The translations under genes were made by a program, and so were the position numbers. Below the pieces are notes generated by a model, which ran no database searches, was not told the DNA's origin, and was given only the letters and a program-made list of their open reading frames with translations. 64,000 nt of DNA from Gemmatimonadetes bacterium 2013_60CM_65_52 (GTDB taxonomy: Bacteria > Gemmatimonadota > Gemmatimonadetes > Gemmatimonadales > Gemmatimonadaceae), in the NCBI GenBank assembly GCA_002215645.1, contig NGFI01000003.1, positions 1-64,000 of the forward strand. The letters are read 5' to 3'. Positions 1 through 64,000 of this stretch are shown piece by piece (positions within the stretch are counted from its first letter, which is position 1; each line of letters begins with the position of its first letter).

Positions 1-2
1 CC

Positions 3-2483
3 CTGATCTTCAAGTCGATCGACGGCGGTGTCACCTGGCGGGAGCTTTCCGGCGGTGGCCTGCCCCGGCTGAATGGTCGCGTGTCCATCGCCGTGGCAAG
101 ACGCACGAATGCGCAGCGCGTGTTCATTACCGCCAACACGGGCTTTTGGCGCTCTGACGACGGAGGCACCTCGTGGCGGCAGATGGCGGCGGACGATGAG
201 CGCATTCGTAACGGACAGGGCGGCTACAACTCGGGCGTGCAGGTCGATCCCCAGAATCCCGACGTCGTGTACACCCTCAGCACGTCGAGCTACAAGTCCA
301 CTGACGGCGGCGCGACGTTTACGGGATTCAAGGGTGCACCTGGCGGCGACGACCCGCAGCAGCTCTGGATCGACCCGACGAATGGCCAGCGCATGGTGAT
401 GGGCGTCGATCAGGGCGCCATCGTCACGCTCGACGGCGGCGCGACGTGGAGCTCGTGGTACAACCAGTCCACGGAGCAGATCTACCATCTGTCGGCAGAC
501 AACTCGTTCCCGTACTGGGTGTACGGCACGCAGCAGGATGCCGGTGCGATTCGCACGCGGGCACGTGGCAATTTCGGCGCGGTTACGCCGCTCGACTGGA
601 ATCCCGTCTCCGGATGGGAGTGGGGGACGATCATCGCTGATCCGCTCGACCCGAATACGATCTACTCGAGCGGCTCGGGCATCCTCAAGATCTCCTATCC
701 GAGCGAGTTGTGGATCAACGTGAGTCCCGCCGCCGATCCCGCCGCGCGGCTGCGCACCACGTCGTCGCAGCCGATTCTGTTCGCGCCGTGGAACCAGCAC
801 ATGATGCTCGCAGGTTTCCAATCGGTCATGTCGACGACCGATTACGGCGTGCACTGGACGTCCATCAGCCCCGATCTCACTGCCGCGGCGGATGGCACAC
901 CGTACGTGCCGGCTCCCGGGCAACGCGCCGTCGCGATCGAGTCGATGTCCGCGTCGGAAGTCGCGTCCGGATTGATTTGGGCTGGAACCAGCAACGGACT
1001 GATCAAGGTCACGCGGAACGGCGGCGGCACGTGGGAAGATGCATCGGTCCCCGGACTTCCAAACGCGTCGCGCGCCGAAGTGCTCACGGTCGAGGCGTCG
1101 CGCCACCACGCCGGGACCGCCTATGCCGCGATCGCTCTGTATCGCGTCGGCGACTACACGCCGTACTTCTACCGGACGCACGATTTCGGAAAGACGTGGA
1201 CGCGGATCACCGACGGCCTGCCGGTGAATGAGCCGAGCGGGAGCTTTGCGCGCGTCATTCGAAATGACCCGAAGCGGCCGGGCCTCCTGTTCGCTGGAAC
1301 GGAGAGCGGCATGTATGTCTCATTCGACGACGGCGACCACTGGCAGTCGTTGATGCAGAATCTGCCCACCACGTCATTCCGCGACCTCGTCATCAAGGGC
1401 AATGACCTCGTCGTCGCCACGTATGGACGCGGCTTCTACGTCCTCGACGACTATTCGATGCTGCGCGAGCTGACGCCCGCTGTCGCGAGCGAATCGGCGC
1501 ACTTGTTCGCACCGGGCGATGCCATGCGTCTTCGCCGGAACGTGAATGCCGATACGCCATTTCCTCCCGAGGTGCCACACGCGCAGAATCCGCCGGACGG
1601 CGTGATCGTCGATTACTGGCTCGCGAAGGCGTCGGCGCGTGAAATCACGCTCGACGTTCTCGAAGCGTCCGGCGCCGTGGTGCGCCACCTCTCGAGTGTA
1701 TCGACGGTTCCCGTGGCGGAAGCCGCGAGGCCGCCGCATCCCAACTTCTGGGTCGCACCTCCGCAGGTGCTGCCGGCGGCTGCCGGTGAGAACAGGACGA
1801 ATTGGGATCTTCGGTACGATGCGCCGCCGGCGCTGGTGCACTCGTTCGAGATCAACGCCAACCCCGGGGCGACGCCTGCGTCACCCGAAGGGCCCGTCGC
1901 CGTGCCTGGTACGTACACGCTGCGTCTCACCGTGGAAGGACGGGCGTACTCGCAGCCGGTGACGGTGCGCGCCGATCCGCGATCGCCGGCGACAGTCGCC
2001 GCGGTTCAGGCGCAGCACGAGCTGCAAATGAAGATTGTGGATGGGTTGAAGGCATCGTTTGAGGGTCATCGGCTCGCGCTTGCGCTTCAGACTGCTTTGC
2101 GTGGAGCGGTGCCAGCGGGCGCGCAGCCCGAGCTGGCCGATGTTTCAGCGCGGGCTGCACTGCTCGGCGCACAGTTGGATACTGTGCTCGGTCTCGATGC
2201 GTCTCGCCGGGATCGTGCGCGGGGCGGCCCGCCGCGTCCCAGCTTCACGAGTGTCAACAACGCGTTGGTGGCGCAGTTGAACGCGCAGGATCAGGGCGAC
2301 ATGGCGCCGACGGTGGCCGTGCAGGCGGCGTTCGCGAGCACATGTCGCGAGCTGGCAACGCTGGTGGCGGCCTGGGAGCGGTTGAGCGGCGTTGATCTCG
2401 AGGCATTCAACGTGATCCTGAAGGGGCGGGGGCGGGCGAGTGTTGCCATTCCGGCTCCCGGGTTGCGGCCGCCGACGTGTTGA
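3..2483 (+). CDS. BNR/sortilin-type beta-propeller protein, N-terminus cut by window edge
   Basis: The reading frame is open from base 3, so the first codons and any signal peptide lie outside the window; 826 residues remain. Asp-box (BNR) repeats with the S/T-x-D-x-G-x-x-W pattern recur: SIDGGVTW right at the edge, then SDDGGTSW, STDGGATF, TLDGGATW, THDFGKTW and SFDDGDHW. These are the hallmark of VPS10/sortilin-like or glycosidase-like propellers. The last third (about base 1500 onward) is a non-propeller tail of the sort these secreted proteins carry after the blades. The substrate is unknown; propellers of this kind bind or cleave extracellular glycans or peptides. A second member lies at 53963-57394. 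It overlaps no neighbour, and the S9 peptidase follows on the same strand. Confidence 0.85.
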   Translation: MIFKSIDGGVTWRELSGGGLPRLNGRVSIAVARRTNAQRVFITANTGFWRSDDGGTSWRQMAADDERIRNGQGGYNSGVQVDPQNPDVVYTLSTSSYKSTDGGATFTGFKGAPGGDDPQQLWIDPTNGQRMVMGVDQGAIVTLDGGATWSSWYNQSTEQIYHLSADNSFPYWVYGTQQDAGAIRTRARGNFGAVTPLDWNPVSGWEWGTIIADPLDPNTIYSSGSGILKISYPSELWINVSPAADPAARLRTTSSQPILFAPWNQHMMLAGFQSVMSTTDYGVHWTSISPDLTAAADGTPYVPAPGQRAVAIESMSASEVASGLIWAGTSNGLIKVTRNGGGTWEDASVPGLPNASRAEVLTVEASRHHAGTAYAAIALYRVGDYTPYFYRTHDFGKTWTRITDGLPVNEPSGSFARVIRNDPKRPGLLFAGTESGMYVSFDDGDHWQSLMQNLPTTSFRDLVIKGNDLVVATYGRGFYVLDDYSMLRELTPAVASESAHLFAPGDAMRLRRNVNADTPFPPEVPHAQNPPDGVIVDYWLAKASAREITLDVLEASGAVVRHLSSVSTVPVAEAARPPHPNFWVAPPQVLPAAAGENRTNWDLRYDAPPALVHSFEINANPGATPASPEGPVAVPGTYTLRLTVEGRAYSQPVTVRADPRSPATVAAVQAQHELQMKIVDGLKASFEGHRLALALQTALRGAVPAGAQPELADVSARAALLGAQLDTVLGLDASRRDRARGGPPRPSFTSVNNALVAQLNAQDQGDMAPTVAVQAAFASTCRELATLVAAWERLSGVDLEAFNVILKGRGRASVAIPAPGLRPPTC

Positions 2484-2587
2484 GAGGCGGCATGATGGCT
2501 CAATTATCGGCCACTATTGGCAATACTTATGGCAGCTTTCGGCAACGAATAGGTGGAATTGCCGATACCCGACCATCGAGATTCCGC

Positions 2588-4621
2588 ATGATGCCATTCC
2601 GGATGGCGCTCGCCGCCATTGCCATCCCCGCTCTGCTGTCGGCGCAGGAGACGCCACGCGTTCCGTCCGTTGACGATCTCCTGAACATCCGCTCGGCCAG
2701 CGCGCCGCAGCTCTCACCCGACGGCCGCCGCGTTGCGTTCCTGGTGAGTCAGGCGGATTGGACGGCCGACGCATTCGTGACGCAGGTGTACCTCACGCCA
2801 GCCAATGGCGGAGATCCGGTGCAGCTCACGCGCGGTGAGAAACCGGCCACACAGGTTCGCTGGTCGCCCGACGGACAGTGGCTCGCGTTCACGAGCACGC
2901 GCGTCGGCGACAAGGCGCAGATCTTTGCGATTCATCCCGATGGCGGCGAGGCGATCCAGCTGACCAAGACGGAAAACGGCATCCAATCATACGAGTGGTC
3001 GCGCGACGCACGGTCCATCGCATTCACCGCGGTGGACCCATCGCCCGCGCTCAAGGATCGGAAGGCCACGTTCGGCGACTTCGACGTGGTGCGGCGCGAC
3101 TACCAGCACGTCCACTTGTTCACCGTCGACGTCGCCGCGGCGATGCGGTCGCCCGCGGCCGGAACGCAACACACGCACGGCACCACGTTCACCGTCGGCG
3201 CATTCGACTGGTCGCCGGACGGCGCGCGGATCGCCTTCTCGGCGCAGAGCAATCCTGATCTTGTGCAGGGCTCTACCGCTGACGTGTACGTCATCACGCT
3301 TGCGAGCGATTCGGTGCGGCGTATCGTTGACCAGCCAGGACCCGACGGCAGCCCGCTCTGGTCGCCCGATGGCCAATGGATCGCATTCGTGTCCAAAATG
3401 GGACGTCAGCCATTCTTCATCACGAACTCGCGCATTGCCGTCGTGCCTGCCGAGGGCGGCGCAGTTCGCTCCCTCACGGATGCCTTCGACGAGAATCCGA
3501 ACGCGATCGCGTGGAAGGCGGATGGCATCTACTTTGGCGCGTCGGCCCGTACCGCGTCGCACGTCTTTCGCGTGGATCCGCAGACGACGCAGATCACGCG
3601 CGTGTCCGGTCCGGATGGCACGATCAACCAGGCGGGCTCGCTCAATGCCGACGGCAGCCGCATCGCGGTCATGAGATCGGGGCCAGCCTCGCTCGACGAA
3701 GTGGCCGTGTCGACCACGAGCGCGTGGGCTCCAAAGACGCTGACACACTTCACCGACCAGGCAAAGGCGTTTCGACTCGGCACGCGTGAGGTCATTTCCT
3801 GGAAGAGCAAGGACGGCGCGTCGATCGAGGGCGTGCTGATCAAGCCCGACAACTTCGATCCCTCGCGAAAGTATCCGTTGTTCGTTCGCATCCACGGCGG
3901 ACCCACGGGCACCGATCGGCCAGTCCTGCTCGCAGATCGCACGTACTACCCGCTCGACATCTGGGTGGATCGCGGCGCAATCGCGCTGGAGGTGAACTAT
4001 CGCGGCAGTGCCGGCTACGGCGAGCATTTCCGCATGCTCAACATGCGGAACCTCGGTGTCGGCGACGCCTGGGACGTGCTGGCCGGCGTGGACTACCTCA
4101 TCAGCAAGGGCTGGGTCGATCCGGCCAAAGTCGCTTCGATGGGCTGGAGCCAGGGCGGATACATCTCGGCCTTTCTCACCACGAGCACCACGCGCTTCGC
4201 CGCGATCTCGGTGGGCGCGGGCATCTCCGACTGGGCGACATACTATTACAACACGGACATCACGCCATTCACGATCGACTATCTGGGCGCCGACCCGGCA
4301 AGCGATCCGGAAATCTACAAGCGGACGTCGCCCATCTCGTACGTGAAACAAGCGAAGACGCCGACGCTGATCCAGCAAGGTGATCTGGACAAGCGCGTGC
4401 CGGTGGCGAACTCCTACGAGCTGCGGCAGGCACTCGAGAACCAGCACGTGCCCGTGGAGATGGTGCTCTATCGCGGATTCGGACATCCCATCAACAAACC
4501 CAAGGCACAGCGCGCGGTGATGAGCCACAACCTGGCGTGGTTCAACCACTACCTGTGGGGCGATCCGATGGTCGATCTGCGTGCGCCGGTTGCGAGTTCG
4601 GGGTCAACGCCAGCGCGGTGA
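2588..4621 (+). CDS. Secreted S9-family (prolyl oligopeptidase/DPP-IV-like) peptidase
   Basis: The frame is open from 2477, but the signal peptide begins at the ATG pair at 2588/2591 (MPFRMALAAIAIPALLSAQ), so I place the start at 2588, giving 677 residues. The N-terminal half carries WD40-like TolB blades (SPDGRRVAF, SPDGQWLAF, SPDGARIAF, SPDGQWIAF). The C-terminal half is an alpha/beta hydrolase with nucleophile motif GWSQGGY (Ser about 521), Asp about 601 in GDLDKRVP and His about 633 in GFGHP. The order Ser-Asp-His and the length match the acylaminoacyl-peptidase/DPP-IV group. It probably degrades peptides in the periplasm or outside the cell. Confidence 0.92.
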   Translation: MMPFRMALAAIAIPALLSAQETPRVPSVDDLLNIRSASAPQLSPDGRRVAFLVSQADWTADAFVTQVYLTPANGGDPVQLTRGEKPATQVRWSPDGQWLAFTSTRVGDKAQIFAIHPDGGEAIQLTKTENGIQSYEWSRDARSIAFTAVDPSPALKDRKATFGDFDVVRRDYQHVHLFTVDVAAAMRSPAAGTQHTHGTTFTVGAFDWSPDGARIAFSAQSNPDLVQGSTADVYVITLASDSVRRIVDQPGPDGSPLWSPDGQWIAFVSKMGRQPFFITNSRIAVVPAEGGAVRSLTDAFDENPNAIAWKADGIYFGASARTASHVFRVDPQTTQITRVSGPDGTINQAGSLNADGSRIAVMRSGPASLDEVAVSTTSAWAPKTLTHFTDQAKAFRLGTREVISWKSKDGASIEGVLIKPDNFDPSRKYPLFVRIHGGPTGTDRPVLLADRTYYPLDIWVDRGAIALEVNYRGSAGYGEHFRMLNMRNLGVGDAWDVLAGVDYLISKGWVDPAKVASMGWSQGGYISAFLTTSTTRFAAISVGAGISDWATYYYNTDITPFTIDYLGADPASDPEIYKRTSPISYVKQAKTPTLIQQGDLDKRVPVANSYELRQALENQHVPVEMVLYRGFGHPINKPKAQRAVMSHNLAWFNHYLWGDPMVDLRAPVASSGSTPAR

Positions 4622-4641
4622 CCTTCAGTCTATTCGAGGGA

Positions 4642-4659
4642 ACCTGTGGGCCCGCAGGT
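4642..4659. terminator. 18-bp palindrome downstream of S9 peptidase
   Basis: An ACCTG...CAGGT palindrome centred on GGGCCC, with a single T-G wobble, lies 20 bases after the S9 stop codon. There is no loop and no T-run, so it could be a weak terminator or a protein-binding dyad ahead of the next gene. Confidence 0.3.
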
Positions 4660-4734
4660 GTTCAAACCGCAATGCCTGGCGCATGCAGGAAGCGCAGCCC
4701 CAGGGCCCTTCCTCTCCCCATTCGACATCTGACT

Positions 4735-5268
4735 GTGAAAGCACGTATCGGCTATCTCGTTCTCCTGCTGGCGTTGTCTGGTGCGCCGCTCTCTGCGCAA
4801 AGGGGTGGTGGCGGTGGTGGGCGCGGCGGCGGCGGAGAACGAGACATGAAGAGCATCAGGAACGAGCCCGAGATTCCTTCCGGCCGCGACATCGACAAGC
4901 TGGATCCGATCGCCATGCTCCTCGCAAATCAGAGGAGCCTCGCACTCAGCCAGGAAACCGAAGGAAAGTGGTCGAGCCTGGATGCGGACCTGATGCATGC
5001 AACCAAGCCGTCGCTCGCGATCATCGACTCGCTGCGCGTCGTGCTGAAGGCCGCGAGTGAATCGCCGGACTCTCGAGGTGCGATTCGCCAGACCATGGCG
5101 GCCTACGAAAGGGCCGTGTCGGACATTCGCAAGGCGCACGATGACGGGAGCAGGAAAGCGCTCGATCTGCTGACGGACGAACCGCGCAGGACGGCAGAGA
5201 AGTTGATTCAGGGGCGGCGCGAGGAGTTCGACAAGGTGACGAAGACGAGAAGGCCCGAGTCGCCGTAA
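4735..5268 (+). CDS. Small secreted protein of unknown function
   Basis: The GTG at 4735 begins a clear signal peptide (VKARIGYLVLLLALSGAPLSAQ), so I prefer it to the upstream in-frame codons; the product is 177 residues. After cleavage comes a glycine-rich stretch (RGGGGGGRGGGGER) and then a charged, predicted all-helical region of about 140 residues rich in Arg, Lys, Asp and Glu. The helical layout recalls Spy/CpxP-like periplasmic proteins, but I see no LTxxQ motif, so this is only a resemblance. It ends 12 bases before the creatininase-like gene and may share its transcript. Confidence 0.6.
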   Translation: MKARIGYLVLLLALSGAPLSAQRGGGGGGRGGGGERDMKSIRNEPEIPSGRDIDKLDPIAMLLANQRSLALSQETEGKWSSLDADLMHATKPSLAIIDSLRVVLKAASESPDSRGAIRQTMAAYERAVSDIRKAHDDGSRKALDLLTDEPRRTAEKLIQGRREEFDKVTKTRRPESP

Positions 5269-5280
5269 ACGGAAATCGAC

Positions 5281-5991
5281 GTGCGCATCAGCGACATGAA
5301 CTGGATGCAGGTAGAGAACTACCTGCGAAGCGATGACCGAGCCGTGCTCCCACTCGGCAGCACCGAGCAGCACAGCTTCCTGCGCCTGACCGTGGACTGC
5401 ATCCTCCCGGAACGTGTCGCCGTCGAGGCGGCCGAGCCGCTCGGAATACCGGTCTTCCCGGTCGTGTCGTATGGCGTCACGCCGTACTTTCGCGAATTTC
5501 CTGGCTCCATTTCGCTCAAGGTGGAGACCCACCTGCACGTCGTCCGCGACATTCTCGACAGTATGGCCCACAGCGGTTTTCGCCGCATCCTCATCGTCAA
5601 CGGTCATGGTGGCAACGGCGCCGTGCAACAGTTCGCGCAGGAATGGACCGCCAGTCATGCCGACTGCCGAGTGATCTTTCACAATTGGTGGAATGCGCCG
5701 CGCACGTGGGCCAAGGTGCAGGCGATCGATCCCGTCGCCTCGCACGGCTCCTGGATGGAGAACTTTCCGTGGACTCGGCTGCCCGGCGTCGAGGTCCCCG
5801 GAGATCAGCGCCCGATGGTGGACCTCGCCCGTGTGCGCGCACTCGATCCACTCGCGTTGCGCGAATACCTCGGCGACGGGAACTATGGCGGCCTCTACCA
5901 GCGCTCCGACGACGAGATGCTCGCACTCTGGCAGATCGCTGTCGAGGAGACGCGTGCACTGCTCGACGGCACGTGGGGTAACGCGTCCTGA
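5281..5991 (+). CDS. Creatininase-family amidohydrolase
   Basis: The 236-residue product begins at a GTG. It has the family metal-binding signature: LPLGSTEQH (Glu29, His31), Asp39 and NGHGGN (His109). The family uses two divalent metals to hydrolyse cyclic or linear amides (creatinine, FAPy-type pyrimidines, the mycofactocin precursor peptide). There are no mycofactocin or riboflavin-pathway genes nearby, so the substrate is open. It is the first gene of a five-gene run on the + strand whose members overlap or nearly touch; the spacing to the next gene is 14 bases. The context (oxidoreductases, dipeptidase, permease) suggests opening an amide or lactam ring of an imported compound. Confidence 0.85.
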   Translation: MRISDMNWMQVENYLRSDDRAVLPLGSTEQHSFLRLTVDCILPERVAVEAAEPLGIPVFPVVSYGVTPYFREFPGSISLKVETHLHVVRDILDSMAHSGFRRILIVNGHGGNGAVQQFAQEWTASHADCRVIFHNWWNAPRTWAKVQAIDPVASHGSWMENFPWTRLPGVEVPGDQRPMVDLARVRALDPLALREYLGDGNYGGLYQRSDDEMLALWQIAVEETRALLDGTWGNAS

Positions 5992-6005
5992 CGACGCGCG
6001 CACCC

Positions 6006-7022
6006 ATGCGCTGCCTCTTCTGGGGCGGCGGCGCGATCGGCGGAACGTTGGCGGCGTATCTCGCGCGCGCGGGACATGCCGTCACTGTGGTGGATACCGT
6101 CCGCGAGCACGTCGCGGCCATCGACGACACTGGTCTTCAGATTGTCGGGCCGATCTCTACGTTCACCGTTCGTGTACCAGCCTTCACGCCCGACACATTA
6201 CGCGGCGAATGGGACAGCATCGTCCTCGCGACGAAGGCGCATCACACCCAATCCGCCGCACGAGCGCTCCTCCCACACCTGAGCGCCAATGGCTGCGTGA
6301 TCTCGGCACAGAATGGACTCAACGAGCTCGCGATCGCCGACGTCATAGGCGCCGAGCGAACGGTGGGTGCGTTCGTCAACTTCGGCGCTGATTACATGGA
6401 GCCCGGCGTGATTCATTACGGCGGCCGCGGCGCGGTGGTCGTCGGAGAGATCGACGGCCGCATCACGCCGCGGGTATCCACCATTCGAGATGGCTGGCTC
6501 GATTTTGACGAGGGCGCAATCGTCACGACGAACATCTGGGGCTATCTCTGGGGCAAGGAAGCGTACGGCGCCATGCTCTTCGCTACGGCACTCACGAACG
6601 AATCGATTGCCGACGCGATCGCGATGCCGGAGTACCGCAGTCTGTACACCGCGCTTGCACAGGAGATTCTCGCTGTGGCCAACGCGCGCGGCGTCACGCC
6701 CGAGTCGTTCGACGGATTCGATCCGTCGTCGTTCTTGTCTTCAGCCGCGCCAGATGCGGCCGCGCGCTCGCTGGACGACCTCGTCACTCACAACCGTCGC
6801 TCAGCCAAGACGCACAGCGGCATCTGGCGCGATCTCGCCGTGAGGAAGCGTCCCACAGAAGTCGACGCGCAACTCGGCATCGTCGTGACGCTCGGCCATG
6901 AGGCAGGCGTCGATACACCCCTCACGGAGCGTCTCGTGCAACTCATTCACGACGTCGAAAACGGTGTCAGACCTCAATCCCTCGAAACGCTGAACGAGCT
7001 CGCCGGAATGGTCCACGCATGA
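6006..7022 (+). CDS. Ketopantoate-reductase-like (ApbA/PanE) dehydrogenase
   Basis: The 338-residue product opens with a Rossmann dinucleotide site, FWGGGAIGGTLAAYLARAGH, as in 2-dehydropantoate 2-reductases. A helical C-terminal domain (about residues 175-310) carries the family-like NELAIADVIGAERT and later HSGIWRDL segments. Family members reduce 2-oxo acids or oxidise 2-hydroxy acids with NADP(H). No pantothenate genes are adjacent, and the location inside a catabolic operon argues for a role on the operon's own substrate rather than for panE itself. Its last codons overlap the start of the next gene by four bases (ATGA). Confidence 0.83.
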   Translation: MRCLFWGGGAIGGTLAAYLARAGHAVTVVDTVREHVAAIDDTGLQIVGPISTFTVRVPAFTPDTLRGEWDSIVLATKAHHTQSAARALLPHLSANGCVISAQNGLNELAIADVIGAERTVGAFVNFGADYMEPGVIHYGGRGAVVVGEIDGRITPRVSTIRDGWLDFDEGAIVTTNIWGYLWGKEAYGAMLFATALTNESIADAIAMPEYRSLYTALAQEILAVANARGVTPESFDGFDPSSFLSSAAPDAAARSLDDLVTHNRRSAKTHSGIWRDLAVRKRPTEVDAQLGIVVTLGHEAGVDTPLTERLVQLIHDVENGVRPQSLETLNELAGMVHA

Positions 7023-7786
7023 CCGCGGAGTTCAGCGGTAAGGCGGCAATCGTCACCGGCGCGGCGCATGGCTTCGGACGCGCGATCAGTCTGGCGTTTG
7101 CCGTACGTGGCGCGAGCGTCTGGGCTTGCGACGTGCTCGACGACGAGCTGCTCGAAACGGAGCGACTGTGCCGAGCGGCGGGAGGAGCGTGCGTCGTCCG
7201 TGCGGTGGACGTGCGCGATAAGAGCGCGGTGGATGCATTCGTCGCCAGCGCTTCCGAAGCCACGGGGCGAGTAGACGTCCTCGTGAACAACGCGGGCGGC
7301 GTTCTCGGACAAGTCGGGCGTCCTCTCGAAGAGGTCACGCCGGAGCAATGGAAGTCCATTTTCGACGTCAACGTCACCGGTGCGTTTTACTTCGTTCAGG
7401 CCGTTGCGCCGGGAATGAAAGCGCCGAGAAGCGGCCGCATCGTCAACATCTCGAGTGGCGCGGGGCTCGGTATCAGCCTGACTGGCATCCAGGCGTATGC
7501 GTCGGCGAAAGCAGCGCAGATCGGCCTCACACGGCAGCTCGCGCACGAGCTGGGACCGTGGGGCATAACGGTCAACAACGTTGCACCGGGATTCGTGCGC
7601 TCCAACGCTGCCACCGAACGGCAATGGGAGTCCTACGGCGCCGAGGGGCAGCGGGCGCTCGTCGATCGCATCGCGCTGAAGCGGTTGGGTACGGCCGAGG
7701 ACATCGCCAATGCGGTCCTCTTCTTCGCGTCGGACAATGCGAACTGGATTACCGGCCAGGTGCTCTCCGTCGACGGCGGCAAGTGA
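7019..7786 (+). CDS. Short-chain dehydrogenase/reductase (SDR)
   Basis: A classical 255-residue SDR. It shows the TGAAHGFG cofactor loop, NNAGG, the catalytic Ser in NISSGAG, and Tyr/Lys in AYASAKAAQ (YxxxK). The C-terminal LSVDGG motif is typical of the 3-oxoacyl-reductase-like branch. It probably oxidises a hydroxyl to a ketone or the reverse with NAD(P)H. The start overlaps the stop of the preceding gene by four bases and the stop lies one base before the next start, so translational coupling is likely. The specific substrate cannot be read from sequence. Confidence 0.9.
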   Translation: MTAEFSGKAAIVTGAAHGFGRAISLAFAVRGASVWACDVLDDELLETERLCRAAGGACVVRAVDVRDKSAVDAFVASASEATGRVDVLVNNAGGVLGQVGRPLEEVTPEQWKSIFDVNVTGAFYFVQAVAPGMKAPRSGRIVNISSGAGLGISLTGIQAYASAKAAQIGLTRQLAHELGPWGITVNNVAPGFVRSNAATERQWESYGAEGQRALVDRIALKRLGTAEDIANAVLFFASDNANWITGQVLSVDGGK

Positions 7787-7787
7787 A

Positions 7788-9167
7788 GTGAACGAACGCG
7801 TCCTTGCACATCTGCAATCGAACCACGATCGCATTCTCGCCGAGCTCGTCGAGCTTGCCGCGATTCCGAGTGTGAGCACCGATCCCGCGCACGCCGCCGA
7901 CATGCTCGCGGCCGCACGATGGGTGGAGACGAAGCTCGCCTCCGCCGGTCCGGTTGCCGTTCACACCATCGCCACGCCCGGCAATCCCGTCGTCTACGGC
8001 GAATGGCTCGGCGCACCTGGCAAGCTGACGGTGCTGGTGTATGGCCATTATGACGTGCAGCCCGCCGATCCGCTGGAGAAGTGGCAGAGTCCGCCCTTTA
8101 CACCAACGTTGCGCGACGGACGTCTCTACGCGCGCGGTGTGTCCGACGACAAGGGACCGATGTTGATCCCCATCAAGGTCGCCGAAGCGTTCTTCGCAGT
8201 TACTGGCGACTTGCCGGTGAACGTGAAGTTCATGTTCGAGGGAGAGGAGGAGATCGGCAGTCGTCATCTCGAGACATTCATCGAGCAGCACAAGGAGCTG
8301 CTTGCGGCGGACGTCGTGCTGTCTGCCGACGGCGCAATGTGGCGCATCGACGAGCCGTCGTTGACCGTGTCGAGCCGCGGGCTGGCGGGTCTCGAGCTCA
8401 CGTTGACGGGCGCGGGAAAGGATCTGCATTCCGGGCGACATGGCGGTGGTGTCGCCAATCCGCTGCATGCGATGGCGCGACTGATCGCCACGTTGCATGA
8501 CGACAGCGGGCGCATTGCCATCGACGGCTTTTATGAGAGTGTGCCGGAGCTCTCAGCCGGCGAGCGCGCCGCGATAGCAGCCCTGCCCTTCGACGAGCGA
8601 GCGTATCTCGCGCAGATCGGCGCGCCAGCGGTATTCGGTGAACGCGATTACACGACCCTCGAACGCCAATGGACGCGCCCGACCATCGAGGTCAACGGCA
8701 TGTGGGGCGGTTACGAAGGACCTGGTCAGAAGACTGTGATCCCGAGCGAAGCCCACGCAAAGATCACCTGCCGTCTGGTGCCGGATCAGGATCCCGACCA
8801 CGTTATCGCGTTGGTGACGCGCCATCTCGAGGCTCACGTGCCGCCCGGTACGCGACTGTCCATCACCAAAGCCGACCACGGCGCTCGTCCGGCCCACATC
8901 GATGCCGACCATTTCGCTCTTCGGGCCGCCGACACCGCACTGCAAGCCGTCTACGGAGTCAGGCCTCTGATCGTCCGTATGGGCGGTACGGTGCCTATCT
9001 CGGAGCTGTTCCAGCGCCACATGGGCCTGGACACCGTCTTCTTTTCCTTCTCGACCGCCGACGAAGACTATCACGCACCGAATGAATTCTTTCGCGTGCA
9101 TCGGTTGCATGAAGGCCTCGAGGCCTGGGCGCGCTACTGGGAATTGCTCGGCGAGCTGCGCCCGTGA
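7788..9167 (+). CDS. M20-family dipeptidase/carboxypeptidase
   Basis: The frame is open further upstream, but GTG 7788, directly after the SDR stop, starts a normal M20 N-terminus (VNERVLAHLQ), giving 459 residues. Zinc-site motifs are present: GHYDVQP, the SDDKGP segment, the catalytic Glu in EGEEEIGS, and a dimerisation/lid domain beginning LHSGRHGG. The length and the LEKWQSPPF region match the M20A/PepV-like cytoplasmic dipeptidases. No signal peptide is seen. In this operon it would cleave an amide bond in an imported dipeptide-like or N-acyl compound. Confidence 0.9.
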   Translation: MNERVLAHLQSNHDRILAELVELAAIPSVSTDPAHAADMLAAARWVETKLASAGPVAVHTIATPGNPVVYGEWLGAPGKLTVLVYGHYDVQPADPLEKWQSPPFTPTLRDGRLYARGVSDDKGPMLIPIKVAEAFFAVTGDLPVNVKFMFEGEEEIGSRHLETFIEQHKELLAADVVLSADGAMWRIDEPSLTVSSRGLAGLELTLTGAGKDLHSGRHGGGVANPLHAMARLIATLHDDSGRIAIDGFYESVPELSAGERAAIAALPFDERAYLAQIGAPAVFGERDYTTLERQWTRPTIEVNGMWGGYEGPGQKTVIPSEAHAKITCRLVPDQDPDHVIALVTRHLEAHVPPGTRLSITKADHGARPAHIDADHFALRAADTALQAVYGVRPLIVRMGGTVPISELFQRHMGLDTVFFSFSTADEDYHAPNEFFRVHRLHEGLEAWARYWELLGELRP

Positions 9168-10603
9168 CGATACCGCCGAGCTCTGAGCTCGCGCAATCGG
9201 AAGCACAGGTCGAGGCGCATAGCGCGTCGCTGAAAAAGGAGCTCGGCGTCCGCGACCTCGCTCTCACGCAGATCCTGTTCATCGTCGGGCTCACCTGGAT
9301 CGGCGTCGCCGGAAAGCTCGGCCCGTCCCACGTCATCTTCTGGCTGCTCGCGCTGGTGCTGTTCTATCTGCCGTCAGCCGTCGTGGTGATCTACCTGAAT
9401 CGCCTGATGCCGCTCGAGGGCGGGCTGTATCAATGGGCGAAGCTGGGGTTCAATCAGACCGTCGGCTTTCTGCTCGCGTGGAATCTCTGGCTCTACGTCA
9501 TCGTGTTCACGTCGGAGATCGGCCTCCAGTGCTCGACGTATCTATCGTATGCGTTGGGGCCGAGCGCGGCGTGGATGACGACGAGCGCGTGGTTCGTGGC
9601 GCTGTCTTCCGCGGTGATCCTCTCGTTGATGGTGGTGGCATCGACGATCGGATTGTCCGTCGGCAAGTGGGTGCACAACACCGGCGGCGTCTTCATGCTC
9701 ATCATCTTCGGCGTGTTGATTCTTTTGCCGGTGTTCGGGCTGTTCACCGGTACGCTCCGCGAGTATCACCCGTTTCGCACGAGCATACCGAAGTTCTCGC
9801 TGTACAATCTGAACATCCTCGGCAAGCTGGGCTTCGGTGCGCTCGGCGGGTTCGAGTACATCGCCATTCTCGCGGGTGAGACTCGGGCGCCGGCGAAGTC
9901 CGTCGGCCGTTCGGTGGTCATCGCGGCGCCGATCATCGCACTGATGTTCGTCCTCGGCACCAGCACCGTGGTGGCGTACGTCCCCACGAAGGACATCGAT
10001 CTCATCGCGCCGTTGGCGCAGGTGCTGCGCGCCGGCTTTGGACCGTTCGGCATCGCGGGTCCGCTTGTCACCATCGCGATCCTGATGACGCTGTCCATGC
10101 GCGTCGCGCAAGCGAGTGTGAGCTTCACCGCCGTGACGCGGCTGCCGATGGTTGCCGGTTGGGACAGCATGCTTCCCGCGTGGTTCAGCCGACTGCACAG
10201 CAAGTACAAAACGCCGGTGAACTCGATTCTGCTCGTTGGCGCGTGCTCGTTCACGATCACGGTGTTGAGCAACGTGGGCGTCGGGCAGGCGGAGGCATTC
10301 CAGTTGTTGTTCAACGCGAGTGGAATATTCTACGCGCTGACGTACGTCGTGATGTTCGCGATTCCGATCTTCGGCCTGCGTGGCGTTTCGCCGCGGCCAC
10401 CGCGGTGGTTGCAAGCGGCGTCGATGTCGGGACTGCTCATGACGGTGCTGTACGTCGTGCTCTCGGTGTTTCCGATCATCAAGGTGGAAAGTGTGCTGAC
10501 GTTCGCGCTCAAGATCACGCTGGTGATCGTGGCGATGAATCTCGTGGGGATCGGGATTCTCGTGTCGGCGCGGCGACGGGCTGCACGTGGGGTCGCGCGC
10601 TGA
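9164..10603 (+). CDS. APC-superfamily amino-acid/amine permease
   Basis: The 479-residue protein starts at GTG 9164 (overlapping the preceding stop in GTGA) and has about 12 strongly hydrophobic segments. The first follows LGVRDLALTQILFIVGLTWIG, the usual APC entry. The GALGGFEYIAILAGET segment matches the unwound TM6-region signature that binds substrate. It is the last gene of the operon and most likely imports the compound that the four preceding enzymes degrade. Downstream the ATPase gene converges on it with 27 bases between. Confidence 0.88.
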   Translation: MTIPPSSELAQSEAQVEAHSASLKKELGVRDLALTQILFIVGLTWIGVAGKLGPSHVIFWLLALVLFYLPSAVVVIYLNRLMPLEGGLYQWAKLGFNQTVGFLLAWNLWLYVIVFTSEIGLQCSTYLSYALGPSAAWMTTSAWFVALSSAVILSLMVVASTIGLSVGKWVHNTGGVFMLIIFGVLILLPVFGLFTGTLREYHPFRTSIPKFSLYNLNILGKLGFGALGGFEYIAILAGETRAPAKSVGRSVVIAAPIIALMFVLGTSTVVAYVPTKDIDLIAPLAQVLRAGFGPFGIAGPLVTIAILMTLSMRVAQASVSFTAVTRLPMVAGWDSMLPAWFSRLHSKYKTPVNSILLVGACSFTITVLSNVGVGQAEAFQLLFNASGIFYALTYVVMFAIPIFGLRGVSPRPPRWLQAASMSGLLMTVLYVVLSVFPIIKVESVLTFALKITLVIVAMNLVGIGILVSARRRAARGVAR

Positions 10604-10630
10604 GGCCAACGTCGCGTTGGAGCGCACGAT

Positions 10631-11935
10631 TCATGGACCGAGCAATGCTGCTGGGACGACTGCCACTCCATCCCGCCGGCGATATGCGCGCGGTCCGGTC
10701 GTAACGATCATCATGTCGAGTAGATCGTCGCCGATCTGCTCTCTCAACCAGAGCAGGTGCTTCACGTCGTCGTCGTCCACCGTCGCGCTGAGCTTCACCT
10801 CGAGCGCGAGCACGCGGTGGTTCGGGCGTTCGACGATCAGGTCGATCTCCTGGCGCCCATCTCGTGTTCTAAGATGGCGTACCAGCGCTTCGGCAGACTG
10901 AGCGTATGCGCGTACGGAGAGCGTAACGAGGGATTCGAACAGGTTTCCGAAGAGTGTGCCGTCGCGGGGAACGCTCACCGCGCCAGTGTCACCGGTGAGC
11001 AACGCGTGGTCGTCGATGCCGAGCAAGCGCGCTGCGAGCGCCGGGTCTGCAAGGTGATGCTTCGGAGCTTGCGTCAAGCGGGCCAGGTGATTTCGAGAAG
11101 GAAGCCACCCAGGCACCTGATCGACAATCCAGAGTCGCTCCAGTACATCGCGATAGGTAAGCATGGTCAGTTTCGTCGGCGCATCGCCGTTTCCCTCGGT
11201 CGCAGCGTTCCGGATCTTCTCGAGGGATGTGGTCGTCGACGTCGCGGCGGCGTACGCCGCCATCCAGCGGCGCAGGGTCTCGGGGCGTCGGACCGGATGC
11301 CCCTGCTCGACGAAATCGCGATCGACGATCCGTCGCAGGTAGCCGTCCAACTGCGCGCGGAGCGCTCGACCCGTGAGACGTCGCACTCCCGGGAATCCTG
11401 ACCGCGCGATTTCGTGGGCGTAGTCCGCAAGGGTCACGGCAGTTTCGCCGCCCACATCGGGACGAGTCCCGTTGAGCAGCTTCCTTAGACTGACCGTGGG
11501 AGTGCCGAGATCGCGTTCGCTGAGCGCGAGCGGGCGCATCCGAACTGTGACGATTCGTGCGGCTCCGGAATGAGTTGGGGGCGCCGTGGGTGCCGCGGAA
11601 CCAGTGAGCAGAATCCGATTGGGACTCCGGTCGTCATCGACCGACCTGCGAACGGCATCCCAGACTTCCGGGACGTGTTGCCACTCATCGATGAGAATGG
11701 GCGGCGTGGCGGTCAGGAGTATCCTCGGATCCGCTGCAGCAATCTCTCGCTGAGTCGGGTCGTCGAGCCGAAAGACAGTGGCGGCCCGCCGTTGGGCCGT
11801 TGCAGTCTTTCCAGCTCCCTTTGGCCCCTCGATGGCCACGGCAGGTAGTTCCCGGAGCAATGCATCGAGTTCTGCGTCAACAACACGAGGGGTATATGCG
11901 GTCACGGGTCTACTGTGATGAGCCTGCTCTGCCAT
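10631..11935 (-). CDS. AAA ATPase with DUF4143 and PD-(D/E)xK-like C-terminal domain
   Basis: 434 residues. Walker A is GPKGAGKT (37-44), Walker B lies in PILIDEWQHVPEVWD, and sensor I is LLTGSAAPT. The middle is the DUF4143 region. The C-terminus shows the nuclease-fold pattern EIDLIVE...LALEVKLS, with Asp365, Glu379 and Lys381 in the PD-(D/E)xK arrangement. Members of this family are widespread, often isolated or horizontally acquired, and their biological role is poorly defined. The gene runs opposite to its neighbours, and its start faces a run of 23-bp iterons (11955-12069). It lies at the edge of an island of toxin-antitoxin genes. Whether the nuclease site is active is not known. Confidence 0.85.
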   Translation of the reverse strand: MAEQAHHSRPVTAYTPRVVDAELDALLRELPAVAIEGPKGAGKTATAQRRAATVFRLDDPTQREIAAADPRILLTATPPILIDEWQHVPEVWDAVRRSVDDDRSPNRILLTGSAAPTAPPTHSGAARIVTVRMRPLALSERDLGTPTVSLRKLLNGTRPDVGGETAVTLADYAHEIARSGFPGVRRLTGRALRAQLDGYLRRIVDRDFVEQGHPVRRPETLRRWMAAYAAATSTTTSLEKIRNAATEGNGDAPTKLTMLTYRDVLERLWIVDQVPGWLPSRNHLARLTQAPKHHLADPALAARLLGIDDHALLTGDTGAVSVPRDGTLFGNLFESLVTLSVRAYAQSAEALVRHLRTRDGRQEIDLIVERPNHRVLALEVKLSATVDDDDVKHLLWLREQIGDDLLDMMIVTTGPRAYRRRDGVAVVPAALLGP

Positions 11936-11954
11936 GGGCAGCGATGGAAGAAAA

Positions 11955-12069
11955 TCATACCATTTGCCCGGAATCTAGTATACCATTTGACCGGCGTCAA
12001 CGAGACCATTTGCCCACGATATAGCATACCAATTGACCGCTATCTACTATACCATTTGACCGAACGCCC
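11955..12069. repeat. Five 23-bp tandem units (iterons) upstream of the DUF4143 gene
   Basis: The 12-mer ACCATTTGACCG and close variants (ACCATTTGCCCG, ACCATTTGCCCA, ACCAATTGACCG) start at 11959, 11982, 12005, 12028 and 12051. The spacing is exactly 23 bases each time, while the 11 bases between cores vary. A-C alternation at the ninth position is the main difference. The array fills the gap between the divergent ATPase and PQQ-dehydrogenase genes. The constant period of about two helical turns suggests cooperative binding of a protein to one DNA face, i.e. an operator. Confidence 0.8.
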
Positions 12070-12134
12070 TTCTCAATGGTCTTGGAAGGGGCGCGCCTCG
12101 CCTCCCTCCGGTCGAAGGCTCATACTTGCCACCC

Positions 12135-14198
<2,064 letters not shown>

Positions 14199-14215
14199 TA
14201 GTCCGCGCCTTCGTT

Positions 14216-14461
14216 CTAGCGCAGTGCGCGCATCTCGGTCCCGATCGAAGAACTTGGGAACGCATCGCCGTGCAGGTTCTGAGGCGTCACTTGCCGCAGG
14301 AGCTGATCGAGACTTCGCTCCTCTACCAATTCCACCACGAGGCGGCCGTCCTCGATCCGAAGGTCGACCGATGTGCCATCGTCGAGATGTGCGTCTTCCG
14401 CGAGCGAGCGCGGAATACGAAGCCCGAGGCTGTTTCCCCACTTGCTGACGGTGACGATCAT
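14216..14461 (-). CDS. MazE/AbrB-type antitoxin-like DNA-binding protein (orphan)
   Basis: ATG 14461 starts the canonical swapped-hairpin motif MIVTVSKWGNSLGLRIPRSL, so I reject the longer upstream frame; 81 residues. The second half (DGTSVDLRIEDGRLVVEL) completes the AbrB/MazE/SpoVT domain, followed by an acidic tail that in MazE would bind the toxin. A mazF gene would be expected directly downstream on the - strand, but the PQQ dehydrogenase occupies that position on the other strand. This is therefore an orphan antitoxin or a stand-alone regulator. Confidence 0.8.
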   Translation of the reverse strand: MIVTVSKWGNSLGLRIPRSLAEDAHLDDGTSVDLRIEDGRLVVELVEERSLDQLLRQVTPQNLHGDAFPSSSIGTEMRALR

Positions 14462-14568
14462 GTAAAGCTCCGAGTCGGCAACTTCCAGAATGGTAGTCAT
14501 TGCAAACCGCTCGGAAGCCCTTCCGGGCAGGACCGTCAACTCCTCACCCACGCCAATATATATCGGTT

Positions 14569-14799
14569 ATGTCCATGTCGATTACGCTTCGCAGGATCGG
14601 GCGCTCGGTCGGTGCAACATTTCCGAAAGAAGTGACTGACGCCTTGAAGGTGGGGCCGGGCGACAAGCTCACCGTAGTGCGCACTGCCGAAGGCATCCTT
14701 CTCACGCCGTACGATCCGACGTTCGAGCAGAGCATGCGCGCGTTCGAAGCGGTGAACGCCCAATACCGGAATGCGCTGCGCCAGTTGTCCCAGAAGTAG
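14569..14799 (+). CDS. AbrB-family addiction-module antidote-like protein (orphan)
   Basis: A 76-residue protein with one SpoVT/AbrB domain (ITLRRIGRSVGATFPKEV, then VGPGDKLTVV) and a helical tail. ATG 14569 and ATG 14575 are both plausible starts. It is divergent from the MazE-like gene 107 bases away. In related modules a Doc/Fic-type toxin follows; here the next 60 bases are non-coding and then vapC lies on the other strand, so no partner toxin is present. The TATATATCGGTTATG sequence just before the start is AT-rich against the background and may hold the promoter. Confidence 0.75.
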   Translation: MSMSITLRRIGRSVGATFPKEVTDALKVGPGDKLTVVRTAEGILLTPYDPTFEQSMRAFEAVNAQYRNALRQLSQK

Positions 14800-14859
14800 G
14801 CCGAAAGGCTGTTCCGCGATACATCGCCCAGCCAAACTGTAATCGGAAAGCGCGAGTAT

Positions 14860-15213
14860 TCAGACTCCCAGCTCCGACGCAATCGTGGCCAAGCGGCGGT
14901 CGTGGGTCCATAGACGTGTTGCGCCCGTCAGCACTACCGAAGCAAGAAGGTGCGCGTCGATCAGACCAATGCCGCGACCCATGAGCCGGCGCTGCTCGAT
15001 GAACTCGAGAACTTCGGAGTTGCTGGCCTGAATCACAGCGGGCAGTTCGTTCAGCAACTGTAGTATCTCCGTTCGCTTGCGAAAGTTTCCACAGGCGAGC
15101 TCACCGAGGATGAACGGATGCGTCGCCACGCGACCAGCTTCCAATTCGGTCCTCAGCCGATCGTCCCCATGGCGGAGATGCTCGGTCCACACTGAAGTAT
15201 CGGCGAGGACCAT
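14860..15213 (-). CDS. vapC: VapC toxin, PIN-domain ribonuclease
   Basis: A complete 117-residue PIN domain. The acidic metal-binding residues are recognisable: Asp5 in VLADTSVW, Glu in LGELACG, Asp in GIGLIDAHLLAS and Asp in LWTHDRRL. VapC toxins cleave tRNA or rRNA when freed from VapB. The start codon overlaps the stop of the antitoxin gene (TAATG), the normal coupled arrangement. All residues of the active site are kept, so the toxin should be functional. Confidence 0.92.
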   Translation of the reverse strand: MVLADTSVWTEHLRHGDDRLRTELEAGRVATHPFILGELACGNFRKRTEILQLLNELPAVIQASNSEVLEFIEQRRLMGRGIGLIDAHLLASVVLTGATRLWTHDRRLATIASELGV

Positions 15214-15434
15214 TATTGGGTGCTGCGGCGCCGGGGAACTGGCACGGCCCGCGGCTCGGAGCCGCCGAGTTTTGCCAGACGTCTGGCACTCTCGCGCGCG
15301 ATGAGGGCTCGGAGTCCCTCGTGAATGAGCGCGGTCCGCTCGCCGATGCCAGTGAGCCGCCCAGCCTCGGCCAGGAGCGAGTCATCGATATTCAGTGTCG
15401 TGCGCACGGTCGGCCGATCCAGGAGAGTATGCAT
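15213..15434 (-). CDS. vapB: VapB antitoxin
   Basis: 73 residues, beginning with the ribbon-helix-helix strand VRTTLNIDDSLLAEA that is typical of the VapB group paired with this PIN subfamily. The C-terminal half is basic and Pro/Arg-rich (EPRAVPVPRRR) and would wrap around VapC. It is the promoter-proximal gene of the vapBC operon and should autoregulate it. The 71-base gap to the downstream end of the M20 gene is AT-rich around ATGAAACATACATCATCTGA and is the likely promoter/operator. Confidence 0.9.
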   Translation of the reverse strand: MHTLLDRPTVRTTLNIDDSLLAEAGRLTGIGERTALIHEGLRALIARESARRLAKLGGSEPRAVPVPRRRSTQ

Positions 15435-15505
15435 GAAACATACATCATCTGATGCTCAGATCAATGCATCATCCCTTTCCTGCAGGCCGAATCCAACGAC
15501 CGCAT

Positions 15506-16933
15506 TCACTCCGGGTCCGGCACCTTCGGCGTCGTGTAGGTCTTCCGGAGAGCAGCCTGGTACTCGCCGAACAGCGCCTTGATCCCCTCGAACTCCTTCT
15601 TCACCGCCGCGCGATATTCCGGATGCGTCGCGAAGTCGAACAGCAGCGCGCTCATCGCCATCGCGTCGGCCGTGAATCCCTTGTGCCCCACCTCGGCCAA
15701 GGCGTCGGTCTCCATCTCGTACGTGTGGTACGGGGCGAACGACGTCTGTGCGTCGAAGTCGAGACCCGGAATCACGCTCGAGACGCTGCCCGTCTCCTCG
15801 TAGCCCATCGGCTTGCCGGGCTCGGGAATGACGTTCGTCGCGCCGTACTTCTTCAGGTACGCGAAGCCCAGCTCGCCGAGTGTGGCGACGGAGATTCCGT
15901 CGCGCGCCTTGCCGTAGTGATCGATCTTCACCTTGGTGCCGGTGCCCAGCGCGGCGGCGCGGGCGGCGTCGTCGACCATCCCGGTGAGCTGCTCCAGATA
16001 CACGACGTCCGGATATCGAATGTAGAAGTCGGCCACGGTGCGATCGGGAACGACGTTCGGCGCGGTGCCGCCTTCCATGATCACGCCCTGCACGCGTGAC
16101 TCGGGGCGAATGTTGCTGCGGATGCCGTCGATGTTGTCGAAGAGGTGAATGACGGCGGTGAGGGCATTGCGGCCCGCCCACGCGGTGAGCTGGTGCGCCG
16201 GCGCGCCGCTGAAGGTGTACTTCGTTCCGTTGATGTTCATGCAGCAGGTGCCGAATCCGGGCTGCGGACGCGTGGTGGCCGGGCTGCTGTGACTGCGCAC
16301 GAGAATGTCGGCGCCATTGAAGACGCCCGCCTCGAACATGTCCGTCTTCGCGTTTGGAGGCATCATCTCTTCGCCCGGCGTCCCGTAGACGATGACGCTC
16401 CCGGGCAGCTTGTTCTTCGAGAGATATTCCGCCATCGCCACGGCGGCCGCGATGCCGATTGGCCCTTGCGTGCTGTGCTGATCGCCGTGAAACGCGCCCT
16501 TGGTGCCGCGCAGTGCGTCATACTCGAGAATGACGCCGAGGGTGGGGGTGCCGTTGTTTTTCCTGTATCGTGCGACGAACGCGGTGGGGAGCTTCGCGAC
16601 ACCCATCTCGACGTCGAAGTCATGCGCCTTGAGATAGTCGGTGAGCTTCTTGATGGACTTGTACTCGACGAAACCAACTTCCGGATTCTTCGTGATGTCG
16701 TCGCCGAGCGCGATGAGCTCCTTGTCCATGAGCTCCTTGGCGCGAGCGACCACGGCTTCGCGCGCGGGGTTCGGCGCGGTGAGCTTCGTGACGATCGACG
16801 GGACGTCGATGGACTGCTCGAGCGCGGCCATCTTCTTGAGGACGTCGCGAGCGGCTTCACGCTCGGTGGGAGTTTCCTGCGCTGTGAGAGGTGCAGCGAG
16901 AAGCGTGAGAGCGAGGAGGGCACCAATGCGCAT
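15506..16933 (-). CDS. Secreted M20-family amidohydrolase
   Basis: The open frame runs up to 17755, but ATG 16933 starts a signal peptide (MRIGALLALTLLAAPLTAQ), so I place the start there; 475 residues. The order of motifs fits the M20D group of AbgB/amidohydrolase type: FHGDQHSTQG for the metal site, TPGEEMM with the catalytic Glu, RSHSSP, and a dimerisation domain starting FSGAPAHQLTAWAGRNAL. A CC pair (GTCCMN) lies near the metal site. Such enzymes cleave N-acyl or p-aminobenzoyl-glutamate amides; export suggests extracellular peptide or amide scavenging. It stands alone on the - strand. Confidence 0.87.
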   Translation of the reverse strand: MRIGALLALTLLAAPLTAQETPTEREAARDVLKKMAALEQSIDVPSIVTKLTAPNPAREAVVARAKELMDKELIALGDDITKNPEVGFVEYKSIKKLTDYLKAHDFDVEMGVAKLPTAFVARYRKNNGTPTLGVILEYDALRGTKGAFHGDQHSTQGPIGIAAAVAMAEYLSKNKLPGSVIVYGTPGEEMMPPNAKTDMFEAGVFNGADILVRSHSSPATTRPQPGFGTCCMNINGTKYTFSGAPAHQLTAWAGRNALTAVIHLFDNIDGIRSNIRPESRVQGVIMEGGTAPNVVPDRTVADFYIRYPDVVYLEQLTGMVDDAARAAALGTGTKVKIDHYGKARDGISVATLGELGFAYLKKYGATNVIPEPGKPMGYEETGSVSSVIPGLDFDAQTSFAPYHTYEMETDALAEVGHKGFTADAMAMSALLFDFATHPEYRAAVKKEFEGIKALFGEYQAALRKTYTTPKVPDPE

Positions 16934-16996
16934 ATTCAGGCCGGCCGGGTGAATGTCGAGAAAACAGAATGCACAGACGAGGCAGAAATTACATGA

Positions 16997-17098
16997 AGTG
17001 CGATTGGCCCGCGACGGTGGCTGTCGCTTGGCGTCACGTATGACAACACCAATGCGCTGCTCTTCCGTCCCGGGCTGACGTTCGAGAGTCCGTTCTGA
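16997..17098 (+). pseudogene. Remnant of the C-terminus of an outer-membrane beta-barrel protein
   Basis: A 33-codon open stretch bounded by TGA on both sides reads GPRRWLSLGVTYDNTNALL, then FRPGLTFESPF and stop. Alternating hydrophobic residues, GLTFESPF and a terminal Phe are typical of the last two strands of a porin-like barrel recognised by the BAM complex. Nothing upstream in the frame continues the homology. I read it as the 3' stub of a deleted gene. The inference rests on pattern only. Confidence 0.45.
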
Positions 17099-17162
17099 CC
17101 AAGGTGGCAAGGGACATTCCCTGATGGACACCGGGCCGGCGCGACATGTATCATTCCCGACC

Positions 17163-17543
17163 ATGCGCGGATCGCTCTGGCATAGGCTCTCCTCGGCCGT
17201 CTGCGGTCTCTGGCTCGTCACGGCCCTCACCGAGCCGTCGGCGCTGCATTCGTGCCCGCTGCATGGCTCGCATGGCAACGCGCACAACCATGCAGCCGCC
17301 CCACCGAGCCATGGCGGAGCGCACTCGCACACGGGGCACGACAAGGCCGAACAGTGCACCTGCATCGGCGCATGCTGCTGCGTCGTCGCCGTCGCGACCG
17401 TTCCCAGTGCTGCGCACGTCCTGACCTTCGTTGCCGTCGTACGGCCGACGAACCCCCTTGTGCCGACGGCGAGCGAACATCGCCCCACGGCTCCAGAGTA
17501 CGCCCGCCCGCCGACCATCGGTCCTCCGCAGTCCACAGTCTGA
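17163..17543 (+). CDS. Small secreted Cys/His-rich protein, probable metal handling
   Basis: ATG 17163 starts a signal-peptide-like segment (MRGSLWHRLSSAVCGLWLV); an in-frame ATG at 17124 would only add a polar extension. The 126-residue product has a His-rich stretch of about 30 residues (SHGNAHNHAA, SHGGAHSHTGHD) and then a cysteine cluster CTCIGACCC. The C-terminal third is Pro-rich. The layout recalls short membrane-anchored proteins (DUF2946-like) that accompany copper-responsive TonB receptors. The TonB receptor starts 87 bases downstream on the same strand, supporting a joint role in copper or other soft-metal traffic. There is no firm family match. Confidence 0.6.
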   Translation: MRGSLWHRLSSAVCGLWLVTALTEPSALHSCPLHGSHGNAHNHAAAPPSHGGAHSHTGHDKAEQCTCIGACCCVVAVATVPSAAHVLTFVAVVRPTNPLVPTASEHRPTAPEYARPPTIGPPQSTV

Positions 17544-17630
17544 CGACTCCTGCGCGGCTCCCTCGAGGAGCATCGCGCTCTGGCGCGCACTCCGCGGCGC
17601 CAGCCCGACCGTCTTTCTGTGTGACCACAC

Positions 17631-19664
17631 GTGCCCTCACGACAAGCATTTCTCCGGTGCGTACCACGCGCCGGATTTCTCGCCCTCCTTCCACTCGCGC
17701 TCTCGGCACAGGATCGGCCAGCGCGCTCTGATTCTCTCACGCGGCGTGACTCCATTGCACGTCTTCGCGCGGTAACCGTCGTCGCGACACCGGCCGAACG
17801 TGCTCAACCCGTGGGCGCGGTACACGTCGATGCGGCGACCATCCGTGTAACGCCTTCGAGCTCTCCCTGGGATCTGCTCCGGCAAGCGGCCGGCGTCGAA
17901 GTGCACGAGCAGGGACAGGGTCCCGGATTCGCATCCGACGCGTCGCTCCGCGGATTCAGCTCGGATCATTCGACGGACATGGCAACGTGGGTGGATGGCG
18001 TTCCGTTAAACGAACCTGTGAACGGCCATGCGGAGGGATACAACGATCTGTCGGTGATCTTTCCGGGCGGCGTGCAGGACATCGACGTCCTTCATGGGCC
18101 CACCAGCGCGCTCTTCGGAAACTTCGCGCTCGCCGGTGTGCTGAACGTCCGCACGCTCGAGCGAATGCGCGGCACGGACGCCACAGTTTCTAGCGGAAGC
18201 TTCGGGCGCGCCGAGGCGATGGTGCTGACCGGCTTCGACCATGGCAGCGACGGTGGCGGCGTGCTCGGCGTCCGATACCAGCGCGAGAACGGTTTTCGTC
18301 CCAACGCGGGGTACGACCAGACGCAGGGACACGCACGTCTCGTGCACGCTGTCTCGCCGGGTGTCACTCTCGACGGCGGCGTGGAGCTGTACGGTGGAAA
18401 CTGGAATTCTCCCAGCTTCCTCAGCGAGGAGGAGTTCGTCCGCCATCAATATGATATTGTTTCTAACCCTACAGACGGGGGCTACAAGCGCCGCGCACAG
18501 GAGCGACTCAGCCTCCGTGTGCTCGCCGGTGACCTTGTATGGCGCACGACCGCGTATGCGACACAGAGCCGTTGGCAGCTTTTTCTGACGATTCCTCCTG
18601 CCGGCGGAAAATTCGAGGGCTCTGGGAGCCAGAGCGAGGAGGAAGACTCTCGCACCGGCTATGGTGCGACGACCGCGTTGACGCGGCCGTTCAGTCGAGG
18701 CGATTTTACCGTGGGCGCCGAAACGCGATGGGACCGGTCGAGCTATGAGAATTATTTCACGACCACCCGCACCCGTGATTCAGCCGCCGCCGTTGTAGTC
18801 GGACGACAACTGTCGGGCGCGCTGTTCCTGCAATCGCACGTTGACGTAAGCGACCGCTGGCGCGTGGACGCGGGACTCCGCTACGATGCGTTGGCTACAC
18901 GCTCCGCTCCGGACAGCGGCGCGGTGATCAACGCCACGCACGGCGTGCTGTCCCCAAAACTCGGCTCACTGGTTCGCGTGACGCCGGACCTCGGCATCTA
19001 TGCAAACGTTTCGCGCGGATTCCGTTCGGCGAACGGTGTCATCAGTGACCCAACGTTGGTGCCGATCACCAGTTGGGCGTACGAGACAGGTCTCAAGTTC
19101 GATCATGAAGGTGCGAACGCGTCGGTGGCGCTGTTTCGCATGGACGTCAGCAACGAGCAGACATTCAATCCGGTGACGCTCGCTTCGACGAGCGGCGGCG
19201 CGAGCCGACGACAGGGCGTGGAGCTCGACTGGCGTATTCCCGTCGCCGCGTTTCTCACGACGTCCGGAACCTGGACGTTCAACGACGCGCGGTATCGCAG
19301 TCTCGTCGCAGTGTCATCGGAAGGGACGGGTGATCCGGTGGTCCTCGACGGGCTTCGCGTCTATAACTCGTCGAAGTACATCGGCTCGGCCGCGTTGGAC
19401 CTCGTGCCCGGTGCGCGGTCGATGCGGTTTCGCGTGAGCGGAAACTGGACGGGTCCCTATAGTCCCTTCGACGAGCCGGGTGTGGTCGTGGGAGGCTATG
19501 GATTGTTGCACGCGTCGGCATCGGCGCCGGTCGATCGATTCGACATTGAAGTTGGGTTACGCGACGTGTTGGATCGCGCGTACCCTGAGTTGATTGCAGG
19601 CCATATCGTCTCGCCCGGCCAGCCGCGCACGGTGTACCTGTCGGTGCGGGCACACATTGACTAA
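17631..19664 (+). CDS. TonB-dependent outer-membrane receptor
   Basis: 677 residues from GTG 17631, with a signal peptide (FLALLPLALSAQ). The plug domain starts at AVTVVATPAERAQPVGAVHV and includes the conserved VDGVPLNEPVNGHAEGYNDL and VLHGPTSALFGNFALAGVLN segments. The remainder is an alternating beta-barrel with TYDxx-like and YANVSRGFRSAN signatures; the last strand ends YLSVRAHID rather than in Phe/Trp. There is no N-terminal signalling domain, so it is a transporter rather than a transducer. The Cys/His-rich gene just upstream suggests a metal chelate as substrate. The dispersed repeat and a strong hairpin follow its stop codon. Confidence 0.9.
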   Translation: MPSRQAFLRCVPRAGFLALLPLALSAQDRPARSDSLTRRDSIARLRAVTVVATPAERAQPVGAVHVDAATIRVTPSSSPWDLLRQAAGVEVHEQGQGPGFASDASLRGFSSDHSTDMATWVDGVPLNEPVNGHAEGYNDLSVIFPGGVQDIDVLHGPTSALFGNFALAGVLNVRTLERMRGTDATVSSGSFGRAEAMVLTGFDHGSDGGGVLGVRYQRENGFRPNAGYDQTQGHARLVHAVSPGVTLDGGVELYGGNWNSPSFLSEEEFVRHQYDIVSNPTDGGYKRRAQERLSLRVLAGDLVWRTTAYATQSRWQLFLTIPPAGGKFEGSGSQSEEEDSRTGYGATTALTRPFSRGDFTVGAETRWDRSSYENYFTTTRTRDSAAAVVVGRQLSGALFLQSHVDVSDRWRVDAGLRYDALATRSAPDSGAVINATHGVLSPKLGSLVRVTPDLGIYANVSRGFRSANGVISDPTLVPITSWAYETGLKFDHEGANASVALFRMDVSNEQTFNPVTLASTSGGASRRQGVELDWRIPVAAFLTTSGTWTFNDARYRSLVAVSSEGTGDPVVLDGLRVYNSSKYIGSAALDLVPGARSMRFRVSGNWTGPYSPFDEPGVVVGGYGLLHASASAPVDRFDIEVGLRDVLDRAYPELIAGHIVSPGQPRTVYLSVRAHID

Positions 19665-19671
19665 AGCACTG

Positions 19672-19727
19672 CAGTAGTGAAGATCAGTACCCTGTATCCG
19701 GCACTCGGTAAAAGAGTATCCGGTACG
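19672..19727 (+). repeat. Dispersed palindromic repeat, copy A
   Basis: Eight bases after the TonB receptor stop begins CAGTAGTGAAGATCAGTACC, followed by GTATCCGGCACTCGGTAAAA and GTATCCGGTACG. The same blocks in the same order occur at 24095-24153 and, as an inverted pair, at 51231-51388. All copies sit directly after the 3' end of a gene. Confidence 0.75.
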
Positions 19728-19752
19728 ACTACCGACGCGCAGGAGCGACGGA

Positions 19753-19788
19753 TCCTTGGCGGCGCGATGATGATCGCGCCGCCAAGGA
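19753..19788. terminator. Perfect 16-bp hairpin between convergent genes
   Basis: TCCTTGGCGGCGCGAT, a GATG loop and the exact reverse complement form a perfect 16-bp stem between the TonB receptor (+) and the LuxR-type regulator (-). There is no long T-run on either side, but the stem strength and the position between converging genes fit a bidirectional terminator. Confidence 0.7.
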
Positions 19789-19827
19789 CTCGCCCCACTC
19801 AGCTTGCCGGCTTGATGCCGGTGTCGC

Positions 19828-22800
19828 CTACAACATCCCTTGCCGGCGTGCCATCTCGGCCAACTCGCCGCGCGACGCAACATCCAGCTTGAGAAAGATG
19901 TTGGCGAGGTGCGTACCGACCGTGCGCGGCGAGATGTCGAGCGCCGCCGCGATCTCCTTGTTCGACTTGTGAAGCGCCGCGAGACGGGCGACGTCGACCT
20001 CTCGGCTCGTCAAGCCGGCAATCCCCGGCGTGGACACACGCGCCGGCGGCCGGAGCCCGAGCTCACGAATGAGATCCCGTGTGGATGTGAGCTCCGCCTC
20101 CGCTCCCAGCCGAACGAAGACGTCATGCGCGCGCCGCAGCTCTTTCGACGCGGCCTCACGGTCGCCCATCTCTACGAGGACCTCCGCAAGCTTTCGGCGG
20201 ACGCGCGCCCCGTCGAACGCCCATGGTATGGCATCGAGAGCATCGGCTCCATTCCGGAGCAACGGCGCTGCGCGCGCGTAGTCCTTCTCCAACATTGCGA
20301 TGAGCGCATCGCACGTGTCCGCCCACGCCATGCCAAGCCGATGTCCCATCCGCACCGAGTCGCGGCGGAGTCGAGCCCCATATTGCCGCGCCGCGTCGAG
20401 GTCTCTCAGCCACAGCGCGGCCTCGATCATCATCGGCAAAAGCCGGTGAATGCCCCACAACAAATAGCCGGTACGATCAACGAGCTCGAGGCCGGCATCG
20501 CCGATCTCGAGTGCCTGCCGATGTTCGCCGACCGTCACGTGATATGCAACGAGACCCGCGTGTACGGGAGCGGCAGCGTTGACGTCGATGGGACTTTGGA
20601 CATTGTCTCCACCGACCAGCGCACGCGCCTCGTCGAGGTATTGCTTCGCGCGGTCGCGCGCGTTGCGATGCAGGTGGATCATCGCCGACCACACGAGAAG
20701 TCGGGGAACGAGGACGCGCTGCTCCAACGCGCGTGCAAGAGGAATCGTCCGCTCCGCAAGCGCGAGGCCGGCATCCCAATCACCGGTGCCTGAGGCGTAT
20801 TCGATCGCGAGCTCCGCCGTCCAGCAGCGAAGCACGGGTGACCCAAGCGCCTCGGCCAGGCGCTCGCTCTCGGCGAGATGCGCGGCGACCATCTGGCTGT
20901 TGCCCGAGAGCCCGCCAACCATGGCTAACGCCCAGTGCGCCGACCACGCGACGCCTCGCTCGTCCGCCGCCTCGGCGAACTCCACGGCACGCATTCCGTC
21001 GGTTTGTACGCGCTCCGCGGGACCGATGAAGGCGTGCAACAACAAGGACGACCGGTGAGCTCGCGCGAGCAGTGCTGGATCAGCCAGACGGCCGGCGATC
21101 CGCAGCGCGTGCTCGACATCCTCGCGTGCCGTGTCCGATTGACCGAGGCCGTGCATGGTCATCGCCCGCGCCATCAGGATGCGTGCGCGCAGCGAGTCGT
21201 CACCTGCGCGCTCCGCCGCGGCGCCCCCGACGTCGAAGTGGCCCAGTGCATCCTCGTAGCGGCCACTCCAATACGATGCGAGGCCGATGCGTCGCTGAAT
21301 TGCCGCGATGCGTGCGACGTCGTCCGCGGCTTCGGCGGTTTCAAGCGCGCGGCGCCAGAGCGAGGTGGACGCGGCGTACTCACCGAGGCGCTGACGCGCC
21401 TGCGCAAGGTGCTCCACGAGCGATTGTTCGTCGACGAATGGATCGTCCACTGCTGCACGTGCTGCCCCATCGTATTGATCGAGCGCGGCCGCGAGATAGT
21501 CGGCTGCTTCGCGATTGGCATGGCGCTCCAGCGCGAGCCGGCCAGCCGCCGCCAGATAGCGCACGGCCTTTTGCGCCAGACCGCGCGCGTCGGCACGCGC
21601 ATAGTGATATGCGAGCTCGTTGGCGTGTTCGTCCGCGCGTTCGCCGTGGAGCCGCTCGAGCGACTCGGCGACCGTAGCGTGCAGCAGGTGCGTCCGCGCG
21701 ATGCCGAGTGCACCGTACAGAACGTCGCGCACGAGCGGATGCGTAAATTCGTACCGGATGGTGCCTTCTTCGGCGGACTCCGTGAGCACGGTGCGATCGC
21801 GTAGCTCATCGAGTGCGGCCAGGATGTCTTCTTCCGAAAGTCCGCTCACGGCGACGAGCGCATCATGGGAAACACGCGTTCCTATGACGGCCGCGAGATT
21901 GGCGACCGTTCGCGCCGATGGGCTCAGCCGGTCCACACGAGTGAGAATCGCATCGCGGATGGAGCGAGGCAGTCCCGGAAGCTCGGCTTCCCAGCCGAAC
22001 CAGACTCCCTCGCGCTCGTGCAGCGCGCCGGATTCGACGAGCGCCTTGAGAATCTCTTCCGTGAAGAATGGGTTGCCGCGCGTCCATGAGTAGAGTCGGG
22101 GCGCGAGCGTGGATGCGGACGCCGCGTCGGAACGAAACACCGCGCGAAGCAGCGCGTGGAGATCATCCTGGCTCAGTGGCTCGAGCCGAGCGAGCGAGGC
22201 GGCATTGAGCGAAAGCAGGGATTGCTCCGTCGAGCGTAGCGTCGGATTACCATCCAGCTCCGATTCGTTGTACGTGCAGAGGAGCGCGATCCGCTGGCTG
22301 CCGACTTGCCGCGCGACGAAGTGCAGGAGCTCGAGCGACGACGTGTCTGCCCACTGGAGATTCTCCAGGACGATCAGCAGCGGTTTGTTTGCGGCTACGT
22401 GCGAGAGAAACTGCGCGAAGCTCCACAACAGGCGCGCCTTGGCGTCGCCACCCTGATCCCGCGCGGGCGTCGCTCCCGGCGCAAACGCGGGCGAGATGTG
22501 CGCGAGCATGCCAGCGTCGCCGCGAGTGTGCATGGCGAGCGCGGCAGGCGTCATGGCGCGCACCGTTGGCGCGACCGCATCCGCAAAGAGCGCGTAGGGG
22601 ACACCCGTCTCGACCGGATATGCGCGACCGACGATCACCGTCCATCCTTGACGATCAGCGAGCTCAGCTACGCCGCCAACCAGCCGCGTCTTTCCGATAC
22701 CTCCAACGCCGGCAAGGAATTGTGTGCTTCTCCGCCCTTCAGCGACGCTGGTAAGCCAGTTCGACAATAGCGCGAGCTCTTTCTGTCGCCCCACAAACGG

Positions 22801-22866
22801 CAAACGCAGTGGGGGCCGCGCAGTCCCGGCGGGTACGGCTCCCGCCGGTGTCCGTGTCGAAGGCAT
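19828..22866 (-). CDS. Large ATP-binding LuxR-family transcriptional regulator (LAL/MalT-like)
   Basis: 1012 residues. An N-terminal AAA/STAND NTPase begins at FVGRQKELALLSNWL with Walker A GVGGIGKT (53-60) and a Walker B region around LLIVLENLQWADTSSLELL. The middle of about 500 residues is a TPR-like helical solenoid rich in A-x-x-A-x-x-x-L. The C-terminal HTH reads GLTSREVDVARLAALHKSNK and then ISPRTVGTHLANIFLKL, which is canonical LuxR. Such proteins sense a ligand through the solenoid and oligomerise with ATP. Target genes are unknown; the divergent Gfo/Idh gene starts 86 bases away and is the nearest candidate. Confidence 0.9.
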   Translation of the reverse strand: MPSTRTPAGAVPAGTARPPLRLPFVGRQKELALLSNWLTSVAEGRRSTQFLAGVGGIGKTRLVGGVAELADRQGWTVIVGRAYPVETGVPYALFADAVAPTVRAMTPAALAMHTRGDAGMLAHISPAFAPGATPARDQGGDAKARLLWSFAQFLSHVAANKPLLIVLENLQWADTSSLELLHFVARQVGSQRIALLCTYNESELDGNPTLRSTEQSLLSLNAASLARLEPLSQDDLHALLRAVFRSDAASASTLAPRLYSWTRGNPFFTEEILKALVESGALHEREGVWFGWEAELPGLPRSIRDAILTRVDRLSPSARTVANLAAVIGTRVSHDALVAVSGLSEEDILAALDELRDRTVLTESAEEGTIRYEFTHPLVRDVLYGALGIARTHLLHATVAESLERLHGERADEHANELAYHYARADARGLAQKAVRYLAAAGRLALERHANREAADYLAAALDQYDGAARAAVDDPFVDEQSLVEHLAQARQRLGEYAASTSLWRRALETAEAADDVARIAAIQRRIGLASYWSGRYEDALGHFDVGGAAAERAGDDSLRARILMARAMTMHGLGQSDTAREDVEHALRIAGRLADPALLARAHRSSLLLHAFIGPAERVQTDGMRAVEFAEAADERGVAWSAHWALAMVGGLSGNSQMVAAHLAESERLAEALGSPVLRCWTAELAIEYASGTGDWDAGLALAERTIPLARALEQRVLVPRLLVWSAMIHLHRNARDRAKQYLDEARALVGGDNVQSPIDVNAAAPVHAGLVAYHVTVGEHRQALEIGDAGLELVDRTGYLLWGIHRLLPMMIEAALWLRDLDAARQYGARLRRDSVRMGHRLGMAWADTCDALIAMLEKDYARAAPLLRNGADALDAIPWAFDGARVRRKLAEVLVEMGDREAASKELRRAHDVFVRLGAEAELTSTRDLIRELGLRPPARVSTPGIAGLTSREVDVARLAALHKSNKEIAAALDISPRTVGTHLANIFLKLDVASRGELAEMARRQGML

Positions 22867-22952
22867 GCGACGAATGTTCCCCTAGCGGCCGGCCATGGCA
22901 ATAGGGCAGGATTCCTCCCGAATCGACACGCGTCGCCAACCACGAGCGAATC

Positions 22953-24092
22953 ATGGACAACTTTACTCGCCGAGACGTCATGAAGACCTCCGCAGGATTC
23001 GTTGCCACCTTGGCGGCGGCCTCTCTTCTGCCGGCGAAGCTTGGCGCAGCCGTTCGGGCCGCCCGGCATGGTAGCGACGTCGCGCGTCTCCGGTTCGCCG
23101 TGATCGGGATCAATCACGGCCACATCAACAGCCAGGTCGACGCGACCACGAAGGGCGGCGGCGAGTTCGTCTCCTTTTTCGCGAAGGAGCCCGAGCTCCG
23201 CGCTGCGTTCGCCAAACGATATCCGAACGTGAAGGTTGCGAAGGACGAGCGCGAGATTCTCGAGGATCCCACGATCCAGCTCGTCCTGACCGCCGGCATT
23301 CCGGTGGAGCGTGCACCGCTCGGCATTCGCGTGATGCAACACGGAAAGGACTTCATGTCCGACAAGCCCGGCATCACGACGCTCGATCAACTTGCGGACG
23401 TGCGGCGCGTACAGGCCGAGACGAAGCGCATCTACTCGATCATGTACAGCGAGCGCTTCGAGAGTAGCGCCACCGTCAAGGCTGGAGAGCTCGTCAAGGC
23501 GGGCGCGATCGGCCAGGTCATTCAGACCGTTGGGCTCGGACCGCATCGGGTGCATCCGCCGGAGCGGCCGGACTGGTTCTGGGAGCCGGCGAATTACGGC
23601 GGCATCATCTGCGACATCGCCTCACATCAATTCGATCAGTTCCTCTTCTTCACTGGGTCGACGAGTGGCGAGGTCGTCGCGTCGCAGGTGCGCAACGTCC
23701 ACCATCCGGAGCATCCACGTTTCGAGGACTTCGGCGATGTGATGGTGCGCGGCAACGGCGGAACGGGATACATCCGCGTCGACTGGTTCACACCTGCCGG
23801 CCTTCCGACGTGGGGCGACGGCCGGCTCACCGTGCTCGGAACCGACGGCTACATGGAGCTGCGCAAGTACGTGGACATCGGCGGCAGCACGAAGGGCGGC
23901 GACCATCTCATTCTCGTCGATCAGAAGGGTGTAACGCGCGTGGATTGCAAGAACGTGGAGAAACCCTATGGGCGGCAACTCGTGGACGACGTGTTGAATC
24001 GCACGGAAACGGCAATGACTCAGGCGCACTGCTTCCTGGCAATGGAGCTCGCAATACGGGCGCAACAGATGGCAAACAGAGTGGCAGGGTAA
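22953..24092 (+). CDS. Tat-exported Gfo/Idh/MocA-family oxidoreductase
   Basis: 379 residues with a twin-arginine signal (FTRRDVMKTSAGFVATLAAA) followed by the Rossmann start LRFAVIGINHGH. The domain order is NAD(P)-binding, then the beta-sheet substrate domain; the EKP-like signature appears as MSDKPG. Secreted members usually act on sugars or inositols with a tightly bound cofactor loaded before export. It is divergent from the LuxR-type regulator, and the dispersed repeat (copy B) begins 3 bases after its stop codon. Confidence 0.88.
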   Translation: MDNFTRRDVMKTSAGFVATLAAASLLPAKLGAAVRAARHGSDVARLRFAVIGINHGHINSQVDATTKGGGEFVSFFAKEPELRAAFAKRYPNVKVAKDEREILEDPTIQLVLTAGIPVERAPLGIRVMQHGKDFMSDKPGITTLDQLADVRRVQAETKRIYSIMYSERFESSATVKAGELVKAGAIGQVIQTVGLGPHRVHPPERPDWFWEPANYGGIICDIASHQFDQFLFFTGSTSGEVVASQVRNVHHPEHPRFEDFGDVMVRGNGGTGYIRVDWFTPAGLPTWGDGRLTVLGTDGYMELRKYVDIGGSTKGGDHLILVDQKGVTRVDCKNVEKPYGRQLVDDVLNRTETAMTQAHCFLAMELAIRAQQMANRVAG

Positions 24093-24094
24093 AA

Positions 24095-24153
24095 CCAGTA
24101 GTAAGACCAGTACTCGGTATCCTGCACTCGGTAAAACAACGTATCCGGTACGG
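24095..24153 (+). repeat. Dispersed palindromic repeat, copy B
   Basis: CCAGTAGTAAGACCAGTACT is followed by GGTATCCTGCACTCGGTAAA and ACGTATCCGGTACGG. It matches copy A block by block with small indels, and again starts within a few bases of a stop codon. Confidence 0.75.
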
Positions 24154-24236
24154 CACGGCTATCTGAGTCTGATTTCCGTTAGCTGACAACGGTGTCCGAC
24201 GTCCCATCGCCGCAGGGGCATCGGCGGCGGAGAGTC

Positions 24237-25391
24237 TCAGCGTGGTGATGTCTGAGTTTGTGTTGCTGCCACTATACGCTGAAGCATCTCGTCCAACGCA
24301 CTGTTCTGATACCACCGCCATACGAGCACGATGTCGTGTTCCGGATCGATCCAAATGGTATTCGATCCGTTGCCCAACGCGGCGAAGCTCGACGCCGGAG
24401 CGCTTGGCCATTGTTTCTTTCGCGTGTTCAACCACCACAGATAGCCATAGTCCGGACCGTGCTCGCTCGGCGTCACGGCATCCTCCAGCCACTGACGAGA
24501 CACGAGCTGACGGCCGCGCCAATTGCCGTGATTCAGGATCAGCAGGCCAAAGCGCGCCAAGTCCTCGGAGTTGATCCACAGCCCGCCGCCCCAGCGAGTA
24601 CCACCACTCACGGAGGCGATCGTCTTACCGTTGATGTCAACGCTCGAGTTGCCGTAGGGCACCCATCGCCAGTCGTGCGACGCGCCGATCGGCGACATGA
24701 TCGCCGAGTCGAGCACGTCGGGAACGCCCGTGCCGAAGACGCGCAGCAACGAGAGTGAAAATCGATTGATCCGCACGTCGTTGTACTCGAAGTACGAGCC
24801 GGGCGCCTGAATGGCGCGCGGCTTGCGCGCTCCGTTGCCGAACTGCTCCGCGCCAATGAAGTCGGCGTTCTTTCCCCAGAGACTGCCCTCCCACTCGCTC
24901 TCCTGCTGGAGGTGGTGCTTCCAGGTGATCTGGCCGTTGTGCGGCGAGTCGTAGCCGCCGTCGTGGACATAGCGCGCCACAGGATCGTTCACGCTCTTCA
25001 CCAGACCGCGATCGACGGCCACCCCCGCGACGGTCGAGAGAAAGCTCTTCGCAATGCTGTACACGGGATCGTTGGCCCTCACGTCCCCGAACTGCGCAAC
25101 GACGTATCCATGGCGCAGGATGATGCCGTTCGTGGCGGCACGTTGCTTGGGCAGTGGGCCGAGCGGCGGTCCGAAGGTGCGCACCTGATCGCGATCGAAG
25201 TCCCAGGCACTGCCGTGCGAAAGCGCGAAGTCCACGGCCTCCTGGAGTTTCGCGGAGTCGAGACCCGCCGCCGCGGGCGACTTCCGCTCCCATTGGCCGG
25301 CAGGCGGAAAATATGTGGCGGCGCTCTGCGCATGGACTGCCGGCGCAAGCGCTGCAAGAACGAGCAGGATACCATAAAGAAGACGCTTCAT
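24237..25391 (-). CDS. Secreted serine hydrolase of the beta-lactamase/6-aminohexanoate-dimer-hydrolase group
   Basis: The frame is open to 25472, but ATG 25391 starts the signal peptide (MKRLLYGILLVLAALAPAVHAQ), giving 384 residues. The catalytic SxxK is SIAK (Ser112, Lys115). The FEYNDVRINRFSL segment supplies the tyrosine of the second motif, and GTRWGGGLWIN stands for the third. This is the class C-like fold whose members hydrolyse esters, amides or D-peptides rather than true beta-lactams in most cases. Its start faces the alpha/beta hydrolase gene on the other strand. Confidence 0.87.
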   Translation of the reverse strand: MKRLLYGILLVLAALAPAVHAQSAATYFPPAGQWERKSPAAAGLDSAKLQEAVDFALSHGSAWDFDRDQVRTFGPPLGPLPKQRAATNGIILRHGYVVAQFGDVRANDPVYSIAKSFLSTVAGVAVDRGLVKSVNDPVARYVHDGGYDSPHNGQITWKHHLQQESEWEGSLWGKNADFIGAEQFGNGARKPRAIQAPGSYFEYNDVRINRFSLSLLRVFGTGVPDVLDSAIMSPIGASHDWRWVPYGNSSVDINGKTIASVSGGTRWGGGLWINSEDLARFGLLILNHGNWRGRQLVSRQWLEDAVTPSEHGPDYGYLWWLNTRKKQWPSAPASSFAALGNGSNTIWIDPEHDIVLVWRWYQNSALDEMLQRIVAATQTQTSPR

Positions 25392-25483
25392 CCGACTAAA
25401 ATGACGGCCCGCCTCGTGCGTCACAACCCGGACGGTGCCGGTGACACTCGGGCGATGCGGTGGTGTAGTCATTGAGAGGTTCC

Positions 25484-26494
25484 ATGCGATTCGCCCGAAG
25501 ACACATCCTGCTCACGTTGGCGCTGCCGTTCCTGGTGGGCGCAGCCGCGCTTGGCGGACACGCTCCGGCGCGTCCGCTCATTCTCGTGGTGCATGGCCGC
25601 GGCTACCTCACGCGCGATTCGGCGATGATCAGACGGCAGGCGCTTCACGCGTTACGCGAGGGATCGTTTGGGTTGGCGGGTGATTCCCTCCTCGCCGATG
25701 ATGACGTGCGCATGGTCTGGTATGCGGACGTGCTCGATTCACGCCATCGCGACTCGAACCAGTTGAAAACGTGTGTCCGTCGCGACGAGGGAAGTGCCAC
25801 CACGATCTCGGCAGCGTCCATACTACGCGTCTTCGCAGTCTTCGCCAGCGACTTGCTCGAAGCGAGCGTGAGCGGCGATCAAGCAGACGACGTTCGTGGT
25901 GTCGCGGGCGACCTGCGCTTCTTCGGTGACCAGGCATCGCGATGCCTGGCCGAGGGTCGCATCGCGGATGCGATCTCGCGGGCGGTTGACGACGGACGAC
26001 CTGTCGTGCTCGTCGCGCATAGCCTCGGCGCGCTCGTCGCGTGGAGCTATCTCCAGCACCGCGGCACGGCTAGCGAATCGCAGCCACCAGAAATTCGACG
26101 TCTGGTCACCATAGGTTCTCCGCTCGGCTCCGACGATCTGCGCGAGCTCCTGCTCGACGACAGCGGGCCACTGGCCCTTCCTCGCGGCGTGCGCTCGTGG
26201 GTCAATGTGGTGAACGAGCGCGATCCCTTTGCATCACGTTTGCTCGGCCGCGATTCGACTGGCAGTCAGACGCGTGCGATACCAGAGGTCAGCGACGTCG
26301 CCACGCAGAATGGTGACGATGAGCCGCACGAGCTTCTCAGCTATCTCCGCGATCGGAGTACGGTGCAGGCGGTCCTCGGTGCCTGGTGCGAGGCCTACGC
26401 CGCGGTCCAGAAGCCGCGCAGCACCTTGAGCATGCCCAGCCCGCTGAGCACGAACAGCGCGAGCCACATCCAGAACTGCGGCATGCGTCCGTAG
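25484..26494 (+). CDS. Secreted alpha/beta-hydrolase-like protein
   Basis: ATG 25484 follows a good GAGAGG ribosome site and begins a signal peptide (MRFARRHILLTLALPFLVGA); 336 residues. LILVVHGRGY is the oxyanion-side strand, and VLVAHSLGALVAWSY holds the nucleophile elbow. VTIGSPLGS follows as in lipase/PGAP1-like hydrolases. The stretch between is atypical and contains one Cys on each side. The last 100 bases (33 codons) overlap the 3' end of the symporter gene on the opposite strand; that tail (KPRSTLSMPSPLSTNS) is of low complexity, so the functional protein may end earlier. Confidence 0.75.
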   Translation: MRFARRHILLTLALPFLVGAAALGGHAPARPLILVVHGRGYLTRDSAMIRRQALHALREGSFGLAGDSLLADDDVRMVWYADVLDSRHRDSNQLKTCVRRDEGSATTISAASILRVFAVFASDLLEASVSGDQADDVRGVAGDLRFFGDQASRCLAEGRIADAISRAVDDGRPVVLVAHSLGALVAWSYLQHRGTASESQPPEIRRLVTIGSPLGSDDLRELLLDDSGPLALPRGVRSWVNVVNERDPFASRLLGRDSTGSQTRAIPEVSDVATQNGDDEPHELLSYLRDRSTVQAVLGAWCEAYAAVQKPRSTLSMPSPLSTNSASHIQNCGMRP

Positions 26495-28176
26495 AGCAGA
26501 CTTCCCGTGCCGAAGAGCGCCGCGTAGACGAAGGCGCATCCGAGCATCCAGCCAAGGAGTGCCTGGGGCAGCGAGTCGGGCGACGCACTCGATTCAGCAC
26601 GCGCTGCGATCGGCTTCCATCCCGGCCCCGCGGGGCGCACCAGTTCGTAAAACCGCATGAGCGTCGCGTCATCCGCTGGCGGCGCCAGCAACGTCGTCGT
26701 CACCCAGACGGCCGTGGTCACCCCGACGGTCACGAGCAATGAGACGGTCGATGCGACCTCGAATCCCATCTTCCGCGCGACGAAGAATGCGAGCGCTACG
26801 ATGAACGAGCTCGCCATGGCCGCGATCTCGCTCCATGCACTCACCCGCCACCAGAACCATCGCAACAGATAGAGCAAACCCGTTCCGGCCCCGATTGAAA
26901 GAATGATGTCGAACGCCTCGCGCGCGGTGCCGAGCGCGTACGTCAGCAACGCCGCGAAGATCATCAACGCGGCGGTCGTCAGCCGTCCCGCGAGCACGTA
27001 ATGCTTCTCGGTGAGCCCCGGCCGGAGGAAGCGTCGGTAGAAATCGTGCACCAGATAGCTGGTGCCCCAGTTGAGATGCGTTTCGATGGTGGAGCGATAC
27101 GCCGCCAGCGTGCCGGCCACCACGAGCCCGAGAAATCCAGTCGGCAGAAAGCGCATCATCGCCGGGTAGGCGATGTCGTTTCCGAGCAGCGAGCGGTTCA
27201 TCTCCGGAAATGCCGCCGCGATGTCGGAGAGCTGCGGATAGATGATGGTGGACGCGAGCGCCACGATGATCCACGGCCACGGGCGCAGCGCATAGTGCAT
27301 CACGTTGAAGAGCAGCGTTCCTACGACGGCATCCTTCTCCGATTTCGACGCGAGCATGCGCTGTGCGATGTAGCTCCCGCCGCCGGGCTCCGCGCCGGGA
27401 TACCAGACGGACCACCATTGCAGCGTGAGCGGAATCACGAACACTGTGGCCGCGACGGTCCAGTCGCCGAAGTCAGGCAGGAGGGCGAGCGTCTTCGGTG
27501 GCACCTTTGCGAGCAGACCCGCCATACCGCCCACCTCAGGCTGTGCCAGCGCGAAGTATGCGACAGCGAAGGTGCCCGTCATCGTGATGCCGAATTGAAT
27601 GGTGTCCGTCACCAGGACGCCCCACAACCCGCTCACCGACGCGAAGAAGATCGTCATCGCCGCGCAGACCACGAGCGTGCGTCCCATGGGCCAGCCGAGC
27701 ACCACGTTGCCGATCTTGGCGGCGGCGAGGTTCACGGTGGCCATGATGACGCAGTTGAACAGGAGACCGAGGTACACGGCGCGGAAGCCGCGCAGCACTC
27801 TCGCCGCCTTGCCGGAGTATCGAATCTCGTAGAACTCGAGATCGGTGAGCACGCCCGACCGGCGCCACAGCCGGGCGTAGAAGAACACCGTCATCATTCC
27901 CGTGAGGAGGAAGCTCCACCAGAGCCAGTTCTCCGCCACGCCGCGGTCGCGCACCATGTTGGTGACGAGGTTGGGCGTATCGGTGCTGAAGGTGGTGGCA
28001 ACCATCGAGATGCCGACGAGCCACCATGGCGCGGCGCGGCCGGAGGTGAAGAATTCGCTGGTGTTGGTGCTCGCCCGCTTCCAGAAGAAGAGTGCGGGAA
28101 GGAAGCTCACGGCGATGCTCGCGCCGATGATGACCCAGTCGAGCGTGGCGAAGTGGAAGGGACCTTTCAGCACCAT
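26395..28176 (-). CDS. Sodium:solute symporter (SSS family)
   Basis: 593 residues with about 13-14 hydrophobic segments. The FFTSGRAAPWWLVGISMVATTFSTDTPN region matches the SSS TM1-TM2 signature involved in sodium and solute binding. The ATVNLAAAKIGNVVLGWPMG and GVLVTDTIQFGI segments fit TM4-TM6. Substrate classes include sugars, amino acids and carboxylates; none can be chosen. It diverges from the B3 lactamase gene (51 bases between starts) and overlaps the hydrolase gene tail to tail by 100 bases. Confidence 0.9.
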   Translation of the reverse strand: MVLKGPFHFATLDWVIIGASIAVSFLPALFFWKRASTNTSEFFTSGRAAPWWLVGISMVATTFSTDTPNLVTNMVRDRGVAENWLWWSFLLTGMMTVFFYARLWRRSGVLTDLEFYEIRYSGKAARVLRGFRAVYLGLLFNCVIMATVNLAAAKIGNVVLGWPMGRTLVVCAAMTIFFASVSGLWGVLVTDTIQFGITMTGTFAVAYFALAQPEVGGMAGLLAKVPPKTLALLPDFGDWTVAATVFVIPLTLQWWSVWYPGAEPGGGSYIAQRMLASKSEKDAVVGTLLFNVMHYALRPWPWIIVALASTIIYPQLSDIAAAFPEMNRSLLGNDIAYPAMMRFLPTGFLGLVVAGTLAAYRSTIETHLNWGTSYLVHDFYRRFLRPGLTEKHYVLAGRLTTAALMIFAALLTYALGTAREAFDIILSIGAGTGLLYLLRWFWWRVSAWSEIAAMASSFIVALAFFVARKMGFEVASTVSLLVTVGVTTAVWVTTTLLAPPADDATLMRFYELVRPAGPGWKPIAARAESSASPDSLPQALLGWMLGCAFVYAALFGTGSLLYGRMPQFWMWLALFVLSGLGMLKVLRGFWTAA

Positions 28177-28227
28177 GGAGAGACGGGTATTGTGGGTGGA
28201 CGCTCTTCGTCCAGGAAAATTGCCGCC

Positions 28228-29139
28228 GTGAACTTTACGCTCTTCGCGCGTCTGCGCATCGGTACTCTTCTATCGCTCGCACTGGCGTTGTCGTCGCCGG
28301 CGAAAGCGCAGTCGCCGGATTCGACGCGTGCCAACTATGTGTATTCTGCCGCCCAGTGTCCGAGCTGCGCGGACTGGAGCGTTCCACACCAGCCCATCAG
28401 GATCTTCGGAAATACGTGGTACGTCGGCACGAATGGATTGAGTGCGATTCTCATTACGTCGCCGGAAGGACACATCCTGATCGACGGCGGCCTGCCTGCG
28501 TCTGCACCGAGCATCGTGGCGAACATCAGGGCACTGAACTTCCGCGTGGAGGATGTAAAGCTCATCGTGAACTCGCACGCGCACTACGATCATGCAGGCG
28601 GCATCGCCGAACTGCAACGTGCGTCGGGCGCCGAGGTGGCAGCGAGTCCATCGAGTGGGCGGTGGATTCGATCGGGCAAGTCGTGGCCGGACGATCCACA
28701 GTTCGGTATCGCGTTCTCTTACCCGCCCGCTCCGGTGGCGCGGACGATCGCCGATGGCGACACGCTCCGTGTTGGCTCACTCGCGATTACGGCGCACTTT
28801 ACCGGGGGCCATACGCCCGGTGGAACGACGTGGAGCTGGCGGTCGTGTGAGGGGTCAGTATGCCACGGCATTGTCTATGCGGACAGCCAGTCGCCGATAT
28901 CGGCTGAGGGATTCTTCTTCACCCGGAGCAAGGAGTATCCGACGGCGCTCGCTGATTTCGAGCACGGGTTCGACGTGCTGGCGCACCTTCAATGTGACAT
29001 ACTCATCACGCCGCATCCGTCGGTGTCGCGGTTGTGGGAGCGGATGGAGTCGGGAGCGCTTACTGATTCGGATGCGTGCAAGTGGTTCGCGGCGGGCGCC
29101 CGACAGGCACTGGCCAAGCGAGTTGCAACTGAGCGATAA
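28228..29139 (+). CDS. Subclass B3 metallo-beta-lactamase
   Basis: The start is GTG 28228, preceded by AGGAAA and followed by a signal peptide (LLSLALALSSPAKAQ); 303 residues. All zinc ligands of subclass B3 are in place: SHAHYDHAGG gives His117, His119, Asp121 and His122, GGHTPGG gives His195, and PHPS gives His263. The N-terminal W..GTNGLSAILITSPEGHIL strand pair is also typical of B3. B3 enzymes hydrolyse penicillins, cephalosporins and carbapenems in the periplasm, although environmental members may act on other substrates such as lactones. Six cysteines may form disulphides. It is most likely a functional chromosomal enzyme. Confidence 0.9.
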   Translation: MNFTLFARLRIGTLLSLALALSSPAKAQSPDSTRANYVYSAAQCPSCADWSVPHQPIRIFGNTWYVGTNGLSAILITSPEGHILIDGGLPASAPSIVANIRALNFRVEDVKLIVNSHAHYDHAGGIAELQRASGAEVAASPSSGRWIRSGKSWPDDPQFGIAFSYPPAPVARTIADGDTLRVGSLAITAHFTGGHTPGGTTWSWRSCEGSVCHGIVYADSQSPISAEGFFFTRSKEYPTALADFEHGFDVLAHLQCDILITPHPSVSRLWERMESGALTDSDACKWFAAGARQALAKRVATER

Positions 29140-29153
29140 ACGCGGATCAGACT

Positions 29154-30029
29154 ATGCAGCGTGGCAATGCCGTGGCCCAAGCCGTAATCGGCGCACTGGC
29201 GCTTCTTGCTCCCGGAATAGCCCCGGCGCAGATCGACTCGCCATCCGTTCCGAGCATGCTGGCGACCGCTCTGCTATCCGGGACACGCTCCGCGGGAATC
29301 ATGAACGAGGCGCGTTACGTCGTCGGCACGCTGCCGGCCGGATGGCCGATCGGGATTAGCCCGGCCGCACCGGCGACGGTCGTCGGTGGGATGATCAACG
29401 GGCATCACCTCATCGTCGTGTTCGCCGACACCACGCGCCGCTTCCTCGAGCGGTATTTTACGCTGCTCGAACAGAACGGCTGGAAGTCGCACACGCTCCC
29501 GGCAAGCACCATCGAGTCGAGTGGCTTTCAGAGCACCGGCTGGTCCAATGATGGTCTGTTCTGCCGAGACTCGGCGGGCGTCACTGCCTTACCCGTCGCG
29601 GGTGCGGCGACAGGCGCATTGGTGCACGTCATGTATCGCGCCTCGGACGCGAGATGCTTTCCCCCCGCACCACGCGTCGTAGCGCGTCTGGTGGACGAGC
29701 CACTCAAATTCCCGGTGCTGAAGCCGCCGAAATCGTCGCGGTTTCCAAGCTTCGGCGGAAGCAGCTCGGCCGGAGACGTATCGACGCGCGTTCGTCTCAT
29801 CGACTCGACCCTGGGTTCGGCAGCCATCGTTGCTCACTACGCGAAACAACTCGTCGAGGCTGGATGGACGGCGGGCACGTTTCAGGAATCCTATACGGAC
29901 CTCTTCGCGTCGCAGGCGTTCGACGCGTGCGACACGACCGGCAGGCACTGGACGGGCACACTCAGCGTGGTATCGACGAGGGCGAACCGCGACGTCTCCA
30001 TCACGATGTGGCTGGACGAACGACCGTGA
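29154..30029 (+). CDS. Secreted protein of unknown function, tandem paralogue 1
   Basis: 291 residues with a signal peptide (AVIGALALLAPGIAPAQ). I do not recognise the family. The recurring layout is SMLATALLSG...NEARYVVGTLPAGWP, then a beta-rich middle with two Cys, a Pro-rich KFPVLKPP segment, and a final helix-turn region STLGSAAIVAHYAKQLVEAGW. The next gene has the same order of segments, so the two are paralogues. They overlap by one base (TGATG), implying co-translation. The repeated YxxxLxxxGW helix resembles ligand-independent scaffolds in secreted domain pairs, but no function can be assigned. Confidence 0.65.
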   Translation: MQRGNAVAQAVIGALALLAPGIAPAQIDSPSVPSMLATALLSGTRSAGIMNEARYVVGTLPAGWPIGISPAAPATVVGGMINGHHLIVVFADTTRRFLERYFTLLEQNGWKSHTLPASTIESSGFQSTGWSNDGLFCRDSAGVTALPVAGAATGALVHVMYRASDARCFPPAPRVVARLVDEPLKFPVLKPPKSSRFPSFGGSSSAGDVSTRVRLIDSTLGSAAIVAHYAKQLVEAGWTAGTFQESYTDLFASQAFDACDTTGRHWTGTLSVVSTRANRDVSITMWLDERP

Positions 30030-30889
30030 TGTACTCACTCAGACACGCGCTGTTGGCGCTGATCGCGCTTGCAGCCATCACGATGCCTATTGCCGCACAG
30101 CGGCAGACGCAGATGGTGCCGTCCGTTCTCGTGAAAGCTGTGTTGCTTCGAAATGTGCCCTTCAACGAGGAGGCGCGCTTTGCCGTCGGACAGCTACCAA
30201 AGCGGTGGCCAGGTGGATTGGACCCGAAGCCCCCTGCGCGCCTCGTCGGCAGCGGCACTCTCGGTACGATGACAACCGTTGTATACCGCTATCCGCGCTC
30301 GACGAACGGGATCTCCCGCCTCGAGTCGCTGCTGCGTCGTGCGGGGTATACGGCGGCGACATCCATGCCCGTGGAGCCCAATCCATATCGTGGGTTCATT
30401 GCGAACGATTCGCCGGCACCGGAACACACGTTCTGTAGCGACAGCGACGCCATGGTGGTGAGACAGGTTGATTCGACGCGTCGTTACCGCAGTTTCGCGC
30501 TGACGCAGGTGGTGGGGTATCGGCCGGTCGGCGGGTGCAACGCGCCAGAATTCAGAGAACGCCGGCCGCCGCTGATCTTCCCTGTTCTTCGCCCTCCGCC
30601 CGGCGTGAGCGCCAGTCGGGATCCCCTGTCATACGGCACCCGCAACGAGGAATCGAACATCCGTCTTGATTCTACGCTGAGCGTAGAGTCGATTCTTATC
30701 CACTACGCCCGCGAGCTGGAGTCAGGGGGTTGGCACGCCTCGCATGTGATCGGTGCAGGCGCTGGTGCGGGGATGCTTCAAGTGACGGCGCGAGACACGA
30801 AGAATGACGAGTGGCACGGTGTGCTGTACGTCATAACCGGAGTGAAGGATCGGCTCGTGGTGCTGCGCATGATGCGCGACCGCGAGTAA
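30029..30889 (+). CDS. Secreted protein of unknown function, tandem paralogue 2
   Basis: ATG 30029 sits in the stop of the previous gene and starts a signal peptide (LLALIALAAITMPIAAQ); 286 residues. The shared segments are NEEARFAVGQLPKRWPGGL, LIFPVLRPPPG and STLSVESILIHYARELESGGW, matching paralogue 1 in order and spacing. It ends VVLRMMRDRE; a diverged copy of those last codons lies downstream at 31328. The pair probably arose by tandem duplication. Confidence 0.65.
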   Translation: MYSLRHALLALIALAAITMPIAAQRQTQMVPSVLVKAVLLRNVPFNEEARFAVGQLPKRWPGGLDPKPPARLVGSGTLGTMTTVVYRYPRSTNGISRLESLLRRAGYTAATSMPVEPNPYRGFIANDSPAPEHTFCSDSDAMVVRQVDSTRRYRSFALTQVVGYRPVGGCNAPEFRERRPPLIFPVLRPPPGVSASRDPLSYGTRNEESNIRLDSTLSVESILIHYARELESGGWHASHVIGAGAGAGMLQVTARDTKNDEWHGVLYVITGVKDRLVVLRMMRDRE

Positions 30890-30903
30890 CACATGAGGTC
30901 CAA

Positions 30904-31317
30904 ATGATCACCATGCGACGGAGTCTGCCTGCACTGCTTCTCATTGCCACTTCCTGCGCGAGACCTCCTGCTGCTACTGCGACCGGCACGCAGTTGGCCA
31001 GGAATCCGAACGTCATCAGCCAGGCCGAGCTCCAGAACCCGGAGCTCGGCGGCATGGATGCGTTGAAGGCCATCCGTTTCCTCCGACCGACGTTCTTCCG
31101 CACGAGTGGCCCTCAGAGCTTCGTTGGTGGAGGCGCGGGGATCGTGCAGTTCTCGGAGGACTACGGTCCCTTGCGGCCCATCCGTGAGCTGACCTACTTC
31201 AGGGTGAATCTCCTCTATGAGGTTCGGTACCTGGACGAGCACGACGCGCAGAACCGATTCGGGCTCAATGCGAACGGTGGGCCGGTCATCGTGCTGGTGA
31301 GCTTCAAGCAGCAGTAG
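30904..31317 (+). CDS. Small lipoprotein of unknown function
   Basis: 137 residues from ATG 30904 (an in-frame ATG at 30913 is also possible). The lipobox is LIATSC. After it come RNPNVISQAELQN and MDALKAIRFLRPTFFR, a pattern I associate with short lipoproteins common in Gemmatimonadota-like genomes, often with a beta-rich C-terminus similar to TonB/CNA-like plug fragments. The last half (YFRVNLLYEVRYLDEHDAQN) is consistent with that. It follows the paralogue pair by 14 bases. Confidence 0.6.
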   Translation: MITMRRSLPALLLIATSCARPPAATATGTQLARNPNVISQAELQNPELGGMDALKAIRFLRPTFFRTSGPQSFVGGGAGIVQFSEDYGPLRPIRELTYFRVNLLYEVRYLDEHDAQNRFGLNANGGPVIVLVSFKQQ

Positions 31318-31327
31318 TGAATGGCGC

Positions 31328-31357
31328 GTGGTGATGCGCCTGATGCGCGATCGAGAC
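31328..31357 (+). pseudogene. Fragment of a third paralogue 3' end
   Basis: Ten codons read VVMRLMRDRD and match 25 of 30 bases at the end of the gene at 30029-30889 (VVLRMMRDRE). No start, stop or upstream similarity is visible. It looks like the scar of a duplication in which the lipoprotein gene came to lie between two copies of the 3' end. Confidence 0.4.
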
Positions 31358-31379
31358 GACATCCAGAGACATGACCGCG

Positions 31380-32582
31380 TTACGTCGTCGTGCCGGCCTG
31401 CGCCTGAAAGCGAAGACAAACGGGACTCGGCAGCTCGATGCGCTGCGACGTAGGTGTCAGACGCCCGCTCTCCGAGCTGCGCTCGAATACCACGACCGAT
31501 CCGGAGCGTTGGTTTGCCACGAGAAGCCAACGTCCCGTAGGATCGAGACTGAAGTTGCGCGGCCAGTCGCCACCGGTTGACACGACTTGTTGCAGCGCGA
31601 GCACCCCCGTGGCGGGGGCGATACTGAACACCGCCACGCTGTTATGTCCGCGATTGGAGACATAGAGCGTGCGGCCATCGCGCGCGACGTGAACGTCGGC
31701 GGGAAAGTTCTCCCCGGTCCATGCAGCAGGCAGCGTGGAGAGGGACTGAACCGCAGACAGCGCCGCCGTGGCCGGATCGCAGCGCAGGGCCGTGACTGTC
31801 GAGTTGAGCTCACCGGCAACGAATACGAGTGGCAGCGTCGGGTGAAACGCGAGATGACGCGGGCCCGTGCCCGGCGGCGTCACCGCATCGCTCGCTTCGA
31901 CGTGCACGAGCTCTCGACGCTCGTCGTCGAACCGATAGACGAGGACGCGGTCGACGCCGAGGTCCGCTGCGAGCATGAATCGGTTGGAGGGATGTGGGAT
32001 GATGCAGTGCGCATGCGCGTGCTCCTGGCGCGCGGCCACTTTTCCGGTGCCGACGTGCTGCACCACCTGTGATGCTGGCGTGAGGGCGCCGTTGTCGCCC
32101 ACAGGAAGAAGCGCGAGCGTTCCGCTGACGTAGTTGGCAACCAGCGCGACGCGGCCTGTGCGGTCAGTCGTTACGTAACAGGGCGCCGCGCCTTCCGACA
32201 TCTGCTCGTTGAGCAGGGTGAGTCCACCTGAGTCCGCATCAATTCCGAAGGACCTGACCGAGCCAGTGACCTTGCCGGATATCTCGGTTACCTCGTTTAC
32301 CGCATACAGCGTTCGTCCCGTCGGGTGGATGGCGAGGAAGGAGGGATTCGCGCCTGCGTCCATGGCGGCGACTCGCCGCAATGCACCGGTCCGCGAGTCC
32401 ATGCGCAGGAGGTAGATGCCTTCGCGGCGCGCGGCTTCGGTGTAGGTGCCGACATAGAGAAGCGGCTCGTCCGAACGCGCTGCGGGGCCCGCGAATACCT
32501 CGGTGGCACGCAACAGGCCAATGGCACCGACTGTCGTTGCGACGACGAATTCGCGGCGCGATAGCGGCAGGTTCTCTTGCAT
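31380..32582 (-). CDS. Tat-exported lactonase-family seven-bladed propeller
   Basis: ATG 32582 begins a twin-arginine signal (LSRREFVVATTVGAIGLL); the product is 400 residues. Repeated blades (PSFLAIHPTGRTLYAVNE, PRHLAFHPTLPLVFVAGE, WPRNFSLDPTGRWLLVAN) and the HAHCIIPHPSN segment are those of the 6-phosphogluconolactonase/muconate-cycloisomerase-like family (PF10282). Exported members are likely to hydrolyse sugar lactones, which would fit the secreted PQQ sugar dehydrogenase elsewhere in the window. It is divergent from the isomerase gene by 53 bases. Confidence 0.85.
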   Translation of the reverse strand: MQENLPLSRREFVVATTVGAIGLLRATEVFAGPAARSDEPLLYVGTYTEAARREGIYLLRMDSRTGALRRVAAMDAGANPSFLAIHPTGRTLYAVNEVTEISGKVTGSVRSFGIDADSGGLTLLNEQMSEGAAPCYVTTDRTGRVALVANYVSGTLALLPVGDNGALTPASQVVQHVGTGKVAARQEHAHAHCIIPHPSNRFMLAADLGVDRVLVYRFDDERRELVHVEASDAVTPPGTGPRHLAFHPTLPLVFVAGELNSTVTALRCDPATAALSAVQSLSTLPAAWTGENFPADVHVARDGRTLYVSNRGHNSVAVFSIAPATGVLALQQVVSTGGDWPRNFSLDPTGRWLLVANQRSGSVVVFERSSESGRLTPTSQRIELPSPVCLRFQAQAGTTT

Positions 32583-32635
32583 TGTGAATTCCGTGGATTG
32601 AAGTTCTGTGGCGCTGCCATCACCTGGAGTCACCA

Positions 32636-33556
32636 ATGAAGCCGATCGACACTTTCTCGCTCGCGACCGCCGCCATCCTGCTTGTCGGCGCGGCATCGTG
32701 CAAGTCGACGTCGTCGTCCGCCGCGCCGGTCCCGGTAATCCCGGTGCCTGGGGCATATGAGATCACCTATCGCGGCGACTTTCACGCCCCGATGGGCGTT
32801 CAGCTCTGGAGCTTCCGGGAGGAGGCAAAAAAGGATCCCGGTGCGATGCTGCGGATGACACGCCACATGGGGATCACGCACGTGGAGACGGCCGGTCTCT
32901 ATGGCATGACGGCGACGCAATTCGCGGACGCGCTCCGGAATGCGGGGCTGACTGCGACGTCGATGCACGTGTCCTACGAGGACCTCACGAAGAACCCCGA
33001 GACTGTCATCGCGAACGCAAAAGCACTCGGCGCCAGGTACGTGGGTCTCGCTTGGTATCCGCACGACGGCGCCTTCAAGGAATCCGATGCGCGGAGAGCA
33101 ATCGCGGACTTCAACCGGATCGGGCGCACGATGAAGGACGCGGGACTCACGTTCTTCTACCACGACCACGGCTATGAGCCCGTGCCCTACGGCAACGGCA
33201 CGCTGCTCGACCTTATGATTCGCGAGACTGATCCCGCGCTGGTCTCCTTCGAGGAAGATGTGCTGTGGACGTACCTGCCCGGTGTCGATCCGGCCGCGCT
33301 GATCAAGAAATATCCCGGACGCTTTAAGCTGATGCACATCAAGGACATGAAGCCGGGCGTCGCGCGCGGATCGCTGTCAGGCGGCCTACCGGCTGAGCAG
33401 CAGGCGGTCATCGGCCAGGGGCAGGTGAATTGGGCGGAGGTGATGGAAGCGGCGCAGAAGGATGGGCTGGAGTACTACTACCTCGAGGACGAGACGCCGG
33501 ATCCCGTGAAGAACGTGCCGTTGAGCATCTCCTATCTGGAGCGTCTCAGGTACTGA
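32636..33556 (+). CDS. Lipoprotein TIM-barrel sugar-phosphate isomerase/epimerase-like
   Basis: 306 residues, with lipobox LLVGAASC near the start. The mature part begins MGVQLWSFREEAKKDPGAML and contains the xylose-isomerase-like TIM-barrel steps HVETAGLYGMTATQFADAL, FFYHDHGYEP, VSFEEDVLWTY and FKLMHIKDM, which carry the metal-binding Glu/His/Asp residues. Such secreted members are presumed sugar or inositol isomerases. The Gfo/Idh oxidoreductase and lactonase nearby suggest sugar oxidation outside the cytoplasm. Confidence 0.85.
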   Translation: MKPIDTFSLATAAILLVGAASCKSTSSSAAPVPVIPVPGAYEITYRGDFHAPMGVQLWSFREEAKKDPGAMLRMTRHMGITHVETAGLYGMTATQFADALRNAGLTATSMHVSYEDLTKNPETVIANAKALGARYVGLAWYPHDGAFKESDARRAIADFNRIGRTMKDAGLTFFYHDHGYEPVPYGNGTLLDLMIRETDPALVSFEEDVLWTYLPGVDPAALIKKYPGRFKLMHIKDMKPGVARGSLSGGLPAEQQAVIGQGQVNWAEVMEAAQKDGLEYYYLEDETPDPVKNVPLSISYLERLRY

Positions 33557-33612
33557 AGCAGGCGTAGGGGCGTTAGTGGATGATCATCGTGGCGAGGATG
33601 ACTTCGCCATGA

Positions 33613-34602
33613 TCAGCGACGCGCGGCCGCTGCCGGCTCGGCCACGTCCGTCGCGAGGATCGCCGTGAGCGGCAGGTTGATGTAGTAGTTCGCGCGACCG
33701 ATCCGCTCCTTGTGGAGAATGCCGCCGGCGGCGAGCAGATCCAGATATCGAGTGGCGGTAATGCGTGACACGCTCAGGTCGTTCTGGATGAACTGGATCT
33801 TCGTGTATGGATGCGAGAACAGGCTGTTGATGAGGTCCTGGCTGTAGATCTTGCCATGCTCGGACCGGATGCGATGCTTCGTCTTGAGTAGAGCGTCCTT
33901 GATTGCGTTGACCACCGCGATGCCCTCTCGCGCCGCCGCTTCGACTGCGGTCAGCATGTAGACGACCCACTCTTCCCACGCTCCTCGCTCGCGGACGTCC
34001 TGGAGTAGCCGATAATAGTCGCCCTTCGTGCGCACGATGTGACGGCTCATGTAGAGGATCGGAATGTCGAGCAGGTTTTCCGTGAGGAGGTAGAGCACGT
34101 TGATGATGCGGCCGGTGCGACCATTGCCGTCATAGAACGGGTGGATGCTCTCGAACTGGTGATGGATCAGCGCCATTCTGATGAGTGGGTCCGCGGTGAA
34201 TGCCTCGCCGTCATTGATGAACGTCTCGAGATCGCTCATCAGGGCAGGCACGGCGCCGGGATCGGGTGGCGTGTACACAGTCTCACCAACGCTGTTCTTG
34301 AGCACCGTCCCTGGTACTTTGCGAAACCCGGCGTCGTTGCGCTCCAGCTCCGCCTGTATTCGCAGGATATCGTTGATCGTAAGCATTCTTCTCACACTGA
34401 CGGCGTCATAGCCGACCCTGAGCGCCTGACGATAGCGAAGCACCTCCTTGGCGGCGGGACTTCCGACGTTGTCCGGAAGCGCAGCGTCGCGAAAGAGCTC
34501 GTCATGCGTGGTGACGATGTTCTCGATGGCCGAGCTGTCCTTGGCCTCCTGCAAGCCAAGGGCGTTGATCAGGATGTCGCCGCGAGGAATGGACGCGGCC
34601 AC
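33613..34602 (-). CDS. Fic-family AMPylase, 5' end disturbed
   Basis: The first in-frame start is GTG 34602 (329 residues). The catalytic motif HPFYDGNGRTGR (His154) is intact. An N-terminal inhibitory motif S-x-x-x-E-N (SSAIEN, residues 23-28) marks the auto-inhibited class. A winged-helix-like C-terminus follows. However, the frame stays Fic-like for about 36 codons upstream of 34602 (ILPLTALDPARF, LKGLAAASRQLAELKGV), without any ATG, GTG or TTG. An ATG at 34730 starts MVYTWLA and then stops; adding one base near 34710 would join it to the frame and give 372 residues, the usual family length. A start-proximal frameshift, real or technical, is the best reading. Confidence 0.8.
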   Translation of the reverse strand: MAASIPRGDILINALGLQEAKDSSAIENIVTTHDELFRDAALPDNVGSPAAKEVLRYRQALRVGYDAVSVRRMLTINDILRIQAELERNDAGFRKVPGTVLKNSVGETVYTPPDPGAVPALMSDLETFINDGEAFTADPLIRMALIHHQFESIHPFYDGNGRTGRIINVLYLLTENLLDIPILYMSRHIVRTKGDYYRLLQDVRERGAWEEWVVYMLTAVEAAAREGIAVVNAIKDALLKTKHRIRSEHGKIYSQDLINSLFSHPYTKIQFIQNDLSVSRITATRYLDLLAAGGILHKERIGRANYYINLPLTAILATDVAEPAAAARR

Positions 34603-34740
34603 ACCCTTCAGCTCGGCAAGCTGCCTACTGGCAGCCGCCAGGCCCTTGAGAATTGACGGCTGATCGAATCGCGCCGGATCGAGCGCCGTGAGCGGAAGGA
34701 TCTTGGTTATGCCAACCAGGTGTACACCATTGGCGGTATA

Positions 34741-34768
34741 TGTATAGAATTCTCAATAATCTATACAA
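34741..34768 (-). promoter_or_regulatory. Candidate sigma-70-type promoter of the Fic gene
   Basis: On the - strand TTGTAT (34763-34768) and TATACA (34741-34746) are separated by 16 bases in an unusually AT-rich stretch. Transcription would begin close to the ATG at 34730, i.e. nearly leaderless. Confidence 0.4.
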
Positions 34769-34905
34769 GTGCAGCGGCATGTGCCAAGGTTTTGACCCAG
34801 GACTATACGTGTCGGCAATGGGACTTTGCCCTGGACTCCGCAACCGATTCTGGGACAAACGTTTGATTATCCCAGCGCATCAGCGCGGTATTCACTCCCG
34901 TTTCG

Positions 34906-35922
34906 TTACAGCGGGCGCCTCAACCGCTCTTCCATGGCGTGCAACCTCGGCGCCACCTCGACGTCATAGCACGTCGGACAGATGCTGTGACTGAACCGGG
35001 TGCTCGTGTGCCTGGCGAGGTACGCGTCCACACTGTGCCAGTAGTCCTCGTCGTCGCGAATCTTCTTGCAGTACGAGCAGATCGGCAGGATCTCGCGCAG
35101 GCTCTGCACCTCGGCGAGCGCGATCTGCAGCTCTCGCACGAGCTGATCGCGCTCTTCGTCCGCGCGCTTCTTCTCGGTGACATCGCGCGCGACGGAATAG
35201 ATGACATGGTGCTCGGCATCGGGCGCCGCATTCCACAGCAGCCATCGATACGAGCCGTCCTTGCAGAGGTAGCGATTCTCGAAGACATGCGCCTCCCCGC
35301 CAGTACGCACGGCGCGGTTCTGCTTCAGGGTGCGCTCGCGGTCGTCGGGATGCACGAACTCGATGAACGGCTTCGACATCAGCTCCGCACGTGTGAACCC
35401 GAGCGCCCGCTCCCACGCGGGATTGAGCCGCTCGAAGTAGCCGGAGAAATCGAGGCAGCAGAGCAGATCGATCGAGACGTCGAAAAACCGCTCCTCGAAC
35501 TCGCTCACGGGCCGCGTGCCGGCGCCGCCACGCAGCGCCACGTCCGTGTGCGCGCGGAGCTCCAGCTCCGTGAACGTCTTCGCGACGTAGCCGAATGGCT
35601 GGACCTCGCGCACACGTCGCAAGGTCGCTTCGTCCGTGTCGGCAACCGTGAAGATGACGGGGATCGACCGGCGCCGGCGAATCACCTCGGCAGCTTCGAT
35701 ACCGTCCATGTCACCGCCGAGGACGACGTCCATCAGCACGAGATGCGGCCTGGTTTGCTCGGCCAGATCGATTGCTTCACGGGCGGATGAAGCAACCGCC
35801 GCCACCTCGAAGCCGTGCCCGACGAGACGCATTCCGACCTCTGCCGCCACGCCAGGCTCATCGTCGACAACGAGGACTCTGGGCGCGACCATCGCCCGCT
35901 GACCGTTTGTGCTACCAGACAC
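34906..35922 (-). CDS. Receiver-PAS protein with Cys-rich tail, no kinase domain
   Basis: 338 residues from GTG 35922 (ATG 35892 is an alternative). A CheY-like receiver occupies residues 15-130 with Asp20/21, phospho-acceptor Asp65 in LVLMDVVLG and the AKTF lysine. A PAS domain follows (FFDVSIDLLCCLDFSGYF to YSVARDVTEKKRA), then a coiled coil. The tail LPICSYCKKIRDDEDYW...SICPTCYDVE has a CxxC...CxxC layout like a zinc knuckle. There is no output DNA-binding or GGDEF domain, so it acts by protein contact. The GGAG ribosome site lies in the preceding ettA-like remnant, suggesting a former ettA-receiver operon. Confidence 0.85.
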   Translation of the reverse strand: MSGSTNGQRAMVAPRVLVVDDEPGVAAEVGMRLVGHGFEVAAVASSAREAIDLAEQTRPHLVLMDVVLGGDMDGIEAAEVIRRRRSIPVIFTVADTDEATLRRVREVQPFGYVAKTFTELELRAHTDVALRGGAGTRPVSEFEERFFDVSIDLLCCLDFSGYFERLNPAWERALGFTRAELMSKPFIEFVHPDDRERTLKQNRAVRTGGEAHVFENRYLCKDGSYRWLLWNAAPDAEHHVIYSVARDVTEKKRADEERDQLVRELQIALAEVQSLREILPICSYCKKIRDDEDYWHSVDAYLARHTSTRFSHSICPTCYDVEVAPRLHAMEERLRRPL

Positions 35923-35926
35923 GAGA

Positions 35927-35980
35927 CTAACTCCGCATGAGTTTCTTGTATGTCACCCGATGAGGAGTATCGGCATCTGT
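35927..35980 (-). pseudogene. ettA 3'-end remnant (18 codons)
   Basis: On the - strand this reads [17 protein letters not shown] and TAG. The same peptide ([17 protein letters not shown]) can be read at the end of ettA (42455-42507) if one base is added. Differences between the copies are mostly at third codon positions, so this copy evolved as coding sequence rather than decaying. Nothing further upstream matches EttA. It lies between tolC and the receiver-PAS gene. Confidence 0.65.
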
Positions 35981-36005
35981 TCGATTTGGCCGTCAATACG
36001 CGTAC

Positions 36006-37406
36006 TCAACGACCACCGATGCTCCCTGCCCAGGCGCCGCCCAACGCCTTGTAGAGTGCAAGGTAAGCCGTCGCCGCGTCGGTCTCTCCCTGTGCCAACC
36101 GGTCCTGCGCGTCGAGCACCGTGCGCTGCGCATCGAGCAGCTCGAGAAAGTCGGATTCGCCGCCGTCGAGGCGCAGGCGCGCGAGCTCCGCGCCGCGTTC
36201 GCTCGAGCGCGCCGCGTCTTGCAGCAGCAACACCCGCGCGCGCGATCGATCGTACGCGACGATCGCATTCTCCGCCTCCGCCTGTGCGCTGAGCACGATC
36301 TGGTCGCGACGCGCGCGCGCCTCCTCCTCCTGCGCGCGCGCGCCTTCGACATGGGCACGCACGCGCCCCAGGTCGAACGCAGGCCACGAGAGCACCGGAC
36401 CGATCAGATACCGCGATGACTCCTTCTTGCCCAGCAAATCGGTTGCTCCGGCATTGAAGCCGACACTTCCGATCACGTTCAACCGAGGGAGGTAATCTGC
36501 GCGGGCCACACTCACCAGTGCTCCCTGTGCGGTAAGGCGTCTTTCCGCGCTCCGCACGTCGGGACGTTGGCGAATCAGCGCGGCGACCGACTCGATTGCC
36601 GGACCGGCAGGGAGGACGGGAAGTGGCACTGTCTCGACGACCTCGTAGTCGCCGGGCGGTCCCTGTAATGGAATGGGCGTCAGCCGCCGTCCGCCGACCA
36701 GCACGCCGATTCGGTAGTTCGCGGCCGCGATCCTCGCGTCGATGGCGGTCACGCCAGCCAAGGTCGTGCTCACCAGCGCGCTCGCACGCTCGCGGTCGAA
36801 CGCGGTGCCCCGCCCAGCAGCCAGGCGGTCTACCGTGTACCGCAGGGTACGCCGCTGATTCGCCGCGTTCTGCTCCGCGACGGCCAGCTGACGCTGCGCA
36901 CCGCGCAGCTCGAAGTACGTTCGCGCCAGCTCCGAAACGAGTGAGAGCTGCACGTCGCGCAACTCCTCGCTGGCCGACCCGGCAAGCGCACTCCGCGCCG
37001 CAAATGCGCTGCGCACGCGCCCGAAGATGTCCACCTCCCAACTCGCATCGAATCCGGCGTCGTACACGTCCTGTTCGCGAAACGATGCGGGGGCGCCCGG
37101 AAGCTGGGTGGCGCTGAAACGCCGGCGCGAGAAGCCGGTGTTCGAGGTGACGGTCGGCGCAAAATCGAAAGCCGCCAGCCGTCCTGCCACGCGCGCTCCG
37201 CGCAGGCGCGCCTCAGCGGCGTGAACGTCGTAGTTGGCGCGCAGCGCCTCGACGGTGAGGCGTTCGAGCGTCGTGTCGCCCAGTTCGTGCCAGAAGGCAA
37301 CGAGCGCGGGCTCATCGGCGCGCGCCGTGGTCGACTGACCGAGCAAGGGTGCCGTCACGCTCACCGCGAGCGCGGCAGCTGCCATGATGATTGGAAGACT
37401 ACGCAT
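36006..37406 (-). CDS. Outer-membrane efflux channel, TolC/NodT family
   Basis: The frame is open to 37511; ATG 37406 begins the signal peptide (MRSLPIIMAAAALAVSVTA), giving 466 residues. Two repeats of long helices flank beta segments, as in TolC-type channels (WEVDIFGRVRSAFAARSAL and its counterpart LSWPAFDLGRVRAHVEGAR). Its start overlaps the RND gene stop by eight bases. It is the third gene of the adaptor-pump-channel operon. No lipobox is visible, unlike many NodT proteins. Confidence 0.9.
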   Translation of the reverse strand: MRSLPIIMAAAALAVSVTAPLLGQSTTARADEPALVAFWHELGDTTLERLTVEALRANYDVHAAEARLRGARVAGRLAAFDFAPTVTSNTGFSRRRFSATQLPGAPASFREQDVYDAGFDASWEVDIFGRVRSAFAARSALAGSASEELRDVQLSLVSELARTYFELRGAQRQLAVAEQNAANQRRTLRYTVDRLAAGRGTAFDRERASALVSTTLAGVTAIDARIAAANYRIGVLVGGRRLTPIPLQGPPGDYEVVETVPLPVLPAGPAIESVAALIRQRPDVRSAERRLTAQGALVSVARADYLPRLNVIGSVGFNAGATDLLGKKESSRYLIGPVLSWPAFDLGRVRAHVEGARAQEEEARARRDQIVLSAQAEAENAIVAYDRSRARVLLLQDAARSSERGAELARLRLDGGESDFLELLDAQRTVLDAQDRLAQGETDAATAYLALYKALGGAWAGSIGGR

Positions 37407-40400
37407 GAAGGGGTGCCTCCAGTTCGCCGGCCGGCGGATATGTCGTTGACGCCGTGCCACTCGGCGGCGCCGATGCGTCACGGCGCTCGACGAACTTGCG
37501 AAGGACCACATAGAACACCGGAGTCAGAATCAGACCGAAGACCGTAACGCCGATCATGCCGGAGAACACGGCGACTCCCATCGCCTGACGCATCTCCGCG
37601 CCGGCACCCTTCGAGATCATGAGGGGAACCACGCCCATGATGAAGGCGAGCGAGGTCATGAGGATGGGACGCAAACGGAGCCGGCATGCCTCCAGTGCAG
37701 CGCTGATGCGATCGCGGCCCTGCGCCTGCAGCTCCCGCGCAAATTCCACGATCAGAATGGCGTTCTTGCATGCCAAACCGACCAGAACGATGAATCCGAT
37801 CTGGGTAAAGATGTTGTTGTCGCCCCTGCTCAACCACACACCGGCGAGGGCCGACAGCAGCCCCATGGGAACGATCAGGATCACCGCCAACGGGAGCGAC
37901 CAGCTCTCGTATTGCGCCGCCAATACCAGGAAGGCGAGCAGGACGCACAAAGGAAAGACGTAGAGGGCAGTGTTTCCCGACAGAATCTGCTGGTACGTCA
38001 GCTCCGTCCATTCGAAGTGGACGCCGTTCGGCAGCGTCTCCTTCGCGAGCTGCTCCATCGTTGCGACGGCCTGTCCCGAGCTCACGCCCGGTGCGGGGCC
38101 GCCCACCACCTCGGCAGCAGGGTACGCGTTGTACCGGACGACGCGATCGGGACCGTTTGATGGGCGCACGGTGAGCACCGAGCTCAGAGGAACCATCTCG
38201 CCGCGTGCATTGCGTACTTCGAGCTGCCCCACGCCGTCAGACGTCGCGCGGAACGGCGCGTCCGCCTGCGCCACCACGCGATACGTACGGCCGAACTTTG
38301 TGAAGTCGTTCACGTACGCGGAGCCCAGGTACACCTGTAGCGTCTGGAAGACGTCGGTGAGTGCGATCCCCTGCCGCTTCACCTTCTCACGGTCGACGTC
38401 CACCGAGAGCTGCGGAACACTGGTCTGATAGCCGGAAAAGACTCCTGCGAGCACCGGTGTCTGATACACCTTGCCGAGGAGCTCCTGCAACGCCTTGTTG
38501 ATCTGCCCTTCGCCAACCGCGGCGCGATCCTCGATCTCCATCTTGAAGCCGCCCACGGTGCCAAGTCCCTGCACTGGTGGCGGCGGGAAGATCGCGATGT
38601 ACGCATCCTGGATGGAGCCGAACTCCTGATTCAACGCGGCCGCGATTGCCGGTCCGTACCCATCCTTCCCCTTTCGCGCCTCGAAGTTCTCGAGACCGAA
38701 GAAGACGATGCCTGCGTTCGGGCTGTTGACGAACCCGTTGATCGAGAGACCAGGGAAGGCAATGGCGTTTGCCACTCCCGGGTGCTTGAGGCCGATGGCG
38801 CTCATCCGCCTGATCACCGACTCCGTGCGGTCGAGCGTCGCCGCGTCGGGGAGCTGAGCGAAGGCGATGAGGTACCCCTTGTCCTGCGTCGGCACGAAAC
38901 CGGTCGGCACGCGCGCAAAACCGACGCCGGCGAGCACGATCAGTCCGGCGTACACCGCGAGTGCGATCCCGCTCTTCCGGATCACGCCGGCGACACCGCG
39001 GCCGTAGCTCTCGGAAGCGCGAGCGAAGAGGCGGTTGAATGGGCGAAAGAGCCAGCCGAAGAGACGCTCGATGACGCGCGTTGGCGCGTCGGGCGCCGCG
39101 CCGTGCGGCTTGAGCAGCAGCGCGCTGAGCGCGGGCGAAAGCGTCAGCGAGTTGAACGCCGAGATCACCGTGGAAAAGGCAATCGTCATCGCGAACTGCC
39201 GATAGAACTGCCCCGTCAGGCCGCTGATGAACGCGATCGGAACGAACACGGCGCACAGCACCATCGCGATCGCGATGATCGGCCCGCTCACCTCGTGCAT
39301 CGCCTGGTAGCTCGCCTCACGCGGCGTCATCCCGAGTGCGATGTTGCGCTCGACGTTCTCCACGACGACGATCGCGTCGTCCACCACGATGCCGACCGCA
39401 AGCACGAGCCCGAAGAGCGACAGCGTGTTGATCGAGAAGCGGAAGGCGAGCATGAAGGCGAGCGTTCCGACGATCGACACCGGAACGGCCAGGAGCGGGA
39501 TGATCGACGCGCGCCACGTCTGGAGAAAGAGCACGACGACGAGCACGACAAGCAGCGTCGCCTCGAGCAGAGTCTTCACCACTTCCCGGATCGAGTCGCG
39601 CACGAAGGTCGTCGGATCGTAGACGACCGAGTAGTCGATCCCCTCCGGAAACGTCTTCTTCAGCTCAGCCAGCGTTGCCCGCACGTCGCTCGAGAGCTGC
39701 AGGGCGTTCGATCCCGGTGCCTGAAAGATCGGAATCGCGACCGCGAACTTGTTGTCGAGCAGGGAGCGCAGCGCGTACTCGCCCGCCGCGAGCTCGATGC
39801 GGGCGACGTCGCGGAGACGCGTGAGCTCGCCCGATGCCCCGGTCTTCACGATGATGTCGCCGAACTCCTTTTCGTCTACCAGACGTCCGCGCGCGTTGAC
39901 GCTCAGCTGGTAGGCGACGTCGCCCTTCATGGGCGGCGCGCCCACCACGCCGGCCGCCACTTGCACGTTCTGCTCGCGAATGGCCTGCACGACATCGCCC
40001 GCCGAGAGTCCGCGCGCCGCGACCTTCTGCGGATCGAGCCAGATGCGCATGGCGTAGTCGCCGGCGCCGAAGATCTGCACCTGGCCTACACCACGGACGC
40101 GTGCCAACGCGTCCTTCACCTGAAGCGTCGCGAAATTGCGCAGGTAGGTCATGTCGTACCGATTGTCGGGCGACACCAGGTGCACGACCATCGTCAGGTC
40201 GGGGGAGCTCTTGACGGTGGTGACGCCGTACTGTCGCACTTCCTCCGGCAATCGCGGCAGCGCCTGGCTCACGCGATTCTGCACCTGCACCTGCGCCACA
40301 TCGGGGTCGGTCCCGACACGGAAGGTCACCGTCAGCGTGACGACGCCGTCGGCCGTCGCCTGCGACGACATGTAGAGCATGTTCTCGACGCCGTTGACCT

Positions 40401-40608
40401 GCTCCTCGAGTGGTGTGCTCACCGCTTCGGCGAGCGCGCGCGGATTGGCGCCGGGATAGATGGCCCTGACGACGATCGACGGCGGTACCACTTCGGGATA
40501 CTCGCTGATGGGCAGCGCGAACATCGCGATCGCGCCGGCGAGGAATACGATCATCGACAGCACGCCCGCGAGTATGGGGCGGTCGATGAAGAATCGGGAG
40601 AATCTCAC
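37399..40608 (-). CDS. RND multidrug efflux pump, HAE-1 (AcrB) family
   Basis: 1069 residues. The first segment FFIDRPILAGVLSMIVFLAG and the proton-relay Asp pair in GIVVDDAIVVVENVERN are characteristic of HAE-1 pumps. Two large periplasmic loops and the pseudo-twofold 12-TM layout are visible. The MPISEYPEVVPPSI-like start (LPISEYPEVVPPSIVV) and the length match AcrB/MexB/CmeB. It exports hydrophobic drugs, detergents or solvents across the envelope together with the adaptor and channel encoded on either side. Confidence 0.95.
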   Translation of the reverse strand: MRFSRFFIDRPILAGVLSMIVFLAGAIAMFALPISEYPEVVPPSIVVRAIYPGANPRALAEAVSTPLEEQVNGVENMLYMSSQATADGVVTLTVTFRVGTDPDVAQVQVQNRVSQALPRLPEEVRQYGVTTVKSSPDLTMVVHLVSPDNRYDMTYLRNFATLQVKDALARVRGVGQVQIFGAGDYAMRIWLDPQKVAARGLSAGDVVQAIREQNVQVAAGVVGAPPMKGDVAYQLSVNARGRLVDEKEFGDIIVKTGASGELTRLRDVARIELAAGEYALRSLLDNKFAVAIPIFQAPGSNALQLSSDVRATLAELKKTFPEGIDYSVVYDPTTFVRDSIREVVKTLLEATLLVVLVVVLFLQTWRASIIPLLAVPVSIVGTLAFMLAFRFSINTLSLFGLVLAVGIVVDDAIVVVENVERNIALGMTPREASYQAMHEVSGPIIAIAMVLCAVFVPIAFISGLTGQFYRQFAMTIAFSTVISAFNSLTLSPALSALLLKPHGAAPDAPTRVIERLFGWLFRPFNRLFARASESYGRGVAGVIRKSGIALAVYAGLIVLAGVGFARVPTGFVPTQDKGYLIAFAQLPDAATLDRTESVIRRMSAIGLKHPGVANAIAFPGLSINGFVNSPNAGIVFFGLENFEARKGKDGYGPAIAAALNQEFGSIQDAYIAIFPPPPVQGLGTVGGFKMEIEDRAAVGEGQINKALQELLGKVYQTPVLAGVFSGYQTSVPQLSVDVDREKVKRQGIALTDVFQTLQVYLGSAYVNDFTKFGRTYRVVAQADAPFRATSDGVGQLEVRNARGEMVPLSSVLTVRPSNGPDRVVRYNAYPAAEVVGGPAPGVSSGQAVATMEQLAKETLPNGVHFEWTELTYQQILSGNTALYVFPLCVLLAFLVLAAQYESWSLPLAVILIVPMGLLSALAGVWLSRGDNNIFTQIGFIVLVGLACKNAILIVEFARELQAQGRDRISAALEACRLRLRPILMTSLAFIMGVVPLMISKGAGAEMRQAMGVAVFSGMIGVTVFGLILTPVFYVVLRKFVERRDASAPPSGTASTTYPPAGELEAPLHA

Positions 40609-40625
40609 GTGTGGGCTCTTCGGGG

Positions 40626-41795
40626 TTACTTCGCTGCCGCTTGCGCGACCGCCGTGGAGTCTTTCTGCATCGGTTCCAGGGTCGCTTTCACCGCAACGCC
40701 GGGCCGGACGCGTTGCAACCCGTTCACCACGATCTGCTCGCCCGCCGAGACCCCCGACGTCGCGATGCGAAGTCCGTCAGCCATGCGGCCGAGCTGGACG
40801 ACGCGATACTCGAGCGTACCGTCCTTCTTGAGCACGAGGACGAACTTGCGGTCCTGATCCGTGCCGACGGCCGCGTCGCGAATGAGCACGACCGGGTGCT
40901 GCGCGCCGCTCAGCAGCTTGACGCGGGCAAACAGGCCGGGCGCGTAGCCGCGCGCGGCGTTCGAGAACACGGCACGCGCGCGGATAGTCCCCGTCCTGGG
41001 ATCGAGTTGGTTGTCGACGAAGTCCAGGCGACCCGTGTGCGAGAAGCCGTCGTCGTCAGCCAATGCCATTTGGACGGAGAACTTCCCGTTGCGCAGGTTC
41101 TGTCGCCGGTCGGTCCGCCCCTGCATGCCGTACTTGAGGAAGGCACGCTCATCGGCGTCGAAGTACACGAAGATCGAATCGAGAGAGACGATCGTCGTCA
41201 GCAGCGTCGGCGCCGGCGGTCCCGCCTGCACGAGATTCCCCTCGGTCACCTCGGCCCGGCTGATCCGGCCGGCGATCGGCGCGCGCACCTCGGTCCACTC
41301 GAGGTTCAGCGCCGCTGTCTCGACCTGCGCCTGAGCCCCGCGGATCGCCGCGGCGATCTCACGCTCGGCGTTCACGCGTACGTCGAACTCCTCGCGCGAG
41401 ATCGCCTGCTTCTCGACCAGTGTGCGCGACCGCTCGACTTCGCTGTGCGCGAGCTGAGCGCGCGACGTCACACGCAGCAGTTCAGCGCGCGCGCGATCCA
41501 GTTCGGCCCGGTAGGGACGGGGGTCGATCGTGAAGAGCACGTCGCCGCGCCGGACCTCGGTCCCTTCGCGGAAGGCGACGCGCTGGAGCAGCCCGGCCAC
41601 GCGCGGACGCACCGCGACGACGTCCACCGCCTCCAGCCGGCCGGTGAACTCGTCGAATTCGTCGATGTTGAGCTCGATCGCCTTCGCGACCGTGACTTGC
41701 GGCGGGGCAGGAGGGACCGGTGCTGCCTGGGCGGCGCAACCGGCCAAGATGGCGGTTAACGCGAGGGACGCTGCGGAACGCTTGGTCGGTATCAT
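40626..41795 (-). CDS. RND periplasmic adaptor (membrane fusion protein)
   Basis: 389 residues with lipobox ILAGC. The lipoyl halves (RVAGLLQRVAFREGTEVRRGDVLFTID and WTEVRAPIAGRISRAEVTEGNLV) flank a long hairpin, followed by beta-barrel and membrane-proximal domains. It is the first gene of the pump operon and lies 17 bases before the pump gene. The operon diverges from the HxlR regulator with 158 bases between. Confidence 0.93.
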   Translation of the reverse strand: MIPTKRSAASLALTAILAGCAAQAAPVPPAPPQVTVAKAIELNIDEFDEFTGRLEAVDVVAVRPRVAGLLQRVAFREGTEVRRGDVLFTIDPRPYRAELDRARAELLRVTSRAQLAHSEVERSRTLVEKQAISREEFDVRVNAEREIAAAIRGAQAQVETAALNLEWTEVRAPIAGRISRAEVTEGNLVQAGPPAPTLLTTIVSLDSIFVYFDADERAFLKYGMQGRTDRRQNLRNGKFSVQMALADDDGFSHTGRLDFVDNQLDPRTGTIRARAVFSNAARGYAPGLFARVKLLSGAQHPVVLIRDAAVGTDQDRKFVLVLKKDGTLEYRVVQLGRMADGLRIATSGVSAGEQIVVNGLQRVRPGVAVKATLEPMQKDSTAVAQAAAK

Positions 41796-41899
41796 GTTCG
41801 CAACCGGGAAATGTGGAATCAGGTCAAGTACGACTTGCTGTTTTCATCTCTAGGTGCGAAACTATGAGTTATCAAAGTCTTCTCAAGTAGACAGGAAAT

Positions 41900-41914
41900 A
41901 CTGCTGTAGGCAGT
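41900..41914. promoter_or_regulatory. Inverted repeat upstream of the HxlR gene
   Basis: ACTGC-TGTAG-GCAGT is a perfect 5-bp-arm dyad two bases upstream of TATACT (41916-41921), a good -10 box for the HxlR gene. It is a candidate operator for HxlR binding between the divergent regulator and pump operon. Confidence 0.35.
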
Positions 41915-41953
41915 TTATACTGACGTAGTACGTTATTTCTGCCTATCACTCCG

Positions 41954-42403
41954 ATGAGCGAGTTGAGTATGCGGATGAGCAAGAAGAAAGAGGCTGAATG
42001 GAAGTGTGATCCCGAGTATTCGTGCTCCGTGGAGGTGACGCTGAGCGTGATCGGCGGAAAGTGGAAGTTGCTGATCATCGGGCAGCTGCAGCGGGGGGTA
42101 TCGCGCTTCGGACAATTGCGGCGCGCCATTCCCGGCGTCACGCAGACGATGCTCACGCAGCAGCTCCGAGAGCTCGAGGAGGACGGCGTGGTAAGCCGCA
42201 CGATCTTTCCCGAGATACCGCCGAGGGTCGAGTACGCGCTCACCGACTTTGGCAAGACGCTGGATTCCGTACTCCAGGCGATGGGGATGTGGGGCGAGCG
42301 CTATCACGCGATGGTGCGCGAGAAGAAGCGCGCCGCACGCGGGCTCGAGACGGGGACGGATCTCGCTGGCGATCGAGAGGTGGAGTTGGCTCCGGCGCAG
42401 TAG
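41954..42403 (+). CDS. HxlR-family transcriptional regulator
   Basis: 149 residues. The single-Cys winged-helix signature is complete: CSVEVTLSVIGGKWKLLI, RFGQLRRAIPGVTQTML and LRELEEDGVVSR. HxlR proteins bind as dimers and often respond to oxidants or electrophiles through the N-terminal cysteine (here two nearby, CDPEYSC). Position opposite the RND operon makes it the probable local regulator of the pump. Confidence 0.93.
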   Translation: MSELSMRMSKKKEAEWKCDPEYSCSVEVTLSVIGGKWKLLIIGQLQRGVSRFGQLRRAIPGVTQTMLTQQLRELEEDGVVSRTIFPEIPPRVEYALTDFGKTLDSVLQAMGMWGERYHAMVREKKRAARGLETGTDLAGDREVELAPAQ

Positions 42404-42480
42404 GTTCGTCTGCGCCGCGGGGGCTGAGGTGAGCCGTCGCTATCCCCGACGCAGTTAGCTGCGCACCAACTTCTTGTAGG

Positions 42481-44130
<1,650 letters not shown>

Positions 44131-44181
44131 CAGAGATAGTAGGTCGGTAGGACGGCGAGCTCAGACAGCAGAAACGACAAA

Positions 44182-44209
44182 GGCTGCGCCCGAAACACCG
44201 GGCACAGCC
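44182..44209 (-). terminator. Rho-independent-like terminator
   Basis: GGCTG-C-GCCCG pairs with CGGGC-A-CAGCC around a six-base loop, and on the - strand the stem is followed by TTTGTCGTTT. It lies 25 bases after the stop of the cupredoxin-like gene and should end its transcript before ettA. Confidence 0.7.
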
Positions 44210-44233
44210 CCGTAATCTAAACGTGGTCGCGAG

Positions 44234-45040
44234 CTACTTCACCGTGAACTCCGTGGTCATGCCGTGCGCGCTGTGCGACTTGCCGTCCTTGGCGTCGGGC
44301 ACGAAGCAGATCGCGCCGTAGCGGCCGGGTGTGAGCGTGATGTTGAAGGTCGCTGCGCGCCCCGGTGAGATGGTCGCGAGACCGCCAAAGGGCATGGCGG
44401 GCGGCGGACCCTTCATGAGATCCTCGTCCACGTACTTGGCGAGATCGGCGATGGTCTTTCCCGGTGGCAACTTCGCGAGGACGATCTCGTGTGGCTGCGC
44501 CGCGTCGTTGACCACCTGGACGACGTGCTTGCCCGCCGTCAGTGGCTTCGAGAACGTGAAGGTATAGTCGCTCAGGTGCACGGTGTCGTCGGCGGCTCGC
44601 GCGGTCCGTCCGTTGGCCTCCGGCAGTACGGTGAGCGGCTTCACCATCCCCTTCGCCATGTGCGGCTTGGGATCACCCGGAGAGTTGATGAAGCACAGCA
44701 TGACATACTGGCCAGGCTCCAGTGTCATCGTGGCTTCCACGCTCTTGCCGGGCGCGGCGGGGTTTGGCCCGCCCACGAAGCTCGTCCATGCCGGAAACGG
44801 TCCGGGCTTCTGCATGGCGTCCGAGAAATCCTTCATGGTCTTTCCACTGTCCAGCTTCACCAGCGTGAGGTGGTGCAGCTCCTTGCCGTCGTTGATGAGC
44901 TTGAAGGTCGTCGGGCCGGACTTGATCTCAGCCGGCGCGACGAATGAAAAGTCCTTCGCGCGGACGACAAAGACCGGCGCCGGCTTGAGCGCATGCGGCG
45001 CCGACAGCGACAGCGCGGCCGCAACTACGGGAATGAACAT
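44234..45040 (-). CDS. Secreted protein with two cupredoxin-like domains
   Basis: 268 residues with a short signal peptide. Two homologous halves of about 120 residues each have a plastocyanin-like end: YVMLCFINSPGDPKPHMAKGM and YGAICFVPDAKDGKSHSAHGM place Cys, His and Met in the order of a type-1 copper site. Upstream His residues (HHLTLVKL, PHEIVLAKL) could complete the ligands. Both halves also share LPPGKTI/LDSGKTM-like segments, so the gene arose by internal duplication. It may carry copper or electrons in the periplasm; full copper-site geometry cannot be confirmed by eye. Confidence 0.7.
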   Translation of the reverse strand: MFIPVVAAALSLSAPHALKPAPVFVVRAKDFSFVAPAEIKSGPTTFKLINDGKELHHLTLVKLDSGKTMKDFSDAMQKPGPFPAWTSFVGGPNPAAPGKSVEATMTLEPGQYVMLCFINSPGDPKPHMAKGMVKPLTVLPEANGRTARAADDTVHLSDYTFTFSKPLTAGKHVVQVVNDAAQPHEIVLAKLPPGKTIADLAKYVDEDLMKGPPPAMPFGGLATISPGRAATFNITLTPGRYGAICFVPDAKDGKSHSAHGMTTEFTVK

Positions 45041-45131
45041 CGCGGGGCTCTCCTGAAGGTTGGTGACAGCAACGATTGTGCAGCGCGCCTGGCCGCTCCG
45101 CCAGCACCAGCCCCCGTGATTTACGGCGCCG

Positions 45132-45878
45132 TCACATGTCGCCGCGATCCATCTTCATGCCGGCGTGCATGTCATGGCCGGCGTGCTCGTCACCCCACAC
45201 GGTGTGCGGATCGTCGCCGAGCATGACGTTGGCATGCAGCATCCAGCCAAAGAGCGTGTCGTGGAAGCTTCCACCGGCCGCGTCACAGGCGTCCTGCGTC
45301 GCGATCGGGCTCTCGGGGCCGAACACGGCATGGCCGTCGCGGCGCTCGAGCCACCGCTGTCCTTCGCCGCGCTTGGGAATGCACCAGTTCAGATGCTTGT
45401 GCCAGCGCGCGATGGAGGTCGGCACGCGGGCATCGAGCTTCTCCACCGAGAACCGTTTCGGCGCGGTGTACATGGCGCCGACGAGCACGAAGTGGCCATC
45501 GGGCGCCTTCTTGTACAGCAGCGAGGTGGGCTTCGCCGGGTCGAAGCGGAAAGCCTCCTGCACGGCGTGCCATTTGTTCGTGAAGTGATAGACCTTCTGC
45601 TCCTTCACCTGTGGCGCGAACATCGCGTACCCGTCCGCGACCGCGGTTGTGGTATCGGCGTACGGCGCGAGCGCCTCGCGCAACGTCCGAGCAACTGAGG
45701 CGGCACGCGCGGAGTCAGCCGGCGTCGCATGGCGGGCCGGCGTCATCTCCATGTGTAGATCCGCATTCGCGGCGGGAACCGTCGATGTCGCAGCCGCGTG
45801 ATCGTGATCATGCATCTGCGCCATCGCCGGCGTGGCGACGAACGCAAGAACGAGTGACAGCGCGCACATTTTCGACAT
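45132..45878 (-). CDS. Secreted His/Met-rich protein of unknown function
   Basis: 248 residues with a signal peptide (CALSLVLAFVATPAMAQ). The mature N-terminus is MHDHDHAAA and the C-terminus DEHAGHDMHAGMKMDRG, both suited to binding copper or zinc. The core contains KVYHFTNKWHAVQEAFRFDP, LVGAMYTAP and HKHLNWCIPKRGE, which I do not recognise as a named family. The neighbours (cupredoxin-like protein, DsbD-like and TlpA-like proteins) fit a periplasmic metal and thiol context. Confidence 0.65.
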   Translation of the reverse strand: MSKMCALSLVLAFVATPAMAQMHDHDHAAATSTVPAANADLHMEMTPARHATPADSARAASVARTLREALAPYADTTTAVADGYAMFAPQVKEQKVYHFTNKWHAVQEAFRFDPAKPTSLLYKKAPDGHFVLVGAMYTAPKRFSVEKLDARVPTSIARWHKHLNWCIPKRGEGQRWLERRDGHAVFGPESPIATQDACDAAGGSFHDTLFGWMLHANVMLGDDPHTVWGDEHAGHDMHAGMKMDRGDM

Positions 45879-45974
45879 GGAGTGCTCCGGCGGGTTACCA
45901 GTACGACGATCGGAACCCGAGGAGCGTTAATGGTCCCGACGCAATCGACGGCGGGCGCGGGTTATCTTCACTCC

Positions 45975-46694
45975 ATGGCCGACGCATCCGTCTCCATGCA
46001 ACTTCTGAGCGGAAACCCGCTGCTCGCACTCCCCGCCCTGTTCCTCGGCGGCGTGCTCACGAGCCTGACGCCGTGCGTCTACCCGATGATTCCCATCACC
46101 GCGGCAATCGTCGGAGGCCAGACGGCGGGAGAAACCGCACCGTCGCGCCTGCGGCCGGTGCTGCTCACCATCGCGTACGTGGTCGGCCTCGCGCTGGTGT
46201 ACTCGTCCCTCGGTGTGTTCGCCGGGATCACCGGAACCATCTTCGGCAGCGTGAGTACGAATCCCTGGCTGTACTTCGCCATGGCAAACGTGCTCATCGT
46301 CGCGGCGTTGAGCATGCTGGACGTCCTTCCCGTGCGGCTGCCGCAAGGTCTGCTCATGCGCGCGTCGTCACTGGGTACAGCGGGTCGGTTCTCCGGCGCG
46401 TTTGGTATGGGGGCGATGTCGGGGCTGGTTGCAGCGCCCTGCTCCGCGCCGGTGATGGCTGCCGTGCTCACATGGGTGACGCAGACCAAGAGTGCGGCGA
46501 CGGGATTCGTCTACCTGCTGACGTTCTCGCTGGGGATGTGCACGCTGCTGGTGATCGTTGGATTATCCACAGGCGGTCTCGCTCGCCTCCCACGTGCGGG
46601 CGCCTGGATGCTCGTCGTGAAGAAGGTGTTCGCGCTCGTCATGCTGGGGGCGGCCGAGTATTACCTCGTGAAGATGGGGCAATTGATCATATGA
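45975..46694 (+). CDS. DsbD/CcdA-like thiol-transfer membrane protein
   Basis: I prefer ATG 45975 (239 residues); ATG 45930 would add a polar extension. Six hydrophobic segments are visible. The redox cysteines occur as LTPCVYPMIPIT in TM1 and AAPCSAPVM in TM4, exactly the DsbD gamma-domain pattern. It passes electrons from cytoplasmic thioredoxin to periplasmic thiol partners. The TlpA-like gene starts in its stop codon, so the two are almost certainly partners. Confidence 0.9.
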   Translation: MADASVSMQLLSGNPLLALPALFLGGVLTSLTPCVYPMIPITAAIVGGQTAGETAPSRLRPVLLTIAYVVGLALVYSSLGVFAGITGTIFGSVSTNPWLYFAMANVLIVAALSMLDVLPVRLPQGLLMRASSLGTAGRFSGAFGMGAMSGLVAAPCSAPVMAAVLTWVTQTKSAATGFVYLLTFSLGMCTLLVIVGLSTGGLARLPRAGAWMLVVKKVFALVMLGAAEYYLVKMGQLII

Positions 46695-47191
46695 GAGTCG
46701 GCATACGGTTCTGTCTCGCCATCGCGCTGTCGCTGGTCGCGCCGATAGGCGCCATGCGTGCGCAGGACGGCGGGCCGGCGCTCGGATCCATTCCGCCGAG
46801 CGCAACGCTTCAGACGCTGGACGGTAAGCCGGCGGAACTCAAGCAGATCGCGAAAGGACCAGCCGTGGTGGAATTCTGGGCCACGTGGTGTGAGAACTGT
46901 GCGCAGTTGCTGCCGGCGATGCAGCGGGCGCACGCCGCGTACGGCAGCCGAGTGAAGTTCGTCGCCGTGGCCGTCGGCATCAATCAGAGCGTGCAGCGCG
47001 TGAAGCTGCACGTGGAGAAGCACAAGGTGCCGGGCGAACAGCTCTTCGACGCAAAGGGCGATGCAACGGACAAGTGGAACGTGCCCGCGACGTCCTTCGT
47101 GGTGGTGCTCGACAAGGCGGGCAAGGTGGTCTACACGGGCGTCGGCGGGGATCAGAACATCGACGCCGCGGTGCGCAAGGCGCTGAACTAA
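46691..47191 (+). CDS. TlpA-like periplasmic thioredoxin
   Basis: ATG 46691 overlaps the preceding stop (ATGA) and starts a signal peptide (FCLAIALSLVAPIGAMRAQ); 166 residues. The active site is WATWCENC in a thioredoxin fold ending PATSFVVVLDKAGKVVY with the cis-Pro. It probably receives electrons from the DsbD-like protein to reduce apocytochrome c or copper-site cysteines. The stop is followed by four bases of tail-to-tail overlap with the next gene. Confidence 0.9.
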   Translation: MRVGIRFCLAIALSLVAPIGAMRAQDGGPALGSIPPSATLQTLDGKPAELKQIAKGPAVVEFWATWCENCAQLLPAMQRAHAAYGSRVKFVAVAVGINQSVQRVKLHVEKHKVPGEQLFDAKGDATDKWNVPATSFVVVLDKAGKVVYTGVGGDQNIDAAVRKALN

Positions 47192-47739
47192 ACGCCCGTC
47201 GGTGGCCCGCCGAGTGGCAGGGTGACGAGATGTCGCGACTCGCCCGAGTCGCGCGTGAGATGACACTCGATGCGGTCCACGATCACCGGCTCGTCGAAGC
47301 GCGTCGCCAGCAGGTGGGCCAGCGCGTCCTTGGTGAGCTCCCGGTAGAGACTGAGCGTGACGTGCGGCGTGAAGTAGAAGCGCGGCGCCGCGGCTTTGAG
47401 GTCGCTCGTCTTGATGCGCTCGTGCAGCGTGCGGAGCGGACCGTGCGGATCGAGCGGCAGCACGACGATTTCCGTCTGCATGAAGCGCGTCGGACGGCCG
47501 AAGCGAAGCGTGAGCGGCGCCGTGCTCGCGGCGATGGGCGCCAGCTTTTCCTCCAGCGTGGCTACCGACGTGCGCGGGTCGATCGGCCCCATGCCGGAGG
47601 ACCCGGCGATGGTGACGTGGGGCTTGCCGAGCTTCAGAATGCGCGGGTCGTGGGCCTCCTGGATCTCCAGAATCCGGTCGCCGACTGGCCCGTCGATGGG
47701 CGCGATGATGAAGATGCCGCTCTTCGGGGCGGGACTCAT
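47188..47739 (-). CDS. 2H phosphoesterase (2'-5' RNA ligase-like)
   Basis: 183 residues from ATG 47739; an upstream in-frame start adds only a charged stretch. The two HxT motifs, KPHVTIAG and TPHVTLSLY, are about 100 residues apart as in LigT/ThpR and CPDase-like 2H enzymes. Known members hydrolyse cyclic phosphodiesters or act on RNA termini. No RNA-repair partner lies nearby, so the substrate is open. Confidence 0.85.
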   Translation of the reverse strand: MSPAPKSGIFIIAPIDGPVGDRILEIQEAHDPRILKLGKPHVTIAGSSGMGPIDPRTSVATLEEKLAPIAASTAPLTLRFGRPTRFMQTEIVVLPLDPHGPLRTLHERIKTSDLKAAAPRFYFTPHVTLSLYRELTKDALAHLLATRFDEPVIVDRIECHLTRDSGESRHLVTLPLGGPPTGV

Positions 47740-47752
47740 CGCGCGCGAGGGG

Positions 47753-48625
47753 TCATCGTGATCGGGGAGGGGCTGCGAGCTCCGCGCCGGGCGCAACGGC
47801 CCAGTGCAGGGTGTAGCCGCCGGCGTCGGCGGGGACGAGCGATCCCCGGAGGAACCAGCGATCTACCAGCGAGCCGGGGTGCGACCCATGATAACGCACG
47901 ACCTTCAACCCCGCGAAAGTCCCGATGGCCGCGCCGACGATGACGTCGCTGGCCCAGTGGCGGTTGTCGTACATGCGCGACGCCCCGGTGAGCGCGGCAC
48001 CTCCATACAGGACCGACCCGATGAGCCATCGCGTGTTCGGCCACCACTGTGCCGTTTCGCTCGTCACCGCTGCCGCCGCGGCGAACGCCGCCACCGTATG
48101 GCCCGAGGGGAACGATTGGTAGTTGTCGCCGTCCGTGAAGCCGCGAAGCAGTTGGTAGCTGTGCGAGTTTCGTGGCGCCACGACCGGGCGCTGCCGCCCT
48201 ACAAAGCCCTTCAGCACGCCGCCCACAGCCTCGCCAAGCACGAGGGCCTCGCTTCCGCGCAGACCAAGCGTCGCGAGCCGATCGTTGCGGGTCAGGCGGC
48301 CCGCGAGGTACATGCTCGTGCCGATGATGTAGGAGCCGGGCGCCGTGGTCGTGCGCACGAACTGCGCGAGTTGGTGCAGCCGCCGGCTGTCCTGCGTGGA
48401 CGAATCCTGCAGTCGGTGTGCGTAGTCCTCGTCGAGGGGACGAATGAGCAGCGTCGCCGCGGCGAATCCGCCGGCGAGCACCACGTCGCGATAGGTGAAC
48501 AGCGACGGAATCCGCGACGTGTCGGCCTGCGCGCCCAGCGGCTGGACGAATGCGCCGCACAGGAGCGAGACCGCCGCGACGAATCGCGCTACAATACGTT
48601 GCTCGCGTGAAGCGGCGCTCGTCAT
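47753..48625 (-). CDS. PAP2-family acid phosphatase, secreted
   Basis: ATG 48625 starts a signal-like segment (RFVAAVSLLCGAFVQPLGAQ); 290 residues. The three PAP2 motifs are complete: KGFVGRQRP, SFPSGHT and SRMYDNRHWASDV. The enzyme dephosphorylates lipid or small organic phosphates in the periplasm. It is divergent from the MBOAT gene by 27 bases, and a role in recycling a polyprenyl or lipid phosphate used in polysaccharide modification is possible but unproven. Confidence 0.9.
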   Translation of the reverse strand: MTSAASREQRIVARFVAAVSLLCGAFVQPLGAQADTSRIPSLFTYRDVVLAGGFAAATLLIRPLDEDYAHRLQDSSTQDSRRLHQLAQFVRTTTAPGSYIIGTSMYLAGRLTRNDRLATLGLRGSEALVLGEAVGGVLKGFVGRQRPVVAPRNSHSYQLLRGFTDGDNYQSFPSGHTVAAFAAAAAVTSETAQWWPNTRWLIGSVLYGGAALTGASRMYDNRHWASDVIVGAAIGTFAGLKVVRYHGSHPGSLVDRWFLRGSLVPADAGGYTLHWAVAPGAELAAPPRSR

Positions 48626-48652
48626 ACCGGCGTTCGCCTCCCACCCAGCGCG

Positions 48653-50128
48653 ATGCTCTTCAATTCGCTGCAGTTCGCGATCTTCTTTCCGATCGTCACG
48701 ATGTTGTACTTCGCGCTGCCCCATCGGGCGCGCGGAACGCTGCTACTGGTCGCAAGCTGCATATTCTACATGACGTTCGTGCCGGCGTACATCGTCGTGC
48801 TGTTCGTCACCATTCTCATCGACTACGTGGCGGCGCAGCGCATCGAGGCCACGCGCGGCGCAGCGCGGCGCGGCTGGCTGGTGGCCAGCATCCTCTCGAC
48901 GTGCGCCGTCCTCTTCATCTTCAAGTACTTCAACTTCTTCGCCGAGTCGGTCACGCTCACCGCGCGTGCGATCGGCATGGCATACATTGCGCCCGCGCTG
49001 AAGCTGATTCTGCCCGTCGGCCTGTCGTTCCACACGTTTCAGAGTCTCAGCTACGTCATCGAGGTCTATCGCGGGCAACAGCGAGCGGAGCACCATTTTC
49101 CGAAGTACGCGCTCTACGTGATGTTCTATCCGCAGCTCGTCGCCGGACCGATCGAGCGGCCACAAAACCTGCTCCATCAATTCGACGAGCCGCACGAGTT
49201 CGACTACGCACGGATCGTGTCGGGCCTCCAGCTCATGGCCTGGGGCTTCATCAAGAAGATCGTCGTCGCCGACCGCCTCGCCGAGCTCGCCAACAGGGTA
49301 TATGACGCGCCAGAGCAGTATTCGGGCCTTCCGCTCATCGTCGGAACGCTCGCGTTTGCCTTCCAGATCTATTGCGACTTCTCCGGATACTCCGACGTCG
49401 CCATCGGGGCGGCGCAGGTGATGGGCTTCCGGCTGATGCGCAACTTCGACCGCCCGTACTTCTCGCACAGCATCTCGGAGTTCTGGCGGCGCTGGCACAT
49501 CTCACTCTCCACCTGGTTCCGCGACTATGTGTACGTACCCCTTGGCGGCAACAGGGGGACCCTCGCGCTTCGGGTGCGCAACCTGTTCATCGTGTTTCTC
49601 GTCAGCGGCCTGTGGCATGGCGCGCGATGGACGTTCGTCGTGTGGGGCGCGCTCCATGGCATCTACCTCATCGCGTCGATCCTCACGGCTGACCTCCGTG
49701 CACGGCTCCGTCACGCCGTGGGGCTCGATCGCGTCCCGTCGCTGATGCACGTATGGCAGACGGGAGCGACGTTCGTGCTGGTGTGTGTCGCGTGGGTCTT
49801 CTTCCGCGCAACGTCGCTGCATGATGCGTGGTACGTCGTCACACACCTCTTTGCGGGAGTTCCATCGCAGCTTGCACAGATTGCAACCGATGGTGGGGCT
49901 CGCGCGCGACTTCTGTTTCTCGGCTTTGAGCCATCGCGGCTGGTGCTCGGGACTGCCGCCGTGGTGGCGCTGCTCGCCATGGAACACGTACAGCGCTCCG
50001 GCTCCGTTCGTGCGCGGCTCGCCACGGCGCCCGTGGCATTTCGCTGGACCGCATACTCCGTCGCCGTGCTGCTGATCATGACGCTCGGCGTCTTCGGCAG
50101 CACCAAGTTCATCTACTTCCAGTTCTGA
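48653..50128 (+). CDS. MBOAT-family membrane O-acyltransferase (AlgI-like)
   Basis: 491 residues with about 11 hydrophobic segments. The MBOAT signatures are present: FWRRWHISLSTWFRDYVYVP and the active-site His in LWHGARWTFVVWGALHG. AlgI/WssH/DltB-type proteins pass acyl groups across the membrane to a periplasmic partner that acetylates a polysaccharide. The SGNH-like gene starts two bases after its stop codon and is the natural partner. Confidence 0.92.
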   Translation: MLFNSLQFAIFFPIVTMLYFALPHRARGTLLLVASCIFYMTFVPAYIVVLFVTILIDYVAAQRIEATRGAARRGWLVASILSTCAVLFIFKYFNFFAESVTLTARAIGMAYIAPALKLILPVGLSFHTFQSLSYVIEVYRGQQRAEHHFPKYALYVMFYPQLVAGPIERPQNLLHQFDEPHEFDYARIVSGLQLMAWGFIKKIVVADRLAELANRVYDAPEQYSGLPLIVGTLAFAFQIYCDFSGYSDVAIGAAQVMGFRLMRNFDRPYFSHSISEFWRRWHISLSTWFRDYVYVPLGGNRGTLALRVRNLFIVFLVSGLWHGARWTFVVWGALHGIYLIASILTADLRARLRHAVGLDRVPSLMHVWQTGATFVLVCVAWVFFRATSLHDAWYVVTHLFAGVPSQLAQIATDGGARARLLFLGFEPSRLVLGTAAVVALLAMEHVQRSGSVRARLATAPVAFRWTAYSVAVLLIMTLGVFGSTKFIYFQF

Positions 50129-50129
50129 C

Positions 50130-51401
50130 GTGGCGCGTCACGGAGCGGGGGCACTTCTCGTCCGCTGCACCGCGCTCTGCGCGGTGGCGCTGCTGCCTGT
50201 CGCATTCAACGCATGGATCGACCCGGCGCGCATACTCGGCGCACCCGCCGACGAGCGCGCCATCGTTCGGGCACTCGTGGAAGGACATTACGTCACCGAT
50301 GTCATGAACTACGATGATCGGGCGATCGAGCGCTTGCTGGCGGAGTCGCGCGTTGGGGCGCCCGATATCCTTGCGATCGGATCGAGCCGCTTGCAACCAC
50401 TCGACGCCAGCGCGTTCCCCGGCCGGCATTTCGTGAATGCGTCGCTCGCGAACGGCCGCCTCGACGACATGCTGGGCATTTATGCACTATATGATACGAA
50501 TAGTCGCCGCCCGCGCCGTCTGGTCGTGAACCTCGATCCATGGACGCTGCGGAACGATCGGTCCGGCGCCCTCTGGCGCTCGCTGCTGGAGAGTCGCGAA
50601 GCGATGTTCGATCGACTGGATCTCCCGCACTCGGCGCTGCGCGATCGGATCGCGCTCGATGTGGGCGCGTGGAAGCGGCTGGCGTCGCCGGAGTATTTTC
50701 GTCTCGCCGTGTTCTCGTTCCGGCACCATGGCACGCGGGGGCTGCATTACACCGTCACGGACCGGGCGCAGAACGTGGAGAAAACCAAGGCGCCCGACGG
50801 CTCCATCGTCTGGCTTCCGTATTCGGAGCGGGAGACCAACCGACTCGCAGCGGAGTATGCGGCGCAGGTGCGGGATCACACCGCCATGTACGATGGACGT
50901 GAGTCCTTCAATACGTCGGGCATGGATGTCCTCGAGCGGTTTCTCCGCTACGTGCGACGCGAAGGGGTGGAAGTGGATCTCCTCATGGCGCCATTTCATC
51001 CGGTGGTGTACGCGGAGCTTGCGAAGGTGTCGCCGAACCGGCTCGTCGAAGCGGAGCAACGATATCGCGAGCTCGCCGCGCGCGTCGGCGCACGTGTCAT
51101 CGGCGGGTTCAATCCGGCTGCGACGGGCATGACGGCGCGCGACTTCTTCGACCAGTCGCACATGCGTCCGGAATCCCTGGCACGGCTCGTGGCAGCATCG
51201 ACGACACACCAGCAGTACCAGGAAGGAACTCCAGTATCCTGTACCCGGCACTCGGTCAACACCGTATCCGGTAGAGGTGGTTTTCGTCGGCGCCGTTCGT
51301 CGGTCTGCGCGTTATTCGGCGTTAACAGCCGCTTCGGCGGTCGGTACCGGATACGTCGTTTTACCGAGTGCCGGATACAGGATACTGGCCTTCACTACTG
51401 A
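50130..51401 (+). CDS. SGNH/AlgX-like polysaccharide O-acetylation partner
   Basis: 423 residues from GTG 50130. An N-terminal membrane anchor (LLVRCTALCAVALLPVAFNAW) precedes an extracytoplasmic domain with DILAIGSSRLQPLD (Ser85/86, block I) and DFFDQSHMRPES (Asp341xxHis344), the SGNH catalytic set. It follows the MBOAT gene by one base. The last 57 residues or so (from about 51228) are read from the dispersed repeat and end CRIQDTGLHY; they are unlike the rest and probably not part of the ancestral protein, whose natural end would be near residue 365. Confidence 0.8.
   Translation: MARHGAGALLVRCTALCAVALLPVAFNAWIDPARILGAPADERAIVRALVEGHYVTDVMNYDDRAIERLLAESRVGAPDILAIGSSRLQPLDASAFPGRHFVNASLANGRLDDMLGIYALYDTNSRRPRRLVVNLDPWTLRNDRSGALWRSLLESREAMFDRLDLPHSALRDRIALDVGAWKRLASPEYFRLAVFSFRHHGTRGLHYTVTDRAQNVEKTKAPDGSIVWLPYSERETNRLAAEYAAQVRDHTAMYDGRESFNTSGMDVLERFLRYVRREGVEVDLLMAPFHPVVYAELAKVSPNRLVEAEQRYRELAARVGARVIGGFNPAATGMTARDFFDQSHMRPESLARLVAASTTHQQYQEGTPVSCTRHSVNTVSGRGGFRRRRSSVCALFGVNSRFGGRYRIRRFTECRIQDTGLHY
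51231..51388. repeat. Dispersed palindromic repeat, inverted pair (copies C and D)
   Basis: Arm C (51231-51273) runs CCAGTATCCTGTACCCGGCA, then CTCGGTCAAC and ACCGTATCCGGTA. Arm D (51345-51388) is its reverse complement with small changes, TACCGGATACGTCGTTTTAC to GGATACTGG. The 71-base loop between is specific to this locus. The same sequence occurs singly at 19672 and 24095. A 16-bp direct repeat (CACTACTGATCCTCGT, 51393 and 51409) follows arm D. Confidence 0.8.
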
Positions 51402-51424
51402 TCCTCGTCACTACTGATCCTCGT
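51393..51424. repeat. 16-bp tandem duplication
   Basis: CACTACTGATCCTCGT occurs twice head to tail between the inverted repeat and the PLD gene stop codon; the second copy ends inside the stop. Confidence 0.7.
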
Positions 51425-52605
51425 CATGCGTGTGGCAGCACTCGCGACCTGATCGTGATCTCCCTGGACGCATCCAGATCCTTGAGAAACATCGCTTCTG
51501 CCTGCGCGCCAACCGTTGCGTCCTCGATGACCGCGTCGAGCTCGTAGTTGATCGCAACGCCGAGCGGGTTGAAGTCGGTCGAGCCGACGCGGACCCAGCG
51601 GCCGTCCACGACGCTGCTCTTTGCGTGCATCATGCTACCGCGCCACTCCCAGATGCGGACGCCGTTCGTGAGGAGACGGCGGTAATAGCGACGCGTGAGC
51701 AGCGAGACCCACGGGTGATCGTTGCGCGACGGAACGAGAATACGCACGTCCACTCCGTCGCGCGCGGCGCCTGTCAGCGCCTCGACCTCCGACCACGCGG
51801 GTACGAAGTAGGCATTCGCGATCCAGATGGCGCGCTCCGCCGATATGGCCTGCATCTGAAGCGCGCGAGCGATTCGCATCTTGAACGGCTCGCCCTCGAC
51901 AATACCGACGAGTGCGGGTGCCGCCGTCGCGGGATCGAGGTGCGCGCCGCGCGCCGCACGCCGCGTGAGCCGATGCGAGCCGCGTCGTTCGCGACTCTGC
52001 GCGCGCTCCCACATGATGTCGAACGCCTGCTGCATGTCATTCGCCGCCGGCCCCTCGATGCGCACCGCGGTGTCGCGCCAGTGCACTCGATGCCGCGGTC
52101 CGCGCCCCATCCACTCCGCACCGATGCCGACGCCGCCGGTGATGCCCACCTTGGCGTCCACCACGACGACCTTGCGATGATCGCGCGGGACGAGCCCGAA
52201 GTACGGCTTGACGCCGGGTGAGTTGAACGTGCGGTGGATGACGCCTGCCTTCCGCAGCGTTTCGAGATAACTCCGCGCGACGCCGCGCATGCCGATCCAG
52301 TCGCTGAGCAACCGAACCGCAACACCGCGGTGTGCCGCGCGTGCGAGTGCGTCGCCGACACGCCGGCCCACTTCGTCGGAGCGGAGTATGTAGGCCTCGA
52401 GGACAACCGACTGGTCTGCCGCGTCGATCGCAGCGCACATGACGTCGAACGTCTCGGGCCCGTCGTGCAGCAGCCGGACGTGATTGCCACTGGACACGTC
52501 GGCGGCAGCGATACGCCACAGGCCGCGGGCGAACGCCGGTCCTCCGGAGATGCCGGCAGCCGGAGCAGCTTTCACATGTGACCGTGCGCTCATGTGTTCC
52601 GCCAC
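51424..52605 (-). CDS. Cardiolipin-synthase-like phospholipase D protein
   Basis: 393 residues with both HKD motifs: HRKVVVVDAKVGITGG (His143, Lys145, Asp150) and HAKSSVVDGRWVRVGS (His327, Lys329, Asp334). The length, lack of N-terminal TM segments and spacing match ClsB-type synthases, which join phosphatidylglycerol with PG or PE. An N-terminal charged extension of about 30 residues is present. Its stop lies in the tandem 16-bp repeat. Confidence 0.9.
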   Translation of the reverse strand: MAEHMSARSHVKAAPAAGISGGPAFARGLWRIAAADVSSGNHVRLLHDGPETFDVMCAAIDAADQSVVLEAYILRSDEVGRRVGDALARAAHRGVAVRLLSDWIGMRGVARSYLETLRKAGVIHRTFNSPGVKPYFGLVPRDHRKVVVVDAKVGITGGVGIGAEWMGRGPRHRVHWRDTAVRIEGPAANDMQQAFDIMWERAQSRERRGSHRLTRRAARGAHLDPATAAPALVGIVEGEPFKMRIARALQMQAISAERAIWIANAYFVPAWSEVEALTGAARDGVDVRILVPSRNDHPWVSLLTRRYYRRLLTNGVRIWEWRGSMMHAKSSVVDGRWVRVGSTDFNPLGVAINYELDAVIEDATVGAQAEAMFLKDLDASREITIRSRVLPHA

Positions 52606-52614
52606 CGGAACAGT

Positions 52615-52992
52615 CTATTGTCCGCCGTCGTTCTCCGCCCGTTGCACCGCGTCGGCCAGCGTCTTGAGGTCGAAGGGCTTGTGGATGACTTCGCGCCCGA
52701 GCGGCGGCCATTCGCGGCCCGGACGGCCGATGTCCGACAGCTCACCGGTGACAAATGTCACGCGACTCGCGAGGTGCGGGCGGTACTCCTCGATCCAGTT
52801 GAGCAGATCAAAGCCACTTTCGCCGCCGAGCCAGACGTCCAGAAACACGATCGTGGGATCAGCGCTCTTCAGAATCTCCTGGGCTTCGGCGACGCTCTTC
52901 GCCACGTGAACGACGTCGTGACGCCGGGTAAAGTAGCGCGAGACCACGCGTCCAATGGTCTCCTCGTCGTCGACGTACAGGACGGTTGCCAT
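52615..52992 (-). CDS. Single-domain response regulator
   Basis: 125 residues from ATG 52992. Receiver features: MATVLYVDDE (Asp8/9), phospho-acceptor Asp52 in IVFLDVWLG, Thr in VTFVTGEL and Lys in VIHKPFD. There is no output domain, so it acts like CheY/Spo0F. The stop lies 10 bases before the PLD gene start, so the two may be co-transcribed; a kinase partner is not adjacent. Confidence 0.9.
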   Translation of the reverse strand: MATVLYVDDEETIGRVVSRYFTRRHDVVHVAKSVAEAQEILKSADPTIVFLDVWLGGESGFDLLNWIEEYRPHLASRVTFVTGELSDIGRPGREWPPLGREVIHKPFDLKTLADAVQRAENDGGQ

Positions 52993-53102
52993 GCAGTTCC
53001 GTGACGGTGGGGGTGTGCCGGCGCGGTGGCGGTGGAGCATGCAAGAGCTTCGCCACCGGGCCGGCCTTTGCGGCGTCGCAAACGCGGTGGCATACTGCTC
53101 GG

Positions 53103-53996
53103 ATGTTGAACATCGACCTGACTGGACGTCGCGCCCTCGTCGCCGGTGTCGCCGATGACGGCGGATTCGGCTTCGCGATCGCGAAGGCGCTGGCGGAAGC
53201 CGGCGCCACCGTGTGTGTCGGCACCTGGCCGCCCGCGCTGAACATCTTCCTCAATCTGCTCGAGCGCGGCAAGATGGACGAGTCGCGCGTGATGTCGAAC
53301 GGAGCGCTGCTGCCGTTCGAGAAGATCTATCCGCTCGACGCGGTCTACGACACGCTGGGCGACATTCCGGACGACGTGCGCACCAGCAAGCGGTACCGGG
53401 ACGTCGGCGACTGTTCGATTGCCGGCGTGGCCGCGCGCCTCGTCGAGGATTTCGGCGATCATCCGCTCGACATCGTGGTGCACGCGTTGGCGAACGGCCC
53501 CGAGGTCAAGAAACCGCTCATCGACACGAGTCGCAGCGGCTACCTCGCCGCCGTGAGTGCCAGTGCGTACTCGCTCATCGCCATGGTCTCGCGTTTCGGT
53601 CCGCTGATGCGGCCGGGCGGCGCGTTCGCATCGCTCACGTACATGGCGAGCGAGCGCGTGATCCCCGGATACGGCGGCGGCATGTCGAGCGCGAAAGCCG
53701 CACTCGAGAGCGACACCCGCACGCTCGCCTTCGAGGCCGGACGCCGCTGGGGCGTCCGCGTCAACACCGTTTCCGCGGGGCCGTTCGCATCGCGCGCGGC
53801 GAGCGCCATCGGCATCATCGAGAAGATGGTTGCCTATGTATCCGCCAACGCGCCGCTCCCCGACCAGTTGAGCGCAACGGAAGTCGGCGTCGCGACGGCG
53901 TTCCTCTGCTCTCCCCTTGCTTCGGGAATCACCGGAACCACGGTCTACGTGGACAAGGGCTATCACACGATGGGGATGGCGGTGGAAACCGGCTGA
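53103..53996 (+). CDS. fabI: Enoyl-ACP reductase, plant/chlamydia type
   Basis: 297 residues from ATG 53103. The cofactor-binding start GVADDGGFGFAIAKALAEAG and the substrate-site segment ERVIPGYGGGMSSAKAALES (catalytic Tyr and Lys) are those of FabI. The insertion WPPALNIFLNLLERGKMDES and the PLDAVYDTLGDIPDDV part are specific to the chloroplast and chlamydial forms rather than the E. coli form. It catalyses the last step of fatty-acid elongation in the cytoplasm. Its 3' end overlaps the convergent propeller gene by 34 bases. Confidence 0.93.
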   Translation: MLNIDLTGRRALVAGVADDGGFGFAIAKALAEAGATVCVGTWPPALNIFLNLLERGKMDESRVMSNGALLPFEKIYPLDAVYDTLGDIPDDVRTSKRYRDVGDCSIAGVAARLVEDFGDHPLDIVVHALANGPEVKKPLIDTSRSGYLAAVSASAYSLIAMVSRFGPLMRPGGAFASLTYMASERVIPGYGGGMSSAKAALESDTRTLAFEAGRRWGVRVNTVSAGPFASRAASAIGIIEKMVAYVSANAPLPDQLSATEVGVATAFLCSPLASGITGTTVYVDKGYHTMGMAVETG

Positions 53997-56900
53997 GTCA
54001 TCGACACGGTAACGGGCGGAGGGACGTCCGCTGGCCGTGGGACGATCTCAGGCAGCTTCTCGCTTCGCAATGTGCTGTTGATGGCGGGCAGTTTGGACTC
54101 GAGCGCCTTCCTCATGTTCGACAACTGTGTGTCGAGCTGCACGGAAAGCACCTTGAACACGTCGGTGGTCTGCTTCGTCGGCACCGCTTCGGCGCTGCCG
54201 GCGACGCCCGCGAGCGCCGCAATCTTGTTGTTCAGACGGATTGGATAGTTGAGTGGATCCTGTCCGCTGCGATTGCGTGTCTGGTAGATGGAATCTTCGA
54301 CGACCGCGAGCTCGGTGCGCAGCGCGTCGGCGAGCGGCTTGAACGTCGCGAGTCCCCCCGCACTCAGCTTCTTCTCGCGGTCGGCGAGCTGCCTGCGCAC
54401 GGAGCGAATCGTCTTGACAGCGTCGTTCGCTTCCGTCGTGCGATCGCGTACGTGCAGGAGAAACGCGAACTGTGCATCGAGCTCCGCCTGTGTCGCGAAC
54501 GTGCGCGGATCCTTCTTGAGGACAAACGTCTCCGTGCCGACGGGCCTCCCGTCCACGATCATGCGGACGCGATAGGTGCCCGGTGGAGACATGGGACCCT
54601 GGGTGCCGGCCGCCCACATGATCAGCCCCTCGAACGTCGAAGCGTCCGGATACCGCATGTTCCAGTTGAAGGTGTTGATCCCCGCCTTGTTCGGCACACG
54701 TGGCGGAGGCGGCGTGCGAATGGGACCTCCCTCCTCTTCCCCACCGGCCGCCAATGCGCCCGCGTCGGGTGTGCGGCGCAGCATTCGCTCGACACTGTCG
54801 ACGGGCACGCCAGCGGCCACGAGCGAGTCGCGCCGCACCTTGATGCGCGCGGCCCGCGTTACCGAGTCCACGGCGGTGGCGGAGTCCTGGCGGCTGGTGA
54901 AGCTCCGGATGAGCGTGCCCTTCGAGTCGAGGAACTGCAGCACGACCTCGCGATTGGCGTTCTTCAGCCAGTAGTGCACCTGCGGTCCACCGGCGGGGCT
55001 CGCCGCGACCGGATGCACCGGCGGGCCGGACGGAGCACCCGGTGCCGCACCGCCCCCACCGAATCGGCCGCCGGCAAAGCTCACCCGATATGCATCCCGC
55101 GGATGGAAGAGATGCGCGGGCTTCTGTGTGACCGCGGGCGTGATCTGCCGCAGTGCCGAGATGTCGTCGATGACCCAGAAGCTGCGTCCGTGTGTCGCGG
55201 CGATGAGATCCCCTTCCTTTATCGCGAGGTCGTGCACGGGCACGGGGGGCAGATTCAGTTGGAGACGCTGCCAGCTCGCGCCGTCGTCGCGCGAGAACCA
55301 GACGCCACGCTCCGTCCCGACGTACAGCTGTCCGGCCTTCTCGTTGTCTTCGCGAATGGCGCGCGCGAACTGCGTGCTGTCGATCCCTCGATCGATACGC
55401 GCCCACGTCTTTCCGAAGTCGGTGGTGCGCCACAGGTACGGCCGGTCGTCGTTCAACTGGAAACGATTCGCGGCGACGTATGCGGTGCCGGCGCTGAAGT
55501 GCGAGGGCTCGATGAGCGAGACGCGCGTATAGGCGGCCATGTCCTTCGGCGTGACGTCCTGCCACGACTTGCCGTTGTCGCGGGACACATGAATCAGCCC
55601 GTCGTCGGACCCCGCCCACAGCACGCCGCGCTGCTTCGGCGACTCGGCGAATGCGAAGATGACGCCATAGTACTCGACGGACGTTTGATCCTTCGTGATG
55701 GGGCCGCCCGATGGTCCGAGTGTCTTCGGATCATTGCGCGTCAGATCCGGTGAGATCACCTCCCAGCTCTGACCGTCGTTCGTGGTGCGATGCACGTAGT
55801 TCGACGTCGCGTACAGCACCGAGGGATCGTGCGGCGAGAGGATGATCGGATACGTCCATTGGAATCGATACTTGAGATCGATGGCCGAGTGGCCCATGGG
55901 GTTGTCGGGCCATGGGTTGATGTTGCGCGTGAGCCCCGTGCGCAAATCCTTGCGGGTGAGCAGCGCGCCATAGCTCCCTGCGTACACGACATCGGGCTTG
56001 TCGCTGCGCGACGCGATGTATCCGGATTCGCCGCCGCCGGCCTCCACCCAGTCGTGCAGGTCGATTCCGCCCGCCTTGCGGCTCGGTCCGCAGAGCGTGC
56101 TGTTGTCCTGCTGTGCACCGCACACCTGGTACGGGAAGTGGTCGGTGGCGATGACGTGGTAGAATTGCGCGGTCGCGAAATCTTCCTCCGACCACGTGCG
56201 GCCGCCGTCGGTGGACACGCTGGCTCCGCCGTCGTCCGACTCGATCATGCGCTGGTTGTCGTTTGGCGCGATCCAGAAGTCATGCGAGTCGCCGTGCGGA
56301 ATGCCGCGCACCGGGCGAAAGGTCTTGCCGCCATCCGTGCTCTTCTGGAAGGAGACGTTGTTCACGTAGACGACGTTCGCGTCCCTGGTGTCCGCGTGAA
56401 TCTTCGAGTAGTACCAGGCTCGCTGGCGCAGCGAGCGGTCGGCGTTGGTGCGGCTCCACGTGGCACCACCGTCGTCGGAGCGGAACACGCCGCCCGAATC
56501 GTTCTCGACAATGGCCCACACGAGACCGGCCTTCGCGCTCGACACATCGAGCCCGATGTTGCCGAAGAGACCCGCCGGTAATCCGGCGTTGTGCGTGATC
56601 TCCGTCCAGTGGTCGCCGCCGTCGGTCGTCTTGAAGATCCCGCTCCCTGCGCCACCGGAGATGAGCATCCAGGGCGTGCGGCCTGCCTGCCAGAATGCGG
56701 CGTACAGGACATCCGGGTTGGAGGGATCCATGACGAGATCCGACGCGCCGGTGGAGTCGTTGCGGAAGAGAATGCGGTCCCAGCTGCGCCCTCCGTTTCT
56801 CGAGCGGTAGATGCCCCGATCCGGCGTAGGAGCCCACACGTTGCCTTCCGCAGCGACGTACACGACATCGGGATTCGTGGGGTGGATGCGCACCCGCGAG

Positions 56901-57394
56901 ATCTGTCGAGTCGCCTTGAGTCCGAGCGACGTCCACGTCTTGCCCGCGTCGGTGGACTTCCACACACCCTCACCGTGCGAGACGTTGCCGCGCAACGCGT
57001 ACTCGCCGCCGCCGACATATACGACGTCGGGGTTTGACGCAGAGATCGCGACTGCGCCGATGGTTCCGCCAAAGTAGCCGTCCGTCACGGGCGCCCATGA
57101 CTGTCCGCCATCGAGCGACTTGAAGACACCGCCCCCGACGGTGCCCATGTAGTACTCACTCGCGCGGGCGGCCGAACCGCCGACGGCGACTGAACGGCCA
57201 CCCCGGTAGGGTCCCAACTCACGCCAGCGGAGTCCGCTCAGTGCCGACGAATCTACCGGACCCGGCTGTAACGAAGCCGGACTGACAGGGATGCTCGGCC
57301 TGGTGTCGCTCGCAGGTGCGGGACGCAGCTGCGCCTGAAGCGAGAGCGCGGCAAGGGGAACGAGGGAAACAGCGCGGAAGAGAGACTGAAACAC
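53963..57394 (-). CDS. Secreted BNR/sortilin-type beta-propeller protein
   Basis: Of the in-frame starts I choose GTG 57394, which follows GGAG and begins a signal peptide (VFQSLFRAVSLVPLAALSLQ); 1143 residues. Asp-box repeats are plentiful (SLDGGQSW, STDAGKTW, TTDGGDHW, SDDGGATW, STDGGRTW, SRDNGKSW, TTDFGKTW, SRDDGASW). A Pro/Gly-rich linker (GGRFGGGGAAPGAPSGPPV) leads to a C-terminal domain with a helical coiled-coil-like end (DRTTEANDAVKTIRSVRRQL). It is a full-length relative of the truncated gene at the left edge. The tail overlaps fabI by 34 bases. Confidence 0.88.
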   Translation of the reverse strand: MFQSLFRAVSLVPLAALSLQAQLRPAPASDTRPSIPVSPASLQPGPVDSSALSGLRWRELGPYRGGRSVAVGGSAARASEYYMGTVGGGVFKSLDGGQSWAPVTDGYFGGTIGAVAISASNPDVVYVGGGEYALRGNVSHGEGVWKSTDAGKTWTSLGLKATRQISRVRIHPTNPDVVYVAAEGNVWAPTPDRGIYRSRNGGRSWDRILFRNDSTGASDLVMDPSNPDVLYAAFWQAGRTPWMLISGGAGSGIFKTTDGGDHWTEITHNAGLPAGLFGNIGLDVSSAKAGLVWAIVENDSGGVFRSDDGGATWSRTNADRSLRQRAWYYSKIHADTRDANVVYVNNVSFQKSTDGGKTFRPVRGIPHGDSHDFWIAPNDNQRMIESDDGGASVSTDGGRTWSEEDFATAQFYHVIATDHFPYQVCGAQQDNSTLCGPSRKAGGIDLHDWVEAGGGESGYIASRSDKPDVVYAGSYGALLTRKDLRTGLTRNINPWPDNPMGHSAIDLKYRFQWTYPIILSPHDPSVLYATSNYVHRTTNDGQSWEVISPDLTRNDPKTLGPSGGPITKDQTSVEYYGVIFAFAESPKQRGVLWAGSDDGLIHVSRDNGKSWQDVTPKDMAAYTRVSLIEPSHFSAGTAYVAANRFQLNDDRPYLWRTTDFGKTWARIDRGIDSTQFARAIREDNEKAGQLYVGTERGVWFSRDDGASWQRLQLNLPPVPVHDLAIKEGDLIAATHGRSFWVIDDISALRQITPAVTQKPAHLFHPRDAYRVSFAGGRFGGGGAAPGAPSGPPVHPVAASPAGGPQVHYWLKNANREVVLQFLDSKGTLIRSFTSRQDSATAVDSVTRAARIKVRRDSLVAAGVPVDSVERMLRRTPDAGALAAGGEEEGGPIRTPPPPRVPNKAGINTFNWNMRYPDASTFEGLIMWAAGTQGPMSPPGTYRVRMIVDGRPVGTETFVLKKDPRTFATQAELDAQFAFLLHVRDRTTEANDAVKTIRSVRRQLADREKKLSAGGLATFKPLADALRTELAVVEDSIYQTRNRSGQDPLNYPIRLNNKIAALAGVAGSAEAVPTKQTTDVFKVLSVQLDTQLSNMRKALESKLPAINSTLRSEKLPEIVPRPADVPPPVTVSMTQPVSTAIPIV

Positions 57395-57532
57395 GAGAGC
57401 TCCATGGGGCGAGTTTTCAGGGCTGCATTTACGGGGCTGCGTGGGCGTGCGCAAGGAGTTCCAATGCAGCATCTCCCAATTTCCGCCGATACTGGATGAT
57501 GTCCCCTTCTTTCCCGAGCATCCGCCGTTCGT

Positions 57533-58654
57533 ATGCCGAAGCGAGTCGCGCCACAACTCTTGTTCTCAGGCTTTCTGCTGCTCTTTGCCTGCCGCGAGCG
57601 GGCGCCGCTGCGTATCGGAGTGGTACTCGACCCGGATGGTCTGCGCGGCGCGGTCATGGCGGCCGATGATCTGAACGCCGGCGGCGGAATAAACGGACGG
57701 CGGCTGGAGCTCCGCGTGGTCAACGGGCTCTCCAGCACATCCGCGAAGGACGCCCTCACGGCCGCGGAGAGTCTCGCCACCGACGCAACGATTCTTGCAG
57801 TGGTCGGGCACACGAACAGCAACGCGAGTCTCGCCGCCTCGCAAGTGTACAACGAACGGCACGTCGTTCAGATCGCGCCGACGTCCACGGCGCCTCTCTA
57901 CAGCCACGCCGGCCCGTACAGCTTTCGAATGGTTCCCAGTGATCTGTATCAGGGAGAATTCCTCGCGAAGGTCGTGGCGGGCGACTCGCCGCATCCGCGT
58001 GTCGCAGTGCTGTACGAGAACGACGACTACGGGCGGAGTCTGCGTGGCAGGCTGGCGGAGGAGCTTGCCGTCAGGGACATTCAGCCGGTCTATGACGCCC
58101 CCGCCAGCGTGGTCGACGCCATCACCGACATCCCGGACATCGCGCAGGCGGTCGTGCGCGCACGGCCCAACCTGATCGTGTGGATCGGGACCGAGGGCGA
58201 GCTGCGTCAACTGCTTGCGGTGGTGCAGCGGTCGATTCCCCATGTGCGGGTGGTGGCGAGTGACCGCTTCAGTGTGCCGAGACCGCACGAGCCGAATGCC
58301 CAGGTTCTGTATGGCGTGCGGTACGTTCGATTTCGCGCCGCCGACGCGGCCTCGCCCGCAACACGCGCGCTGACCGCCCGGTACGAGCGACAGTTCCACG
58401 ATGAGCATTCGGACCAGTTTCTGCTCGCGTACGACGCGGTGCGCCTGCTCGCCACGGCCATCACCGCGGTGGGCACGGAGCGCGGCGACATTCGGGACTA
58501 TCTCGCGGGTGTCGGCACCTCACGGCCCGCATTCGCGAGTCTGGACGGTCCGCTTCGGTTCGACGCCAACGGCGATCCGCCGCCCGGATATCATCTCGCC
58601 GAGGTAACGTCCAAGGGGTCTCGTCCGATACCCGACGCATGGTTGGACCAGTAG
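57533..58654 (+). CDS. Lipoprotein periplasmic binding protein (Leu/Ile/Val-type)
   Basis: 373 residues with lipobox LLFAC. The type I periplasmic-binding fold is evident: LRIGVVLDPDG, AVMAADDLNAGGGINGRRLEL, ILAVVGHTNSNASLAASQVY, and VAVLYENDDYGRSLRGRL. Such proteins normally feed ABC importers of amino acids or amides, but no permease or ATPase genes follow. The downstream histidine kinase gene overlaps it by 16 bases, so it more likely serves as the sensory input of that kinase. Confidence 0.88.
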   Translation: MPKRVAPQLLFSGFLLLFACRERAPLRIGVVLDPDGLRGAVMAADDLNAGGGINGRRLELRVVNGLSSTSAKDALTAAESLATDATILAVVGHTNSNASLAASQVYNERHVVQIAPTSTAPLYSHAGPYSFRMVPSDLYQGEFLAKVVAGDSPHPRVAVLYENDDYGRSLRGRLAEELAVRDIQPVYDAPASVVDAITDIPDIAQAVVRARPNLIVWIGTEGELRQLLAVVQRSIPHVRVVASDRFSVPRPHEPNAQVLYGVRYVRFRAADAASPATRALTARYERQFHDEHSDQFLLAYDAVRLLATAITAVGTERGDIRDYLAGVGTSRPAFASLDGPLRFDANGDPPPGYHLAEVTSKGSRPIPDAWLDQ

Positions 58655-60255
58655 ACGAGCGACGCCGGGGGGCACGCACGCTGCGCCGGATGATCACCAT
58701 CGTCGCGGCGGTGTTCGGGGTCGTCGCCACCGTGTCCGTGCTCGCCGTGGCGCACCTCTCGCGCTCGCTCGGCAATGAGCTGGATCGCACGACGGAGCAA
58801 CTCATCGACGAACAGCGAATCGCGGACCAGATCGTCAGCTCTTCCTACGGGCAGCAGCTCGCCGCGTATCGCTATCTGGAGAATCCGAGTGCGGGAACGC
58901 TGGCGGAGTTCCGTGACGGTGGCGCACAGGCGTATCGGGGCATCAGGAAATACCTGTTTCGTTCCATGCCGCTCGAGGCCAGGTTGCGGGTCGAGGGGAT
59001 CAAGGAAGCGCACGAAATCTTCGAGGTGGCCGCGCAGCGCGCTTTCGATCTTGCGGCCAGCGGCGAGCCGGCGCGGGCGCGCGCCCACATGGTCACGCTC
59101 TCCCGCGACGCGGCGCTGCTCGAGCGCGCCGTACAGCGCTTCCTTGCGGTGCGTGAGCATCAACGGCAAGAGCTCCGCGAAAGCGAAGAGATGTGGCTCA
59201 CGCGGCTGCAGTACGCCAGCGTGGCGCTGGCCGCTGCGCTGATCGTCGCCGCCGTGATGCTCGCGGTGCTCCTGCATCGGCGCGTGACGACGCCGTTGAG
59301 CGATCTCTCCGTGGCGGTGCGGGCGTTAGCCGCGGGGAGGGATGACGCGCGCGTGCCGCCGCAGCGATTCGCCGAATTTCAGCTGCTCGGCACGGCCTTC
59401 AACGAGATGGCGGCGAGCATCCGCCAAGCGCGGATCGAGTCGCAGATCCGCAATGCGGATCTGGAGCGGGCGCTCGCGGACCTGCAGCGGGCACAGCGCG
59501 CACTCGTGCAGCACGAGAAGCTGAGCGCCGTCGGTGAGATGCTCGCCGGACTCGCACACGAGTTGAACAATCCCCTCGCCGGCATCCTCGGCGTCGCCGA
59601 ATGTCTGCAGATGGAGATGTCGGGCTACCCGGATCCGGCGGTGCAGGAGCTCGCGACCTCACTGGTGGATCCGCTGGTCGCGGAATCACTGCGCGCGCGC
59701 GACCTGGTGCGGAACCTTCTCAATTTTTCGCGGGAGGCGGCCACGCAGCTCGAGAGCGTGCATCTCGCCGACGCGATGAACGTGGCGGTCGGCCTCAGGC
59801 GGCACGCATTCGTGCAATCGCAGAAGCAGTTGGAGATCTCCGTGCCCGACGATCTCTACGTGTCCGCGCAGCCACAGAAGCTCGAGCTCGCGATCATGAA
59901 CGTCGTGAACAACAGCCTCGACGCACTGAACACGGGCACAGGTACGATGCTTCGCGTCGCCGCTGCGCGTGAGGAGGAGGATGTCGTGGTCACGTTCGAG
60001 GACGACGGCCCCGGCTTCGTGCACTCCGACCGGGTGTTCGACCCATTCTACACGACCAAACCCGTGGGGTCTGGCACGGGCCTGGGCTTGTCGCTGGTGC
60101 ACAAGTTCGTGCAGGAGTTCGGCGGCGTGGTGTTCGCGGAGAGCGCGCCGGTTCGCGGCGCGCGGCTCGTCATGCGATTGCGTGCGACGGAACCTTCGGC
60201 ACGCGAAGAAGGAGCAGACGCGGCGCGTGTGTCGGAGGCGGCGCTGGCGGGATGA
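58639..60255 (+). CDS. Membrane sensor histidine kinase with HAMP
   Basis: 538 residues. TM1 (VAAVFGVVATVSVLAVA) and TM2 (VALAAALIVAAVMLAVLL) enclose a helical periplasmic region of about 150 residues. A HAMP domain and coiled coil lead to the H-box GEMLAGLAHELNNPLAGIL (phospho-His) and an ATPase with NVVNNSLDAL, EDDGPGF and GSGTGLGLS. The start overlaps the binding-protein gene, implying a coupled sensory pair. No cognate response regulator is adjacent. Confidence 0.93.
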   Translation: MVGPVDERRRGARTLRRMITIVAAVFGVVATVSVLAVAHLSRSLGNELDRTTEQLIDEQRIADQIVSSSYGQQLAAYRYLENPSAGTLAEFRDGGAQAYRGIRKYLFRSMPLEARLRVEGIKEAHEIFEVAAQRAFDLAASGEPARARAHMVTLSRDAALLERAVQRFLAVREHQRQELRESEEMWLTRLQYASVALAAALIVAAVMLAVLLHRRVTTPLSDLSVAVRALAAGRDDARVPPQRFAEFQLLGTAFNEMAASIRQARIESQIRNADLERALADLQRAQRALVQHEKLSAVGEMLAGLAHELNNPLAGILGVAECLQMEMSGYPDPAVQELATSLVDPLVAESLRARDLVRNLLNFSREAATQLESVHLADAMNVAVGLRRHAFVQSQKQLEISVPDDLYVSAQPQKLELAIMNVVNNSLDALNTGTGTMLRVAAAREEEDVVVTFEDDGPGFVHSDRVFDPFYTTKPVGSGTGLGLSLVHKFVQEFGGVVFAESAPVRGARLVMRLRATEPSAREEGADAARVSEAALAG

Positions 60256-60259
60256 CGAA

Positions 60260-60286
60260 GGGTCGGCCCGCAACGCGAGCCGACCC
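60260..60286. terminator. Hairpin terminator after the histidine kinase
   Basis: GGGTCGGC, an 11-base loop and GCCGACCC form a perfect 8-bp stem 5 bases after the kinase stop and 20 bases from the convergent lipoprotein stop. There is no T-run; it may serve both genes. Confidence 0.55.
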
Positions 60287-60305
60287 GACACCTGAGGCCT
60301 GTGAG

Positions 60306-60521
60306 CTACGGTGCGCTGGTCGGCGACGCGGCCGAAACCGCGTCAGGCGCGCAGTACTGCGTGCCGTCAGCGTACGTGGCGACGTGATAGCCGGAGCGGC
60401 ACGTCAGGTCGTCCCGGAGCGCCGCGCCAGGTTGCAGCCGGCTCGGCGCGGTTGACGACTCGCTCGAGCATGCGGCCAGACCGATCGTAGCCGCGGCGAT
60501 GAAGAACAGGCGCTTTCGCAT
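60306..60521 (-). CDS. Very small lipoprotein of unknown function
   Basis: 71 residues from ATG 60521. Signal peptide and lipobox read LFFIAAATIGLAAC followed by SSESSTAPS. The rest is short and contains a Cys pair (LTCRSGYHVATYADGTQYCA) that could form a disulphide. No family recognised. An upstream in-frame GTG is possible but the lipobox fixes the start. Confidence 0.6.
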   Translation of the reverse strand: MRKRLFFIAAATIGLAACSSESSTAPSRLQPGAALRDDLTCRSGYHVATYADGTQYCAPDAVSAASPTSAP

Positions 60522-60674
60522 GAGGACCTCTGTAGGAGCACCGCGAGCTTGCAGCGCCGGCTTTGGCGTCGCTGTGCCCGGGATCACGTGGCCTCATAGT
60601 GCCAGTCGCGTGCCATTGGCTCACTTCGCTGCGCTCCTTTGCCACCGCGGTAGCACCGACCCGAAGCGCCGTCG

Positions 60675-61565
60675 TCAGTCCGGTGACAACGCGCTCAGCT
60701 GTTCCTCGACGAGTCGGCGCTCAACGGGCAGGTTGGCGGACTCTGCCACAGTAAAGGCGTGCGCGAGGCAGACGCGTGCCGCGGCCGGCTCGTGCCGCTC
60801 GGAGGCAATGACCGCGAGCTGCATCAGGCATCGGACGCGTTGCGAGGGAACGTCGGCAATGGTGAACTGCCCATAGGCGGTGGTGATGCGTTCCTCCGCC
60901 TCGCTGGCGAGCCCGAGCGCTGCGAGCGCGATGCCGAGGTTCAGTTGGGCGCCGGCAAGCATCTCGAGATCGCCCGCCTGTCGCGCTTCGTTGAGCGCCG
61001 CCTCGAGCGTTTCACGAGCGGAAGCGAGCTCGCCACGGTCCATCTGCAGCCGGCCGATGTTGAGCAGCGACACGGCCTCACCGCGCTGGTCGGTGGCGCC
61101 CCGATATGCGTCGCGCGATTCGGTGAAGAGGCGCTCCGCTTCGTCGAAGTCACGCGCTTCCGCGGCGAGACTGCCGAGGTTCTGGAGTGCCTTGGCGCGC
61201 GTGGCCGGCGTCATCGCCAGATCCAGGATGCGCGTGAAGAGCGCGCGCGCCTGGCCAGATTCGCCGCGCGCCCACCAGACGGCGCCTTCGATGTTCAGGG
61301 CGTTGGCTTCGATGTCCCGCCACCCATGCTCCCGCGCCAGCGCGGCGCCGCGGTTCGCGGCGGCGAGCGCGTCCTCCCATCTCGAGTGGAGGCGATGCAC
61401 GTTGGCGAGGTGCCACCACGCTTCGGCCGCCGCCGCGGGGTGTGAGTCAGCGCGTTCGGTGACCGCCTCGAAGCACTCGCGTGCGCGCTGCACGACACCG
61501 TTGCGCTCGTAGCGAATGCCGTCGGCGAGAAGCTCCGAGACGGGCGCTTGAGACGTATCCGACAT
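60675..61565 (-). CDS. Tetratricopeptide-repeat protein
   Basis: 296 residues, entirely helical, with about six TPR-like units (WWHLANVHRLHSRWEDALAA, ALQNLGSLAAEARDFDEAER, SLLNIGRLQMDRGELASARE, AQLNLGIALAALGLASEAEE). No signal peptide or membrane segment, so cytoplasmic scaffolding is likely. It follows the PilT-like gene by 56 bases on the same strand and is probably co-transcribed, suggesting a partner role. Confidence 0.8.
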   Translation of the reverse strand: MSDTSQAPVSELLADGIRYERNGVVQRARECFEAVTERADSHPAAAAEAWWHLANVHRLHSRWEDALAAANRGAALAREHGWRDIEANALNIEGAVWWARGESGQARALFTRILDLAMTPATRAKALQNLGSLAAEARDFDEAERLFTESRDAYRGATDQRGEAVSLLNIGRLQMDRGELASARETLEAALNEARQAGDLEMLAGAQLNLGIALAALGLASEAEERITTAYGQFTIADVPSQRVRCLMQLAVIASERHEPAAARVCLAHAFTVAESANLPVERRLVEEQLSALSPD

Positions 61566-61621
61566 GTCGCGCTCGAGTCAGCTGCGGGGCACCGCGTATG
61601 CCGCCATGCGGCGCGCGTGCG

Positions 61622-62812
61622 TTACCGCGAGCCTCGAAGCTGGAGCTCGAGGTCGAGCGGGTTTGCGGCCAGCTTGATGGCCATCTCGAACGAGACTTCT
61701 CCGGCGAGCACGAGATCCGCCAACGATTGGTCGAACGTCTGCGTGCCGTACTGGTCGCGACCCTTCCGCAGCGCATCGTTGAGGTTGTCGAACGAGCCCG
61801 CGTCGAGGACGGACTCGCGAACGTACGGTGTCATGTACAGGAGCTGTGTCGCGAGCACCCGGCGTCCGCCGGTGAGCCTGGGCACCAGCTTCTGTCCGAC
61901 GACACAGTGCAGCACTTCGGCGAGACGCAGCCGCAGCGCCTGCTGATCTTCTCCCTCCATGCGCTGCAGCATCTGCCGGATGGCAGAGCCGGCGTCCGGC
62001 GCCTGCATGCGTCCGATGACGAGCCGGCCCGCCTCGACGGCGCGCATGGCGGCTTCCACCACGGAGTGCTCCTCCATCGCGCCGATGACGATGGCGTCGG
62101 CGTCCTGCATGATGGCGGATCGCACGCCGTCCTCGAAGGACTCCGTGTCGCTGCCCACCTCGCGCTGCGTCATGCTCCAGCGCTGGCTCTTGTGGAGATA
62201 CTCGATGGGCCGCTCCACGAGCACGCAGTGGCGCCGCGACGCCGAGGTGGTGTTCAGGTGGTTGATGAGGGCCGCGATGGTGGTGGAACGGCCCGATTCC
62301 GGCGCGCCACACACGAGAATGAGTCCCGCCTCGATCTTCGGGGCGTGCACGATGGCGCGCGGCAGGTTGAGCTGCTCGAACGTGGGCAGCACGTCGGAGA
62401 TGACGCGCATGACCACCATGAAGCTGGAGCGCTGCCGCAGGATGTTGGCACGAAAGCGACCGACGCCACGGACGCTCATCGAGCCCTCGAACTCCTTGAC
62501 GTCTTCCACGCGCTCCGAGGCGCCGTTGGATTCGAGGATGCGCGCGGCGAGCGAGCGTGTGTCCGCCGTGTTGAGCGTCGGGGTGTCGAGTGGTACCAGT
62601 ACGCCGTCGACACGCGCCTGCACGACGTCGCCCGCACGCACGTGAATGTCCGTGGCACCGAGGCGGACAGCTTCCTCGAGCAATGACTCAAACAGGAACT
62701 CGAAGGCACCGGGCTCGAATGCGGTCCGCGCGCGCGGACTCGGTTCACCGGGCCAGTTGCCTGCGGACTTCTGCTGCGGTGTCAAGTCGGTAACGGACAG
62801 GGTCTGCGCCAT
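61622..62812 (-). CDS. PilT-like type IV pilus ATPase homologue with degenerate active site
   Basis: ATG 62812 is the start (396 residues). The PilT order is kept: N-terminal GATDIHVRAGD, then the RecA-like core and the C-terminal TFDQSLADLVLAGEVSFEMA. The nucleotide-handling residues are altered: Walker A is GAPESGRST (Arg175 instead of Lys), the Asp box is VERPIEYLH (Arg201 in place of Asp), Walker B is IVIGAMEEH (Ala245 in place of the catalytic Glu), and the His box has Arg263 and Gln270 instead of two His. So it should bind or hydrolyse ATP poorly, if at all, and may act as a regulatory subunit. Confidence 0.88.
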   Translation of the reverse strand: MAQTLSVTDLTPQQKSAGNWPGEPSPRARTAFEPGAFEFLFESLLEEAVRLGATDIHVRAGDVVQARVDGVLVPLDTPTLNTADTRSLAARILESNGASERVEDVKEFEGSMSVRGVGRFRANILRQRSSFMVVMRVISDVLPTFEQLNLPRAIVHAPKIEAGLILVCGAPESGRSTTIAALINHLNTTSASRRHCVLVERPIEYLHKSQRWSMTQREVGSDTESFEDGVRSAIMQDADAIVIGAMEEHSVVEAAMRAVEAGRLVIGRMQAPDAGSAIRQMLQRMEGEDQQALRLRLAEVLHCVVGQKLVPRLTGGRRVLATQLLYMTPYVRESVLDAGSFDNLNDALRKGRDQYGTQTFDQSLADLVLAGEVSFEMAIKLAANPLDLELQLRGSR

Positions 62813-63136
62813 TCGAAGAAGTGAAGGCCGTCGGATCGGCTTGCACCCCGAGCGATCACGAGGCGAAGCGCATGCGCCCTGCGGCCATGCACCGCAGCGC
62901 AAAAGTGGAGGGACGTCGGAGCCGGACGGACAAAGTGCAGAACATCTACCGCCTACCGACCAGTAATTGACGCATGAGACCTTCTGCTGGTCAAATCGTC
63001 TCCGGATGAGTATATTTTTTCCGTTGAGTCCGGTCAATACATGTGACTGCGCTCACGATTCATCCCACATATGACTCGAAGCACGGCGGAGCGGCGACGC
63101 AGCCCATCCAGGCCGACCGGCGAGGCTGGAATCAGC
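62813..63136. other. 324-bp intergenic region between divergent genes
   Basis: No coding sequence is convincing on either strand. It holds AT-rich patches (TATATTTTTT at 63011-63020) and the CRP-like dyad described separately. TGGTCA (62988) and TATATT (63011) with a 17-base spacer make a possible promoter for the + strand gene. Confidence 0.5.
63042..63057. promoter_or_regulatory. CRP/FNR-type binding-site-like dyad
   Basis: TGTGA-CTGCGC-TCACG matches nine of the ten conserved positions of the TGTGA-N6-TCACA CRP site. It lies about 80 bases before the sugar-transferase start and downstream of a possible promoter. The regulator is not in this window, so the assignment is by pattern only. Confidence 0.4.
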
Positions 63137-64000
63137 ATGAATCGTAGCGCCAGCACTCCGGACGCTCCCACGCCCGCGTCTCCCGACGGCGGGCGCGATT
63201 CCCAGTCGATTCCGGCGCAGCAGCTCGTCTCGCGGCTCGAGGCGCGCCAGCATGTCCTCGCGCTACAACGCCGCCGATTCTGGCGCGAGCTTGCGTTCGC
63301 CTTCGCGATTCTCGCCGCCGACGCGCTGACCATCGCGGTCGTCTTCGTGCTGCTCGCGCGGATTCCGATGCGCGTCGATCCGTTGCACGCGGAGTTCGTG
63401 AAAGGGCTCATCCCAACGAACCCGCCGGCACTGCTCCGCCGCATCACGCTGCTGTTGTTCTGTCTCACGGCAACACGGGCATACTCCCAGAGCCAGCACG
63501 GAGAGCAGCGCGACCGTATCGCGCTCGCCATCGTGCTCGGCATCGTGCTCCCGCGCTGGACGGAGCTCCTTACGACGCAGTTCGTCCCACGCGTGACGGT
63601 GATCACGGCGGTCGTCCTGCTGCTGTGGCTCGCGCTGGTGCTGCAGCGCCGCGCGGCGTCCGTCGCCATGCAGACGTTCGACCCCCGCCGGCTGGACCAG
63701 GAGCGGACCCTGCTCGTCGGCTTGCGCCAGCAGCTCAACACCTTCCTCCGCGAGCAGGTGGATCACAGTGCCCCATCGCCGTCGGTGTATGAGATAGCGC
63801 CCGAGTGGCCGCGCGAGCAGCAGGAAAGCTGGCACATGCTCTATGAGGAAGTCCATGCGGCCAAGGCGGACGCGATCATTCTCGTCGGACCGCTGAGCGA
63901 CGACGCACTCCAGACGGTTCTCATCGCGGGGTCGAGCGCCGGATGTCGCGTGTTCGGTTTGCGGCGGCGGCCCCTGCGCGAGATGAACAATCCCACGCTG
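63137..64000 (+). CDS. Polyprenyl-phosphate sugar transferase (WbaP-like), N-terminal part
   Basis: Open from ATG 63137 to the window edge without a stop (288 codons). An N-terminal charged region is followed by four or so hydrophobic segments (FAFAILAADALTIAVVFVLL, ITLLLFCLTATRAY, IALAIVLGIVL, VVLLLWLALVL) and a Rossmann-like part with ADAIILVGPLSDDAL and AGCRVFGLRRRPL. This matches the N-terminus of undecaprenyl-phosphate glucose/galactose phosphotransferases. The catalytic C-terminus lies outside. It would initiate exopolysaccharide or glycan assembly at the inner membrane. Confidence 0.7.
   Translation, partial: MNRSASTPDAPTPASPDGGRDSQSIPAQQLVSRLEARQHVLALQRRRFWRELAFAFAILAADALTIAVVFVLLARIPMRVDPLHAEFVKGLIPTNPPALLRRITLLLFCLTATRAYSQSQHGEQRDRIALAIVLGIVLPRWTELLTTQFVPRVTVITAVVLLLWLALVLQRRAASVAMQTFDPRRLDQERTLLVGLRQQLNTFLREQVDHSAPSPSVYEIAPEWPREQQESWHMLYEEVHAAKADAIILVGPLSDDALQTVLIAGSSAGCRVFGLRRRPLREMNNPTL

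Follow-up and report, generated by a model that had tools for sequence, protein, structure and literature searches.

Sequence and predicted fold point to a resident, stand-alone subclass B3 β-lactamase in a Gemmatimonadaceae genome

Described B3 enzymes and the gene in the window

A functional subclass B3 β-lactamase attributed to the Gemmatimonadota is already known, since GRD33-1, an enzyme from a soil metagenome, has been published (PMC5184135). According to the sections of that paper used here, GRD33-1 hydrolyzed imipenem at 340 ± 50 nmol/min/mg in extracts of E. coli TOP10 and increased several MICs, with that of meropenem going from 0.125 to 0.5 µg/ml; its host, Gemmatimonas, was predicted by RAIphy from sequence composition only. 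In the open-licence literature, we found no other functional study of a Gemmatimonadetes or Gemmatimonas B3 enzyme or metallo-β-lactamase, and the 2020 GTDB survey, in the portions used here, stressed four other phyla (PMC7381538). The same portions define the B3 ligand motif as HHH (positions 116, 118, and 196) and DHH (positions 120, 121, and 263). The residues given for substrate recognition in the relevant passages of PMC7392888 are Gln157, Ser221, and Ser/Thr223; these passages also connect an N-terminal disulfide bridge with openness of the active site and place Rm3 among the enzymes in which the N-terminus intrudes on that site.

The window examined here is a stretch of 64,000 nucleotides from contig NGFI01000003.1 of Gemmatimonadetes bacterium 2013_60CM_65_52. 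It contains one gene of this subclass, and the features of the gene and its product are as follows.

28228..29139, + strand: subclass B3 metallo-β-lactamase gene; GTG start, 303 amino acids, TAA stop (open reading frame list and model NF033105)
28228..28308, + strand: predicted Sec signal peptide of 27 amino acids, ending in AKA before Q28; read from the sequence alone
28357..28368, + strand: N-terminal CxxC (C44, C47); this is the arrangement of Rm3, and it replaces the C40-C68 pair seen in MIM-1
28576..28593, + strand: HAHYDH with zinc ligands H117, H119, D121, and H122 (BBL 116, 118, 120, and 121), by alignment
28693..28701, + strand: DPQ loop, in which Q158 is BBL Gln157
28810..28812, + strand: zinc ligand H195 (BBL 196), by alignment
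28885..28893, + strand: S220-Q221-S222 (BBL 221 to 223), substrate-binding loop, by alignment; the clade described below typically has Gln at BBL 222
29014..29016, + strand: zinc ligand H263 (BBL 263), by alignment

The original prediction had described a complete B3 enzyme with an export signal and all six ligands, and H117, H119, D121, H122, H195, and H263 were found exactly as claimed, giving the complete HHH/DHH set. Residues 1-27 resemble a Sec signal that would be cleaved between AKA and QS, and the protein is probably exported by this route. The BBL Gln157 column was set with the AIM-1 Q157A and Q157N entries in the PDB, which differ from AIM-1 at exactly that position. Upstream of the gene, AGGA is read in the sequence at 28213-28216. 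A search of 27900-31000 for a sigma-70-type promoter gave no match, with 0.7 expected by chance; the promoters of this phylum may differ from the consensus.

The closest solved structure by sequence was Rm3 (PDB 5iqk), a B3 enzyme from functional metagenomics. Rm3 shares with the window protein the N-terminal CxxC, the lack of Cys at the C68 position, and the ligands; it differs at BBL 222 and 223, which are Ile and Asn in Rm3 and Gln and Ser in the window protein. The acquired enzymes AIM-1 (4awy), SMB-1 (3vpe), and LMB-1, from clinical isolates, share the ligands and Gln157 with the window protein, but in AIM-1 and LMB-1 the C68 position is occupied by Cys. The bifunctional enzymes MIM-1 (6auf) and SAM-1 (6mfi, listed as MIM-2) differ from the window protein in their N-terminal disulfide pattern: where they have C68, the window protein has N69, and the alignment leaves it without a disulfide of the C40-C68 type. 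GRD33-1, compared by description only, resembles the window protein in subclass and predicted phylum.

Family, predicted fold, and distribution in the phylum

The best model for the window protein was NCBIfam NF033105, bla_subclass_B3 (E 7e-94), with a score of 313.9 bits where the curated cut-off is 240, and the Pfam match was Lactamase_B. Among the 25 NCBIfam models listed, none for a named B3 family (THIN, AIM, PJM, SMB, MIM, L1, and others) reached its own cut-off, the best scores being 269.9 bits for THIN (cut-off 700) and 269.2 bits for AIM (cut-off 675). Matches at E<=0.001 were found with 39 distinct PDB sequences, with Rm3 the best (6.5e-93). BLASTP identities were 54% to Rm3, 48% to AIM-1 and MEM-A1, 46% to MIM-1, and 43% to SMB-1 and LMB-1, and those to the remoter enzymes BJP-1, LRA-12, and FEZ-1 were 32%, 31%, and 30%, respectively. 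The PHROGs search returned weak metallo-β-lactamase (MBL)-fold matches and nothing more. The window's genome holds a single B3-grade copy; its other five MBL-fold matches had E values of 3e-9 or weaker.

An AlphaFold model built from a 24-row alignment had a mean pLDDT of 93.9 and a pTM of 0.92, with residues 1-6 of the mature chain at low confidence. This model superimposed on Rm3 with a Z score of 43.1 and an rmsd of 1.0 Å over 262 residues, and on MEM-A1, AIM-1, SMB-1, SAM-1, and MIM-1 with Z scores of 39-42, SAM-1 and MIM-1 both being at 39. Structure ranks 1-42 were B3 enzymes and close MBL-fold relatives, the remoter MBL folds started at Z 20.8, and a Foldseek search agreed with the B3 matches. 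The predicted membership in subclass B3 is well supported by the sequence and the modeled fold.

To place the protein among its relatives, we used a tree of 93 rows, which consisted of the window protein, 83 relatives, and nine reference enzymes. Duplicates (L001, L023, and L015) and fragments or broken frames (L021, L095, L092, L094, L097, and L060) had been left out beforehand, the weak-match loci L002-L006 and L098-L101 were never included, and the tree was drawn without the L1, THIN-B, SAM-1, and GRD33-1 sequences. The window protein fell in a clade of 16 rows, all from Gemmatimonadota (support 99/91): six rows were assigned to the phylum by record name, and 10, including the window protein, came from its own order. 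The nearest row was L007 (66% identity), whose genome belongs to the same genus. Rm3, MEM-A1, SMB-1, AIM-1, MIM-1, and LMB-1 lay outside this clade and inside the same 63-row half of the tree. A phylogeny with clinical B3 enzymes had been proposed along with the original prediction; in the present tree, AIM-1, SMB-1, and LMB-1 stood on branches apart from the window clade. Other B3 copies from the window's order (L017-L020 and L022) were placed near FEZ-1 or further out, which indicates that the phylum has more than one B3 lineage.

A profile survey of the phylum found a B3-grade gene, above the NF033105 cut-off, in 39 of 200 Gemmatimonadota genomes and 20 of 93 genera, compared to one of 14 control genomes (Caulobacter vibrioides). 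This survey figure is what the work adds for the phylum, beside one complete, native-looking B3 enzyme for the environmental β-lactamase reservoir. By count of rows, 28 of the 39 B3-bearing genomes belonged to the window's own family, which supplied 69 of the 200. Three copies were in single-contig genomes (G030, G077, and G103), so their place is on the main replicon, provided that the three assemblies are complete. A second, quicker tree of 30 profile-found loci, the best 30 of 40 survey places, put 24 loci, including the window gene, in the main clade (SH-aLRT 90, under the starred level), three with FEZ-1-like sequences, and three in a deep group. All six ligands were conserved in 16/16 rows of the Gemmatimonadota clade and in 30/30 loci from the survey. 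Two homologues appeared damaged: L095, from an Acidobacteriota metagenome-assembled genome, is split over two frames, and L021 (G054:C15) is cut short. Each is possibly a decayed copy or an assembly error.

Genomic surroundings and mobility

We scanned 19 neighbor proteins (12126-44130) against Pfam; smaller or unscanned open reading frames could conceal further domains. The neighbors that the text needs below are as follows.

19828-22866: LuxR-family ATPase-type regulator, 5 kb from the B3 gene (Pfam)
26395-28176, - strand: sodium:solute symporter gene, divergent, starting 51 bases from the B3 gene
29154-30029 and about 30032-30889, + strand: two secreted-looking proteins encoded in tandem, which share 34% identity
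33613-34602, - strand: SoFic-type protein with a Fic domain, likely to act as a protein adenylyltransferase (domain scan)
36006-41795, - strand: tripartite RND efflux system with all its components (outer-membrane factor, AcrB-type pump, and membrane-fusion protein), at a distance of 7 kb from the B3 gene
42481-44130, - strand: ABC-F-like ATPase with two ABC domains and an ABC_tran_Xtn linker (Pfam)

Some members of the ABC-F family protect ribosomes from antibiotics. The other neighbors included a PQQ dehydrogenase, an M20_dimer-domain protein, a TonB receptor, a GFO/IDH/MocA oxidoreductase, an AP_endonuc_2 protein, a response regulator, a PF00144 serine hydrolase, an alpha/beta hydrolase (a weak match), and a lactonase-type (6-phosphogluconolactonase-type) beta-propeller; three neighbor proteins had no Pfam match. 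The surroundings had been described as other secreted hydrolases and a transporter, which is right in part, namely, for the PF00144 protein, the weakly matched hydrolase, the symporter, and the beta-propeller. The further claim that no mobile element or AmpR-type regulator lies nearby held for the region scanned: no transposase, integrase, or LysR domain was found in the 19 neighbors.

When 15 of the neighbors were compared with 20 related loci, some of them short and two pairs of them (L103/L023 and L111/L027) the same gene fetched twice, only three weak matches were obtained, all to hydrolases: the alpha/beta hydrolase in L108 (36% over 122 amino acids) and PF00144 proteins in L028 and L029 (24-31%). 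Among 20 flanking proteins of the relatives, no common family was found apart from one PF00144 protein at L029. The B3 gene thus has no conserved partners among its neighbors or in the flanks of its relatives, and it stands alone. A unit of the B3 gene with the symporter gene and the downstream pair was considered and rejected because all three were unmatched in the 20 loci. The downstream pair had no Pfam or NCBIfam match. It also occurs in tandem in the relative G022, where some 207 kb separate it from the B3 gene, and has a single weak match in G002; counting its own genome, any match was found in three of the 41 genomes searched. In the relative G024, the B3 gene is followed at about 200 bases by a gene in the opposite orientation (L106:8626-9432, - strand) for a PF02522 protein of the aminoglycoside 3-N-acetyltransferase family. 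Elsewhere in the window, ARAGORN called a tRNA-Gln at 6702-6779 (- strand) inside a coding-length open reading frame of the other strand (6006-7022). Rfam gave no tRNA there at the gathering score, so the call is probably false.

The composition of the B3 gene is native. Its GC3 was 0.72, and the set of 27 window genes to which it belongs averaged 0.78 (sd 0.06); one of the 27, the TonB receptor gene, was read out of frame, and the mean is little altered by it. A chromosomal place, as originally proposed, is likely because the window's contig is 118,506 bases long. Of 72,556 plasmid records, 20 matched, all below 60% identity.

One residue had to be considered separately, because the passages of PMC7392888 on Gln157, citing earlier work, propose that it is restricted to horizontally acquired B3 genes. 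In the first alignment, Gln157 was present in all 63 rows of the half that contains Rm3, AIM-1, SMB-1, and MIM-1. In the other half, it aligned in 0/30 rows, but 25 of the 30 were gapped there, and several rows carry DFQ nearby; three FEZ-like rows of this kind had Q in the column in the second alignment. Given these gaps and DFQ rows, we limit the claim to the presence of Gln157 across the first half and make no claim of absence elsewhere. The loci of the first alignment were fetched in part by peptide patterns, CPSC and DDPQF among them, and this biased the set toward CxxC and Gln157. The profile search behind the survey loci does not carry this bias, and Gln157 was present in 30/30 of these loci (27 with DPQ and three with DFQ), including the three from single-contig genomes. 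These results argue against Gln157 as a sign of horizontal acquisition.

Proposed function and competing readings

Taken at a probability of about 0.9, our reading is that the gene encodes a resident, stand-alone subclass B3 β-lactamase, a periplasmic di-zinc enzyme predicted to open penicillins, cephalosporins, and carbapenems. The computed basis of this reading was the sequence, the family, the predicted fold, the ligand set, the clade, and the absent conserved partners, and from it we infer export, zinc binding, catalysis, substrate range, and an ecological role. The protein would be exported by Sec to the periplasm, where the chain would fold as an alpha-beta/beta-alpha MBL sandwich. Two zinc ions would be bound, one by H117, H119, and H195 and one by D121, H122, and H263, and a zinc-bound hydroxide would open the β-lactam ring of the three drug classes. 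Substrate would be held by Q158, S220, and S222, which are the three recognition residues named above and are all present in the window protein. The ecological role may be protection against β-lactams.

Given the Rm3-like N-terminus and the grouping of Rm3 in the passages of PMC7392888 cited above, we would expect Rm3-like activity. The original prediction left a choice between an environmental carbapenemase and a promiscuous lactonase-like enzyme. Its placement in subclass B3 was borne out by profile, ligands, tree, and fold, and the carbapenemase alternative is favored by homology: the window protein shares its half of the tree with Rm3, AIM-1, SMB-1, and MIM-1, and the Gemmatimonas-attributed enzyme of PMC5184135, as described in the sections used here, hydrolyzed imipenem. 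The other alternative would be a bifunctional enzyme like MIM-1 and SAM-1, with lactone hydrolysis (quorum quenching) as its main natural role and β-lactam hydrolysis as a secondary one. In its favor, MIM-1 is 46% identical to the window protein, and MIM-1 and SAM-1 hydrolyze homoserine lactones according to the parts of PMC7392888 on these enzymes. However, the same parts describe AIM-1, which is 48% identical to the window protein and has an active site very similar to those of MIM-1 and SAM-1, as an enzyme without homoserine-lactone hydrolysis, and they leave the determinant of B3 lactonase activity open. The window protein also has N69 in place of the second cysteine of the MIM-1/SAM-1 disulfide, no LuxI-type gene was found among the scanned neighbors, and the LuxR-family protein is an ATPase-type regulator 5 kb away. 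We therefore regard a primary lactonase as improbable.

Two further explanations appeared much less probable than that. If the gene were a recently acquired mobile resistance gene, its Gln157 and the patchy distribution of close matches (17 of 60 relatives at E<=1e-30) would be in keeping, but Gln157 is general among the resident copies of the phylum, and the Gemmatimonadota-only clade, the native GC3, the lack of mobile-element domains among the 19 scanned neighbors, and the lack of any plasmid record at 60% identity or higher all stand against recent acquisition. Recent transfer was rejected on composition, clade, and plasmid search, and we give it very little weight. Slightly less weight still goes to a B3-like MBL-fold hydrolase that is not a lactamase, of the HARLDQ type (B3-RQK). 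The HARLDQ_not_B3 model did match the window protein, as it did all 24 B3 rows tested (E<=0.001), but the score of 188.4 bits is far under the cut-off of 350, and the window ligands are HHH/DHH, not the HRH/DQK of the HARLDQ type.

The clade was also compared at BBL 222, which lies between the substrate-binding Ser/Thr positions 221 and 223, and at the N-terminal CxxC. BBL 222 was Gln or Glu in 16/16 clade rows, compared to 2/77 other rows, and in 22/24 profile-found loci of the main clade, the remaining two having His and Arg. CxxC was present in 22 of these 24 loci (one had CxxA, and one was without its N-terminus); it is not private to the clade, since 22 other rows of the 63-row half have it, Rm3 included. 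A tentative and rather doubtful extension would be that the Gemmatimonadota have their own resident B3 lineage, recognizable by CxxC and by a polar BBL 222, nearly always Gln, which would shift substrate preference from that seen in AIM-1 and Rm3. As part of this extension, Gln157 would be an old B3 feature and no mark of mobility, because it is universal in the resident Gemmatimonadota copies, and phyla such as this one could form a deep reservoir with a relation to the source of the acquired AIM/SMB-type genes. The three loci of the deep Gemmatimonadota group (L123, L125, and L138), at 41-43% identity, have C44 without C47 and show an alignment gap after BBL Ser221.

Follow-up and report, generated by a model that had tools for sequence, protein, structure and literature searches.

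A predicted PilT-family pseudo-ATPase conserved beside an exopolysaccharide operon in Gemmatimonadaceae

The locus and its PilT-like gene

The stretch of DNA analyzed here (64,000 nucleotides; hereafter the window) comes from a 4.2-Mb genome of the family Gemmatimonadaceae. It carries a gene for a PilT-like protein, which we call pseudo-PilT, with a TPR protein gene on one side and the first gene of an exopolysaccharide (EPS) operon on the other (Table 1). The first-pass annotation of the window had recognized the protein as PilT-like and numbered its altered residues exactly (R175, R201, A245, R263, and Q270); it did not give the strand, which is minus. A 401-aa open reading frame lies antisense to the gene (window 61481-62686, plus strand). 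This is a shadow frame and an annotation trap, probably a consequence of high GC content at third positions.

Table 1. Features of the pseudo-PilT locus (window coordinates)
Feature	Position	Strand	Remarks
TPR protein, downstream of pseudo-PilT	60675..61565	-	adjoins only in the window's genus
Pseudo-PilT gene	61622..62812	-	396 aa; ATG start at 62812; stop included
C-terminal tail, residues 381-396	61625..61672	-	best conserved segment of the clade; candidate partner-binding motif
Degenerate HIS box, residues 262-271	62000..62029	-	GRLVIGRMQA; His263 to Arg, His270 to Gln
Degenerate Walker B, residues 241-246	62075..62092	-	IVIGAM; catalytic Glu245 to Ala
ASP box, residues 199-205	62198..62218	-	VERPIEY; Asp201 to Arg; equivalent of Mg-coordinating Glu (E204) kept
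Degenerate Walker A, residues 169-176	62285..62308	-	GAPESGRS; Lys175 to Arg, Thr171 to Pro
Trans-acting arginine fingers R121 and R136	62405..62452	-	equivalent to G. metallireducens PilB R271/R286; mapped via PilB
Intergenic region, pseudo-PilT/EPS operon	62813..63070		258 bp; divergent arrangement conserved
Polyprenyl glycosylphosphotransferase, first EPS-operon gene	63071..64000	+	529 aa; continues to contig position 64660

Profile and structure comparisons confirmed the PilT-like identity. Pseudo-PilT matched TIGR01420 with 291 bits (1e-86) over positions 2-341 of 343, below the curated cut-off of 319; one orthologue, that of G060, attains it (319.3 bits). PF00437 matched with 84 bits, and the Thermus PilT structure 5fl3 at 5e-73. 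Like the PilT and PilU proteins of TIGR01420, pseudo-PilT has the full-length domain order (N2D and RecA-like domains followed by the C-terminal region), and it keeps the QREVGxDT motif and the arginine fingers. It differs from them in that its clade has lost the Walker A Lys, the HIS-box His residues, and the QDP-D and MRD motifs, in that the window protein falls under the NCBIfam cut-off, and in the position of its gene at an EPS locus. A structure model built on an alignment of just two rows was of low quality (mean pLDDT 50) and carries no weight in the argument.

Pseudo-PilT was found in 29 of 179 Gemmatimonadaceae genomes (the window's included), distributed over five genera, the orthologues showing 48-76% identity. 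G056 carries a second copy; for G164 and G157, coordinates come from a genome search, not from gene calling. A profile of 20 members separated the pseudo-PilT group (at least 591 bits) from canonical PilT3 (at most 476 bits), the Gemmatimonadaceae paralogue that is its nearest relative at 43% identity. A tree of 54 proteins united the orthologues with divergent sequences of genus g36 (G115 and G117) in one clade (100/100) nearest to PilT3, and this clade and PilT3 grouped together against the other PilT-family paralogues (100/100). Nesting of the clade inside PilT3 was moderately supported (83/92); long branches meet within the clade. At a strict threshold, which g36-like divergent forms would escape, no pseudo-PilT was detected outside the family in a 395-genome sample of the phylum.

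The g36 genes (L095:5188-6633 and L097:7268-8503) encode SGRS in Walker A and a Ser in place of the first HIS-box His; they adjoin other OPX and Wzc genes and a membrane protein that looks, by its sequence, sterol-desaturase-like. In PilT3 (L089:9298-10494) and its orthologues the ASP-box Asp is usually an Asn (LENPIEFLH), and the genes otherwise look catalytically complete. In the window's genome, PilT3 lies among housekeeping genes, not pilus genes.

Catalytic residues lost and kept

Residue roles were taken from PilB structures (PMC5424180) and transferred through the PilB of the window's own genome (published residue numbers differ from the chain index by 20, as H413 and H420 confirmed); counts refer to 28 aligned orthologues. 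The 49 canonical paralogues from the same and related genomes share 75 invariant positions. The clade has lost 20 of these, mostly at Walker A, near the ASP box, within the HIS box, and in the LRQDP-D and MRD motifs. Every member of the group has Arg in Walker A and lacks both HIS-box His residues. K175R and H263R are each present in 28/28 orthologues, and His270 is lost in all 28; the normal Lys and His were not seen. Since positions 175, 263, and 270 are invariant or nearly so in the 49 canonical paralogues, these shared losses are not due to chance. Thr171 of Walker A is lost in nearly all orthologues, and Ser176, an Mg ligand, is replaced by Ala or Gly in 10 of them. Likewise lost are the ring-contact threonines: T327 and T411 of PilB have P171 and A261 as their counterparts.

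The claim that all key ATPase residues are replaced holds for Lys175, Glu245, and both His, but E204, R121, and R136 persist. The window protein has indeed lost the Walker B Glu (A245), but only 8/28 orthologues, itself and seven others, lack it, and the remaining 20 keep the residue. The change at Asp201 has little value as a marker, since Asn is the usual residue at this position in intact PilT3 paralogues. The Mg-coordinating E357 of PilB corresponds to E204, which is kept in 23/28 orthologues. PilB R271 and R286 are arginine fingers that reach the nucleotide of the neighboring subunit (PMC5424180); their equivalents R121 and R136 are invariant in 28/28 orthologues and are also kept in the g36 group. 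As judged from these alignments, the cis ATPase site of pseudo-PilT is broken and the trans site is whole, for which "all key ATPase residues" is too strong a description. Mean identity of the C-terminal tail is 0.97 in the pseudo-PilT clade versus 0.78 in PilT3.

The dN/dS ratio (Nei-Gojobori method) was 0.137 against the G009 orthologue, at a dS of 1.2, which is near saturation. Closer pairs within the clade gave 0.03-0.20, and PilT3 pairs gave 0.10-0.19. Because the clade values are like those of PilT3, we conclude that pseudo-PilT is, by prediction from sequence, a maintained pseudoenzyme. The reading frame is open in 30 pseudo-PilT loci. The earlier reading as a pseudo-ATPase and not a decaying gene was upheld: the same substitutions recur in the orthologues, and the gene is clearly under purifying selection. 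Decay or a sequencing error confined to the window is ruled out by the occurrence of the same substitutions in 29 genomes together with these ratios.

Association with an exopolysaccharide operon

The EPS operon encodes, in order, a polyprenyl glycosylphosphotransferase, OPX, a Wzc-type BY-kinase, a small membrane protein, and a Wzy-like protein. Pseudo-PilT is divergent from this Wzy-type operon in all 17 loci where the contig extends past its 5′ side. The first-pass annotation had pointed to nearness to an EPS starter enzyme; the association turned out stronger than that, a conserved divergent arrangement with the whole operon. This conserved setting is the main finding beyond that annotation.

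Wzc of the EPS-operon type (delimited by score, at least 504 bits, the next group reaching at most 420) is encoded in 29 genomes, 28 of which also have pseudo-PilT. There are two exceptions to this pairing. G007 has the EPS operon without pseudo-PilT, and therefore the EPS system can exist without it; in G064, which has pseudo-PilT, the contig ends before Wzc but includes the other EPS genes. Within genera g1, g13, g31, and g44, the two genes are present or absent together, with both absent in many members, so the association does not reflect one shared ancestor alone. The Fisher value for co-occurrence (2e-30) ignores relatedness and hence is not readable as a probability. About 10 kb from the operon (window 48653-51401) lie genes for an MBOAT/AlgI-like acyltransferase and then an AlgJ-like protein, so named by sequence appearance; these are possible polysaccharide O-acetylation genes.

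The other flank is less constant. The TPR protein, proposed earlier as a partner, does adjoin pseudo-PilT in the window's genus (G000 and G009), but this pairing is not general: in other genera its position is mostly taken by a CpsB/CapC-type phosphatase, which converges on pseudo-PilT in 12 loci, and in G007 the TPR gene persists, adjoining the transferase gene, although pseudo-PilT is absent. A general pairing with the TPR protein is ruled out by the confinement of this neighbor to one genus. No pseudo-PilT remnant was found by tblastn between the TPR and transferase genes of G007, which belongs to the window's genus. The sequence where the gene is missing (L091:4500-5000) is repeat-rich and offers a natural deletion for comparison. 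Elsewhere in the window (57533-60255), a gene for a Peripla_BP_6 periplasmic binding protein overlaps that of a HAMP histidine kinase, likely a sensor pair.

Proposed role and alternative explanations

Canonical full-length PilT-family genes number at least four in six of the seven genomes examined (four in the window's genome) and three in G129. Given this coexistence, pseudo-PilT is unlikely to be the retraction motor, and the place of its gene makes an EPS-linked signaling or adaptor role the most likely one. We propose that a PilT3 gene was probably duplicated within the Gemmatimonadaceae and that the resulting paralogue would have lost its cis ATPase site through replacement of the Walker A Lys, the ring-contact Thr, and the two HIS-box His. 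Its overall sequence and domain order, the arginine fingers acting in trans, and a C-terminal tail specific to the clade would have been retained, and the paralogue would then have been kept as a component of the Wzy-type EPS locus. Such a protein is predicted to hydrolyze no ATP, to be fixed in one motor-like conformation, and to connect the EPS machinery with the type IV pilus as a signaling or adaptor protein. To this explanation as a whole, a PilT3-derived, hydrolysis-dead signaling or adaptor paralogue of the EPS locus, we assign a probability of roughly two in three. That pseudo-PilT is a conserved PilT-family pseudo-ATPase tied to the EPS locus is the prediction from sequence comparison, and a pseudo-ATPase with an EPS-linked role is probable, although gene neighborhood is no proof of a functional link.

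The way of acting best backed by precedent would be a signaling conformation analogous to that of ATPase-dead Myxococcus PilB. In M. xanthus, PilB with a Walker A Lys-to-Ala change hydrolyzes no ATP and assembles no pili but still drives EPS production, and the apo form of PilB was proposed as the EPS signaling state (PMC5544727); in turn, the EPS machinery of Myxococcus affects pilus extension (PMC7484181). Both cases combine a pilus motor protein that is hydrolysis-dead (by prediction for pseudo-PilT) with EPS, the link here being one of neighborhood and co-occurrence. They differ in that the M. xanthus protein is a laboratory mutant of an extension ATPase with a c-di-GMP-binding N-terminal domain, whereas pseudo-PilT is a natural, separate PilT paralogue without that domain. 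Against the proposal, the Myxococcus precedent is PilB, not PilT. We suggest tentatively that pseudo-PilT could be a naturally evolved pseudo-motor whose catalytic site was discarded, so that it serves permanently as a signal or adaptor that ties type IV pili to a single EPS export system, as a natural counterpart of ATPase-dead PilB.

Pilus motors and EPS exert mutual control in several bacteria. The question whether motor proteins signal independently of their ATPase function has rested largely on laboratory mutants, and a naturally occurring motor paralogue, conserved over a long time with an incomplete ATPase site and set against an EPS operon, would make it directly testable. The searchable literature (open-licence papers) yielded no description of such a protein.

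A second way of acting, instead of signaling or alongside it, would be co-assembly with canonical PilT. The first-pass annotation had suggested a subunit of mixed hexamers or a scaffold, and the kept arginine fingers are compatible with this. Pseudo-PilT would join hexamers of canonical PilT, probably PilT3, give its arginine fingers to the neighboring subunit, and slow or stop retraction during EPS production. A role in mixed rings is possible because the arginine fingers are whole: the cis residues are lost and both trans fingers are invariant in 28/28 orthologues and kept in the divergent group, and the nearest paralogue, PilT3, occurs in the same genomes. A second precedent, which also favors the main proposal, comes from V. 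cholerae, where PilT whose Walker motifs are dead still allows retraction, provided that PilU is active (PMC6762196, PMC6821130). There a catalytically dead PilT works through an active paralogue, but these are engineered variants (and one natural variant) of the main PilT, with no EPS locus association. Against mixed rings, the PilT and PilU of V. cholerae assemble in vitro into homohexamers of their own, and the authors argue for the same in vivo (PMC6821130). About a quarter of the clade columns are invariant, so two kept arginines are weak evidence, and identity to PilT3 is only 43%. We regard mixed rings as a possible but somewhat unlikely explanation.

Pseudo-PilT might instead be an ATP-binding, non-hydrolyzing switch, in which Arg175 and E204 hold the nucleotide and the protein either reports nucleotide levels or is locked in the bound form. 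Hydrolysis-dead K-to-R forms of RecA-like proteins stay locked in a nucleotide-bound state. Nucleotide binding without hydrolysis is conceivable because the Lys-to-Arg change is constant: neither Ala nor Met replaces the Lys in any orthologue, and Arg also takes the place of His263 in 28/28 orthologues. With E204 kept and the Walker B Glu present in 20/28, nucleotide binding may survive. However, Ser176 is Ala or Gly in 10/28 orthologues, Thr171 is lost in nearly all, and a basic residue at position 175 may serve fold stability only. We consider the switch rather unlikely.

It is very improbable that pseudo-PilT is an unusual active ATPase with a rearranged site; the Walker B Glu and the ASP-box Glu are kept in 20/28 and 23/28 orthologues, but Lys, Glu, and both His are missing together from the window protein, and the E204A and H229A changes in Pseudomonas PilT abolish twitching motility (PMC6858323). 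A functionless gene in decay, as the empty site in G007 and the more extensive catalytic loss in the window protein than in most orthologues might suggest, is the least credible explanation, in view of the purifying selection, the open frames, the near-identical C-terminal tail, and retention across five genera. Further members can be sought by a signature of three motifs: SGR (Walker A), GR (HIS box), and GTQT (near the end).
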